Shown piece by piece: positions 1 to 64,000 of a stretch of DNA of 64,000 nucleotides (its first letter is position 1; every line of letters begins with the position of its first letter). Source of the stretch: Rhododendron vialii (Eukaryota; Streptophyta; Magnoliopsida; Ericales; Ericaceae); assembly GCF_030253575.1 (NCBI RefSeq), contig NC_080561.1:28928564-28992563 (forward strand), read 5' to 3'. The position numbers and the translations under genes were made by a program. The notes under the pieces are model-generated. The model had not been told where the DNA came from, did not search any database, and saw only the letters and a list, made by a program, of their open reading frames with translations.

Positions 1-310
1 TTGTTCTGTTGAGCATTGTAGCTCACGGTGTTACCTTTTGGTGACCCTGACATATTATATCGGTGGCGACGCTGGTATAATGTGTCAGATCTTGTAGATT
101 ATCAAGATAAATAGTACACCTTGGAGGCTTTTGGAGCTGAGAAGCTGGTTAGGATGGAAGAGGATGCGGAACAGTAGATAGGCCCTAGTTACCTCTCCCT
201 TTTGTAAATATTAAACTCTTGTGGGAGTTTTGTTGTAATAACGAGCCAGACTCCATTTGGTTTTATCAATAAAATGTTTATTTAACGTACCCAAAATTGG
301 GAGCGTTACA
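1..310 (+). mobile_element. 3' end of an LTR, probably Ty3/gypsy
   Basis: The segment has a polyadenylation-like AATAAAATG at about 269-277 and stops at GGGAGCGTTACA (299-310). That terminal form is typical of Ty3/gypsy chromovirus LTRs ending in CA. The element would extend left of the window, so neither the other LTR nor a target duplication can be checked. A tail of another LTR family is possible. Confidence 0.45.
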
Positions 311-419
311 GGGTGTATGTTTAATTAAAAGCTTGTTTGAAATTGAGTTGTTACATAATTAAACAAAGCTTGAACATTTTTCTGAAACTGATTAATGTAA
401 GACTAAATTTTAATTTAGT

Positions 420-937
420 CAATGTAGTGGCTCACATATTTTATATGGCACATATTGGATTATGAGTTTAATAGGATTCTCCATATCTTATTTTATTCTA
501 TTGGTCAAATAAAGAAGTTTCCTAAATACACTATACTTCGATGGAAAGTTAGTATCAATATATTTAATAAGGAAATCGGTCCTCTCTCTGCCTATAGAGA
601 GCCTAATATTTAATAAGAAAATCGGTCCTCTCTTTGCCTATAAAGAGCCTATAAAAGAGGCGTCTAGGGTTCCATCAGTTATTTAACGTGTGCTACTAAA
701 TAGCTAGAATGAAAGGCTAGTGAGAGAAACACCTATGGCTTAATGCTCTAGCAATATTATGGTTGGTTCAATTAATCACTGGATCGCTCAAGTTCCGCAT
801 TACTAGATCCGGGTACGCTGTTCTTGATTATTTAACTTTATGCTTAATGTTTGTATTGTGATAAATCATGATAGTTCTAGACCATGTCATAAATATAAGG
901 TGTTAATTATCTAACCCCATTAAAAATAAATTTTACA
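420..937 (+). mobile_element. 5' LTR of decayed Ty1/copia element
   Basis: The LTR ends at TTTTACA (931-937), directly before a tRNA-Met primer binding site. A TATA-like CTATAAAAG (650-658) follows an approximately 45-bp tandem duplication (about 560-604 and 607-656), consistent with a U3 promoter. The left edge is uncertain: no clear TG start or target duplication was resolved between about 310 and 425. Confidence 0.5.
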
Positions 938-939
938 CG

Positions 940-952
940 TAGTATCAGAGCT
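940..952 (+). other. Primer binding site (initiator tRNA-Met type)
   Basis: GTAGTATCAGAGC differs by one base from the canonical TGGTATCAGAGC complement of initiator tRNA-Met used by Ty1/copia elements. It lies 2 bases after the inferred LTR end and fixes the element's orientation as plus. Confidence 0.7.
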
Positions 953-1443
953 TTTAGGTTTTTGAACATCATGATTTTCCATTACCGATGGTATGAATAA
1001 ATCAATTGAGCAACTTTACCGATTTATATTGTCCGTCATTAATGGGTATGCCGTATGCATGATGGTATGTTCGGGGTAAACCATTGAAGTACACCATTTA
1101 TTAATTAATTATGTAGAGAATTGTATTTTCCATTCCGTGGATCTGACGTTATACCCTTCCATGGGAATTTTGTGTTTTATTTTATGAATTAATGAACGTG
1201 AAATAAGGTGTGAAAGGTATGTGGACATACATGATTGGTTTTGTGGTGCCACTGATCGATGAGATCATTTGTACTGATTTTTTTTACTAACCCAGACCCA
1301 GCATAAGGAGAACTAATTAATTTGGCCTAATTCATATGCTCATGTGCCATGATTGTAAAGACATATGATTTGGTGGGTCTAGTGTTCTTGCATTACGTAC
1401 GGGATAATGTTGACGGACAATCGAAAGATAATAGTAGTTTTTA

Positions 1444-1874
1444 CAGAAAATTTCTTTTATATCTCTTCGACTTTGACCAAAAATTCATTTTGGTCCTTCA
1501 CCTTTCAATTCCGGCATAAAAATACTTCGACTTTCCAATTTTTTCAATGTCATCCTTTAGGGATATATACATATATACATGAAAATATGGTGTTCGGATC
1601 AAGCACCCTACACACATCGGATGCCGTTGATTCTCACATTAACCCTCGTTTTTTTTTTTTTTTTTATAGAATTTTTGGACGGCTCGGATCGGCCGTCCAG
1701 TGGCCGGAGATGGCCTGGCGCGGCCGTCAATCCCTATAGCAAGACTCAAAGAAAACAGATTGGATGACATTGAAAATAATTGGAAAGTCGAAGTATTTTT
1801 ATGCCGAAATTGAAAGGTAAAGGACCAAAATGAATTTTTGGTCAAAGTCGAAGGAATATAAAAAAAAATTTCCC
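1444..1874. mobile_element. MULE-type MITE, 431 bp, 9-bp target duplication
   Basis: Terminal inverted repeats of about 112 bp (1444-1555 and 1762-1874) differ only at scattered positions. They are flanked by a perfect 9-bp duplication, TAGTTTTTA, at 1435-1443 and 1875-1883. Long inverted repeats with a 9-bp duplication are the signature of Mutator-like elements. There is no coding capacity. The spacer (about 1560-1740) carries a GC-rich module shared with the repeat at 20.4-20.76 kb. Confidence 0.85.
1560..1740. repeat. GC-rich module shared with the 20.4-20.76 kb repeat
   Basis: This segment, with a poly-T run followed by TTTTTGGACGGCTCGGATCG, matches the reverse complement of sequence at about 20400-20700. 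Its ends read TAGGGAT and ATCCCTA, a short inverted pair, so it may itself be a small element nested in the MITE. Confidence 0.6.
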
Positions 1875-1883
1875 TAGTTTTTA

Positions 1884-4469
1884 TTACCTCTTGCATATGA
1901 TCCGTGAGGGCTTAATGCATGTCGTATCGTATGCATTTTGATGGGCAGATGCATATAACTCTTATTCACCTAATGGTTATGTGAAAAATTATTGTTTCGA
2001 TGAATAATCTACATTATGGTCAATTTGGTATTTACCAAAGTGATCCAATTATAATGGTTCGTAGAATCGTCAAATTTTAGTTTTATTTGTGAATGCTTCA
2101 TTATTTGCCTTATGTCCATAAAGAAAATTACTGATTTGAATCTATAACATAGAAGATTTGGCAGTCACCAAAGTGACCCAATCATAATGATTCTCAAATA
2201 TCAAATCATATTATAGAATTGTGAATAATCTACGATTCCTTTAATGTCCATGAAGATCATTATTTTGATTTGACTCTATATAAGGATATAGTTTGGGCTA
2301 AAGCAATCGAACCGGCATGTTGATAGATGTTAATCAAAATATGAAATTCTAATATCTATTATGACGAGGTGTTAAAATAGTGATTCTTTTCTTCTTGTTT
2401 TTTCACCTAAAGTTTATGCAAAAGTCATTATCTTGATTGAAATCTTTATTAAGACGCAGTTTAGTAGTCACCAAAGTGGCCCAGCTGGAATGTTTCATCA
2501 ATTTCAATTAAAATTACTGAAACTTAACACTTTTTTTATTTGATATTTTTATTACGATACGGTTTGGTAGTCACCAAAGTGGCCCAACTGGAATGATTCA
2601 TAAATATCAAGTTATATATGAAACTTATTCCCATTCCTAAGTGTTAAAAATAATGACTTTGCAAATCGCAATTATCTAGTCGCATGGATATTAGGTAGGC
2701 CTAAAGGTACACCACTTCTAAGTGATTAGTGAATTGGAATAGGATAATTTATAAGTATTCACAATTCAAATTGGAATTGGATACTCAAAGGTAACAAACC
2801 TACTTAATTGTGAATCCTTATCAATTAGTCCTATTGGTGACATGGATTCACCATAACTGTTAGTAGTGTAACATTAGATGAACCCAAAGACAGATCTCCG
2901 TTACACTATTTATTACTATTTGGACAAAATTTATTTTGTCAACTTATTGGCAACTCAAAACATTGTTGTAGTGAGCATATGATATGTGTGCATTGTCAAT
3001 TTATTTGTTTCACATTCACATGCTTAGTCTATTTTGTTTCAATTTAAATGATTGAGTTTCTCATATTAAAAAAGACCAGATTAGTTTTATTTTTAAGCTA
3101 GATCTTGATAAAGTAATGATTCTCGAAAAATTCTTCACTTTGTTTTTTCAATTTGAGAAGCGCAAAATTTTTTTTTTTTGGAAAAGCATGAATGAAATGG
3201 AATAGACTAAGCCTTATGTTCGTGTGAATGTTTAAAGTGAGTATTAACATGTTTATTGTGCTTATAATGCTTGAGGATACCATTGAAATGTTATATTTGG
3301 TCTACTCAACTAAAGTACTTGAGAATTAAAGTGAAGGAAGCCTAAATAGGGCATGAAGTTGGCATTAGCAATGCTATATATGTCACCTCTGTAAATAGTT
3401 GAGACATTATCAGAAAGTTTGTCATAAACGTAGGAAGTGATTCGAAAGGGGAAAATAGTTACTAATGTTATATGTTTCGAATCTAACCTAACTAATTGTC
3501 AGTCCTTCAACTATGAAGTGATTTGATTATGAGCTACGACTTATGTTTATAAACCAAGACGCGGAGAGATTTGAAGCTATTGAAAACATAAGCCCATTGA
3601 GTTCTAAAGAATTGGATTACAGTTTTTATTAAAAGGGTTTTGTGACGTATCATTTGCTATTCAAGAATTGGTCATCATTTTTGTTTTCTAGAATGTTTAT
3701 AAATTTTAGTTTCTCTAGTCCAAACTAGATTTTGATAAGTTTCAAAATCAAATTTTATGGTGATTTTTGATAAGTTTCAAAAACAAATTTTATGGTGATT
3801 GAAAAATACCAATTATTGTCTTGTGGTATTTTATTATGTTTGAATGAACTAAAGTTTGATGACCATTTTATAAAGAACTCTCCTTATGCTGCATTATAAT
3901 GTTAATTTGGTTAGTATGAATGGAAATTACTTCATCTTGTGACATTGGCGATTGCAACTATGTTTCAATCAAGCATATTAAGAGATTGATATATAATAGA
4001 AATTTTATTAATCTCTTGTATGTGTGATTTGCATTAAGTACAAGCAAATCATATTCAGTAAGGAGTAAGTCACAAGAATTTATAGGCTTCTTAAAGTGAT
4101 TTATATAGAAGTAAAAATTTCATCTAAGAGGCCTATTTTATCACCTATAGATGATTTTTCCTATTATGTGAGCTTTTCGATTACATAAAGATCTCAATCA
4201 ATGAATGCTTAGGTGTATGTTATTGAGATAGAAAGGGCAAATAGAAAATAATATAAAAGTCACGAGGTAGGACATATGTGATAAATATTATGAGAGGTCT
4301 GTTCCATTTAGCATCATGTGATAGCTAAAAGATAATCGTATATTTGTATACATGGTTAGAAGTATGTTTGTAACTCTGAAATACCCATTATGTGGTGCAT
4401 AGATATTTTTAAGCCCGCTGCATTTATGTGAATTAGGTTTCTCGTAAGACAGTTTCAAATGCTACTTTT
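1884..4469. other. Copia interior, no recognisable gene
   Basis: AT-rich, with no long open frame and no domain I can identify. A diverged phrase resembling GTCACCAAAGTGGCCCA recurs four times (about 2031, 2160, 2466 and 2566), always followed by an AATG-type motif. This is probably an internal repeat of the old retroelement. Confidence 0.5.
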
Positions 4470-4640
4470 GAAATGTGGATGGGAAGGAGACCGAATTTAG
4501 GATACCTGAATGTTTAAGATTGTCCAGCAGAGGCTAGAATTTTTTTTTAATTCACATGACATAATTTGAATTTTAGAATGAACTATGGTGACCTTATTGG
4601 TTACTATAGAAAATTCAAAGGGTATGAGTTTTACTATTTA
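4470..4640 (+). pseudogene. Copia integrase C-terminal remnant
   Basis: Conceptual translation gives a W-x-GRRP-x-L-x-Y-L-x-V block, an in-frame stop, then CPAEAR and a KGYEFY-like block. These match the order of the conserved C-terminal integrase region of plant Ty1/copia polyproteins. Stops and frame changes make it non-functional. Confidence 0.65.
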
Positions 4641-4869
4641 ACCATAGTATGACAGTTATAAAAATTGGTCATTTAGATTCTTTAAGAATGGTGAAATCAG
4701 TGGGAGTGGTAAGCCATAGGATGTGGTTATTTAAAAGATATTGTAGAACAATGACAAAAGATAGCATTAAGAATATCTCGAAGGAACAAGAGATTTGCTA
4801 TTTGAATGATTATTTGATTTATCTACACGAATGCTTTTGTTCTGATTTCATTTTCACAAGCCGCGCAAA

Positions 4870-5029
4870 GTGATAATTTTACTAAATGGATTGATACCAT
4901 GAATGATGAGTTTAATCAATGGAATATAATGAAGTTTGAAATTTTGTTGGATTGCCATAAGGGATACAAGAAAGTATGTTGTAAGTGGGTCTTCAAGACT
5001 ACTTTTGACTTAGAGGGCAATATAGAACG
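4870..5029 (+). pseudogene. Copia reverse transcriptase, N-terminal part (split)
   Basis: The frame holds MNDEFN, CKWVFK and GNIER, hallmark blocks of the RVT_2 domain start of Ty1/copia reverse transcriptase. It is cut at 5029 by the CACTA element. The frame continues at 13188 on the other side, where a KLVAKG block is found. Confidence 0.85.
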
Positions 5030-5049
5030 CACTACAACAAAAATGATAT

Positions 5050-5400
5050 TTAATGACGAAATTCCTTGTGACGAAACTAAATTTCGTCTCTTATATGTCT
5101 ATTTAGAGAGGAAAAACATATTTCGTCTCCAATTAGAGGGATAAACAAATTTAAGGGAGAGGAAATTTTATTTTGTCACCAATAGTAGTAAATTGGTGAG
5201 GAATTTTTTTTTTCGTCTCTAAAAACTGAGGACAAATGAAATTATAGGTGAGGAAAGTATTTTTTTCGTCACTAATAAATTCCCTCCATATCTTTTCCCT
5301 GGTGTGTGAAATCCTCAAACCAATAGACGACAGAAAAATTCCTCACAAAAGAGAACACTTAGGGCGAGGAAAGTTTTTTCGTCATTGATGGTACTAAAAT
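5050..5400. repeat. CACTA left subterminal repeat array
   Basis: Multiple direct and inverted copies of TTTCGTCTC/TTTTGTCACC and GACGAAA lie within the first 370 bp of the element. In En/Spm elements such arrays bind the TNPA protein. Their role here is inferred from that family. Confidence 0.8.
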
Positions 5401-5989
5401 CAATTTGATTTTACTGAATTTCATTTTGGCAGGGTGTAATAAGTATTGGGCAGGACTAGAGGGTTAAAATGGGCCGAGTCGGCACGAGCACGGCACGTTT
5501 GAAGGAGGCACGGCATGGGCAAGACACGAGGGATGGAAAAACCAAAAAAAATATGTTATTAAATAAACAAGGGATTTCAGATTATAGTTTACTTTATTTC
5601 TGTGTATTTTTTGATAATCTAATAATTTATTAATCTTTTCCTTTTATTTAAGTAAAATAAGCTTTTAAAATATTTTATATGATTAAGAAATTTTGAATCA
5701 AAATTCAAACATGATAATATACCAATTACTACATATATACTGATATACACTGCGTTTTATCTAATAAATATTTTTAAAATAAAATACATAGAAAATAAAT
5801 AAGAAAAAAAACTAATTTTAATAAAAAATGGTTTTAAAAAAATAATCTCTATAGGGTTCGAACCCAAGTCCTTGGGGACTTGAAACACACATCTCAACCC
5901 ACCAAGGCCAATAATCTTTTTGTACTTATAAATGGAATAAGTAATATATATTATATAATTCTATTGTATAAAAATGAGACTATTGTACG

Positions 5990-6787
5990 GTAGCCATACA
6001 ATTGCGACACAACTATGACAATCCATATTGTTCATTTTGTTGTTCTTGGTGTTTTAATCACTTTTCGCATATTTTCGGGTCTATCGGGTTTTGAAAGCCC
6101 ATTCATTGGGACGTAGATTCATTAATATGAAATTTTTTGTTATGTTCGATCAAGTATATAACGATAACCAATTTACTTCATTTTTTGCACGAATTATATA
6201 ATCACTCCCACATAAAAAGGTAGATGGTTCCGATTTTAAAAAAATATCTTGGGCGACCCTTGAATGATGCATTATAGGACTTTAACGCCTTTGGAAGCAC
6301 CAAATGTGTTTCAATCACATAGTTTCCGACATCTGATTATCACCTATATAGGGGAGAATGATAAATTTGATAAGATCTTAAATCGTAACGGTTTAGATTG
6401 AACATTCGAAAAAATGAGTCTGCAGCTACTTTTCAAATCTATACATCCAACTTATTTTATTCTAAACTAATGTATTCTGCTATAGTCTAATGTAGGCTAG
6501 CCACACGATTGCGACACAACTATGACGATCCATACCGTTCATTTTGTTGTTCTTGGTGTTTTAATTACTCTCACAAATTTTCGGGTCTATCGGGTTTTGG
6601 AAGCCTTTTCAGCGGGACGTAGATTCATTAATAGGAATTTTTTTTATATGCGATCAAGTATATAACGATAACCAATTTACTTTATTTTTAGCACGAATGA
6701 TATAATCACTCTCACATAAAAAGGTAGACGGTTCCGATTTTAAAAAAACAACTCTAACGGCCCTTAAGTGATACATTATAGAACTTT
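5990..6787 (+). repeat. Pair of ~295-bp direct repeats inside CACTA
   Basis: The segment at about 5990-6284 is repeated at about 6497-6787 with scattered substitutions. Both contain TTCATTTTGTTGTTCTTGGT and CGATCAAGTATATAACGATA. A diverged 210-bp spacer separates them. No open frame is present. This is a local duplication of the CACTA interior or of an older unknown repeat. Confidence 0.8.
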
Positions 6788-6899
6788 ACGAGAATTTTTC
6801 TTTATTGAGTACGTATGGATTGTTGTGCTACTGTTGCACATTATGCGTTTTTAGTACACCTAAAAAATGGCTGTCTTTCAAATACAGCCGTTTTTAGGT

Positions 6900-7150
6900 C
6901 CCCATTTTTTGGGCAGCATTTGGAATGCGTTAAAAAGGGCTCGAGGGCGGGAAATAATTTTTCCCTTAGGTGAAACGACGTCGTTTGTTTTTTGCCTTGT
7001 CTTTTTTGTTTAATCTTTTTTCTTGCTCTGTATTTTTCCCAGATCCCTAGTTCACTACTTCCCCTCTTTTCCAAACCCAGCGGTGGAGAGAGAGGGAGAG
7101 ACCCAGTGGTGGAGAAATCAATCTTCCCCAAATCGAGCTGTCCCAAATCA
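6900..7150 (+). promoter_or_regulatory. Possible promoter/leader of the CACTA gene
   Basis: An ACGT-core palindrome AAACGACGTCGTTT (6972-6985) lies upstream of a pyrimidine-rich, leader-like region, followed by CCCAGATCCCTAG. The nearest plus-strand genes are the CACTA coding segments. This rests on composition and the palindrome only. Confidence 0.25.
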
Positions 7151-7274
7151 AGCGTCCCCGGGTATCCTCGGAATCTCGTTGTTGTCGATTGCTTGCTTTA
7201 TCCTCACATATACACGTGCACACACACGATATATGCACAGTGCGTAATAAGATCTCCTGTAGAGGGTGTCGGCG

Positions 7275-7517
7275 AACGGCCTCTGATGAGCTTTCCTTTG
7301 GGCTCCCAACGGACCTACCAATTGGGGCTTGGGGTCAGAGTTCATGCCGATGATGATGACGAGCAGGATGAAGCCGTAGTGAGTAAACCTTGGCTTTCTT
7401 CATGATCCAGTTCCTCCATTCCTCAACAGACTTGGCCAGCGACCGGTCCTCCGACGGCCTTGAGGAGCCCTTCGCCGCCTTGCCTTTCACCTTCAGTGTA
7501 ATCACCTTAGATGCCAT
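7275..7517 (-). pseudogene. TOM7: Captured TOM7 copy (mitochondrial import receptor subunit)
   Basis: On the minus strand a frame starting at 7517 (MASKVITLKVKGK...) encodes a basic N-terminus, an EEWRNW segment and MKKAKV. After a net one-base frame change near 7358-7366 it continues as [20 protein letters not shown]. In plant TOM7, a roughly 75-residue single-pass subunit of the mitochondrial outer-membrane TOM complex, these blocks occur in this order with the same spacing. The match fades after PKPQL. The copy lies inside the CACTA element, antisense to its transposase genes, so it is a captured host gene fragment and not a working TOM7. Confidence 0.85.
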
Positions 7518-8130
7518 AGAATTGATTCGAGTCAGCTCGAACTCCCTGCAATGTAACCCTTGTTTTTTTTTTTGTTGTTGTAGAAAAACGAGGGTTTGGT
7601 GGTGGTGGTGGAGATTAATAGGAGAACTTTCAGGATCTAAGGCCTCGTTTGGTTCTTCTTAAATTGTTTAGGCCTAGTTTCCCAAAAAAAATAAAAAAGC
7701 TTGGTTTTTTTTTTTTTTTTTTTTGTCATCGTTCAGCATTTTTTCCGCATGCATTAAAAATTTCAATCTTTAGCCCTATCTCTCTCTATGCCAGCTTGTG
7801 TGGGTGTGTGTTGACCTTTTTGAAAATGCATTTTGATGATCTCAAGCATTGCATTTTTGTTGAGGTGATTAAGCTTTATTAAGGTATTGTCTCATCTATA
7901 TAAATTTCAGGAGGATTATATTTTAATGTGCTTGCTTAATATAAGAGAAGCAAGGATAAGATTCAAATCAACACTGATTATTGTAGCCGCAAGGTTTTTT
8001 GTGCTTCGTTTGTTGTGGATTTTAATTTGTATAGACTTGGTCAATATACAGCTTTTTTGTTTCTCTACTCTATAATGTTTCTTGTTTTGATTTGTATTAA
8101 ACACTTCTGGTGGTCATACGTATAGTTCTA

Positions 8131-8385
8131 ATGGATAAGTCTTGGATTCACATGAAGAATAGGCTAGACAACCCACATGGGGCAGAAAGTTTCATTGAGT
8201 TTGCTTATGCAAATAAGCTTACAGGGGCAATTAATATATATTGCTCGTGCAAGTATTGTGTTGACCTCAAGTTAGAGAGACAAGCTCACCCAATTATTAG
8301 GGAGGTCATTTTCTATGGAAAGTTGATAGATATCAATGGCGTGACTGGGATCGATTGCATGCAAAGGTGCGAAAAGAAGTTCTAG
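8131..8385 (+). pseudogene. Transposase-associated domain (TNP2 N-terminus)
   Basis: The frame opens with MDKSWIH, then has ESFIEFAYAN, a CSCKYC cysteine pair, and a basic stretch ending in FYGK. These are the landmarks of the plant transposase-associated domain found at the N-terminus of En/Spm TNP2 transposases. The original frame stops at 8385. A shifted frame carries on to about 8470 (HAKVRKEVLAEVDDRL region), so there is a frame break or unrecognised intron. The catalytic transposase that should follow was not found. Confidence 0.7.
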
Positions 8386-8755
8386 CTGAGGTAGATGATA
8401 GGCTTTCTCCCCCAGAGCATAAGCGTGCTAGGTTTGAGGCTCATGCGAAAGATCTTGGATACCCTTTGAGATCTTGTATTGTTTTCTTCTTTGTCTTCTT
8501 TCATAATTTGTAGAGATTGAGATCGGTGTAGTAATGTTCTTGCATGTGTACTCATGTTATGAATATGAAATGCACGAGGTGTTGCATTTTTAGGATAATA
8601 CGTAACTTTGGGGAATCCTGACATGTATTATATATGTGCTTAGTTCTTGAAGTTATTGGTTTTCCACTTTGCCTAATGTTTTATTTTTTACATTGATCTT
8701 GGTCTACGTTAGGTTAAAATGTTTGTGTTTATTTTCTAGTTCATAGTTACACAAA

Positions 8756-11700
8756 ATGTCCAAAGGAGGAAAAGTGTCGCTCCAACCTAGTTTTCTATCA
8801 ACTCATTTCATACCAGATTATGAGAGGAAAAGAAATGAGAAGATAAAGAGGAACAATAAGATCTGTGAATCTAATGGGGTGAAGAGTATTGCAACTCCTT
8901 TTGTGGGATCAGTTCAGCAGCGCAAACGTGTTACTGCTGAAAATGGAAAGCGTACTAGGGTTGAGTTGGAGGATGATGGCTATAGGCTTTCACGTGATGA
9001 GGATGACCCTGGCCATGATAGTGAGTCGGTTGACTCTTTTGAGCAGGTACAATATATAAGTACATGTTAATGATAGGCAAAAATAATGTATCTATACATT
9101 TTCTTTCTTTCTTTCTAGTAGTCTTGTTATATGTACATTATATATTTATGCTTGGGCACTCTGTATTGTGTTGTTATAGGCCTTAGAGATGCCACGAGGT
9201 TGTCAAAGAGCGCCACAGTCCCATCCAGAGCCACAATCCTATGCAACTATGATCTCCAAGAGGGTCACCCGATCGACGCCACAACCTAACATGGATACCC
9301 AGGCCCTACCACCTCCCATTGTCCAGCCACAAAGTGAGGCATTAGCTAACAACAATGTTGGTGAGTGATGTAGTTTAAGAATTATTTTTTAGATTCTTTA
9401 TCTTGTTTTTTAAGCCTGAATAAACCAGTAGCTGCTGCCTTTTTTTGTTACCTCTGTGTCAGCTTTCTTCTTTTTCTGCATGTTCATTTTTTGTCCAAGC
9501 ACATGTTACTTCTGCTGCAATTTTTCTCCATTATAAGATTTGCTTAATATGCAAGGAAGGGGGAACAACAAAAGAAAAGGAAAGAGATGTAATATGTTTG
9601 CTCACTGCCTGAACCTTCAATTTTTAATGTGAGTGACATGTGCTTGGACAAATATTCTTTGATCTGGTTGCAGTTTGTGAATTGGCTGGAAAAATATTCT
9701 TTTTACTTGTGAAATTTCCTACCCTTGTTATTGTGTTGGCGTAGTGTATGCCATCATGTTGATTGGAGCCTTTCGGAACTAGGCCTATTGTGATATCATA
9801 GTAGAGCCTTGCAGTGAGAGGCTGCTACACCTATTTTCTACATAGATATGGATACAAGTTTTTGCCTGATGCTTCCACTATCTTTTTCTTACACCAAACT
9901 CCAGCAATTTGGGAGTACAGTTAAGATTGATGAAGGCTCCAATGTCACTGTATGTTATTCCTAAATCTGTACACTTCTCATAGGATACAGAACATTTCGA
10001 ACGGGTGCAGAATCTACCTGCATATTGACCTCTGCTTGTGTGAGTTTAGTCAAGGGTCATTTGATTCTCCATGCTCCATGAATTTTTGAAACATACTATA
10101 GCTATATATTCTCTTGCCAATTGGAAAAACTTCTTACTAGTACTTTACAACAATACTCACTGTTAGACGCACTCGTGGGCCTACGGGAGGCAAATTGGCA
10201 CAAAGGGTCATTGATAAAGATGGAAGGCTTAAAGTTCCCATTCCATCACAGTTCCGTGCAGCGGTAGGGGAGCATGCTTCTAAATTGGCCTCAAAGATTG
10301 GCTTTGAGGTTCGGACACATGTGATGGACCTTGGCGTCCGTCGGTGGAAGGCCTTGGATGATAGTGTTAAAGGGCCTATACTTCAGCGACTGACGGTAGT
10401 TGCAAGATCTACTTATTTATTATTTCTTAAATGACAACGAAGTCATTATCTGTAATAGTTGCTATTGCAGGATAAGTTTGATTTGCAAGGAGATCCTATT
10501 GATGTTGATAAGGCAGTGGCAACACAATGTGGACGAAGAATAAGTAACTACACCTATAAGTTGAAGAAAAAATACGATAAGCTTGTAAAGGCAAAGGGGG
10601 CTGAGTATGCAAGAAGCAACCCCCAGGTGGTATGAAGCCTGAACAGTGGACAAGCTTAATAGATAAGAAGTGGAATGATAAGAAGTGGCAGGTAATCTCT
10701 TGAGTACACATAAAAATATCCATAGGTTCTTCTTGTAGCATCCCAATCTTTAATGCTCTTAAAACCACATTCTAAACCTGAACTACCTCATAGTTTCTTT
10801 TTTCTCTATTGGTTTCTACTCCTTGCAGAAACAATCAAAAGCAAACACCAATAACAGGTCCAATAAGAAAAGCAAACACAGATGTGGATCAAAGTCATTG
10901 CCGGTTAGGGTTGTCGAAATGGTGCGTTTTGAATTATATTTTCAGTTTTATTAAATTATAAATAGGCTTATTAACTCATTTGTTGCGAATAAAACATATT
11001 AGATGGAAGGAACTGATGGTGTTGTGCCTGCATTAGAAAAAATATACAAATCCACCCACTTTAATGCAGACACAAACGAGTGGATCTCTCCAGAATGCGA
11101 AGATATCCATGTACGTGTATCAAGTACTTTATTGTGTACTTGTGTTAGCGTAATTATTAGAACTTGCATCTACTAAACTGTTTGAGCTTAAATTACTCAA
11201 TTTACTTTAAAATGACAGGATGAGATCGTAAGAATAGAGGCTGAATATAATTCTCAGGATGGTGCAGTCCCGATAACGCAAGAGGAGCTTTCTGTCAAGG
11301 TATTCAAGGTAAAATCAGGCTATTTGAAGGGACTTGGAATGAGGCCTTCCTCTATTGTTAGGAGTATCATTGTTGGATCTGTGAACAATAATGAATATGT
11401 AACACACCTCGAGAAAAAGGTAAACGAGCAAGATGAGTTAATTCAGGAGCAAGGTGAAAAAATTCAAGCGCAATCAGAAGGAATTGAAGCAGCAAATGCC
11501 ACGATAGCCAAGCTAGTGGAGGCAAAAGAGCAACAGGGGAGGGCTTTGGCTAGTGTTCTGGAGTGCCTTAAAAATCAAGGGTACACCGGATACTGGTATC
11601 TCTCTCTCTCTCTCCAACAAGTGATATGTTTTTAGTTAGAACAACTTCTAAGTGATAGAAGAGCTGCTCTGTAAAAAACAGAGTATATTTAGATTATAGA

Positions 11701-12411
11701 AGTCAAATAGTTTAGTAGTTTGACTAGATTACTCAGGCAAAAATAGTATCCATGAATGTGTTCGTGAAAGTTATTTTTACCTAAGTTTGCACTTCCATCC
11801 ACCAGGCCAATTTTTCATTGGTTTTCTGTTTTTTCCTTAAACACACAACACTTGTTTTCATTTTGAAGCCGAGTTTCCGAAAGTGTTCTGCAAAATATTG
11901 CTTATCTAATGCCATGCCATGGTTGATCCCTTAAGTTAGAGAAGTGTTCCCAGTAGTAAGTGGACATAGGTTGTGATGCAATAGGGATTGGATTTGAGTC
12001 ATAAGAGTCACAAAAGTTTAGTGCAAAAGGTAATGTTCCAGTTCTATTATCAGATTATTTGTTGCATACTGTCCACGTTTATGAAGCACAAAATGAAGGC
12101 TTTACACTTCAGTTGATTGATTTTGGCATTAACTATCATAATTTCATTCATAGCATAAAATTCATTACATTTTGGCATATATACATTTGAAGCTGTGGTA
12201 CTACTATGCATATCTTGTCTTTGCATTGATTCCATGAGGTTGCTTGTTCCTTACTTGAAGTCGTGGTATTGATGTGCTTTGCTCCTCACTCATTGTTTCA
12301 TTTGTGTAATGTTAAGTTTACATGATGTTTCGTATTTCTATTAACAACATCTTAACAATATTTTCTTAATCTTGTTTCATGTTTGCAGATTGAGTATGTA
12401 GAAGGTTGGTA
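8756..12411 (+). pseudogene. TNPA-like transposon protein (Transposase_24)
   Basis: Exon-like blocks on the plus strand are 8756-9046, 9180-9360, 10167-10395, 10471-10691, 10829-10921, 11003-11110 and 11219 to about 11595. Each has plausible AG and GT borders. A last block lies near 12390-12411. The 10167-10691 part (TRGPTGG, IPSQFRAAVGEHASK, then YTYKLKKKYDKL and PEQW) matches the Ptta/En/Spm Transposase_24 family, related to the TNPA/TNP1 proteins that bind CACTA subterminal repeats. The 3' exon encodes a glutamine/glutamate-rich coiled coil (LEKKVNEQDELIQEQGEKIQ). The phase between exons 2 and 3 does not fit, and about one C is missing near 10621-10625. The gene is therefore broken or spliced in a way I have not resolved. 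Confidence 0.8.
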
Positions 12412-12704
12412 GCGGGAGATGATATATGCGTGTTCCTATGAAGACTTCTTTTTGGATGAAGTTCGGAGTCTTCTTTTTTAATGATGCTACAAGAACTCTT
12501 CTTTTTTGATGATTCATAGGATAAGAACTGTGATGAACCACATATGGTCTAGTTTGATTATTTTTGACATTCGTACATGGATGCATTATATCCTAAATGT
12601 AGATGACTATTTTGGGGTGGATGAATATTGCATTATAGTATCTTGTTTGAGATCTATTGGAGTAGATTCTAAAATGTACTTGATATGGTATTCTTAGAAG
12701 AGTG

Positions 12705-13187
12705 CGAGACGATTTTTTTTTGTCACCAATATTTCTAATATATGTAATTTAGGTGACAAATTCTTTTTATCACTAAAGAGGTTTTCCTGTGAAACTTTTC
12801 AGAGACGAATTTTTTTGTCACCAATCGGCTTTAATTTTATGATTATAGGAGACAAAATCATTTTGTCGCCTATACTAATTTCCGTAATATTTAAATGAAA
12901 TTCTTTGGAGACGAGTTTTTTTGTCACCTATATAGTTTCCCTGGTCAATATTCATTCACTACTAGTGACGAAACTGGATAAGGGAGACAAAAAAATTTGT
13001 AAATTGGTGACGAAAAATTTCGTCTCCAATATTACTATAGGTGACGAAACAAAATTTTCGTCACCATGTGACTTTTTGAGACAACTTTTAGGTGACAAAA
13101 AAAATTTCGTCTCTAAACTATTTGTGACAAAAAACGTGCATTTGGTGACGATTTAATTCATCACCAAACACAAATTTTCTTGTAGTG
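12705..13187. repeat. CACTA right subterminal repeat array
   Basis: About a dozen copies of TTTTTTGTCACC, GTGACGAAA or GGAGACAAA in both orientations lie in the last 480 bp of the element. They mirror the left array and are likely TNPA-binding sites. Confidence 0.85.
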
Positions 13188-13646
13188 ACGATATAAAGTC
13201 AAACTCGTGGCCAAGGGTTACACTAAAAAAGGAGGCGTAATTTTATGGAGCCCTTCTCTCTTGTATCCGAGAAGAACTCGTTGAAAAATTATTGTGGCGT
13301 TGGTAGGTAACTCTTTATGTTTGGGAGTTACGTTTGGACGTGAAAATAAGCTTTTGAATGAAAGTTTAGATGATGGAGTTTATATAAATCAACCTTAGAT
13401 TTCTCAATTTAAGTAAAAGAGCATTTTGATACAAATTTAGGAAGTCAACTTATGGATGTAAACAAACTCCTTGTCATTGGTTATTTATGTTTGTTAATAC
13501 CATTGGTTTCTTTGGAATTAAGAAGGAAAAAAACATTATTAACTGGTGTATATATCCAAAAATTAGTGGGAGTAAGTTTATGTTTTTTTGACATGTATGT
13601 TGACGGTACTTTGCTTGCTATAGTAATATTTATTGTTTGCACTTAA
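13188..13646 (+). pseudogene. Copia reverse transcriptase, continuation after CACTA
   Basis: The KLVAKGYTKKGG block follows directly after the CACTA end and target duplication. Further on, frame-shifted remnants resemble the YGLKQ and YVDD regions (catalytic box decayed to YVDG near 13597-13608). Many stops are present. Homology fades at about 13646, with no RNase H or 3' LTR seen. Confidence 0.75.
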
Positions 13647-14163
13647 AAGTTTTTTTCTCATCAACTTTTAATTTTCTTTGGGCAAGATGTAATCAAGTGA
13701 AATGCATTTTGTATGTCTATAAGTAAGTTTAGCTCAAAATCAACCAAATGAATGAAATTTTAAGAGTAAAATATTAAAACTCTTCTAATATTATAAAGCA
13801 CCATGGTAAACCATTATACACTAATACTAACCAAGAGAACCTTAAGCTAAGTGTGAAAGTGAAAAAAAAAAACTCAATAAAACAACTAGATAGATCAAAA
13901 TTCATAGTGAAAACTGAAAACCAGTACTCATCAATGGCTAAAAAATAACATATGCATTAATACGTGGAACAAATTTGTAGGGCAGTGCTTGCATAAAGGG
14001 AAAGAGAACATGAGGCATTACACTTACATACGAGACATATAATAGTATATAACTAAAGGGGGTAAACTAGAATAGTTCCTAAATATTGTAGGCCAATCTG
14101 TAATTATGGAAAGTAGAGTGGTATGTGCCCCCACTGGTCTTCATGTAAATCCGCCACTGCCAT
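13647..14163. other. Intergenic, no gene seen
   Basis: AT-rich sequence between the copia remnant and the F-box gene. CCGCCACTGCCA at about 14152-14163 resembles the terminal repeat of the hAT-type element at 62.7 kb and may be a relic end. Nothing else was recognised. Confidence 0.4.
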
Positions 14164-16034
14164 TTAGGAACGGAGGGAGAGTAACTCAATAACACAACTT
14201 TTTGAGCCTTTGGGAAGCTTGTTCAATTGCCAGCTGAGCTTTTGCTGATCTTGTGTGTAACAACGCAACATCAACCTTTCCAAAACTGCTGCATTTTTTA
14301 ACAAAAACCTTAGAAACCACATCTTTGCATCATCCTCATCAAAATATGCAATACCAACAGTTTTGAGGGAAGATGTGAAACAAGAAGGTACTCTTCCCAA
14401 TGTATAGCCATCCTCGTCACGGTCGTAGAAGCCCTAAAAGAATTAGATGAAACCAACATAATCAGTGTCCATGAGTATCAAAAAAAATCATGAGGACAGG
14501 AATAAGGTAGAAGATTAGAATGAATTGCCTCCGGTCCATGGACCGGGTTGGGCTGCGACTGGATTGGCTAAGTTGTCCAGGGCCCACGTTGAAAAAGTTG
14601 GATGACAAATATGCTTTTGGTGTTCGAACTTGAACTTTTTCTCAGGCAAATGTGACTGATAAAATCATGTGGCTGTCATTACAGGATCAAACTGAGATTT
14701 TTTGTCCATAAATGCAGATGATGAAAAAGAAACCTTTGACAAACCAGTTCCTCCAGAGACGTACCTGCTCAAAATTAAGAAACTCTAGCTTTGGTGATTT
14801 TTCCAGTAGGACCATGAGAACTCCAAAGGAAAGACCATAAAATTCTAAATTCAGCTCCAAATGGGTCATGTTGTAAAATGTTGGAAGACGGTCGGAGAGA
14901 TTTTCAACCAGCGTGAGGTACTTGGCACAAAAAACCCCCCAACAAATTAGTACTATGAAGGTCTAATTTCTGGGCGAGCCAGAAATATAATCAAGGTACA
15001 GTTAGTTAAACAACTCCAGCTTTTCTTATATATAAGGCAAATTAAATAAGCTAGCATACCTGGAGCGTATCACTTGTAATCGACAATTTCTTAACATTGA
15101 CAACCCCAGAAAGTAACCCGAGCACTTGAGGGGTTCCGTCTTCTGCCCAAGAACCGTCACATAAACCAATAGATGCATCAACTAATGAAGATAGGTCATA
15201 TAGACGGAAGTCAACTACCAGGGAACTAATGCAACGGAGATGGATAAGATTTGCAGCATAAATTTTGGTCACACAACTGAGGAAACCCCGAGCCCATATA
15301 GCTTCATCCTCAATAGTCAATCTCTTCAGTGTCGGAATACAAATCATTATAGTCTTTAGATTCTTCCATCCACAGTGCACCAAAGTCAACTCCTGAAGCA
15401 CTGGGCAACTAGAGAAAAGATGTTGTGTTGAGTTATCATCTGAAAATGTAACATATGAAAGTTCCAAGGTCTTAAGGTTCGAGAAGTGAATCTGACTTGG
15501 TACTTTCAAAGACCAGTTCATAAATAATTTCAATGTCACTAGAGATTGGCAAGTGAAAAGGTGGCAAGGCAATACAGGCTGTGCTTTCCAACTTAGAGAC
15601 AGAGTAAGCTCTTGAATGTTGTGCCTCATCGAAGCAGAGATCCATGAATTAACACGAGAAGAGTTCACAGGCTCCGACGAGTCAATAGTAAGACTTTTAA
15701 TATCTGACTCATCGTGAAAGTGAAAAACTCTGTCTACAAAATCCAAGAAATTCCTATATTCCCATTTAGTAGTCTGAGGAAACGTATCATTCAAATTATC
15801 ATTCAAATCAATGTCAGAAATAGAGGTCCACAAATATTCCCATTTAGTAGATAATATTGAAGTTCTTATGGCGTCTTTGGTGGAGAGGAAGGAGAGGATG
15901 TGATGGATAACATTTCCAGGCAAGTTGCTGATAATATCATTGCCGTCACTGACATCTTGTTTGTCTGAAAGCTCTATGTTTGCGGAAGAGTGTGGATGAA
16001 CGCTATCATCCCTCTGTCGCTTTCCCTGTCCCAT
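14164..16034 (-). CDS. F-box/LRR protein with FBD domain
   Basis: Three coding exons on the minus strand, 16034-15060, 14920-14765 and 14433-14164, join in phase to 466 codons with GT/AG borders. Residues 33-70 form an F-box (ISNLPGNVIHHILSFLSTKD with a following KWEYLW), the segment that docks to SKP1 in SCF ubiquitin ligases. Residues about 110-390 are leucine-rich repeats (LKTLELSY, LQELTLVHC, LKRLTIED types). The last exon carries an FBD-type end (VPSCFTSSLKTV...FLLKNAAVLERL). I chose the Met at 16034 because an AG acceptor (TTATTTAG) lies just upstream and a 5'-leader exon fits near 16617-16760. The substrate is unknown; this family is very large in plants. A broken duplicate of the 3' part lies at 19.03-19.45 kb. 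Confidence 0.9.
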
Positions 16035-16616
16035 TTGCCGCCTAAATAAAGGTATTAGGGATCTAAAAGTCATTGATCAAGAGATATGATCCAATGAGAC
16101 AGAAAATTTACAGAATCCATAACGAATGGCAAATTAAACTAGTGACATAAATGGAAGCTTAGATTGTTCTGAGGAAAAATATTACGATCAGAAGATTTTG
16201 CTTGTTTTTATCAAAATACAAGTACAATGTGTAGCAAGTAAATGGTACAAATGACCATAGAAATAACTTACAGATACTGATGATTAACATTTACTCCATT
16301 TATGCATGAAAATTGATATGCGAAATGGGCTTGCTTAAGAAGTTACTCTTTATCCAAAAAAACATACAAATACTCGGTGTTATATATAGAGCTATATACA
16401 CACACTGATTCAACGGAAGTGAGAAAGCATGGACATGCTAGACCTCAAATAATCAAACTGAAGAAATCTATCCGGAGCTTAATTGAAAGCACGACCATCG
16501 AAGTTCACCGTATAAAAGGAATTTCAAAAAAAAAAAAAAAAAACACATCTAGGTTATCATCTACTATCAGTGGCTAAGACGATCCTTCTAAACCATGACC
16601 GAATGGAAAATCTTAC

Positions 16617-16770
16617 CTTTGAAACCCCAGAAACAGTGTGAGTTGTTAATTCGAAGCTCGTCTTTCTGAGCACCGGAAGAACGAATTTTTAGGGTTCCCC
16701 AACGCTCTAATCGGCTGAGAGAGGGAGAGATAGAGAAAGAGAGATGGAAGGTCCTCTCTCGGCTAGTTTG
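16617..16770 (-). other. Probable 5' leader exon of the F-box gene
   Basis: A minus-strand donor CAAAG|GTAAGA sits at 16616/16617. Upstream is a GA/CT-rich leader-like segment with the common plant motif TTTTTAGGGTTCC. It would splice to the acceptor just before the start codon at 16034. Inferred from splice signals only. Confidence 0.45.
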
Positions 16771-16799
16771 GCATTATCCGGCTCCTTTTACACTTTCAA

Positions 16800-17640
16800 A
16801 ATTTTTTGGGAGTTTGGGGCCGCTTTTCTAGCCCCGTGAGAAAAGAGCAGAAAGAAGTGTATTCTCCCGTATTAGTAAGAAAAGAAAAGAAAAAGAAAAA
16901 AAAGGGGTGTAATTTCTCATCTTCCCATTCAAATAATAGTGAGAAATTAAATTTTCAGACGGCTGATCTTTTCTCCGGTGACTTCTCCGCGAGCTAAAAC
17001 TCTCTCTTTCTTCTCCGGCAAACCTGGTACTCTCTCTCTCTTCTCCGGCGACCAACAGCCACTCGTCCAACGACGATCCGACGAGGGGTGAATCACACGC
17101 TTTTCTTTCTCATAGAATCTTGCCACTTTTGGCGAGAAATGGAACTGAGCTTGGGAGGGGTTCTGGTCTCCCTCCTGGTCTCCCTCCTTCTCTCACCCTC
17201 TCTCGCCTTGTTCCCCTTCCAAACGAGGGAGAGATTGAGCTCTCTCCCCGTCTCCTTTCTTCTCGCGCGAACTCTCACGTACCAAACGGGCTGTTCAAGT
17301 TTTAGCTTATGATCAAGTCTACTTGAGGGCCAAATACACAGTGGACTTTTGCTCGTTGTTAATTGGGATCCCTGCTAGCAGAGGAAAAACAAGAAACATC
17401 GGAGGTGCCATTCAAAAAACATCGTAAACAGGCCCGTAAATAGACGCAAACACCTAAGTTACAAAAAATAAAAAATAAAAATTCATGCTTGAATAAGCTT
17501 GTAGTTTGTTCAGCTTATGATAAACAAAAAGAAAACAAAAAATTTCTCTAAATTTACTCGTGGCATAATCAAGTCGCCTAATAAAAAAGTGAAGTGTGAA
17601 AATTTGTTTGAACCTCATTTGTGTTTTCAAACCAAGCAAA
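16800..17640. other. Pyrimidine-rich intergenic stretch, no gene supported
   Basis: Contains repeated CTCTCT...TTCTCCGGC phrases and short frames in several registers, all low-complexity products of CT-rich sequence. No recognisable domain. Confidence 0.4.
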
Positions 17641-17647
17641 TATATTA

Positions 17648-18173
17648 GGGCAAATTATAGTTACCCTCCTCTAATTATGCCTCGCGTACACTTACCCTCC
17701 TTTAACTTTTTTTTTTGGCACTTAACCCCTCAAACTAACGGAAATTCAAACGGTCATAAATTCAAACGGTCATAACTTCTTCATCCAAAATCGAAAATAT
17801 GCAAATTATATATCGATTTCGAGGTCTTGAAGTCAGCTTTCTAATGACACCAAAATCACATCACGATTCAAAGCACACAGAAAGTTATGATCAAAACGGT
17901 CTTTCTATCTACCAGCCCTTACTCTTTTGATCATAACTTTCTGTGTGCTTTGAATCGTGATGTGATTTTGGTGTCATTAGAAAGCTGACTTCAAGATCTC
18001 GAAATCGATATATAATTTGCATATTTTCGACTTTGTACGAAAAAGTTATGACCGTTTGCAGTTATGACCGTTTGAATTTCCGTTAGTTTAAGAGGATTAA
18101 GTGCCAAAAAAAAAGTTAGAGGGGGGTAAGTGTACGCGAGGCATAGTTAGAGGGGGGTAACTATAATTTGCCC
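17648..18173. mobile_element. Large fold-back MITE, 526 bp
   Basis: Two arms of about 250 bp (about 17648-17900 and 17925-18173) are near-perfect inverted copies starting GGGCAAATTATAGTTACCC. Only a short unpaired centre lies around 17901-17930. Flanks AATATATTA and AATATAATT are nearly the same 9 bp, suggesting a degraded MULE-type duplication. No coding capacity. A transcript would form a very long hairpin. Confidence 0.85.
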
Positions 18174-18288
18174 AATATAATTATTCGTTGATTCGGGCTT
18201 ATTTATCGGCCTAAAACTTCTGTATGCAAGAAGTCAAACTTATCACAATATGCCAATCAATAAGATCCTCCAATTAATTTTTTTTTTT

Positions 18289-18582
18289 GAAAAGTCTACA
18301 ATACACACCTCTTCAAAGAGTGTACCATATGCACCTATTTTATGGTTCATTCATAACATTTTAGCGTGTTTCTTAACTTTTGTTCAAGAATTCATTACTT
18401 TTCAACAGTTCGATTCGTAACATTTTCATTATGATTCATAACATTTTGATGTATCTCGTAACCTTTATACATTTCATAACTGTTTAGCAATATGATTCGT
18501 AACATTTTCTCTATAATTCATAACATTTCGGGGATGCATATGATACACACCCAAATAAGGAGTGTGTATTGTAGTCTTTCCC
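18289..18582. mobile_element. Small inverted-repeat element (MITE)
   Basis: The left end GAAAAGTCTACAATACACAC and the right end (reverse complement GGGAAAGACTACAATACACA) are inverted copies, with homology extending about 45 bp inward. Between them, GATTCGTAACATTTT-like phrases recur five or six times as a degenerate tandem array. The flanks are poly-T, so no target duplication can be read. Confidence 0.7.
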
Positions 18583-19031
18583 TTCTTCTTTTTTCCACTC
18601 TATTATCCAAATTTTGAATTCAATTTCATCGTTATGTTTTGACAATTCTCAAATAAAAGTTGGTAATCTCCCGTATCTTGAATTTTGTTTTGGAAGAAAG
18701 ATAATTGTTTCCATTCGAACAAATTCAAGAACGACACCACCCACCCACTAGGCCTTAATGCATTATTTGTAACACATTGCTCTAAAAATCTTGTTTTATC
18801 ATATTGGCTAAGAAATTACTCTGAGAGCCTCTGCATTCATCAACAAACAAGTTTCTTTGTCATCCCTCATTGCAGAAAATTTTCAGGACGAGTATCTCAT
18901 GAGGTAGGAAACCAACTCATGTAAGCCACAAGGCGGTGCACACACGGTCAGTAACTGTTTTCAAAATACATGGACACGTCACACGAGCAAATACCAACAC
19001 AGACTCGGAAATTTGGCCCTTTTACCGTGAA

Positions 19032-19450
19032 ATCAATTTGATAACACAACTTTTTGAGCCTCAGAGAAGCTTGTTCAATTGATGGCAGACCTTTTGCTGC
19101 TGCTTCATACTCCTATCTTCTAAGTCACAATGCAACGTCATCCTTGTCAAAATGGTTGCATTTTCAAACAGAAACCTTACAAAAGTCCATCTTCAATGGC
19201 TTCTTATCCAAATCCGAGATGCAAACGACTTTAAGGGAAGATGCCAAACAAGAAGGCACCCTTTCCAACATGAAACCATCATCGTTGAAAGGATCGAAGC
19301 TCTAAAAGAATCAAATGAAACAAACATGTAGCTATGAAAAAAAGGAAGAACAAATCATGAGGACAGGAATAAGCCAGAGGATAAGACTAAATGTCTCCAA
19401 ACCACAGACCGGATTGAACTATGATGTTCGGGGCCTGCGTTGAAAGAATG
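19032..19450 (-). pseudogene. Duplicated fragment of the F-box gene (FBD exon plus intron)
   Basis: This segment aligns collinearly with 14185-14610 and shares blocks such as AACACAACTTTTTGAGCC and ATCATGAGGACAGGAATAA. It therefore covers the last FBD exon and part of the preceding intron of the gene at 14164-16034. The coding frame is broken by indels and no F-box exon is found next to it. It is a partial tandem duplicate about 4.8 kb from the source. Confidence 0.85.
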
Positions 19451-20367
19451 AATGACAAAGTTATAGATCATTTTGCATATCTTTTCAGCTCACCATAGGC
19501 CATCTCCACTTCCAAAGCAACCGATCAAACACAGAACCTGTCAACTGAATGGTTATTGACTTCAGTATCATTTGCCTTTCCGTTCGGTAAATCCCCTGAA
19601 AACTCACGATACAAGCACACGAAGAGATTGAGATTCTATCTTAAATTCCCAGTTAACTGCAGGAGTAAAAAACATCTCTATTTGAACTGACCCAATGCTA
19701 TGGTATTTGTTTGTTTACTCGCTTACATGAATAGGATTTCCAATGGGAAAAAAACAAAAACAGATAACCTACCAGGCTACTACCTTAGAAACTGCCCTCC
19801 TTTCGATGGTTATAGAGAGTTGCGATGGTTACGGTGACCGTGGCACAATTGCTGAACGATATGAAGTGACAAGTTTATGTGAGAGTCTTCAAATCAAACA
19901 AGTTTCTTTCTCCGAGATCTCATGGCACCCAAAACATATCACCCGTAATCAAAAAGTAGTGTGATCGGACTTGGGACACCACGTGGTGCTTAAAAGTGGA
20001 TAATCTCGCTATCTTGTCGGCTCATCGAGCTTTGTCATGGGACTTTTTGGTATGGACAAAAGTTTGGGTGCTCTCGATTGTAGATTATGAGGCTCCATTC
20101 CGGAAACCTTCTTAAAAAATAAGTACTTATTTTGCCACTTCTCATTCAAAAATAAGAAGGATCATTCCACAAAACCCAAATAAAAAGTTCCTTTCACATT
20201 TTCAAACTCAAAAATAATGTAAATGAAAAAAAAAATTCAATTTTTTTGGCACCGTATTAAAGATCTCAATGAGATCTATCAAATAAGATCCATAGTGATA
20301 GAAAAATTATTTGCGTAAACACATGATTTTTGAGCTTGAAGTTGCCTTATACCAAAAATAAGACTGT
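19451..20367. other. Intergenic, no gene recognised
   Basis: Short frames only. Possible distant continuation of the F-box duplication near 19930-19960, but too diverged to support. Confidence 0.3.
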
Positions 20368-20379
20368 TGCTATAATAAT

Positions 20380-20760
20380 GGGCGCCGGCGGAGGGAAATC
20401 GTACCGACGGCCGCGCCGAGCCGTCTCCGGCCACCAGACGGCCGATCCGAGCCGTCCAAAAATTCTAAAAAAAAAAAACCGAGGGGGCTATCGCGGGAAT
20501 CAACGGCATCCGAGGTATGTAGGGTACTTGATCCGAGCACCCATTTTCCGAGTATATATGATGAGATCGGCCGATCCGAGTCGTCCAAAAATTCTATAAA
20601 AAAAAAACCGAGGGGGCTATCGCGGGAATCAACGGCATCCGAGGTGTGTAGGGTACTTAATCCGAACACCCCTTTTCCGAGTATATATGATGAGATCGGC
20701 CGTCCAGTGGCCAGAGACGGCCCGGCGCGGCCATCAGTATGATTTCCCTTCCCGGCGCCT
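20380..20760. mobile_element. GC-rich inverted-repeat element with internal tandem duplication
   Basis: The ends are inverted copies of about 54 bp (left GGCGCCGGCGGAGGGAAATC; right, reverse complemented, GGCGCCGGGAAGGGAAATCA). Inside, a unit of about 127 bp (GATCCGAGCCGTCCAAAAAT ... TATATGATGAGATC) is repeated twice in tandem at about 20440-20695. It is much richer in GC than its surroundings. A target duplication was not resolved. It shares sequence with the spacer of the MULE-type MITE at 1444-1874. Confidence 0.75.
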
Positions 20761-20769
20761 ATTGGTACC

Positions 20770-21681
20770 TATATAAATTCTTCAAAAATAAGCACCTCCT
20801 TCTTATCTTTGTGGAACAAGCCTTATTATTGAACAAAAAATAAGTTCTTATTCCATTTCTGGAACGGAGCCTGATTCCGTCAAAAAGGTGATTCCTATCA
20901 AAACAGTATAAAAATTTAGTCTTCATGAATCGAAGGTTGGAGAGCAGACAATGAGGGCAAGTGAGAAAGAGAAAAGAAAAGAAAGGAGTATAACTGTAGA
21001 AGAGAGAACCTGAACAAATCTACCACTGAATTTATATGTAGTCCACAAGTTAAGAAGTAGTACTTGAAATGTTATCACCCACTCATACCTGATATATTCT
21101 ACAATCAATTATTATTCAATCACAAACATTTACACACGTACTTTACACATGCACTCACATCTTTTGGTGGTGGTTGGCGGTGGTAGTTGTTGGCTGGTGG
21201 TCGCCTCACTCTCCCTCTCACTGTACTTCGGTCGATTGTGATTTGGGGGGAAAAAACCACGTATTTTGAATTTGGGGGATTTCGGTCCCTTTTCCGCATT
21301 TTTTTTTTTTTGGGCTGGGTTAAAAGATGGGTAGCATGTTGTAAAACAATGTTGTCATCGTAGCATTATTGTATGTTCTGCTATTGTATTCATAAATATC
21401 ACATGTATGCTATCTAAAAAATCACTTATAGTATGAATTGTTTAGCATTTGCATTTAATTTAGAATATTGTTGTTTCTGTATTTCATTGTCTGACGCACA
21501 CAAGAAGTCGTTTCAGCAAATTTATCAAAGAGAAAAAAAATCATGGATAGAACAACTTGTTCAGATTCTTTCGTGATTTCGTTACAAGGACTGCAAGGCT
21601 CAAAGACTGTCGCAAGGTAGATAATGTAACAAACGATTATGGAACAAATCAATAACTAACCGTACGTTGCCGAGGCAATGT
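20770..21681. other. Intergenic, no gene recognised
   Basis: AT-rich sequence with a GT-rich stretch (about 21165-21205) and a poly-T tract (about 21299-21312). It would include the 3' flank of the RING gene that ends at 21682. Confidence 0.3.
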
Positions 21682-22090
21682 TCAGTCATTTCCATCAGAG
21701 TCGTCATCAAAGATATATGCGAATGGAACTAAAGGTGCATTTCCAGTAGATTCGCCATCAATTCCCTCGGTGGTAATCCCGGGAGGTTTCCAGCCCAAAT
21801 GCTGCATGTATACTTTGTCGTAGGCATCAATATTCAATCCTGAAGCTAGAAACAGTTCTACCTCATCTACAAACCAATTGGTTCTTCCAGCTAAGAAAGG
21901 TCTCGCCGCTTGACATACCAAGGCCTTGAAAGTTTCTTCTTGTCTTTCCAGTGTACTTGGAGAGTTTTGGTGTTCGTTTCTCCTCAACGAGTCAATTACA
22001 CCAAGTATGTGATGGACGATAATCTCAATGTCTTCTACCTGGAGTAAAGCTTGAATTTCCCTCCTCAACCATCCTTGGAGCCACTGATTC

Positions 22091-22525
22091 TGATGTAGGA
22101 CAAAAATGGAGAGTTTTTGTATTTTATTTTCTTTGTTTTAGAATAAGATTTTGGTTAGGAATATTTCCGTTTAGGTTAGAATTATTAACTTTCCGTATTC
22201 GGTTTAATTTTGATTTTTACCTTTATTAGGATTCTTGGTCTATAAGAATTAAGATTTTATTTTAATTAATTAGGAAATATCTTTTATTTAATGCCGCTTG
22301 TTTTGGCATGATTTATTATTTCTTTTACAGTAGAATTTCTAGGGTTAGAGTCTTATAAAAAGGGCTGTAACCTATTCAATTATTAAACTTTTGTAGCTTT
22401 TTGATTAATAATATTGCAGAGATTTTCTCTTTCTTTCTTGTGCGCAAGATTTGCTCGTTGCGACGAGTTGTTTATCTCGTTTGGATTAGTACGCTAACTA
22501 ATCTCTCGTGAATTCCGCTGCGTCA
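22091..22525 (+). repeat. 5' LTR of the TR-GAG element (435 bp)
   Basis: Starts TGATGTAGG and ends GCTGCGTCA. Contains TATA-like TTATAAAAAG (22353-22362) and TTAATAATATTGC. It is the same length as, and apparently identical to, the copy at 24030-24464. Confidence 0.95.
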
Positions 22526-22527
22526 AG

Positions 22528-22539
22528 TGGTATCAGAGC
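22528..22539 (+). other. Primer binding site, initiator tRNA-Met
   Basis: TGGTATCAGAGC is an exact complement of the initiator tRNA-Met 3' end, two bases after the LTR. Confidence 0.9.
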
Positions 22540-22557
22540 AAGGCTTTGCCTGGTTCG

Positions 22558-24168
22558 ATGGCACCAAACAAAGTTGAAGACACACCCATTGACGTTCGTC
22601 GTGGTGAAGTATTTAACAAGACTCGCACCAAGGGATTTGCCCATGGTCAATCTGTTAAACGCAAAGTTGATAGGAACCGCGTTGAGGGATTTGCCCGCAA
22701 CCAACCTATTAATCAAAACGTCTCCAGAAGATATTCTTATTATCAACTTGATAGTGAGGATGAATCTGAAGACGAGTTATTTGAGGATTATTATGGATAT
22801 CAGTCGAATAAGCGACGCTCAAGGTTTGAAGGGTTTTATCACATAGATGACGACTTTTCAACTTTTCAGGTACAACCAATAATTCCTAGTTTTAATGGGT
22901 ATTGCCATCCTGAGAATTTAATTTATTGGTTTCGTAAAGTTGATAAGTTTCTTGAGTATATGGAAATTCCGGAAGAAAAGGAAGTTAGATACGTGACTTG
23001 TAAATTACAAGGCTATGCTTCTAGATGGTGGAAGCAATTGCAATATAATCGGGAGCGCCAGTATAAACAACCAGTCAAGACATGGCTCAGGATGAGACGA
23101 TTGATGAGTGATAGATTTCTTCAATCGCATTATGGTCAGATGTTATATGAAGAGTATCGAAGAAATCTTGAGTCCAAGCGATTATCCCGAGATAATCTTG
23201 AGTTGTCTTATTCTTTTTCAAGTAATAAAAATTATACCGTTGCGGCTACTGAAAACTCGAGAGACACATCACTGAGACTATTGGGTTCGGGTCACTCAAA
23301 GCGTCAACAAACCGATAAAAATCTTTCAATCTCAGATTCATCACGTTCCAGCTATTATGATGGATATGAAATCGCAGAAGAGGAAGGAGATCGAGTTGAA
23401 CTAGAGGAGGTGATATTTGTTGAGCCCAACATCGAAGAAACAGTGGAGGTCGATGTTGAATGCAGTCATTGTGGGCACATTGAAGCTGACGGTAAAGAGA
23501 AATTTGACCTTGGTATTAGCGAAAAAGAGGAAACTATAATTGAAGTTGATAATAAAAAAAATGGTATCGATGTTGGTGATCAAGTTGTTGGTGACCAAAA
23601 TAATTGTCCATTGGAGGTGGTTGATTCTAATATTAGTGTCAATGAGGAGATTTTGGTTAGCAACATTGACGAAAGTAAATTGGTGTCCAAAAAAGTAGAT
23701 TCAAAAGATTCAGCCAACGATCATGTCGAAGAATACATTCATAGAAAGGATTCAAAACATGATTGTGGGCAAAGCAGAATTAATGATGCTAATTTTGTCG
23801 ATTTTCTTGGTGTGCAACAATTTGATTGGGTTCCGAACATTCGTCTAATACATCTTGTTAACAAGTTGAAGTACGAAGAGAAAAGATCATTGCATAAATA
23901 CTTTTCTTTAAATGATTTTTGGAAGACGAACAAGAGGTTGAAGTATTCCAAATATCTATTTCTTTGGAATGGAAGGTGGCAAGTTTCTAATGAGAACTCG
24001 AGGTCGAGTTCTTTTGAAGAAAAGGAGACTGATGTAGGACAAAAATGGAGAGTTTTTGTATTTTATTTTCTTTGTTTTAGAATAAGATTTTGGTTAGGAA
24101 TATTTCCGTTTAGGTTAGAATTATTAACTTTCCGTATTCGGTTTAATTTTGATTTTTACCTTTATTAG
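22558..24168 (+). CDS. Retrotransposon gag protein (gag-only element)
   Basis: One 536-codon frame from the ATG at 22558, soon after the primer binding site. Residues about 105-205 hold the Ty3/gypsy-type gag core (IPSFNGYCHPENLIYWFRKV, LQGYASRWWKQL, WLRMRRLMSDRF). Residues about 235-440 are acidic and rich in E, D and S. I see no CCHC knuckle, protease, reverse transcriptase or integrase. A lone C-x2-C pair (CSHC) lies near residue 310. The frame runs through the purine tract into the 3' LTR and stops at 24168, so the last ~45 residues are LTR-encoded. It is expected to form virus-like particles that package the element's RNA with enzymes supplied in trans. Confidence 0.85.
   Translation: MAPNKVEDTPIDVRRGEVFNKTRTKGFAHGQSVKRKVDRNRVEGFARNQPINQNVSRRYSYYQLDSEDESEDELFEDYYGYQSNKRRSRFEGFYHIDDDFSTFQVQPIIPSFNGYCHPENLIYWFRKVDKFLEYMEIPEEKEVRYVTCKLQGYASRWWKQLQYNRERQYKQPVKTWLRMRRLMSDRFLQSHYGQMLYEEYRRNLESKRLSRDNLELSYSFSSNKNYTVAATENSRDTSLRLLGSGHSKRQQTDKNLSISDSSRSSYYDGYEIAEEEGDRVELEEVIFVEPNIEETVEVDVECSHCGHIEADGKEKFDLGISEKEETIIEVDNKKNGIDVGDQVVGDQNNCPLEVVDSNISVNEEILVSNIDESKLVSKKVDSKDSANDHVEEYIHRKDSKHDCGQSRINDANFVDFLGVQQFDWVPNIRLIHLVNKLKYEEKRSLHKYFSLNDFWKTNKRLKYSKYLFLWNGRWQVSNENSRSSSFEEKETDVGQKWRVFVFYFLCFRIRFWLGIFPFRLELLTFRIRFNFDFYLY
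24017..24029 (+). other. Polypurine tract of the TR-GAG element
   Basis: GAAGAAAAGGAGAC lies immediately before the second LTR, the expected position for plus-strand priming. Confidence 0.75.
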
Positions 24169-24464
24169 GATTCTTGGTCTATAAGAATTAAGATTTTATT
24201 TTAATTAATTAGGAAATATCTTTTATTTAATGCCGCTTGTTTTGGCATGATTTATTATTTCTTTTACAGTAGAATTTCTAGGGTTAGAGTCTTATAAAAA
24301 GGGCTGTAACCTATTCAATTATTAAACTTTTGTAGCTTTTTGATTAATAATATTGCAGAGATTTTCTCTTTCTTTCTTGTGCGCAAGATTTGCTCGTTGC
24401 GACGAGTTGTTTATCTCGTTTGGATTAGTACGCTAACTAATCTCTCGTGAATTCCGCTGCGTCA
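24030..24464 (+). repeat. Second LTR of the TR-GAG element (435 bp)
   Basis: Same length and apparently the same sequence as 22091-22525. Unlike a normal element, it is not the terminus: about 97 bp of element sequence follow it. Confidence 0.95.
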
Positions 24465-24561
24465 AGTGGTATCAAAGCAAGGCTTTGCCTGGTTCGATGG
24501 CACCAAACAAAGTTGAAGACAAAATAAAATAAAAAAAACTCTCCATTTTTGTCCTACATCA
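24465..24561. repeat. Extra primer-site segment plus inverted LTR start
   Basis: 24465-24520 repeats the primer binding site (one change, TGGTATCAAAGC) and the first gag codons as at 22526-22581. 24521-24561 is the reverse complement of the first 41 bp of the LTR with one substitution. It supplies the right-hand end that was joined to the host DNA. Confidence 0.9.
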
Positions 24562-24955
24562 GATTCGGCTGAAAATACTTGCGCGACTTCCTATACCGTG
24601 GTACCTGGAACGCATTGATTAAGCTATCTGGTTCGGTATAGTAGCACTGTAGCCTATATTTGTGAGCTTCTGAAAAGAAAGCACTACTTGCGAAATCTCG
24701 ATTGATATAATGTCGACGAAAAGAATTCCCATCATAGCCATGTATGACAGAAAAATTCTCTGTCCAGCATAGAGGACACTTTACAGAGGAAGAAGGCTGG
24801 CGAGAATGCTTGCCAGCAACCACTTTGGCCCAACGCACAATGCAATTGTAGCAGAAGTTGTGGAAGCAATTATCCAAATAGGATTCTTGAAGAAAAGGTC
24901 CGAGGCAGATAGGGCAAGGGCTCGAAGTAGAGCCGCTGCCCTTATCTTCAGCCAT

Positions 24956-25565
24956 ATTTGAATCTGACGTTGCGTCAATGGGTTTGAAACCTGTGTGTGT
25001 ATCGGAATCCTAATCCTCCGAATTCTGAATGTGACCGATCAAGAAAGAGAGAATTATGGTCGGTTGGTGGGTTTGAAACCTGCGCGCATCGGAATTTAAT
25101 CCTCCAAATTCTGAATTTCTCAGCAGGTGGTTCATCCCTCGGTAGTCCAGAAGCAAAGGGAATTCATGAGGCAGTTATAAAGCGAAATATGCTAGAAGCT
25201 TTGAAAAGAAATTCAAATTGATTTTTGCAAGTCCAAGCCCTAATAAGTTCTGATCGTACCGTAAAACAAGAAGCTAAAAAGACAGAGGAGGCAGAAGAAG
25301 ACTTACAGCAGCGCTCGGGGATTCCTTTCCAAGCTATGCACCTCTCAACATATATAGAGCAAGAAGAAGACAGAGTTCTAATAGGAAAGGAGTTTGAACT
25401 TTGAAGTCCTTTCCTAAATCAACAGTGGTTTATATAATCACGGAAGAGAGGAGCCATGAATAAGTTATTCTCTGCGACAGGCTCCTAAATTAGTTTTGGA
25501 CCATTAGCACTTTTCTAAGTCGGACCGGACTACTGACACAGATGAATTACAAGCCCGGAAAACCT
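24956..25565 (-). promoter_or_regulatory. Promoter/leader of the RING gene and 3' flank of ataxin-10
   Basis: A minus-strand TATA-like CTATATATG lies near 25344-25353. A possible leader exon ends at a GCTGCT|GTAAGT donor (25307/25306). A diverged tandem duplication with the phrase TGGGTTTGAAACCTG starts at about 24978 and 25066. Inferred from motifs only. Confidence 0.35.
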
Positions 25566-27174
25566 TCATGATAAATTTACAAGCTTTGCACGCCGAGTTT
25601 TCTGATCCACCTCTACTTTAAGACCAAGACTAGTAATTTCAGGAACATCAACAGAACCCTGAACCTCCAAATCAGCTACTACCCGTTGATTTTCCGCATT
25701 CCCTTCCAATAAATTCCTCACAGCCCAAATGCCCCACTCCCTCATGAATGGGTTGTCTTCATCTATGACACACTGTTGTAGAAGCAAAAGTATCCCGTTT
25801 CTCTCTCTCATTTCATCTTGAACATGCTTCCTCCGATACACACAGTTCCCTATGACTGCAACTAAATCTCTCCGAAATCCTTTGTACGGACACCGTTTGG
25901 ATGAATAAGAAGTCGTTCCATTTTGGTCCTCACTTTGTTTCATTGCTTTCCTAATTGTTGTCGGAGGTTCAAGGTCACGTAGCAAACACAAAAGCAGTTC
26001 CAAAAGTCCGGAGGATAGTAAAGAATCAACATCCACAGACCCATCCACCTTAGAGACTCCTACACTATCATGAGCACATAAATCTCTCAAAATGGTGAGT
26101 GAATATCCAAGGATATCAACAATAGTAGATCCCGTTGGCAGATCATGTTGCTCACTTGACACACAATCAACAGCCCCCACAACTTGCTTCAATATTCCAA
26201 AAACAAACATAGCAAAATCGTGAGAAATGGTTATTTCACCAATTCGCTCACTCAAGATTTCTGATACTATACTCAATAAGAATGCTTGTTCTGACACAAA
26301 TAAGTCATTCCTAAAATTGAGGTCACCATCTTCAGAAGCACCAACTGGGTACAGTCTAGAGAACAGTTGAGGAAATTGATGTTCTTCTAAGCAGATTTTG
26401 GATAGAAGCAACTTCAACCAGTCTTCTCCAAAGCCAACTAACAAGACCCAAAAAGAACAGATAAAGTAGAAGTACTTTCACTTCAATTAGGCTCAAATTT
26501 GGAACATGAAAAGAAACTAAAATAAGGTCAGAATATGTGAAAGCATATAAGTAAATTCAAAAACCTATACCTGCTGAAGCAGTCCATACAATTTCTACCA
26601 AGATGGGCAAACCTTGATCTCCCCAAAGCTTGCCAAAAAGTTCATTACTTCCATCACAACATGTATAAATAACCATGCACAAAGGATCACAAGCCTCCCT
26701 TCTCCGTATACTAGAAATTTGAACGAACATGAGTGGAAAAAACTTATCCCAAATGGCAAGCTGATGTAGTTCTCCAGCCAATGAAACATTTGCCAGAACT
26801 TGCAACCCCATACGAATTATCGCAAAATCTGAATCACAAGTGATCACTGAATGCAATGTAGTCAGGAGAATTGTTACTCCATCATGTTCAACAAACGAGT
26901 TCTGATTGGTTAGTTCCCCCGCACATAGGTTTCTCAAAAGCTTCAGAGACAACAAAAGAAGATGTCTACAAGAAGGGTAAGACAGATTTTGACACAACAG
27001 TAGGACCGCAGGGAGGATATTTTTAGAAGCGAGATCCAAGCGACCATCTGAGGTCCTAGAAGTTTCTGTTAAAATTTCTAAAGCTTTCTCTAGGGTAGAT
27101 GAGTTTGATGCAACCAACAATGGGTGGGAGATATGTTGTGGCAGGGAGTGTACTGACAATGAATTATCATCCAT
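25566..27174 (-). CDS. ATXN10: Ataxin-10 homologue (armadillo-like protein)
   Basis: Two coding exons on the minus strand, 27174-26571 and 26437-25566, join in phase (GCAG|GTATAG donor, TTGTTAG acceptor) to 491 codons. The C-terminal ~100 residues carry the ataxin-10 signature: CPYKGFRRDLVAVIGNC, RRKHVQDEMRERNGI, LLLQQCVIDEDNPFMREWGI and WAVRNLLEGNAENQ. The rest is leucine-rich helical repeat (LLLLSLKLLRNLCAGE, LQVLANVSLAGE), as expected for its armadillo-like fold. Animal ataxin-10 supports cytokinesis and neuronal survival; the Arabidopsis homologue is reported as needed for embryo development. Length matches the family. The start is the first Met of the exon, and the frame is intact. Confidence 0.93.
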
Positions 27175-28800
27175 TATGAAACAGGAAAATGAAGATCAAC
27201 TTAACAAAAAGAAAGGAAAGAATAATGTAGCAACAGTCATTTCATGACCACTTTTGGCATCAAGAACATCAGTGAGATTTCTGTAGCAATTCCAATAATC
27301 CTATGACCCCTCCTGCATAGACAGTTCTGAGATTTAGGTACATCAATGGCAAGGAAGAAGCTGAATGTAAATCATAATGCAACACATGGTTTTTGAGTAA
27401 AGGCTTCTCTATATATAAGATAAGAAATCAAAAGCAGTTAAATAGTGATAGCGTAAATGACAGCTGATCAATTTAAAACGAATTATTCAAGAAGCTTTCT
27501 TGTAATGCCTAAACCAACATTCGTAATCATAAATCCTAACTTATCCTGAAATATTATCTAAAATCTCCACAACAATTCAAGTCCCACACAAGAAGAGTCT
27601 CATGTAGGTGATATTGCTGCATCAATCACGGAGTGGAAAATGATGTGAGTCTCCCTTTGCCAATTCTAGTTTCTTCTGTAGAAGTTCCCGAAGGAACTGT
27701 ACATGAATCACCAAGAAGAAAATATCCAAAATGAAAAGATGTCCTCGTGCAGTAGCGACTTTCTCCAAATTTTCCTAGATCAGTTAGATTCGTTAAATAT
27801 CTGTATATGTGACAAATATAATGATAATACAGATCCTTAAACTAATTATCTTTCTCACTTTCCAATTTGTTAAGAGTCCTAACCTACTCATTTCTCATAC
27901 ACAATATCTACTATTAGATATCGGGTGACTCCCCTCCCTCTCTCTATGCTCAGTCAAGGTGGAGCTCACCTCAACGAGGTGAGCCTTGACAAATCCCTTT
28001 GCTCTAGCCTCCAAGCCATATTCCTCCTTAGGTCCCGAGCAAAGTACCTAAACCCTGCTCCCGGCATAGGTGGTGTTGGAGTCTATAAGTTGTTGTGAGC
28101 TCGTGGAGCTACAAGTGTTTCGAAGATACATGAGACCTCAGAGAGGTATCCTTGGTGACCTCGTCCTTTAAGCGATGAGCGAGCTTGAGAATGGAGATGT
28201 AATGGGTGGCAGAGATGGTGGTCACCTCGGTGGGGGGAAGAGGTTCCTTCGCTGGCCTCTGATGGCAGAGGACCACCATATTCCCACTACTTTCAACCTA
28301 ATGCTACCACAAGACAAATGTAACTATGAACCGATAGACATTTCAAATATCAATGCACGGGAAAACATAATATCTTGGTTATCTTCAAAGACGGCTACAA
28401 ACTCATTTGTGCGAGTTAATTTTACCTAAACTAACCTTTTTAACATGCACTCAAATATCCAATCCCCCTAAACCAACTAAAATCTCAGGAGTATCCTATT
28501 CGCTTCTTTTATGCAAAAATAGCAAATCCATAAAAATCTAAGGTTTTAAAAGCTCATAGGTATGAATAATTACACACTCACACACACACACAAACAAACC
28601 CTACACTTGTATATTGGTATAGTTTTACACTAGGAGAGACAGAGAAAGAGAGCTAGAGAGACTCACAAAAAGGAGAGAGCGAGAGAGATACCAGAAATCG
28701 CTGGCGTCAGAGTAGCTGTCGCCGGTGTCAGAACAGAATCTCAAAGGAGCAGACACTGTTGTGCGGAAGGACTTCTTTCGTGCCCTAGCTCTGTGGAAGA
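27175..28800 (-). other. 5' leader region of ataxin-10, with probable leader exon
   Basis: A minus-strand leader exon probably lies at about 28692-28795, ending at a TTTCTG|GTATCT donor and preceded by an A-rich region. Between it and the start codon, about 1.5 kb has no coding signal I recognise. The moderately GC-rich 27960-28270 segment has short frames but no known domain. Confidence 0.4.
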
Positions 28801-29234
28801 ATAACCGTTAGTTTAAAAAAAGAAACTTTGAAAATACTCCCCAACTTTACGCTGAATGTCTAATAGACACCTATTCTTTAGTAAATTTCAACTTTATTCC
28901 TAAACTATTCTTTAGTAATTCGATTAGCCTCCTACCATCTTAACTCTGTCAAATTACAAGCGGAACTTGCTGACTTGGATGTAGAGAGTGGAAGGCTAAT
29001 GTCAACGGGCTGATTTGGCACTGCAATGGCTTAAGTTAGAGAGAAACTTTTGAAATACGCCTCAAACTTTGATCTCAATATCTAATACACATTCAAATTT
29101 TAATAAATTTTAATTAGACACCTAAACTATAAAGTCATTATTTAATAATTATTTAATAAATTCCATACAGTTTATATCTGTCAAATTACTAACAAAAATG
29201 GTTGATATGGGTTTTTTTTTTGTTGTTATAGGTT

Positions 29235-29236
<2 letters not shown>

Positions 29237-29274
<38 letters not shown>
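29237..29274. repeat. (TC)n microsatellite
   Basis: Nineteen uninterrupted TC dinucleotides. Confidence 0.95.
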
Positions 29275-29276
<2 letters not shown>

Positions 29277-30159
29277 GAGGGAGGGGGTGATGCTATGTTT
29301 TTATGAGAGTGAATGAAAATGAAAAAATGAAGAGAAAGAGACTTAGCGTTTGGGGATATATTTTGAAAATCGATATCACTTCTTTTTTTGGTGATTCAGA
29401 ATATATCACTTATGCTCAAGTAAAATGTTTTCTACTCACAATTTAGAAATACTGAGTGACGATATTTCTTTTTTCTACAACAAAAGTATCCATTTTCTGG
29501 GGGGTAAAAAAAGGTTACTTTCGTACGTATGATTATTTTTGCAAGACCATGACCTTAAAAAGCAACAATGTGTCTTTTTTGTGTTGCTGACTTAGTTGAC
29601 AAAAACTTAGCATACCAACCGATAAGTTGTGGGTCTTTTGTCCGATGACAGTCACTGTACACATTTAATTGCGTGTGGCAATCTTTTGAGTTTTTCTAAA
29701 GATGAACACGTTTTGTGTTTTGGCAGTGGGACAAGAGTTAGACCTCGATCCTATGCCCTCGCTCTGGATCCTCGCGCTCTCAATATTCGCTGTCGCGAAT
29801 TTTAGTAGGTTGTGATGTATATTCAAATACGCTTTAACGATACTCGATTTACCACCTTGTGGTATATTCCGTATGTAGTTTAGCCCCCAATGTTTGAAAC
29901 AAGCACATAACTTCCCGTTAGGTTATATTTTAAAGGGTAACTAGCGGATACCAGTAAGATCTAACCCGTTTGGATGCGTTATTATGAAGGGGGATAACTA
30001 ATACCCCCATTGAAACCTGGTCCCACAGCTTCATCCCTCGTTTGGGAAGCGTGTCACTAGAAATTATGGTCGTGGCATTGTCTCTACCCTACTTTCGAAT
30101 ATTCTCCATAACGATTGTGGTCATTAATGTTATCAAAATGCTTTTATGGTTTAAATTTG

Positions 30160-30308
30160 GCTGTTAATTTTGTCACTTCCTTTTTTGTTAATGTCACTCC
30201 TCTGCAAGTATATTTTTGCATCAAAAATACACTTGCAGGGGAGTGCAAAAATACACTTGCAAGGGAGTGACGTTAACAAAAAAGGGAGTGGCAAAATCAT
30301 TTCCCTTT
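30160..30308. mobile_element. Hairpin MITE
   Basis: Arms around GTCACTTCCTTTTTTGTTAA (from about 30169) and its reverse complement near 30270-30292 fold back over a centre containing CAAAAATACACTTGCA twice. No coding capacity. The class was not resolved. Confidence 0.55.
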
Positions 30309-30344
30309 TTTCCATCTTTTGCCTCAGTTGAACAAGAAGTTTAT

Positions 30345-30605
30345 TGACTCATTTGCATCTTGTCATAGTGATTTTGGTACTTGGTGAATAAATCGACTAA
30401 TTTGCATTTGCATTATGTCATATTGATTTGGGGATTCATTTGCATTCTGTCACAGTGATTTGGGGCCAGGTGAATGATCCTCATAAGATTATCAATCGTT
30501 TATTCTGCATAAGATTATCTCCATCATAGACTCATTTGCATTCTGTCATAGTGATTTGGGACTAGGTTGATGAACCTTTATAAGATTCTCAATCGTTTGT
30601 TTTGG
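30345..30605 (+). repeat. Degenerate minisatellite-like repeat
   Basis: The phrase CATTTGCATTCTGTCATAGT followed by GATTTGGG occurs four times (near 30350, 30404, 30439 and 30534). Two copies of a longer unit extend into TATAAGATT-TCAATCGTTT. Local duplication of unknown origin. Confidence 0.7.
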
Positions 30606-31320
30606 TCGATTTAGAAAATATGATTCCATTTTTTAGTATTTCTATTTGTGGAGATTTGTTGTGAAATACGTAGTAGGTACAAGGAAATGATAATGGAGTA
30701 CTATAGATTAACTGAAGCAGAAAATAGGATGAGTTGCTGCTATCTATCACTGCAGATGACCCACCAACGCACTCTCCAATTCACATTTCGCGCGCTCTGA
30801 AAGTATCACGTTCTTCCCGCTTTGATGGTTTCCATAACATCTACAATTTACTACGAGAATTTGTTTGCAGAATTTTAAGAATTTAAGAATCAAAGTTTGG
30901 CTCTGTTTCATGGTATGAGAATTTAAGATTTGAATTTGTTGACGTAGAGCACACCAATTGCCCAGATTTAAGTCGAGTTGAGAGCCGAGAGGGGTTAGAG
31001 AGAGAGAGAGAGTGTGCTTGCTGCTGGGAGAATGATTTTTAGAATGGGTAGGATAATGTGGTGGTGGTTATGATATTTGGCTTTACATTTGGCAAGTTAA
31101 AAATAGTCATAGATACTTAAATTTAGAGGGGCAATTATGATTTTTGTTTTTGTGACAGGGCTTTAAAAATGGAAGACACAAAATTGGTTCTCACTTTGTA
31201 TATTAGGATTAGATTTGTATTATATTAGGTCCAAATTTCAGAATCAATCGTTCATCTCAATATGCGGAATTGAAAATATATTACTACTAACTTGTAACAA
31301 AAAGTGCCATCTTTAAGTGT

Positions 31321-31323
<3 letters not shown>

Positions 31324-31360
<37 letters not shown>
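31324..31360. repeat. (TA)n microsatellite
   Basis: About eighteen uninterrupted TA dinucleotides. Confidence 0.95.
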
Positions 31361-31362
<2 letters not shown>

Positions 31363-32603
31363 CAATTTTGGGTTATATTATATTTTTCTCGTCGAGACGA
31401 ATGATTAATCTAAATTTTTTTGGGGCCAAATCTAATAAAAATTCAGAGAAAATAATGATCATAAAAAAGACAGCACCAAAAAGACAGCAAAAAGTTAACT
31501 AAACCCTAAATTAGAAATTAGATTGTTAGTATTTCCTGCAGACGTAATTGTTGCTTAAAATAGATTCTCTTTTTCTTGAGACCCCTTTGTTAATCTCAAC
31601 ACTGTTGTGGACATAATTCTTATCCTATTCAAACTGCGGCCACACCGCATGCGATATTTTGGCATTGGCCACACCTCTCCAAGAGTATTTTTTTTTATAA
31701 ATCAGGCGTTTAAGCCAATTTACCTGTAGCTCGACTAAATCAGGAGACTCAATTTCACTGTCCATTTAAAGAGAGCCCAATTAAAACCAGAGTAAATTTA
31801 TCTCCATAGGAACTTACCCAAAAGGAGTTGATAACATCTGATTCGAATCATTTGATTGATTGATTGATTTATGACCCGATTATGTTGGCTTACAAAGGTT
31901 TAAATAGATTTTTTTTAGCCGTAATCCACTTCTAAAACAAATGGATCTCAAGATTCTCAACAAAGGAAGTCCAAATTAATATTATAGCATTTGAAACACT
32001 ATAAGATTCTATATTTTGTCATTTGAAAGGTTCGCATAGCGCTTGTATCGGAATTGATAGCCTCGTATGAGTAGCATTGTCCCTTCAACTTGTATTAAGT
32101 TTAATATTTTTTCAGATTCTTTAAAAAATACTTCATTTCATCGGTCGTCATGATCTTCCACCTTTTAATGAGCACTAGTCGGATAGGTCCGCCAGCGATC
32201 CAATTTTTGGAACACTTCCATGTAGTAGTTGGAGGCAAATCACAAACTATAACAAATCATTCATATGAGTCCAAAGTGAAAACCAAATACTTACAACTTC
32301 TATAAGCAAGCACAGTCTACTACCCAAGAGGTGGGTTTGGTTAGTAAACTGTATAAGTAGAATAAACAAACAGAGAGACGGTGTGGAAGCATGCTACAGT
32401 AAAAAAATTGAATCTAACAAAGATGCAAAAGACCAACAAAACACACGAATCGAAGGAAAAAGTTAATTTAGAAGAACTCAGCTTGAGAGCAAAGAGAGAG
32501 TAAAAGGAGGAATCAGTCGAGTCCAGCCCTAATGGTCAGACCAATTTAATTCGAAAGAGATTTGAATTGAGTTTTGGAAAATTTACCTTCTCAATGTTGC
32601 GAA

Positions 32604-32605
<2 letters not shown>

Positions 32606-32648
<43 letters not shown>
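32606..32648. repeat. (GA)n microsatellite
   Basis: About 21 uninterrupted GA units; they produce artefactual RERE frames. Confidence 0.95.
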
Positions 32649-32650
<2 letters not shown>

Positions 32651-33101
32651 GCTGGACTTGACCAATCTGCTTCTTCCCACTGCGTGTGAATATTTACAGG
32701 GTTCTAGAGACGACGTATTTGCGTTTGAGGCTGGGATTATTTTCTCCCGGACTTCCCTAATATCGGAGAAGAGGGTATTCAGGGGTGTTGCTGATGGCGA
32801 GGGTTTGAGGTGTCCATATCTTATAAGTTATACCCCCTAATCCCCCTCAAAAATTGACGAGAACACTCCTCCTTATCCCCTTCCCAACCCCCAATTTGCT
32901 GGGTGTTTTCGATTAAACAGAGGAAAACGAAAAAGAGAAGAAGAAGAAGAAGAACAGCAAATCAGAGAGAGGGAGGACAAACTAGACCAGGTCGTGAACG
33001 CACAGCAGATCGTTTTCTTCTTCTTCTTCTTCCATCGTACAGAAGATCTTTTTCTTCTGCCGCCGTTTTCGTTCTCGTTCTCTCTCTCTGCGTTAAATTA
33101 A

Positions 33102-33296
33102 GGCTCTGTTTGGAACATGTGGAAAGGAAAGGAAAAAAAAGGAAAATTAAAAAAAATTTCTTTCTATTGTTTGGTTTGAAGAGAAAGAGGGAAGAAAATA
33201 AGAATTTTAAGTGTATTGAATAGTAAATTTTTCCTTTTATTTTCCTCTCATTTTTCTTCTCTTTTATTTTTCTTTTCCTAGGTTCCAAACAGAGCC
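33102..33296. mobile_element. Tourist-type (PIF/Harbinger) MITE, 195 bp
   Basis: Perfect 15-bp terminal inverted repeats GGCTCTGTTTGGAAC (33102-33116) and GTTCCAAACAGAGCC (33282-33296), flanked by the 3-bp duplication TAA (33099-33101 and 33297-33299). The interior is purine/pyrimidine-rich and non-coding. Confidence 0.9.
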
Positions 33297-34551
33297 TAAG
33301 AGTAGCCGATAAGAACAAGGAAAAATTATCCCATGTGTTTCTTACAGGTGCTCTAAAAAACACAAAATTATACAGTTTATATATTAAAATATATGATTAA
33401 AAAATTAGGTGCTCTAATTTTCAATCCGTTTGAACCGATACGAAGATTTTATTTTGTCTGATCATTTTATTCTAAAGGCTCATAATTAATTTTTGACACT
33501 AGAGCTTTCGTTAGTTAGCCCTAAGAGATATTTGGTTCTACGACTTTCTTAGGGCTAATTAATGAGAGCCTTATAGTCAAAATTTAATTATGACCCCTTA
33601 AAATAAAATGATCAGAAAAAAAAAATATTCTCATCGATTCAAGTGGATTGAAGTTTGGAATACTTAACTTTTTTTGCTCAGCTTTCCCCGAACCAAACTT
33701 AACACACGAAATTATTAAAAAAAAAACTTTTAAAAAATGAATTTTAATTGTTTTTACTTATTCAATTGATTAATTTATTATTGAATTAAATTATTATTTC
33801 TTAATTACGAAAAAATGATTAATTTTTACAATTTTATATTAATCATAATGAATAATCTAACTTAACACTGCACAAGGGTAAAAAGGTCATTTGACAATTT
33901 TTTACATCATCCATCTCTCCTTATACCCCAATTTATATATCATCCAAACCAAATATTATTTAATCCCTCTTCTCTAATACCTCATCCAAACCAATCACTA
34001 TTTAATACCCCCTCTATAAATGTGGATTATCTCTTATTAACTAATACCCCCTACTATCTTATCCCCTTATTAACTAATAACCCCAATTCTTTCCCCGCAT
34101 CCAAACGGAAGATGATTGGTGAGTGTAGTTAGGTGTGTGAAAAATTAGGTGGAGAAAAATATAAGATAAATTTTTATAAATTTTTTTTTTTTTAAAGTCC
34201 TAATTTGGTGGACACAATAATTATTTTTTAACAGAAATAGTTGAATTAGGGTTATGAAAGTTGGGGGAAATAAAGTGAAGGAAAAGTTAGTTACGTGTAA
34301 TAGTAATATTTAGGACTCTTTGATTCTATTTTAGAACTCACTAGTGGAGATGGGTGAGTCATATTTTACAACCAACAATAACTTTTAACAACTTTTTGAT
34401 TCTAAAATCACCATATCCATCCATAGTCATTTTCCATCCCCATTGAATAACGTGTGACTCATACCATCAAAAGTCGTAAGCAATGAACAAAAAGTTGCAA
34501 AAAAAGTCGAATTATAAAAATGCATTACACGTGGACTATAAACATGTGATT

Positions 34552-34707
34552 TTATTTTGAAAAATGATAATGGCACTCCACTTTTTTTATGATGGCACTC
34601 CAAAATTTGTCTTTTAATGTAAAAATTATACATAGCAAAACACACTAAAAAAACAAATTTTAGAGCGTCGTCATAAAAAATTGGAGTGCCAAAATTACTT
34701 TCCTTTA
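34552..34707. mobile_element. Small hairpin MITE
   Basis: AATGGCACTCCACTTTTTTT and TGGCACTCCAAAATTTGT near the left are mirrored by inverted copies (AAAAAATTGGAGTGCCAAAA) near 34676-34695. No coding capacity; class unknown. Confidence 0.55.
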
Positions 34708-35705
34708 CTTTTATATACGAGAGACGCTTATTCATAACTACATTTAAAAGAAAAAGGGTCGAATAAAAGAAAAAGCGGCAAGGGACATTTCTACATAGAC
34801 GAAGCAACAAGTTCTATTTCTGCTAACACCGCAATTTCCAAAGCCAGAGAATTGTCTGATATAGTCAATCGTTCAAATGTTAACCAAAGAGACTAAAATC
34901 ATGAATCCAAGGAGTCTCTGAGTTTTATCGTTATGTCTCAATGATATCGCACATCTAAATAAGGCAATACATGATTTTTATTCCTTTGCGAAGGGATGAA
35001 TAAAAGAAAAAAGAGGTAAGAAATAAGGTTTCGGCACCGGGGAGAATTTAACACCTTGGAAATAAACGTGATTCCCCAAAACTCCCAAGCTCTTGCAGCA
35101 GTCTGTCCGTCTCTAGTGCTTTTCATCTTCAAACTCGATTCTATTCGCCATTTGTGTGCCTATCAATTATGACAACCTGGTAAAGTGAATTTTACAGACT
35201 GTAACAGATTACGTAAAGAATAACATATAAAGCGCAGACCACAAAGCCGTTAAACATAACTGGTTTTTATAGCTAAAATACCACAGAAACAACATAATAA
35301 CAAATGCTAAGGCATTTAAAAACTGAACTGGTGTTTCAGAGTATCCAGTGGCATATGAAACTTCCATTATTCTGAAGATCCTTGCAAGAGTGCACTCATA
35401 AAACCTCCTATGGGGATACTCTGGAGGACTCTGTCCGCGTTTCCAGAAAAACCAACGAAAGATCAGGTCAATGCCAGATTTTTATTTTTTATTTTCCGTA
35501 CTTGGCCATTTTTTCCTTTTACTTTGTTTGCATGTACTAGATTCTACAATTCAATAAAGCAAAGTAGTAAATAAGAGTGAATATTTAGTTGGAAACAAGA
35601 AAAGCTGTAGACCAATGTTCTTCATGGCTATAGAAAAAATTGGAAAAGAATTATAGAGACGGTTAAAGGTGAAGCAAGAGAAAGAAAAGCATGCCTTATG
35701 GACTT

Positions 35706-37663
35706 TCAAGCCTTTCGATAAGTGGGTATAGGCACTCCCGACTCCTCTGTAAGTTTAGTGAAAGCACTTTGCAGCCTTCGAGTCACCGGTCCAACATGCC
35801 CATCGCCAATTATGCGACCATCAATCTTAACAACCTGCCAAAGGGAATAACACACGAATTATTAAGAGAAGTAACATTCTAATATACAAATAGGAATTAG
35901 CATCATAAAGAATTTTCTTCACAAACCACATACTTGTTATCTCTCTCTTTTTTTTTAACGGCAAAAGAGAAATTTTATTAATCTTTGAAAACAAATTACA
36001 AAGATTTAAAGGACCCTAAGCACGAGCTGGAGTAGGAGCATACCCACAAAGAAGGCACCTCCACACTGCGACAATCATATGCCGCCAGGACATACTTGTT
36101 ATCTCAACAGCGCGATATATACAACATGATTCATTTCAAGTGTTGCAATACGCCATGCATATTTTATCGGGGCAAACACATACTACAACAATATATTCAG
36201 AGTTAAGGCCTAACCACATTCTAAGATAATGAGTTTTGTGAATTTCCATTAAGAGACCACGCTTAACTAAGTTTGACAATGATCTTTAACTTGATAATGC
36301 CCAAAAAGAAAATGATCTTAGCTTTAATGGGTTCAGGTTTGCTAAAAAAATATGGATGCAACATAATGCGTTTTCATGCTTGATAAACTCAAAGTTTCCA
36401 TTGCTAACTCTATATGTGCTGGAAGAGAGCCCACCAAACTGCTTTCCCAGAACCAGTTGTGTACACCTCTCCAGTTTTTGTGGTTTTCCATTTTTGGTTT
36501 TTGTTTTCTTATTAACTTTGGTGATACTGTACAAGATTTTTGACAGAATGAACATACCGGGCTGAGTTCCCCCATTGTTCCTGTTGTCCAAACCTGCAGT
36601 AAAAAAAAACACGTGCTTAAAATGCAAAAGAAATCTGACCTGGCAGAAGCATTGGCATGAAGAAGAGAAGTACTCTCTTTTTTAAACAAGAAGAAAAATA
36701 ATCTCAGGATACCATAAAATGCCAGCACTAGACTAAAACAACGCATGCATCCCACTCAATTTGAAAGAAATTGGATAGTGCCCTTAACAATGGGTATATT
36801 GGATCCCAGATACTGAAAAGATCAAATTCTTGAGTATTGAGAATGTAACAACGGGAACAAATTACCAGAACTTTAATGTGTTAGTGGTATTATCAATTCC
36901 TAATGCACAAGACCACCAAATTAATTAGTTAGAAGCTTAAGAACAACAAACGATTTAAAGTGTTAGAAGACAAGGCTAGGCTTGAAAAAGACTATGATAG
37001 ACCGGTTTATATGCATAAATAGGCTGTTTTATGATCGCATCTCATTATGTCCGACACACTCACTGTCAGAGAATATTGTCAAAGTGGACCCACAAACAAG
37101 CTGCTAATGCACAATTGTCCTATCAATTGCCCAGCTGAACAGAAAATTTGGGTAAAAATGAGTAGAAATGATCAGCCTTTTTGCACCAACGTATGTCACA
37201 ATATTGACAAGCATCAACGGACCCCGGGAGCAAATATCCAATTGTTAGATGGAGTAGATAATTGCCTTGTTAAACACTACAAGTCCTCGTGGACCAAGTC
37301 AATTACAGCAATTGCAAATTTAACCATTTTTAATGATAAAATGCCTCAAAAATCATGACTCGCGTTATAAGGATGTTCATAGAGAGACATTATGTTTGCT
37401 GAGCCTGCCCTCTATCAGAGTGCACATATAAGTATGTATGGATGTTGACCCCACCTAGATTAGGCTTAGGATAGCAGATCCCCCAAAGTTCAAATTATTC
37501 TCCTTAATTCCATCTTTCCGAATCAGTACATGACATTGAATTCCTTTTTGCTATTCCACCTTGTACTCATCCTCACTTTCCACAGAAATCGTTCGTGAAG
37601 CTAAATGAAAATGTATACTCTCTCTCTCTCTCTCTTTCGATCCCTCCCTCCCTCCCTCCCTCC

Positions 37664-37735
<72 letters not shown>

Positions 37736-40700
37736 GCTCTCGCACTCTCTCGAATGAGAGACACGGACAATATGGATTTGATGCTTAGACACTCACCCAC
37801 ACCCAACTTCATACCTGAGTCCATGCAACATTGACTATTTGACCAAGAATGCCATGATGAATAAAAATATATACCTCATCTGCAGTATGGAATTCTGATA
37901 GACTGACACGCCGCTCCTCTAAAATGATTCTTTCCTTTGCTACGAGGTCCATGACCTGAAAAACATAGAATAACCATCAAATACTAAACGGATGGAACTA
38001 CCATACTGTTATGCTAAATTTCAGAATAAGCTTATTGACCAGTAGCATATTCGAAAGAAAAACTAATTGCCATATCTTATGTAGTTACTTGGTCCCGTTT
38101 TTCTTTTCACTTTGGTGGTGCAACTTTGTAAGGGAACACAATCATGGACCTATAAACCTTAAACTTTTCAAAAGTTACCCTTCAACTTTTTGATTGTTAC
38201 GTTAATCCAAAAGATAAGGGGCAAAAGGGAATTGCACAACTTTCGGTCCATTAATTTTTCAAATTGATAAAATTTTTGGGACAATCAACAGCGAAAACGT
38301 AGACAAACAAATTGGGACGGAGGGAGTTACAATTTCAAGCTTTCACACCCTTCTTCACATGACCTTGTCTCACCGAAAACCAAACCAAACCGAGGCTTAA
38401 GTCCCAATCACTTGGGGTCAGCTACAAGAATCCGTTAACTTCGCTGAGTTTTGTTGAGCGCATTGTGTTCTGTGATATCCAAGAAACCTAGATCTTTTTG
38501 AACTACCCCCCTAAAGTCAATTTTGGTCTACCCATCCCCCCTTAGTGCTACCATATACCATAACCATCACTCCTCTAAATATCGCATCGTCAGATCTACA
38601 ATAGACATGTCCAAACCACCTTTAGCTATACCGTATCGCTGATACCCCTACCATCTCACGAAGGTTTTTGTTTCTAAGTCTATCTCACAAAGTCTTACCA
38701 TACATCCGTCACAATATTCTCATTTTAGCTACACTCATCTTACTCGCATGCTACTTCTTATTAGCCCAACACAGCGTGCCATATAACATGGCTGGCCGCT
38801 AGTCTTATAGCAGTACGGTAGAATTTTCTCTTCAACCTTGTGGGTATCCTGCGGTCACATAACACTCCCGAAGAACTCCGCCACTTGACCCATCCAATTT
38901 GTACTCAATGTGTCACATCCTCTGTAATTTTAGGCTAATGCTTGATATAACATGCCATTTAACATAGTTGGTCTTATAACTGGTTTTTTTCTGAGGCCAA
39001 TACTGGATTTCAGATACTCAATAAATGGGAAATCAAGAAGATAGGAAGTAAGTCAACATAGATACATAATTCATACTGACTCTAACTTAAGACATTCTCA
39101 GCCATACTACCCACATGCATGTCTGAGAGAGGCAAAACTTTTGTAACCAGCTTTATCTTAAGGAATTGTACATCATGACACAGTTTCTCTGCAAGCACTT
39201 CCAGTTCACCAGTTAGTCCAGATGAGATCACAGAGACAAAGGTTGAGTCTTTACATATATCCCTAGCATATTTGTCCATTATTGTTCTTGCACTCCTAAC
39301 AATGACCAGTTCACATTTAATTTCATCACTGAGAAACCTTCATTTGCATTTTTAGACCTATGACAACAGTATAACCGAACCAATCACTGCCTACACTGAT
39401 AAGAGGAGAATCAGTGTGTTAAGTAGCAAATGTTTTTGGAATAATACAAACTTGTAGCAGCAACACTTCGGAGGGACCACTACTTTCGATACGAACATCA
39501 GTGTGTAGGGGTAAGATTTACAGTTTAAGAAATTAAGGATAAGCGTTCATAAAATTCTCAATTAAGTACATAAAATTCTTAATTAAGTGCATTAAGGGAC
39601 ACAAGAAAGATGGAGAGAAAAAAAAAGAGGAAAAGTTATATAAAAAAAATGAAAAACAGGAGAAAGAAACAGTGGTAAAAAAGATAGCTACATTTAGTTT
39701 GTGTAAAAAGGTTAGGTTGGAACTAGAATACATTTGGTTCAACTCCAAACTGACGCAAACTTGATATTGTAATCATTCCAATTGCATTAACTTACAATGA
39801 GTTAAAAAGGCTAATTGACATGCATTGGTTTGAAGAGGAACCAAAAATTCTTAAATAGAAGTTAGTACACTCCTTGAAAGGCCAAAGGAGAAAGGGAATA
39901 AAAAGAAGCCTTTCCATCATCACAAAGAACAAAATGTTACAGCATTTAATGAGCAAAGTATGTGAAACTTACAGTTGCTCGAGTTATGCCCGGAAGACAG
40001 TAATCAGCATGAGGTGTCACAACACGTCCTTTCTTCACTAAGAACTGCACTAAAAGGATAAATAATGTTCAATATCAAAATGACCATTGAACATATGCAG
40101 TGGAAGTACCGTGCATATTTTAGAAAAATGCTGTGCACATGGAACAAGCAAACAGCCCTTGTCATGATCTACCAATAATATGGTAACACTATTGAAGCAG
40201 GTGCACTCAGGCGGAAACACGAACAATATTTTTATTAGAAATTTTGCATGTTAGAGTAGTAGTTGAGTATATCAGCAAAGAAGTCAACTTTAGATACTCT
40301 TCCCTCAAAAGTCCATGGAGAAACGAATTCAACATGCATGCAACACCCTGGTTGGGCCTCATGGTAGTGCCTCCTCCATAGTGTCATAGCACTTCCATAT
40401 GTATTGTCTAACGACAATTAAAGACTTGCTCATTTGTGGAAAAGCATGGGTATAGAAAAAAGCAGAAGCATGGCGTACAATGTTTGTAGCATTTGTTTCG
40501 GACACATAACCATCCTTATCAAGCATTATGGCATCATCAGCATTTGCATTATTCCCTTCTATCTGTCACACGAAAAGGTAATTCATTAGAGTAAGCATTG
40601 AAGGAGCGCTTACGTCACAAAGCGGTTGTCAATACAGCAGTTCCAATTTGGTAGTGTGCTGGATTTCAGTACACTTTTATAGACACTCCCATGTTCATGA

Positions 40701-43700
40701 ATTTTAAGACATGCAACACAACCCAAAGACAAATAGTCAAATAGTGAGCCACAAGTAACAAGGTCCATAACATTAGAAAAAGTTAGATCAGAAAAAGATC
40801 CACAAACAAGCAGAAGTCTGCTTACAAAGGTTGATTAGCCATAACTGACTCAATACAAGGTAGAGAGAAGAGACCATGAAAATCAACCAGAAAATAACAC
40901 TTCCATAAGACAAATAATATCTTGATTTTACTGGCTTCTGTAATGAGCCATACCTTCGCAAGGATGTTGTTGAGGAGGTTGTTGTGGTGAATTTTTGAAT
41001 CCAAATTCTGACAAAGACAAACAAGATCTTGTTATTGCAATGGAAAAAGGAGGGTGCGAACCAACCATGCCTAATTGACTGCAACATAATTACATTCAGT
41101 CTACCATTATATCATTAACTGCACCAAAAAAACCTACATATTTAAAGGAAGAAGCTGTTTACTGAAACAAAAAGACATCAGTTTCTGCAACAATTTGAAG
41201 CAAGGTCACTGGCTAATACAAAATTTCACAGGAATGCATGAGACATGAAATTGAATTGAAAGAACAATGGAAGGTGTAGTAAGTGAAGGTTTAACATGAG
41301 TACGAAGGAATAAGCTTCAGAATGCCCATCGTTGACCTAGATTAATACCAGAACTCAACTGTAGAATGAAAGAATTCAAATTTCTAACACATTATGTTCA
41401 GAATAGAGTCGAAATATGGATATTTGCATTTTCAAAGTAATTTTCTGCCCGATATATATCCACCCACATGGATTCCAGAACTATATACAAGTGTAAGCAT
41501 GCATGTGCATGTGTTTAAACCAAACCCTATAATGCCAACTCCTAGAAATTCTAATCTCACTGCAATAATTTATGAATAAGAATCTGACATCGAAAAATAC
41601 AGAAACAATCGCAAAAACATAGAGAAGATTGAAAGATCCCAGCCATTTTTATACGTTATTTAGGTTCCCAAAATACAAATAGCAATTGAATATAGTGTAA
41701 ACACCAAAAGAATCTTACATTCGGTGAATTACGCCGTGTAGTTGCGCTGACCAGAGTTATACCCTTAGTATTGTCATAGACAGGTGGCTTCCATTCAGCG
41801 AGAACTGCATTTTTACAAAACATACAATGATTGTACCATAAGAAAGTTGGTTGTAAGCATAAAGGGAAAAAATAAAAGGAGAAAGACGGTGCTCTGCATC
41901 TAAAAACAATAAAAGAAGAGAGAGCACAAAAATTGGAATAAAATTCTTGTTATTCATCTTTTTGACAACATCAACCTGACAAAGTATATATGTCACTACC
42001 AGCTCTTGCTACCATGATAGTTTCGCAGATAAGGATACTGGTAATTTGTCATCTCAAGTCACACCTGCTATCTCTTTCATATATTCTCAAGATAATAAAG
42101 ATAAAACATGCTAGTGCTATTCACTCTGTCAAGGAAGTGAACTATGATTACACTGCCATAAGCTTTTCATAAATCCAGTGGTCGAAGTACGGTGTAATAT
42201 GCTTACATTACTTCAGGATCCATGCTTTCATTCCTGATACTTCAGCAAGCTTAGATGCAAGATGCGCTGGCGGTTAAAACAATTCAGCAGGGATGCTCAT
42301 TACAATTTCAGCTAGATTTCTTGCTCTATTTGGAAGTACAACCAATTGGATATTGAAAAATAAGGCGCTCCCCAAAACCCAATGACTTTACTAGCATTAA
42401 TTTGTGGTCTCTGATACTAAAGAGTTTATTGGACTTCCTTGCGTTATGTTTGAGGTATAGCTTATATTTACGTGATTGTTACATCAACTACATCTAATCC
42501 ATCATCTTTGCCTTCCAATAACGTGTTTTGATCCCTACAGGCTACAACCACCAATAACATTTTTGAGAGAGGACAAGGTGAGCAAGTCAGTTTAGAGAAA
42601 ACACTACGTCAAATAATGCCACAATCTTTCCCTCCCAGTTGTTATTACATGTGCAAATGATAAGCAGAACATCGGATATGCAGTACAGAGATGAGTCTTA
42701 ATATTATAATGGATGGCTCACCCCTTACAAGTTTAAGCTTTTAAGTGGGTCTGAGTTCATTCAGACCAAGTGATATGGTGCAGACTCTGCAGTTCCCCAG
42801 TAGATAAGGCCTTATGCATGTAAGGGTGGATCTAGACAGAGAACAATTTCCCAACAATGGTATCAAAGCCTGTGGTTGACGACCCAAGGGTGGACTCTCC
42901 TGGCCCTGGAAACCATGAGTGGGCTTGCATGGAGAACTTTCAATGGAGTGGGAAAAAAAATCAAAGAATTAAGAGGCCTCATTAAACGGTTGCAATTCGT
43001 CCAACAGTTCATATGTAAACATTCCAAAAATCCAAGGTAACTCTCGACGGAGCAATGGTGGAGGCGGACGGGTAAGCCTGTGGCAAGGTGAATCTAGATA
43101 GAGTGATGGATGGCTCTTGATTGATGGAGTAGGTTTGGTGGATAAGCCTAATTCAAAAATTGCGTTGGAGAATAACAAATCAGTATCAAGGGAGAGTTTG
43201 GATGCCAAGGGGATCAAGGCCCAATGAATGGAGCCCAATGTACGGTTACAAATGAGGGGGAGATTGTTAGGACACGTGTGACTGTCAAGTCCCACATCAG
43301 ATGAATAGAATAAAGTTGAGTCATATTAAATTATCACATGGCTCACCACTTACAGGCTTAAGCTTTTAAGTGTGTTTGAGTTCGTTCGGCCCCAGTGATA
43401 TGGTGCAGACTCTACAGTTTTTCCCCAATGGATTGGGCCTCATGAATTCAAGGGCAGATCAATAGTGAATACAAACTCCCAACACCAGTCCCAATACTCT
43501 CGCTCACGATTGACAAGGACCAGGACAATGATATGTCCTCTATGGATATGAGAAGTGGGGGAAAGGCCAAGTCTGGAGAGAGAAATATGGGAAATCCTTT
43601 GCACGATACAAAGAAATGAAGCAGCAGTATTGGGGAAACTAGTAGGTTGCTTTTTTATTGTCTCTCCCACGAAAGTCCAGTGAGCAGTCTGCATTTTATG

Positions 43701-44244
43701 TCCTTGTAACAATCAAAACAGCTCAAGCAGTTGTGCCTCTTGAAAACAAAGAAAGGCCACCCTGAAACACTCTAGTAGGAGCTTGATAACGGATGTAATC
43801 TCTCACTCTTAAAAAGAAAGAAACTAGTAAATAGTCACTTAATCAAATCACCTAGTAACCCATGCAATCATTCGTAACAAAAGTTCCATAGGAATGAACA
43901 GAAGCCGCCAAAGAAGACAACGTAGATTTTCTGGCACATCACTCAAAGATAGTTTTTATCTTTTGGGTCATCAACTCTGAAGTCCAAACTACTCTGCTTA
44001 CAGGGATTTTGAATGTAGCGAACAAACTGCAGTTACATGCCAAGTTGAGATAAGGTGTGCAAGTTACCAATTAATGTGCATCCATAAAGGTTGAAAGATG
44101 GGCTCATCCCTGAAGTAACCTGAGCCAAAAAATATAGCAATAAAGAAAAAAGAATCACAAAATGTTATGGCGATGTGATACTAACTTTGTCGTAAAATCC
44201 GAATAGGATTTTCGACGCTTCCTCGTTACAATACGTGCACGTGA

Positions 44245-44290
<46 letters not shown>

Positions 44291-44622
44291 AAAACCTTCT
44301 TGCCACGTGTCAGACTTAGCCGGATGTGTGCATTATCAAACATCCCATTTAGAATAAGAGTTTTGAATATGGCTTCCTTAACCTGCATTTTGCTCCCGAG
44401 AGTGACATGTTAAGACAAACAACCAAAAAAAGCTTCACAAATTATAGGCATCTAATAAACATATCGGGCATAGATATTTCTCAAATTGTTATGAGCCTCA
44501 CCTCTTCACGAGTCGGTACATTATTAAAGGCCAGAGCTTTTGCTGAATCAAACAATCTGGTAATGCAAAATTCACCAATTATTATGGTTTTCTCATTAAT
44601 AAAGACAAATCCAACATTGTTG

Positions 44623-44658
<36 letters not shown>

Positions 44659-47600
44659 CACATACAAACTAGAGCAAAATGAAACAGAAGCTCAATTAAC
44701 AGAATTTTGTTCCCGACAATCCAAATCATACTCTCCGAGAAAATACTATGGATTATAAAGGAACCCAATTGTTCTCTTCCAAATAACTAAAGAAGGCATC
44801 TCTGTACTCCATCCATATTTTGCACTGTGAACCTTTTCGATTTTGTTTCCGTAGCTGATGATTTTTAAACATGAATGAATTACAAAGTGTTTCTTACATT
44901 GGTATCAGTTATGTTTGTTTTGTATTGTTTTTTTGCATGCAGAAGTACATCATCAACGTTACATACTATGATAGATTCGAACTACAGGCGGGTGTGCCCT
45001 GGGAATGTGCCCGAACCAAGAATAATTATTGTCAAGCAAAATGGCTATCAGTCACTAACCTATCTAAATGCTCATCAAGCTTAAATATTTTCCCATCATA
45101 AACTCGAAGTCCTTCCCACACTGAATCACCACCTTGAACAACTGAATCAAGCACTGAAACCTTCAAAAACTTATAGAGTGAGCACAAGAACAACCAAAAC
45201 ACTGCATACCCAACAAAGAAGAAAGTTCAATTCTATTGAAAGCTTTCCACAATATTTATCCTTGTGTGACTCATGTAAAGGTACCTTTGCACTGTCACGG
45301 GGTAAAATCTCATCACCAACCCAAACAAGTAGCTTCTCGTTAGCAGGAACAGGAAGAATGGGACGAGGCAGTTGTGGTCCCAGAGAAGACTTCCCCCGTG
45401 TGTGGCGCCGAAGCATGTTATACAAAGGTAAACTTTGCTCCAGCAAGTCATACAAAGAAGACAGGAATGGCTGAAAATGTATATAAAATTTTCAAGGCAT
45501 AAGCTAACTTGTCGCTATATTTTTTCTCAAGCATCAAAGATCCATCTCAAGTACCACAAAGAAAGAGTCCAAAGTGGTCCCGCATGACTTGTGCATGATG
45601 TGTCTGTGCATTTATTTGTGCATATACTACAAGCCAAGAGTGTTGTATTTGCACAGGAAACGTTCATCCAAGATTTTACTAGATGCACTCATGTTTGATC
45701 TTTATTGGCAACAAAAATGATAATTTAATAAAACAGAACAAATGTCCAAAAAAAAAAAAAAAAGGAACAGGGGGTCCACCAAAGAACACAATGAAAGAAG
45801 CAAAACTAAATAACTCCTCTAAGTCTAACTATAAACCACCCATCATTCTGAGTCTCTGGAAATAGAAAATAGCAGAATACCCAGACTAAGAAATTTCATA
45901 GCAACCATGATCATGATGCTTTCCAAATTGTGGTCTAATGTATCATACAATCTTATGCACAGATGCAGGAAACTGCAGTTTGGAGTATGTCACATTGAGA
46001 TAAATAACGAAAATCGACCCCTACTTGGTTTGCATCCTACCTCATAAATATATGAAAACAACCAAACTCAAAATGCGATGACGACAGAACATGGAATCTC
46101 AGTTACAGTCTGAACTTGGAAAGGAAATAGCTCCATGTTAGAAGGTTTCTAGTTTCTACCACAAGATTATCGACTTGCATTTGACAGATGTGCAAGAAAC
46201 ATAACTAACACCAATACATGATCATCCAAACCAAAACATGAAAGGAGCTTAGGTTTTGACCTATTCGTCCTCTGTTAAACATTTTTCTGTTTCGAGATTC
46301 ACTAAAGGTTAGAAACATGGAAATCTTTCCAATGAAATTCTGGCAATGTGAGAACATAGAAACTTAAGAATAAGTCGATACTAGTCAGGCATACTTATAG
46401 ATAAGAATATAGGTATACAGAGTATAGACCGGCTAATAAGGTCTAACCCTAATGAAAAAGGCGTTTCAGCTAATTTAGTTCCTAAAAGAGTAGGAAAAAT
46501 ATAACTGTAGAGATCTGTCAAAAGTCACTTCAATCAGGAGATTATTTAAAACACCTATTTTCCTTTTTCAAAGGGGCAAAATCTGCAGTTGTGCTCTACT
46601 GTAACATACATACCGAAGGGTACTTCTTTGCTGGTGTAAATTCTGTTGATTTATGTACACTATCATACCACCAAGGAGCCCAAATTCCATCTATTGATTT
46701 CGGACCAGCTTCCCATCTGAAAATATTTGATTGATATTCGTTACTTCCATATTAATACCAAGAATTTAAATACCAAGAATTTAAAGGAAGATAAAGCTAA
46801 GTTTGGTTGCAAATTTAGATTGATCTTACAACTAAGAGCAACAATCATGTCTGTTCCTATCGAACCACGGGATGGTTGTCTAGATGCATTACACTACAGT
46901 TTCAGAGAAGATATAACTGTAATAACTCTTGTATTTACAAAGACGGTTTAAAGGAACCTTGGAAAAATGGGACGCCATTTGTCGAGGAAAATGTCATGCG
47001 AACCGAGACTGTCTGTTTCGTACTTACAGCTAATTTGATGCAGCATAGTGCATCCATGAAAACATTTAGCAAGGTAATGTATACCAGACTCCCAAGTCTC
47101 TCTCTGTCAATGGAAGATGAAAGTTTCTTATCTTCTGCATGCTTACCATCCCTGCACTCAGATGGCTCCATTATTTAACTAGGCCAAAAGTGTTCTCCCC
47201 AAGCACTGCATATGTATACCACACCACAAAGTACCATCTCCACTGACGTGAATTAGTGAAGGCAAGGATGAGAGGTGAAGTGTGAGGGGAACCTGACAAA
47301 CCAGCGTCATAATGCAGGCTAATATGCAGGCGCACTTCAGAACATCAGAAACAAGTAGAGAGAGTGGCCCTTTATCTCTGATGAGAGTCGCAGCAGACAT
47401 TCCCTATCCTTTCTGTTTCAAATAGAAATCGAAGGCAGGCCCTGCCAGCCTCCATGACAATCTGAAACTGCTTATCACCTTGTTTTGCCATTGCATGGTT
47501 CTTATTCAGTTACAGAGTATAGGAGTTGAATGACAAGTACCTCGCAAACTCTTGGACTTTAAAGGGCAGAATGTTTCAAATGCACATAAATAAAAGACAT

Positions 47601-50600
47601 GGTCACTATTTCCATAAGAGTATGATATACGCAAGACAATTTTCAAATGGAACAGATTTACTGATAATCATTTACTCGATATTGGAGGATGTAGGTTAAG
47701 TAGCATTGATCATCCCATATTGGGAGGTGTTTGTAAAGAGATTACTGGAATACACTCCTTGTTTGAGAGTGTTAGGACAGAAGATGAAGTCACTTATCCC
47801 TACACTCACATATGATTGCATTGCACTACATGATTGAATTAGGACACTCCGTTTTCCAAATTGCTTAAGATATAGTAAGCTGCCTTAGTTAAGCCCCATC
47901 TTACTTTCAAAAGCCCCATCTCACTTTCACTTTGACTTGTCAAAATACCTTCACAGATCTCAAGGTCCCCCGGACGGCAGCTCGAGCAGGCTAGGCCGAC
48001 GGTTGGATTTGGCACTCAAATAGGAGCTTTGAGGCCTTAGAATAGTATGTGATTCTTCAACTTTCTAGGTCATGGGAAGGGGGCCAGACCAAGATTGTAT
48101 TGATCCTCTACCCGCATGAAGTGGGCTTGACTTTGGCCCAGCAAAGGCGTCTATTGGATTTCTGAGGACACACCAGTAGCCGCTGCGGATGCCTGCCCAA
48201 AAGCCGCTTGAGAAGGACACTTGACTGATTGAGAGATTATGAAAACACTAGGTTTCGCTTGAAATCCATCTTTTTAGTCAATCCATGAATCAGTGTCAGA
48301 GTGCTTTTTCTCTAGTTTTCCTTTTAAATTCTCTACACATTGTCACATTGCATATCCATCCAAGGGCATTGTGCAACAGAGTCCATTGGAGTGGTGATCG
48401 GAGCAACGAGTTCCATTGATAACTATTGAACCAGAAGTGTCTGCGGATCAGAGCCACGAAAAGTGAAGAGCAAAGCAAAGAGGTTTTACAAAAGACTGGT
48501 ATAACACTTGATTCATAGTGAATCATTTCGCTGACAGGATGCGCTCAACAATCTTCGCCAATTTTCACATAAAAATGTCGTTTTTTGCACTGTGCCTGTC
48601 TTTATATTCTCCACAACTGTGTGTGGACGCCTCACCATCCTTTAAGAATATTTACAAGCAATGAGACAATTAACTTGACAATCACTTTTAAAATTGATAA
48701 ACTTCTACATGAACTTGATAAGTTCGCCCCCTTCAGACACTTGTTCAACCATTAGAACAGACAACACACTATAACAAAAGGAAATGCAGTCCAGATTGAA
48801 CCAGTTATGAAAACAATAGGAAGGAGAAGAAAGAGCCAAAGATGAAACAGTAAACAGGACATAATCCTATAGAAGTTAGCGAAATAGGCAATCCTGGTGC
48901 AATGGGATTCACATAGCCACCCTATTTAAATGCATAAAGGCCTTACTGAAATAAACAACTCTGCAAGGAAAAAGCAAGTATATTTGACGCTGGTTGAAGA
49001 CCATAAGAAGTTTTCCACTTGCTTGTTTCGATAAGAATGAATTTTTTTGCGAGTGCTTTCCCATGAAATCAAAAGTAGTGTCAGTGACATGTATATCATG
49101 TAGGCTACACAACTATTTCTAATTTTCGAATTAAATAGCATTGGCATACTTCAGCATTGCAGCTTGAAAAGGAATATCCAAATCTTGACAAAGCCATCGT
49201 AAAGCAGCCTGTACAACAGCAGAAGGATAAATGTCATCTTGAAAAAGCCAAAAATGTTAAATCCAACAATTTTCCCTGAAAAAGAACTGATAAAATAAAA
49301 CAAGATATACATTCCTTTGTATAAGTAAGTTGTTTTGGGGAGATGTGGTATTCAACTTGGGTAGGTCTCCCACAGCTCACGTGAGCTCTATAATTTCAAA
49401 TTCAAATGGTAGGAGGAAGTGACCAGATCTAGGAATAGTATCACCAAGCAACTTTGAGCTAACACTCCTACCAGTTATTTACCAAGCATTGACAGAGATG
49501 ATCAAGTGAATTGCATACCCTCTCCCAACAAGCAATACTCTGTTAATGCTACATGGAATGCTATGAGACAAAGTGCTGGGAAAGTTCCTTGGAATTCCAT
49601 AGTATGGTACCATAGAGATGTCCCTAAATGGGCCTTTATTTGCAGGTTGTGTTGTTTGGGCAAAGCTTGCTACAAAGGATAGACTTAGAAATGGGGGCAT
49701 GAATATGGATGAAGCCTGTGGTTTATGTACTCAGCAGAATGAGTCGCATCAAAATCTTTTCTTTGAATATTATTTTTCTAGAGGCATTTGGAGCAACATT
49801 ATTGGGAGGTGCATGTTTCAAAGAAGGCCCTGGGGGTTAGGGGTTTTGAGGGCTATAGCATTCTGTCGTCGTGATTCTTTCATAACTTTCTTCTCATCTG
49901 AATTCTCTCATAACTAATTTCTATAAACTTGCACTTGCAGAGCTCTATACCAGGTGTGGTTGGAGAGAAATTCCAGGGTCTTTGGGAGAAGTACCAAGGA
50001 TATGACCGGTGATCCTAGGAAGACAATGTTAGAGCTAGAGTTAGCTCTTGGAAGAACATTCCTTAATCACTGGAAAATGAAGGGCTGTGCAGAAATTGAA
50101 AATCCTTTCCTAGAATCTTAGGAAGAAAGTCCTGGCTATATATAGAGTCTGACTCTGTTGTTTCCTAGAGTCTGACTCTGTTGTTTGTTGTTTGTTTGGT
50201 TTGCTCTGTTGGCAGATCTTAGCTATGGCCTGCTGTTGTTTTGGGAGGTTTTCCCTGAGTTCATACATAATGTTGTTGGTTGGGTGGCTATAAGATACAA
50301 TACTTGCCACTAGGAAAAAAACAGCGCAAGGTTAATTATACGGTGATCTTGGCTAGTCTAATAAAAGGGAAGGGGTGGTGCATTTCTTCCTTTTAGGCAA
50401 GTGGAATGAACTCCAAGATTTAAGATACAAGTGTCTTCTATCTTCTGTGAAACCACACCAAATCTTTTTGAATCTGAAATTAAAATAAGTGACTACCTCT
50501 GCCGTAAACAGATTCGGACCCTTTATTGGAAGAACTGTTCACATACAAGAAATGCCAAAACAATCCTTCTTGTTGCATAAAACAACCTGACCCATTAACA

Positions 50601-53600
50601 ACAATTCTACATCCGTAGTGACCGTCGCAAGTCCGTGACAATGATTTTAAGCCACGAAACTAGTTTATTTAGTCTCAAAAGCCATCCCTAAATCACTAAT
50701 GGCCTCCATTCCATTGTTAAAGCTTGCCAGCCCTCACGACTGTCCTAAATTCGCATGATGCCCTTCCCACTGTATTAAAGACACCAAGACACCAGCCACA
50801 AACAACAAGTAGCCAGATGAACCAACAATGAACAAAAATGTGGAGCGAGAAAAATGCTTGTAACTCGAAAAAGTTTGTACTGAACTACTGATGATTTCTA
50901 CTCTGAGTCTTTGAACAGAAAAGGCAAAAGTAAAATGAGTTTTACTCTTTTTTGGTTACCAATGCAGAAAGAATTTGCAGTTATTTACATTTGTGCTCAA
51001 GGTCAATGTTGTGATAATGGAAATCAATAAAATATCAACCAGAGCAAGCAAACTCTATACAGAAGTAGCGTTCAGTCCCACGCTATATATAGGAAAAGGA
51101 TAAATAACACAAAGAAATTACTGCACAAATAATCAGAGTTCGCTGAAAAGCTATACAAACCTCAGGATCTTCTCGAAGTTCTGCTACATCAATGATTGGT
51201 GGGGGCTTCCCCAAATCACAGAGCTCATTGTATATAGCTACCAAGTGTGCCAACCCTAGCTCAAGAAAGGATGGGCGCACAACCTTGTCAAAAGATAGCT
51301 GCCAATATGCAACAGTTTAAACATAAATCCGAGAAGTGATGAATACCGAAACCTATATATACACAAAGAACAGGGTGTGCTATTATTCCACCTATCAAGG
51401 TACAATCTCGAAGCTCCACTTAATTCACAGAGGCTCAGGTGCATAGCCTTAATATATTTTTGAATTTTGGGGAAAAAAAAACATCGATAGATATCAAACT
51501 AATACATATTTACAGATTCAGAAATAAATTATGAACTTAAGAACCTCAACATGCAAGATAAGTAACGAGTAGCTGTTACAGAAACAACTTACCAGTACCT
51601 CGAGTGGGTTCCGTATTAATATGAAGTGCTTTCCTCTTTTCATCAACTCATCTGACAAACCAGGCACCCGTTGTTTTGATATATGCTGTAAAGAGTAACA
51701 ATACCAAGAGATGTTGTGAAATGATGTAATTTCAAAACTGAATCAGTGCCTCCAGCAAACATTAGCATACTGAGATGATTACAACTTTTCCGGATGCAAG
51801 AAGTTAAATGTAAGTTTGGGGATGTACGAGCTGTGGTAAGAGAAAAGAAAGAAAAGGAAAGCAATGAGATGAGGAAAACTATTTTTCTTTGTAGTTAAGA
51901 AAATAATATATGCTTGTTCGCTTTTGAATTCTTCTCTGCACATGAATATAGAAAAAGGAGAATCAATCTCTAAAAATATTTCAAATGTACTTGCCTCATA
52001 TTTTCTTTTAAACACAAATACAATATCCTTAGTAATTTTCTTTTCCTTCTTCCCTCAGCAAATCCGTGAATGTAAAGCAGGATATGTAGTCCATGGATGG
52101 GCAAACATGAACAATTCTACACTTTGACAAAATCATTCCTACGCATGTTTTTACTGGAAGAGAAAATTAGCAGATTTGCCATTGAGTCATGATAAACTTG
52201 AGCAATCTTACAGTAATCATAAAAAAGCTTACTATTACCTTACAGAAGCGATATTTCTTTACTCCTGGACCAAAAATAACATCTTTCACAACCTTATTCC
52301 CATCGGCTTCCTAGAATTCACACAATCAACTTCAAACATAAGCTGAGTTTATGAAAGCAAGAAAACAATAGTAGAAGAAAATACAAGAAACAAGAATAAC
52401 AGTATATGAAAACCTAATATTTCAATGCACCAGAATAGAGCATGTACCGGTAGGTCCGGTAAAGCTGGTCAGACCAAGCCAACAGGTTGAAAAACTTATG
52501 GCAACATGCTAACAGGTTCAGAAAGTGAACTACCTTCCCCATTAATGAAAACTCATTTGTTCAGCGTTGCACAACTTGCGACACTATTTCCTTGGAGGAA
52601 AATTCGAGTCAATCAGCAGGCATAATAGCTAGATCCTATTTTGTTATTGAATGTAATGAAATTCTTTCAGGAAAAGTAATCAATACAAAGGTACTGCTTT
52701 CTTGAGATATTTCAAAAACCATTGACTAAAGCTACTTTATTCGTTCTCTTGACAAACGTTTTGGGAGAAAACAAATAATAGGATCACTTCAGCTGGACTG
52801 AGAAAAATGCAATCAAGCTTCCGAAAAATGAATTGAGAAGGTTGCTATATAGACAGTGACGATTCATCTACCTACCATTTTTGATAGAACTTCGTCTCTG
52901 TAAGGCCTTTCAACTCCTGTTACACGGAGAAAGTTCGCGTACAAGGGTTCATCAAGTACTTCTATATCATCTCTCTGCAGAAACCACTCAAGATATGAGG
53001 AAGAAAAAATGACAAATCAAGAAACAAAGCAGTATAGAATCACCACAAAATAAACGTAGTCTTTGGTTTGTTTCCTCCACTAGAAAACTCAGAAACCTAA
53101 GAAGTCAATATCCCAGTCTCCAGCGCCAGATAAAACTATTATCATGAAGCACTCCAAATAAAACTGCCCAAAAAAAAAATCATTACCAAACTTGCCCATT
53201 TATCCAATATGACAAGCAACAAACGTTCTTTTCATGGTTTTCCATACCATACATATCCAAATTAGTGGTGCAAAGAAAAAAGAAGTTATCATCTATAAAA
53301 AGATATTTTCATACAATAAAGCATTGAGAAAATTATCTTATAATTATTTACCACAAGAACAAGTATAAAGAATTCTAGTTTTTTGGAGGAGTACACTCTA
53401 AAATTCAAAGAGGATAAAAGAATTTTAAAACTTAGGGGGCATTTTATATGTATTATCAAAATCTTCACATTCCTAGGGGTGCAATGGGCCATGGCCACCC
53501 TTGGCACCCCTCCGCCCTGTGTCCCTCTTTGAATATATTGGCTTCAGAAAAAATAAGGATTTTCAATCAACTCTTCTACCTAAATCCATACATTTGAAGA

Positions 53601-55733
53601 CCAAAACAGTTGGGCTTCTAAAGAAGGTTACACAAAGCAGATAAATATAGTTCTCAGAACTTCACGGTCGAAACCTATAAAGCACAGACTCGCCAGGATA
53701 TGCTTTGCACGAATTACTATTCGTATTAACTTAATCAATAATACCTGGACATGTTTGGACAAACTTGTAGAGAGGTGTCTTGTGCCAAGGCTCATTTCAA
53801 CAAGAGTCAGATAAATGCTTATCATGCATTTTCATACGCTATTGATTTCCACATGCAGCAGTTTATTGATGAGCTTTGTGAGTCGCTATCCTTTGCTGCG
53901 TTAATATTTCAGTGCCTAGTATTCTTCTTTGTAGATATTACTTTTTGCAGAAAAGGCTTCTGTTTTACTCTAATTAGAATTGTTATTTTTATTTGCAGTG
54001 GTTTGTGTCTGTTATTATATCTATACCACATACCATGGAGACGTAGTCCTCTTTCGAAAACTACCATGGAGACGAAGTCCTCTATTGAAAACTATGTAAC
54101 ATCAATTTCATTGCCAAAATTCTCCTTAAAAATGCTACAGATCAGTTTCTCAACTTATCTACAGTCTATACAACCGCATTTCTGTCACTCTTTATCCCTT
54201 TTCATTCCTCCAACCTACTTCAATTAGGACTTGATCCTCTGATATTCTCATTTTTGTCATTGGATTTTTTTAATCTTTAATGCGGAAAAATTATGAACTC
54301 TATATGTATACGTATATAAATAAATTTGTGTATGTATTTGACGTATCTCCCAACGTGTTTGTGTCTTAGTTTTTGAAAAAAATCACATATCTGCATATCA
54401 TTTTGTGGCATGTGTCTGTGTCTCGTATCTGTGCTTCTTAGCCATGTTGTATCCTAGTGTGATTTTTTACTATCACCAGAGACGTTGCATATGCCTCGCT
54501 GTTGTTAAACCAAAAAGGGATTCCCTCTTTCGTGAGCCAAAACTATCATGTTTTTCGTCTTGGGAAATTTTTTTGTCATGACTTATGGTCTCAACCTAAG
54601 AAGCACGGGCAACCATAGCGAGTAGGTTTTTCTTCCAAAAATAGAGAATTTAACACTTCAGAATTTGTTTACCCGTTTACAAATTACACAATTGGATGTG
54701 CAGAAATTCCAAAGAAATAAGAGAAATCATAACTTGCACAATTTGTGGGAAAAAAGTTCCGGTCTCTCTTAAAACACATGAATTCCATTCATTTACTCAG
54801 GACAGGTTAATATAGCTAATTCAATTTGGGCAATGTAACTGGCTTCACGTTCTAAACGAAACAAAATTAGTTTTAGAAAATTCAATATGCATTTGCTAAG
54901 CAACGGGACAATACACATGCACAAACACAAAAGACACATATAGTAGTATACTACTGTATACTCCCTCCGTCCCAAATTGGATGACAATTTTTGAAATCTG
55001 TGCCAATTTCAATTCCTTATATCTTTCAATATGAATCTCAAAAAATATGCAATATAGATCTTGTTTGATAGTTCTCGATTAGTTCTATTATACAAAGTTT
55101 TCAAATTCGTAAAAAACATTATAAATTGAAAGATATAAGCAATAAAAAATGGCACAAATTTCAAAAATTGTCATCCAATTTGGGACGGAGGGAGTAATAC
55201 ATTTGCAGTACAAGCTCATCTTATTACAACAGACAAAAGTAGTAACACATCAATTAACTTGCATATGAATTCAATCACCATCAATCATTGATTCAGATTA
55301 GAGCAATGCTAAAGACACATCCAAGTTTACATCCTCTTGCACAATTGAAGGCGAGAACACTATTGAGAGGGTCTCGCCATCCCTAGTGAAAGAGCATGTA
55401 AGAATGCACGTAAACTTGGAAGGTGTGCCTAGCATTATTTTCCAGATTCTGGGTACATTTCCGCTAAATTAAATGGACTATAAAGCCCATGTTTTCATGG
55501 ATTTTTAGGCAAGTCATTCTCCTCGCATACATGACACAACTTGACATTGTGTAATCCATTTAGTTTAGCGGAAACACATCTTATATACAGCTATATACAT
55601 ACATATAAGTATATGGGTACACAGAGGTATGTATGTATACCTGAGCAAAAGAGTACATAACGCTGGTACTGAGAGATCTAGGAGCAGACCATGAGTGAAT
55701 CACCTCTATCTCCGATTCCTGTTTCCCTTCCAT
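35706..55733 (-). CDS. Branched-chain aminotransferase-like protein (P-loop + class IV aminotransferase)
   Basis: Nineteen minus-strand exons join in phase to 559 codons: 55733-55641, 52974-52876, 52310-52239, 51685-51593, 51298-51161, 49208-49150, 46716-46614, 45470-45285, 45160-45060, 44556-44502, 44382-44296, 44119-44068, 41804-41719, 41007-40954, 40562-40479, 40044-39973, 37955-37875, 36593-36558, 35834-35706. All have GT-AG borders. Residues 1-220 contain SAPRSLSTS (16-24) and ILIRNP, a sulfotransferase-like P-loop fold. Residues about 270-559 are a class IV PLP aminotransferase: [16 protein letters not shown] with presumed PLP lysine K413, SETNATNIF (E448), TTGTMGEL (509-515). The whole matches the Arabidopsis BCAT-like proteins At3g05190/At5g27410 in order and length. 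Substrate and P-loop role are uncertain. Introns hold an intact TRIM and LINE pieces, making a 20-kb gene. Confidence 0.95.
35944..36089 (-). mobile_element. 5'-truncated L1-type LINE end in an intron
   Basis: A 146-bp insert flanked by a perfect 16-bp duplication, ACATACTTGTTATCTC (35928-35943 and 36090-36105). A poly-T tract at its left is the poly-A tail of a minus-strand insert. The tail-proximal TTAATAAAATTTCTCTTTTG is typical of plant L1 3' ends. It lies in the last intron of the aminotransferase-like gene, in the sense orientation. Confidence 0.85.
37618..37733. repeat. (TC)n / (TCCC)n compound microsatellite
   Basis: About 115 bp of TC repeats with an internal TCCC block (37644-37667), in the intron between the exons at 37955-37875 and 36593-36558. 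All overlapping RERE/SLSL frames are artefacts. Confidence 0.95.
38180..38333. mobile_element. Relic of a Stowaway MITE
   Basis: The right end AATTGGGACGGAGGGAG (38312-38328) is the Stowaway terminal repeat, followed by TTA. The matching left end is not recognisable, so only one end survives. Confidence 0.45.
38377..38945 (-). mobile_element. RTE-type LINE 3' remnant
   Basis: Minus-strand translation gives, with stops, [27 protein letters not shown], a WFGHV-like block, GRPK and a final TPSDWD-type tail. The DNA contains AAGTCCCAATCACTTGGGGT near 38399. These are the landmarks of the C-terminal reverse transcriptase end and 3' tail of plant RTE LINEs. Heavily decayed; in an intron of the aminotransferase-like gene. 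Confidence 0.8.
42640..43484 (+). mobile_element. Complete TRIM element, 845 bp
   Basis: LTRs at 42640-42856 (217 bp) and 43265-43484 (220 bp) both start TGTTA and end CCCAACA. A tRNA-Met primer site TGGTATCAAAGC lies at 42858-42869. A purine tract GAGGGGGAGA lies at 43255-43263. The element is flanked by a perfect 5-bp duplication CCAGT (42635-42639 and 43485-43489). The ~400-bp interior has no gene. The LTRs have diverged clearly, so the insertion is old. It sits in the intron between exons 12 and 13 of the aminotransferase-like gene, antisense to it. Confidence 0.92.
44226..44289. repeat. (GT)n(GA)n microsatellite
   Basis: Compound dinucleotide tract beginning about 7 bp from the 3' (donor) border of the exon at 44382-44296, on the intron side. 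Confidence 0.9.
44626..44654. repeat. (GA)n microsatellite
   Basis: About fourteen GA units in the intron between the exons at 45160-45060 and 44556-44502. Confidence 0.9.
49540..50110 (+). mobile_element. L1-type LINE 3' remnant (zf-RVT region)
   Basis: Plus-strand translation with one frame change gives [46 protein letters not shown], then [14 protein letters not shown]. This is the zinc-binding region that follows reverse transcriptase in plant L1 elements. Stops and frame breaks make it dead. It lies antisense in the intron between the exons at 51298-51161 and 49208-49150. A short repeat of GAGTCTGACTCTGTTGTTT follows at 50144-50186. Confidence 0.85.
54961..55194. mobile_element. Stowaway MITE (Tc1/mariner), 234 bp
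   Basis: Terminal inverted repeats starting CTCCCTCCGTCCCAAATTGG extend about 45 bp with a single mismatch and are flanked by TA (54959-54960 and 55195-55196). This is the diagnostic Stowaway structure, intact, in intron 1 of the aminotransferase-like gene. Confidence 0.95.
55304..55442. mobile_element. Small inverted-repeat MITE
   Basis: AATGCTAAAGACACATCCAA at the left is mirrored near 55415-55437 by sequence whose reverse complement reads AATGCTAGGCACACCTTCCA. The hairpin is about 135 bp. No coding capacity; class unknown. Confidence 0.6.
55457..55574. repeat. Hairpin repeat
   Basis: TCCGCTAAATTAAATGGA (about 55457-55475) pairs with TCCATTTAGTTTAGCGGA (about 55556-55573). A short fold-back element in intron 1 of the aminotransferase-like gene, close to exon 1. 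Confidence 0.6.
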
Positions 55734-55953
55734 TTCCCACTCCCTCCCCTGTTGTTTCGATTCGAGACGTCAATCTGTTTTTTGTGCAAAGGATTTGACC
55801 GAATAAGTGCATATGAATAATGTATTATATCTAACTATATACAAATCAAGATATACACGTAATATAGGCGATGCTGATTGTGACCGAGTAGTCACTGACT
55901 CACTCCTCAATACTATATGGCTTATCAACAATTCAGAGAAAAAATTTCGGAAA

Positions 55954-56430
55954 GTGAAAGTACACAGATACCCTCTCAATTATCACTTTTTCTCTATGGA
56001 AACTTTTTAATATTTAAAATTGTTCATACAGACCTCCTCAACTATTATCACTTTTTTTCTATGGGACTTTCTAATATTTAAAATTGTTCATACAGACCTT
56101 TCTAATATTTAAAATTGTTCATACAGACCTCCTCAACTATTATCACTTTTTTTCTATGGGACTTTCTAATATTTAAAATTGTTCATACAGACCTCCTCAA
56201 CTATGACCGTTAAGTCGTTAACCAATTAACAATTTTTCTGTCAAAAAAACCGTTAAGATGAAAGAGTAAGTGTGGACAATTTTTATAGACGAGGGGGCAG
56301 TGTGAGCAATTTTTAAGAGGTAGATTCGTTATTTCTCTTTATTACGTAGTTAGCCTATTTTTTTATTTTATATAATTGAGGGAGTTTGTCTGGGCGATTT
56401 TAAATATTAAGGGTCTCTGTGTACTTTCAT
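55954..56430. mobile_element. Inverted-repeat element with internal 64-bp tandem repeats
   Basis: Ends GTGAAAGTACACAGATACCC and (reverse complement) ATGAAAGTACACAGAGACCC are inverted copies. Inside, 55978-56205 has three full copies and one partial copy of a unit of about 64 bp containing TCTAATATTTAAAATTGTTC. It sits just upstream of the aminotransferase-like gene start. No target duplication resolved. Confidence 0.75.
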
Positions 56431-56503
56431 ATGAAATTAATGATTAAGTTTTTCTTTAATGTGCTACTACCATCAACACAATTTTAAAAAGGAGATCCGT
56501 TAA

Positions 56504-56952
56504 ATCTCCGAGCAACTCCAATCAAATTCTTCATTACGAAATGATCAATATATCATTCTATATACAAAAAGTGAATAAAAATGTTAGTATTCTCTCGATC
56601 TCCAACCACATTTCTTTGTTTTTGTTTTCATTTTTTGAATAACACGCTCAAAAGTCAAAAGTTAATCGTATCTTATTTTCTTTCTAAAATTCGAAATATC
56701 GATTTTCTAGCATTTACCAAATAATGGGTTATATTTTAAAGATATTTTTAATATCTTTTCAGAAGTACTAATTTTATATCATAATGTTAAAAATTATGCG
56801 TCATTTACTTTGTAAATATGTATGGAGAACATTTTTCAAATTATGGAGGACTCTCTATCTAAAGAAGGCAAATAAAGCCTGTTTGTAGTGCTACAGATTT
56901 TTATTTTGAAGATTTGAAGAAATGAAAGCTTGGTTGGAGATGCTCTTACGAT
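56504..56952. mobile_element. Probable MITE, about 450 bp
   Basis: The left GAGCAACTCCAATCAAATTC and the right end (reverse complement GAGCATCTCCAACCAAGCTT) are inverted partners of a common plant MITE terminus. AT-rich interior, no gene. Confidence 0.55.
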
Positions 56953-57846
56953 GTTATCTTATCATTATTTACGAATGTTATTTTCATGATTTAATTATTA
57001 TTTTTATCTTCGAATCAAAACAATAAAAACCAAAGATCATTGTTGCGATGAATTCAGAGCTACTAAGTTTAATGCCGAATTCAACACAATCATTATTATA
57101 TTAAGATTTATCAGAACATTTGCCTAATTACTAATTAGTGGAGCAGTGTGGTGGTCATTTGTGTCAAATTTCCCAAGATGACGAAAGATTTTCATCAAGG
57201 TACTCTATTGTATCAACAGAAAGTCTGTGAAGCACAGATGTTGCGTAGATCTTTTTGTGGGCCTACTTTGGATCCGGTAAAGATGATATAAACCACTCAT
57301 TTTTCTTTAAATTTTTTTATGGGTTACCGTAAAATATTATTTCAATCGGATATCTGTGAGGGCTTTTTTTAAATTTGTAGGACGAATCTGAGTGGTTTTC
57401 CCTACGAAATCCAAAAAAGCCCTTACCGATACAGATTGAGCTGATTTTTTTTTTCAAAAACTCTTAAAAAATTATTTTGACAAAAAATGAGACGTTCAGA
57501 TCATTTTATTTTTTTCAAAAACTTATAAAAAAATATTTTAACAAAATGAGCCGTTTGGATCATTTTTGCAAAACCCAAGGTGGGCCCCGCAAAAGGGTTG
57601 CCTCATTGTATGTGCGCATAACACAACTCTTGAATCAAATCCAACTGAAAAAGGCATTTGTACGAGGGAAATGAAGATCCAAAATTCAAATTATTTTCTG
57701 ATGTTTGGTATTTAAATGGGAATCTAACGAAGATAAATTTTCTTCTTTAGAAAGTTAACCGTATAGGGTTTCTTTTGATTGAATTGAGTTTTGTCAACTC
57801 TGACAGATTTGAGCTTACAAGTGACTTGGAGATTTTGCATTAATGT
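56953..57846. other. Intergenic, no gene recognised
   Basis: AT-rich, with two related phrases (ATGAG-CGTT-GATCATTTT near 57487 and 57547) but no open frame of note. Confidence 0.35.
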
Positions 57847-59748
57847 GGGCAAATTTCACTGACCACCCCTGAGGTATCTGACAAAAACAGGAACCTCCCT
57901 TGAGGTTTCTGAAATATCACTGACCTCCCTTGCTTTTCAAAGTATTATATGGATTCCCCCATCTGTGATTTGGCCGGTAAGTTGTAACCCAGAAATTGTG
58001 ATGTCAGCATATTTTGTAACTTTTTATACCCAAACTACCCTTGCAACCAGTACCAGATAACACGCACCACTACTACTCTTTTTCATTTTGGTAAAGTAAA
58101 TATTTTGGGTAAAGACACTACAAGTCTACAACTACTCTTCCACAACTTCCCATTACACCGGCTCTAAATTAGAGGCTAGTTTTAAAAAATTAACCTTCCT
58201 AAAATTAAATTAACATGCTCTACTTTAATTTTTTTCCCCTCTAGAACTAAACCACAAAAACAAAAACAAAAAAAAAAACTCATTCCCAATGGAAGAAAAA
58301 CTACAGTTGCCTGTTTATCTATTTTTAATTTTTTTCAAAAAAAAAAAATCTATCTACTGATGTCTACAGCTATGAATGGAGAGAGAGATGAAGAGAGATT
58401 CTCATTTTGAAATGTATTCACCTTTTCTTCTTGAAATGTATTTACCTGATTGGTAGACCTATGCAAGATCAGGGGTGGAGCTAAATTGAGGGGAGAGTGG
58501 TACAAGCCACCATCGGTTGCGTAAATAGTGTCATTTTATAGTTATGGATTATACACTTATTGGTATCCAAACAACTTGATTTTATTTTTCACACAAAAGA
58601 TGAAAATGGAAATTTAAAATATGAGTGATTCGAATCATAAAAAATACCTCAACGGCTTTAATTTAAAAATCCCAAGAGAATTGAATCAAGCCTTTATTCG
58701 TTTTTAAACATAAAAACAAATATAAATATTATATTCACTTTAAACTTGATTACAGTATACATACGTATACTTTTATTTTTGTTAATTCGGAAGATATACA
58801 TACATCTACGTACATATCAATATTTACACATAATTGCTAATCAAAGACCCCTTCTGCTAAGATTCTTATTTTTTAAGTACTTATTTTTTGCTTTACGACA
58901 CATGTTATTCTCTCACAATACATTACCTTTAATTTTAAAAATACGTATTTATTTGAAAAATAAATAAATATTTTAGTTAGTGGAACACATCACAAAATTA
59001 CAATATCTATCTACACACACCCTTATCGGAAAAACACACAGAATATCTGCTAATCTACATATATAGTCACACGCATTGATATGTAAAGAAAAGAAGACTG
59101 GGGAGAATGTGTGTATGCTTCTCTTTTGGTCTAATTATGGTATGGGTCAAAATTTGGGGAGTTTTGGAACTGTGTTAATTGTAAAATCCTACTCATTCGA
59201 GTAAATTATTCAATAATCACTAATTAAGATGAAAAGCATAGGTGCTCCACGTCGTCCATGATAGTAAAAAGAAGAACAGAGTACAAAGGTGGACCATTAA
59301 TTGAAAGCTGATCCATTAATTACTCGTACAAAAAGTTGTACATAAGTCCAACCCATTAGCAATTTCAACTGATTTGTATTGGAGTTGGGTAATCGAGGAT
59401 TATTAAGGACAGGAAAAGCAAAATCGAATGAACAGGGAATTAAATATAGGTTTGAAATTGAAATTGGGGAGTAAAATTGGGTGGAATTTGTGGAAAGGTT
59501 GGGGCAGCTATGTAAAATAGAGACAAAAGGAGAAAAAAGAAGACAGATAAGGGAAGGAAGAGAGGAAGAACATAAAGGGCATTTAAGTCTTTTTCTTCTT
59601 TGAAGTTCACACCGTTTGAGCTGATTTAACAGATTGGGGGAATCTTTAAAATATTTTGAAAAGCAAGGGAGATCAGTGAGATTTTAGAAACCTCAAGGAG
59701 GTTCCTGTTTTTGTCAGATACCTCAAGGGCGGTCAGTGAAATTTGCTC
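57847..59748. mobile_element. Non-autonomous inverted-repeat DNA element, 1.9 kb
   Basis: Ends of about 110 bp are inverted copies: the left starts GGGCAAATTTCACTGACCAC and the right, reverse complemented, reads GAGCAAATTTCACTGACCGC. Both continue through a GACAAAAACAGGAACCTCC block and a CTTGCTTTTCAAA block. The 1.7-kb interior has no recognisable transposase. No convincing target duplication was found. The GGGCAAATT start resembles the fold-back MITE at 17.6 kb, so a MULE-like origin is possible. Confidence 0.8.
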
Positions 59749-60129
59749 TAGGAAAAATGAATTTGAAAAAAAGAATTTTTGTTAACATTGGAGTAAGATT
59801 TTAATCAACCCCATAAGTATTTAGGGGTGTGTCTAAGATTGAAAGTTGTTCATTACCCTTGAAAGATTGTACTCATGTAAACACCTCGTTAAAAATCATT
59901 TATGGAGAATGATATTTAGCTTCAAAGTAGGCCACTTGAGAATGTGTAATTTAACGTGAATCTTGCATTTGAAATTAAGTTGACAATCCCTTAAATGAAT
60001 AATCAAAAGGTGATGTGATAACTTTTGGTAATCCAATTTTAATCAATCAATCAAATGATGAACACAAAGTTTGCAACGGTCTATTGATGGTCTAAACCAA
60101 CCATCTAGGCAATAGTATCTAAAATTTCA

Positions 60130-60228
60130 TCAAGCAATCCTGGCGAGAATATATTTGGAAGAATTAGGTTCAGTTTTCAGAACTCCTTTCATTCCTCCTG
60201 CTCCCGCAGTTATATCTCCATGTATTGT
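60130..60228 (-). other. Alternative terminal exon of the methyltransferase
   Basis: An acceptor GTGCAG precedes 60228, and an open 33-codon frame, in phase with a possible donor AGT|GTACGA at 60373, ends at a stop at 60130-60132. Its residues match no domain I know, so the read-through end at 60337 is preferred. Confidence 0.3.
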
Positions 60229-60336
60229 CTGCACAAAGGTCTACTTACACAATTATACTTGGGGCTATAGCGTCTGCAATACAATGGTATATGCGCAATC
60301 TTAAACGAACACCCAGTTTCAAAAAAAAATGTTGAG

Positions 60337-63300
60337 TTAGTTTGATAAATGGGTAAGAGTAAACAATCGTACACTTGATCGAGGGTAAGACTGCAGGTAG
60401 GGAAGCAAATTAAACAGCACAAATTTCTCAGTCACATCCTCAACACTGAGGTTTGCCTCATCTGCTAATGCACGAAAGCGGTCGAACGTATCAACATTGC
60501 GTATGACAGAAGCAATAAAAGCCAGGGGACCTTTCTTGGATGCATATTCAACATTCAGACCATCATCCATTGCTTTGTCCAGATTATCAGAGCCACTGCT
60601 ACTCGTAGCACTATTGATTTGTACTCTACGCGATAGAATGCTATTGCAGCTTCTGTTGCAGAGATGAGAGAGTGATTTTCCACGGCTCAAGAGAAAGGCA
60701 AGAACTTTAACAAGATGAGGAAGGCACAGTGGATCATAAATTACATCTGCACCCAAACTGTTACAGGGAAAATAGAACAACTTAGTAACAAATAAGAAAC
60801 ACCTGACTCATGAAATCTACTTCTTTGTTCTCAAATCTCAATATTGTTTACGAATTGGATATATGTACAAGATGAACCTAAAACTGATGCCGAGACAGGT
60901 GCTTTACCCCACCCTTCACTCATCCGAAGTTTCATGGCCTGGGAATCATCACTATAATAAACCACATACTACCCCCACCAACTTTTAATTCTTTTTAGGT
61001 TACAGGTTTATTCATTCAATTTAGCCTCCGGTTTTAGTTAATTTGTACGGTGTTTCGAATTAGGTTCTACTCATACACCCTAAATGCTGCATTTCTTTTT
61101 GTTTGATACCCTCATCCATTAAGCTTGTTAAAAAGAAGTAAAATATTAACTGCCTCGTAATGGTCAGAAAAGAACCTTAAATATAAGGGAACAGAATTTA
61201 AGAAGTCTTCAAAGACAAAATAACTAAAAGAGAAAAGTACTTGCATTATATCGGGCATGCAGTCTTGAAGCTCACATCCTGTGGCAGATTCCCAAGGCAG
61301 ATGAACACATGTTACCTGTAATTAGAAGCTTTAGTCAGCTTTGACTATGCATCTGCATACAGGGCTTTTGAAATTCTTTAAACAAGAGAAATGTTTCATG
61401 AAACAGATCCGCATTTAAAGCAACTCAAAACTTAAAAGACTCTTAAGATAATCTTTGCCAACTTTTTGAAGAAATGTCAACAGGTCATGAAATTGGACAG
61501 TGGGTGAATGCACTTGAACAACAAAACAAATAACATGTAGTGTGCAAGAAAGAGGGGCAGCAGGAGGCGTGGTAACATGTAATTTTGGGTTCCTCCCAAA
61601 TAGACTAACTTAGATGGTTGGACTGCTGAATGTTCCTCGAAATTTCTTGCGGAAAATAATCCTCACCAACACCTGCAGAAAACACATACACTCGCCAATT
61701 TAAACAATAAAATCAGTAGCAAAATTAACAAAGAACATACCAAATTTGGATCGTCACTTCTTTCTAAAGTATCTACTCCGGTGCTCAGCTGGTTTAACCC
61801 CAAATTAAGCTTCATATTTTCTAAACTTGAAAGGTCACCATCACTTAACATGACCTGAACCAAATGCATCATTCCGACAGGTTACCACAAGAACAAAATT
61901 CATTTACCATGTTTCAACGAAAGATAGGGGCTTCGTAAGATTCAATGAGAGGTTGCTGCTATGACCGAGTGACAAAAATTATTTGCAGGTCTAAGGATTC
62001 CACCGAGGCATCCTAGGATACTTACCGAATCACAAGGAAATTAAGAAAGAAAACAAATTGCCAGCCATGTTTTATAATTCAGAACAGTGGATAATTAAGA
62101 TGTAATGTTCAAAAACAAGTTTAGCCAAGATAAGGATATTAAAGCGAATGAATGGTCAAAGAATAAAAGAAAAAACAAGAAATGAGCATGATCACAAGAG
62201 GTGCACAATCAAAGACAACGATGAAGAGTAAATCTAACCTATGCCCTTGTGACAAAGACCAAAATATTTCACCATACCCAATGTATATGGTTTGATCCAC
62301 ACAGTAAGGCATTGAAAAGACAACAAGAAGCCCAAAAACAGCGGGTTGAAATTAGAACGTAGATTATTCTCAAGGATTCTAGATGGTAAGGCTCGAGAGG
62401 ATTTTAGACAGTAAGCTCTAGATAAAGCTGATTGGAGATGAAAAAATCATGTAGCTGATCGAACTTTAATATAATAGTCCTCTGATTCAGTAGGGTTTAA
62501 AAAGCGTGCAGATTCCCAATGTCTACACAAATCCAAAAAGAGTTCATACGTTACATGCATTTTTTATAAAGAGGTAACCCACATCCCTATGATACCTGAA
62601 AGTTTGCAACAAGGACACAAGAAACTAACCATGCAGGCATGCAATAGCCTCAAGAAGTCATACGGAGTACTTTCTAGTCGGCAGTGGCGGAGCCAGAAAA
62701 TGAAATTGGAGGGGGCCGACCTATGAAAGGGATTTTTGTTCGGAGAATTTTCAAGACTAAATCCAGTTATACAGATTTTTGTTGAACGGTTTTGATAAAT
62801 TGAAGAATTAATCTCAAATATTGTTGCAATCATATCATTTGAAAACTGTCATTACCGCACGATCTCACTTACATAATTTAGGGTGCTCAAAATAAAAAGA
62901 AATTGGACTATGGACTAGCATTTGTTAATTCTTAGAGATATCGTATTACTATGAAAGAATGAAGCCAACATTTATGATTCCTGAATGCAAAAAGTTGGTA
63001 TTCAAAACTTTCCCTTGTCGACCAATAAAATGTTGGTGTTGAAAGCTTCCTCAATAATTAATTGATATACATGAAATGTAAAACTTATGTGAATAAGAAA
63101 GATAGCCCAGAAATACAAGAAGGTAAATATGAATTTGGGTCAATCCGCAAGAGGGATTTCTTGTGAATTCCCTAGCCAGGATGGCCGATCCTCGATCTAA
63201 CCGAGGAGGAAAATAATCAAGGTGCACATTTAAGCCCTTACATTGAAAACAAAAAAGATATGTACCCTAAAGCACAAAAAAAAAAAAAAAAAAAGGTGGG

Positions 63301-63661
63301 GGGGCCCAGGCCCCATAGTAGCTCCGCCAATGCTTGTCGGTAGATCTTTAGTGTTTCACAAGCTTTAAAGTACGTTTCTGATCGAAAAGATGTTTGTCAC
63401 ATGCATCACTTTGGTTGGATAATTTTAATAGACCACAAGATAATGTTTACATTCACAGTTCACACCACATCCACTATTGCGATGTACGCCAATTGTCTAA
63501 TTTAATGGATTATCAGTAATATATGAATGTTTTACAAAGACAAAAATTCATTGTACATCCATAGGTCGATGTGAAATCAGACAGAGTAAGAAACGGTGAC
63601 CTACCTTGGAGGCTTTTACGTGGGCAAGACATATGCCGACCAAACCAACACCTGAACCAAC
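60337..63661 (-). CDS. FAM86/EEF2KMT-like protein-lysine methyltransferase, 3' part
   Basis: Minus-strand exons 63661-63605, 61854-61741, 61315-61245 and 60757-60337 join in phase to the last 220 codons. Upstream exons lie beyond the window. The first exon holds the S-adenosylmethionine-binding motif I (VGSGVGLVGICLAH), the second an acidic-loop motif (LSDGD), the third HLPWES, and the fourth LGADVIYDP, the post-II motif of the FAM86/METTL21 group, plus FIASVIRNVDTF. Family members methylate lysines on translation factors such as eEF2; the target here is inferred. The third intron appears to use a GC donor (ATAAT|GCAAGT). The 3' end is ambiguous: the frame can read on to a stop at 60337-60339 (as annotated) or splice at 60373 to an exon at 60228-60130. 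Confidence 0.88.
62682..63332. mobile_element. Non-autonomous hAT-type element, 651 bp
   Basis: Terminal repeats CAGTGGCGGAGCC (62682-62694) and, inverted, CATTGGCGGAGCT (ending 63332). Flanks CTAGTCGG (62674-62681) and CTTGTCGG (63333-63340) agree at 7 of 8 positions, the 8-bp duplication expected of hAT elements. A poly-A run and GGGGGGGCCCAGGCCCC lie near the right end. It sits in the intron between the exons at 63661-63605 and 61854-61741. No coding capacity. Confidence 0.75.
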
Positions 63662-63677
63662 CTGTTTTTTAAACATG

Positions 63678-63681
<4 letters not shown>

Positions 63682-63738
<57 letters not shown>
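63682..63738. repeat. (GA)n microsatellite
   Basis: About 28 uninterrupted GA units, about 20 bp upstream (on the minus strand) of the AG acceptor of the methyltransferase exon at 63661. Length variation here could affect splicing. Confidence 0.95.
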
Positions 63739-63743
<5 letters not shown>

Positions 63744-64000
63744 TAAGCACAGAAGCTACTAAGAATACTGCCAAGAACAAAAAGATAAACCGTGAAATTA
63801 CTGAAAATGAGCGATCAATGGCCTAGAAATGGTAACACAGTGGCTAGACGTACATTTGTGCAGTTTGTTGAAGAAAGATATTTATGATAGTCTCACACCA
63901 GCCCTGGGCATCAAAATTTCAAGTAAAAAGTTACAGCTCCCAGTCAGCTATAATGTACATAAGTCTCAAAAGGTGGTCTTTAATACTCAGAAAGATTTGG

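Follow-up and report, generated by a model that had tools for sequence, protein, structure and literature searches.

A gag-only LTR retrotransposon with a U3 terminus at each end, and its counterparts in the Rhododendron vialii genome

An interrupted RING-protein exon

The window, by which we mean the whole stretch of 64,000 nucleotides of Rhododendron vialii DNA analysed here, carries on its minus strand an interrupted coding exon of a RING/Topors-like protein. Homologue alignment and reading frame place the 5' part of this exon, with the RING finger, at 24567-24955, and the 3' part at 21682-22085. Between them lies a gag-only LTR retrotransposon (22091-24561), for which base-by-base reading gives U3 at both outer ends (TGATG on the left, CATCA on the right). 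As the initial annotation had claimed, a 5-bp target-site duplication, GATTC, stands directly outside these ends (22086-22090 and 24562-24566), and the flanks fused with a single GATTC give a continuous reading frame of the RING protein. A total of 282 homologues of this protein were found, 120 were listed, of which the best matches are from Rhododendron, and seven were aligned; five of the seven are collinear across the insertion site and two (P0019 and P0023) are gapped there.

The left LTR, delimited by sequence comparison, occupies 22091-22525 on the plus strand (435 bp, TGATG...CGTCA), with a TATA box at its position 264. It is followed by a primer-binding site, TGGTATCAGAGC (22528-22539), which we take to be of the initiator-Met tRNA type; no tRNA gene was found in the window by ARAGORN in its bacterial setting. 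The gag reading frame runs on the plus strand from 22558 to 24168. Within its 491 residues up to the LTR, PF03732 covers residues 145-196 (E 1.8e-5); the profile search found no pol domain, PF03732 being the only Pfam family with an E of 1 or lower. The frame continues across the polypurine tract, recognized by eye (GAAGAAAAGGAGAC, 24016-24029), into the U3 of the second LTR (24030-24464), which is also 435 bp long and shows 0/435 differences from the left one. After this LTR, AG, a primer site of the TGGTATCAAAGC variant and the first gag codons occur for a second time, as 57 bp (24465-24521) that align to the left copy with a single difference, G/A within the primer site. The element is closed by the first 40 bp of U3 in inverted, minus-strand orientation (24522-24561), which provide the second U3 terminus. 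Once reverse-complemented, this arm differs from U3 1-40 by a substitution and an extra A in an A-run, and a search within the window by BLAST gives its match to the LTR start an E of 9e-12; if no gap is allowed, the mismatches number 5/40. The order described by the initial annotation, namely a second LTR, a second primer-site copy, the first gag codons and an inverted LTR start, is thus confirmed at 24030-24561, with an inverted copy of 40 bp.

TR-GAG elements are gag-only plant LTR retrotransposons that have two LTRs, a tRNA primer site and a purine tract, and lack pol. The window element shares with them near-identical LTRs, a primer site, a purine tract and a 5-bp duplication, as well as a gag domain in the absence of pol domains. 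It differs from them in its U3/U3 outer ends, while a canonical integrase insertion is bounded by U3 on one side and by U5 on the other. Among the 7995 candidate proteins sharing most words, we found 14 gag-like proteins, from Rhododendron and Vaccinium. Read-through from gag across the purine tract into U3 also occurs in P0001, P0002 and P0004 (three of the five aligned relatives), and because these proteins read through likewise, the gag-only structure looks like a family trait.

Other repeats are present in the window as well. Direct repeats of about 117 bp (82%) bound 42713-43454, with TGGTATCAAAGCC at 42858 just beyond the left repeat, and this may be a small TRIM element. At 17641-18182 some 540 bp form a foldback with 90% self-complementarity, and a pair of direct repeats of about 308 bp (87%) is found at 5977-6284 and 6484-6788, 200 bp apart.

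U3/U3 insertions elsewhere in the genome

The genome searched comprised 532.6 Mb in 13 contigs. A search with the full element gave 155 matches, and 40 of the 615 first-look candidates were scored. Besides the window, 13 rows of this search span the element from position 1 to 2374-2376; in twelve the copy is ordinary and stops at U5, the thirteenth (C6:9372919) belongs to the U3/U3 insertion L009, and no other row starting at 1 extends beyond 2376. Fetched copies were annotated against the window LTR and internal region. With up to three mismatches, the U3-start pattern occurs at 367 places, 100 of them listed, and its reversed control at 3. Exact U3 starts were obtained as complete lists, 23 flanked by A and 70 by G or T, that is 93 not flanked by C. 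Sixteen of these 93, some of which are inner rather than outer starts, fall in eight duplication-flanked U3/U3 insertions (L009, L011, L012, L043, L044, L061, L062 and L066). All 23 A-flanked starts were read, and four of them lie in such insertions (L012, L043, L061 and L062); the 70 G/T-flanked starts were read where fetched. The window element and L045 are C-flanked and hence stand outside the count of 93.

Altogether, 11 joined outward U3 pairs of the window family were read, and 10 of the 11 have a perfect 5-bp duplication. In addition to the window element, these are L009 (C6:9372140-9375287, AGATG), L011 (C8:25479969-25483121, AAGTG), L012 (C13:15931855-15934505, CATGA), L043 (C2:1399768-1402277, TAACT), L044 (C3:31973209-31975857, CATGT), L045 (C5:35353242-35356964, GAAAC), L061 (C10:8831418-8831865, an LTR-only insertion of 448 bp, TCAAG), L062 (C10:17891150-17893534, TAAAT) and L066 (C9:5660807-5668083, AAATT). 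The failing case is L046 (C7:2531160-2531798), an LTR joined through AGTG to an inverted LTR 1-202, with flanks ACAAT/GTTGT that agree at 1/5 positions. For ordinary U3/U5 copies the duplication matches 5/5 in 37 of 43, 4/5 in five and 3/5 in one; L014 (both copies), L019, L023, L029, L030 (the same copy as L048), L039, L040/L041 and L056 were left out of the 43 because an end is missing or irregular. Flanks paired across loci as a control match 5/5 in 13/2862.

Several irregular structures were seen alongside these pairs. L066 is a 7.3-kb palindromic composite, in which several pieces of LTR and internal sequence, running in both directions, are enclosed by a single AAATT duplication. L017 (C5:11080591-11086550) has three gag-only units head to tail plus a partial LTR within one CTGTA duplication, a concatemer with ordinary ends, and L013 (C13:32960689-32963440) has normal ends and a CAATT duplication around an inverted internal segment (internal 1166-1402). 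Two candidates for U3/U3 insertions were rejected: the L014 pair consists of two separate copies with flanks matching 0/5, and L056 is a truncated LTR plus a short inverted piece, its other end being without U3.

Some loci (L040/L041 and L029/L042) carry LTRs with a different U3, TGATGTAGAACACGTGG, and an R-U5 resembling that of the window family. An exact search for this U3 gave 120 places, 100 of them listed, and among the matches listed outward pairs within 10 kb occur at two places. One of them, L067 (C6:22357029-22362355), is a U3/U3 insertion of this related family, with CATTC on both sides and breakpoints at LTR 55 and 124; the other, L068, was rejected, as it consists of two solo LTRs, each with its own duplication (pair AGTAT/ACCCT). 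At L040 a pol frame stands next to gag-only sequence. It encodes reverse transcriptase, RNase H and integrase domains (RVT_1, RT_RNaseH, Integrase_H2C2 and rve, in that order), and an element of this Ty3/gypsy type would be a candidate partner for mobilising the window element. The L040/L041 composite bears the LTR ends of the related family; from this composite we infer that the related family has pol content. The composite itself (C7:4633212-4646298, 13 kb) contains an inverted gypsy-type pol frame between ordinary U3/U5 ends with GAAAC twice, which suggests recombination between two related families; despite its inverted parts, these ordinary ends led us to reject it as a U3/U3 insertion.

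Integration through two U3 ends, as proposed by the initial annotation, is therefore supported in the window as well as in ten insertions elsewhere, each with a perfect 5-bp duplication. The more specific expectations were borne out in part. The exact order of LTR, primer site, gag start and inverted U3 was seen only in the window among the loci read, while the wider class of U3/U3 insertions with a duplication does recur. The insertions do not represent a single propagating type: since the inner junctions mostly differ, they are mostly independent events, and L067 shows that they are not confined to the gag-only family.

The opposite arrangement was searched for as well. A U5-end pattern not followed by A, which also matches the related family, occurs at 135 places, and no U5/U5 insertion was found among the 100 listed, at least one of which (L043) is an inner junction. 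One minus-then-plus U5 pair lies within 10 kb (C4:15387168/15391047, L065) and was rejected as a U5/U5 insertion, since it consists of an ordinary copy and, 1.6 kb away, a 127-bp fragment of an LTR.

Inner junctions and the origin of the arms

We counted breakpoints along each arm from its U3 end, the LTR being 1-435 and positions beyond U5 starting at 436, with breakpoints in a second LTR expressed as LTR positions. The two arms break at 492/40 in the window, 437/350 in L009, 437/740 in L011 (with a 31-bp filler), 1929/292 in L012 (6-bp filler), 435/222 in L043, 442/410 in L044, 442/402 in L045 (7-bp filler), 439/202 in L046, 407/44 in L061 and 437/147 in L062. L066 switches several times, in part within the LTR, and its central switch joins LTR 147 and 165. 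One partner falls at 435-492, the zone of the boundary between U5 and primer site, in 8/11 simple junctions when L067 is included and in 8/10 without it; this zone was chosen after seeing the data, and any probability attached to the clustering is illustrative only. Relative to the U5 end, the break is at +0 in L043, at +2 (AG) in L009, L011 and L062, at +4 (AGTG) in L046, at +5 to +7 (AGTGGTA) in L044 and L045, and at +57 in the window, so that L044 and L045 retain up to five primer-site bases past U5. The boundary break sits on the shorter arm in L044 and L045 and on the longer arm elsewhere. The shorter arm is no longer than 442 bp, the LTR plus 7 bp, in nine of ten junctions, and lies within the LTR itself in seven; that of L011 extends into gag.

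Some breakpoints recur, namely LTR 350 (L009 and L010), 40-44 (window and L061) and 147 (L062 and L066), as does a four-base microhomology, CAAG, at L009, L010 and L062; the window junction has a microhomology of only about 1 nt. L009 also contains LTR-AGAC-LTR, with the AG that precedes the primer site and the AC that follows the purine tract, and AGAC is the sequence that would be expected from two unprocessed cDNA ends.

The arms were compared with the LTRs of their own insertion in L009, L011, L012, L043, L044, L045 and L046, and most of them are nearly identical to one of these LTRs. Differences number 0 and 1/433 in L011, 0 and 1/222 in L043, 0/441 in L045, 0/202 in L046, 1/263 in L012, and 3 and 5/347 in L009; the outer LTRs of L044 differ by 14/433. 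Other copies of the family are mostly 3-8% from the window LTR, and the LTR pair within one ordinary copy diverges by 0-3.2% (20 copies).

Primer-site variants were counted in 56 sites (AGAGC 43, AAAGC 12, TAAGC 1), a count which omits five overlapping loci; as both L030 and L048 are among these, it is short of one AAAGC copy. In the window element the left site reads AGAGC and the tail site AAAGC. Because this G/A difference is a common polymorphism of the family, the tail and the left end of the window element were probably copied from different templates. In L011 the long arm has an RNA-type primer site and the short-arm site matches the tRNA over 18-19 nt; L026, an ordinary copy, carries a downstream primer-site variant similar to that of the L011 short arm.

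How the second U3 end may arise, and what it would mean

The series of differing U3/U3 insertions points to a slip that recurs during the copying of RNA into DNA. We think it probable that a misdirected plus-strand transfer makes a U3/U3 cDNA before integration, and that an integrase acting in trans then inserts it. The 3' end of the plus strand, at or just past the boundary of U5 and primer site, where the second-strand transfer usually takes place, would find a wrong partner, namely the plus-sense strand of the same or of a sister cDNA. This strand would be copied back to its 5' end, mostly over part of one LTR, and in L044 and L045 over the full length of the element, starting from within the second LTR. 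As the 5' end of the partner would be fixed at TGATG by the polypurine-tract cut, the result would be a gag-only cDNA with a U3 terminus at each end, and the supplied integrase would join both to the target. Either the reverse transcriptase or an alternative end-joining polymerase of the host might perform the switch; according to a review, second-strand transfer involves alternative end-joining factors that use microhomology at the primer site (PMC12786077). In this scheme, what we infer is the intermediate, the polarity of the strands and the integrase that acted. A misdirected transfer would account for the exact outer end, for the shorter arm being limited to the LTR plus 7 bp in 9/10 junctions and for U5/U5 insertions being unseen. 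The clustering of one breakpoint at this boundary, the recurring CAAG and the close agreement of most compared arms with an LTR of their own insertion also favour it. It does not fit every locus, since L012, L061 and L067 are without a partner at the boundary of U5 and primer site and L066 has inner switches. The unlike arms of L044, the shorter arm of L011 that extends into gag, the microhomology of about 1 nt in the window and the fillers also speak against it.

One alternative is that the host joins finished linear cDNAs or their pieces tail to tail, a U5 end meeting another U5 or a broken LTR, and that the product integrates normally through its outer U3s, which we regard as a possible but rather unlikely origin. 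The U5 ends of L009, L011 and L062 do look unprocessed, with their AG, the LTR-AGAC-LTR junction of L009 resembles that of a two-LTR circle, microhomology and fillers occur at the junctions (the fillers of L011, L012 and L045 equally fit plain end joining), and L012, L061 and L067 break away from U5. However, head-to-head joins should also yield U5/U5 products, and none was found among the 100 listed of 135 matches. Primer-site bases should be absent from finished linear cDNA, yet they are present at the junctions of L044, L045, L046 and the window. Moreover, a broken cDNA could be cut anywhere, and nonetheless the shorter arm exceeds 442 bp in only one of ten junctions.

That the inverted end was produced by integrase-mediated self-integration seems very unlikely to us. 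Known products of self-integration are circular. The process is known for retroelement cDNA (PMC2644782), and in L009, L010 and L062 the U5 CA, at its exact position, abuts sequence from within an LTR; these joins can equally be read as the CAAG microhomology, which includes the AG of an unprocessed end, so that the attachment of a processed CA-3' end at an internal site is ambiguous there. Such an attachment is not found in the window, where both partners break away from the LTR termini. The initial annotation had named template switching of the cDNA or self-integration before integration as a source; switching or joining is supported, while self-integration is unsupported for the window copy, whose inner junction is away from any LTR terminus, one partner breaking 57 bp beyond U5 and the other 40 bp into U3.

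A rearrangement after integration, in which normal insertions were later recombined, inverted or converted, is highly improbable: neighbouring copies of the family do occur (L014, L068), yet such independent neighbours share no duplication, whereas ten of the 11 joined U3 pairs do so at 5/5 positions. Neighbouring or nested insertions likewise rank low as an explanation. Inverted repeats are prone to misassembly and the structures are known here from the assembly, but an artefact is hardly credible and assembly error is disfavoured at these loci because of their recurrence and intact duplications, perfect ones standing directly outside both U3 ends at ten family loci and the host frame of the window being continuous over the joined flanks.

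Complex LTR insertions produced by wrong template choice during reverse transcription are already known (Sabot and Schulman 2007, PMC1950507). Those complexes likewise have 5-bp duplications, extra LTR or internal sequence and outer LTRs that are alike, and the window element resembles them in that one duplication encloses a single composite whose LTRs are alike. They differ in consisting of two elements that share a third LTR, in four named cases, and neither inverted parts nor U3/U3 ends are mentioned for them (PMC1950507), whereas the window element has one core, two LTRs and an inverted extra piece between outer U3 ends. In maize, 'two inverted TRIMs' of Zma-SMART with the duplication CTTCA have been reported, the array structures being verified by PCR and sequencing (Gao et al. 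2016, PMC4717578). This too is an inverted composite of a short retroelement within one 5-bp duplication; it is a single example in a figure legend, where its U3/U5 end type, mechanism and frequency are left unstated. Self-integration products and two-LTR circles are alike in the aberrant joining of cDNA ends (PMC12786077), but the products described here are integrated with target duplications. No description of U3/U3 integration was found in open PubMed Central titles and abstract beginnings, and the U3/U3 series, its frequency and the bias of U3 over U5 were not found in the literature searched.

Tentatively, double-U3 cDNA might be a regular by-product in this lineage. If so, plus-strand transfer would have a built-in failure that goes in one direction, the integrase of the lineage would readily pair two U3 ends, and LTR-only products, such as the 448 bp of L061, would enter the genome as short palindromic elements of a new kind. 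For retroviruses, integration is held to need integrase action on both a U3 and a U5 end (PMC11054761). The present insertions, a natural U3/U3 series with correct duplications, indicate that the integrase of a plant retrotransposon acts in vivo on a pair of U3 ends. Their junctions would be fossil traces of intermediates in second-strand transfer, which is otherwise difficult to observe. The insertions also supply genes with new inverted repeats, as here within a coding exon.
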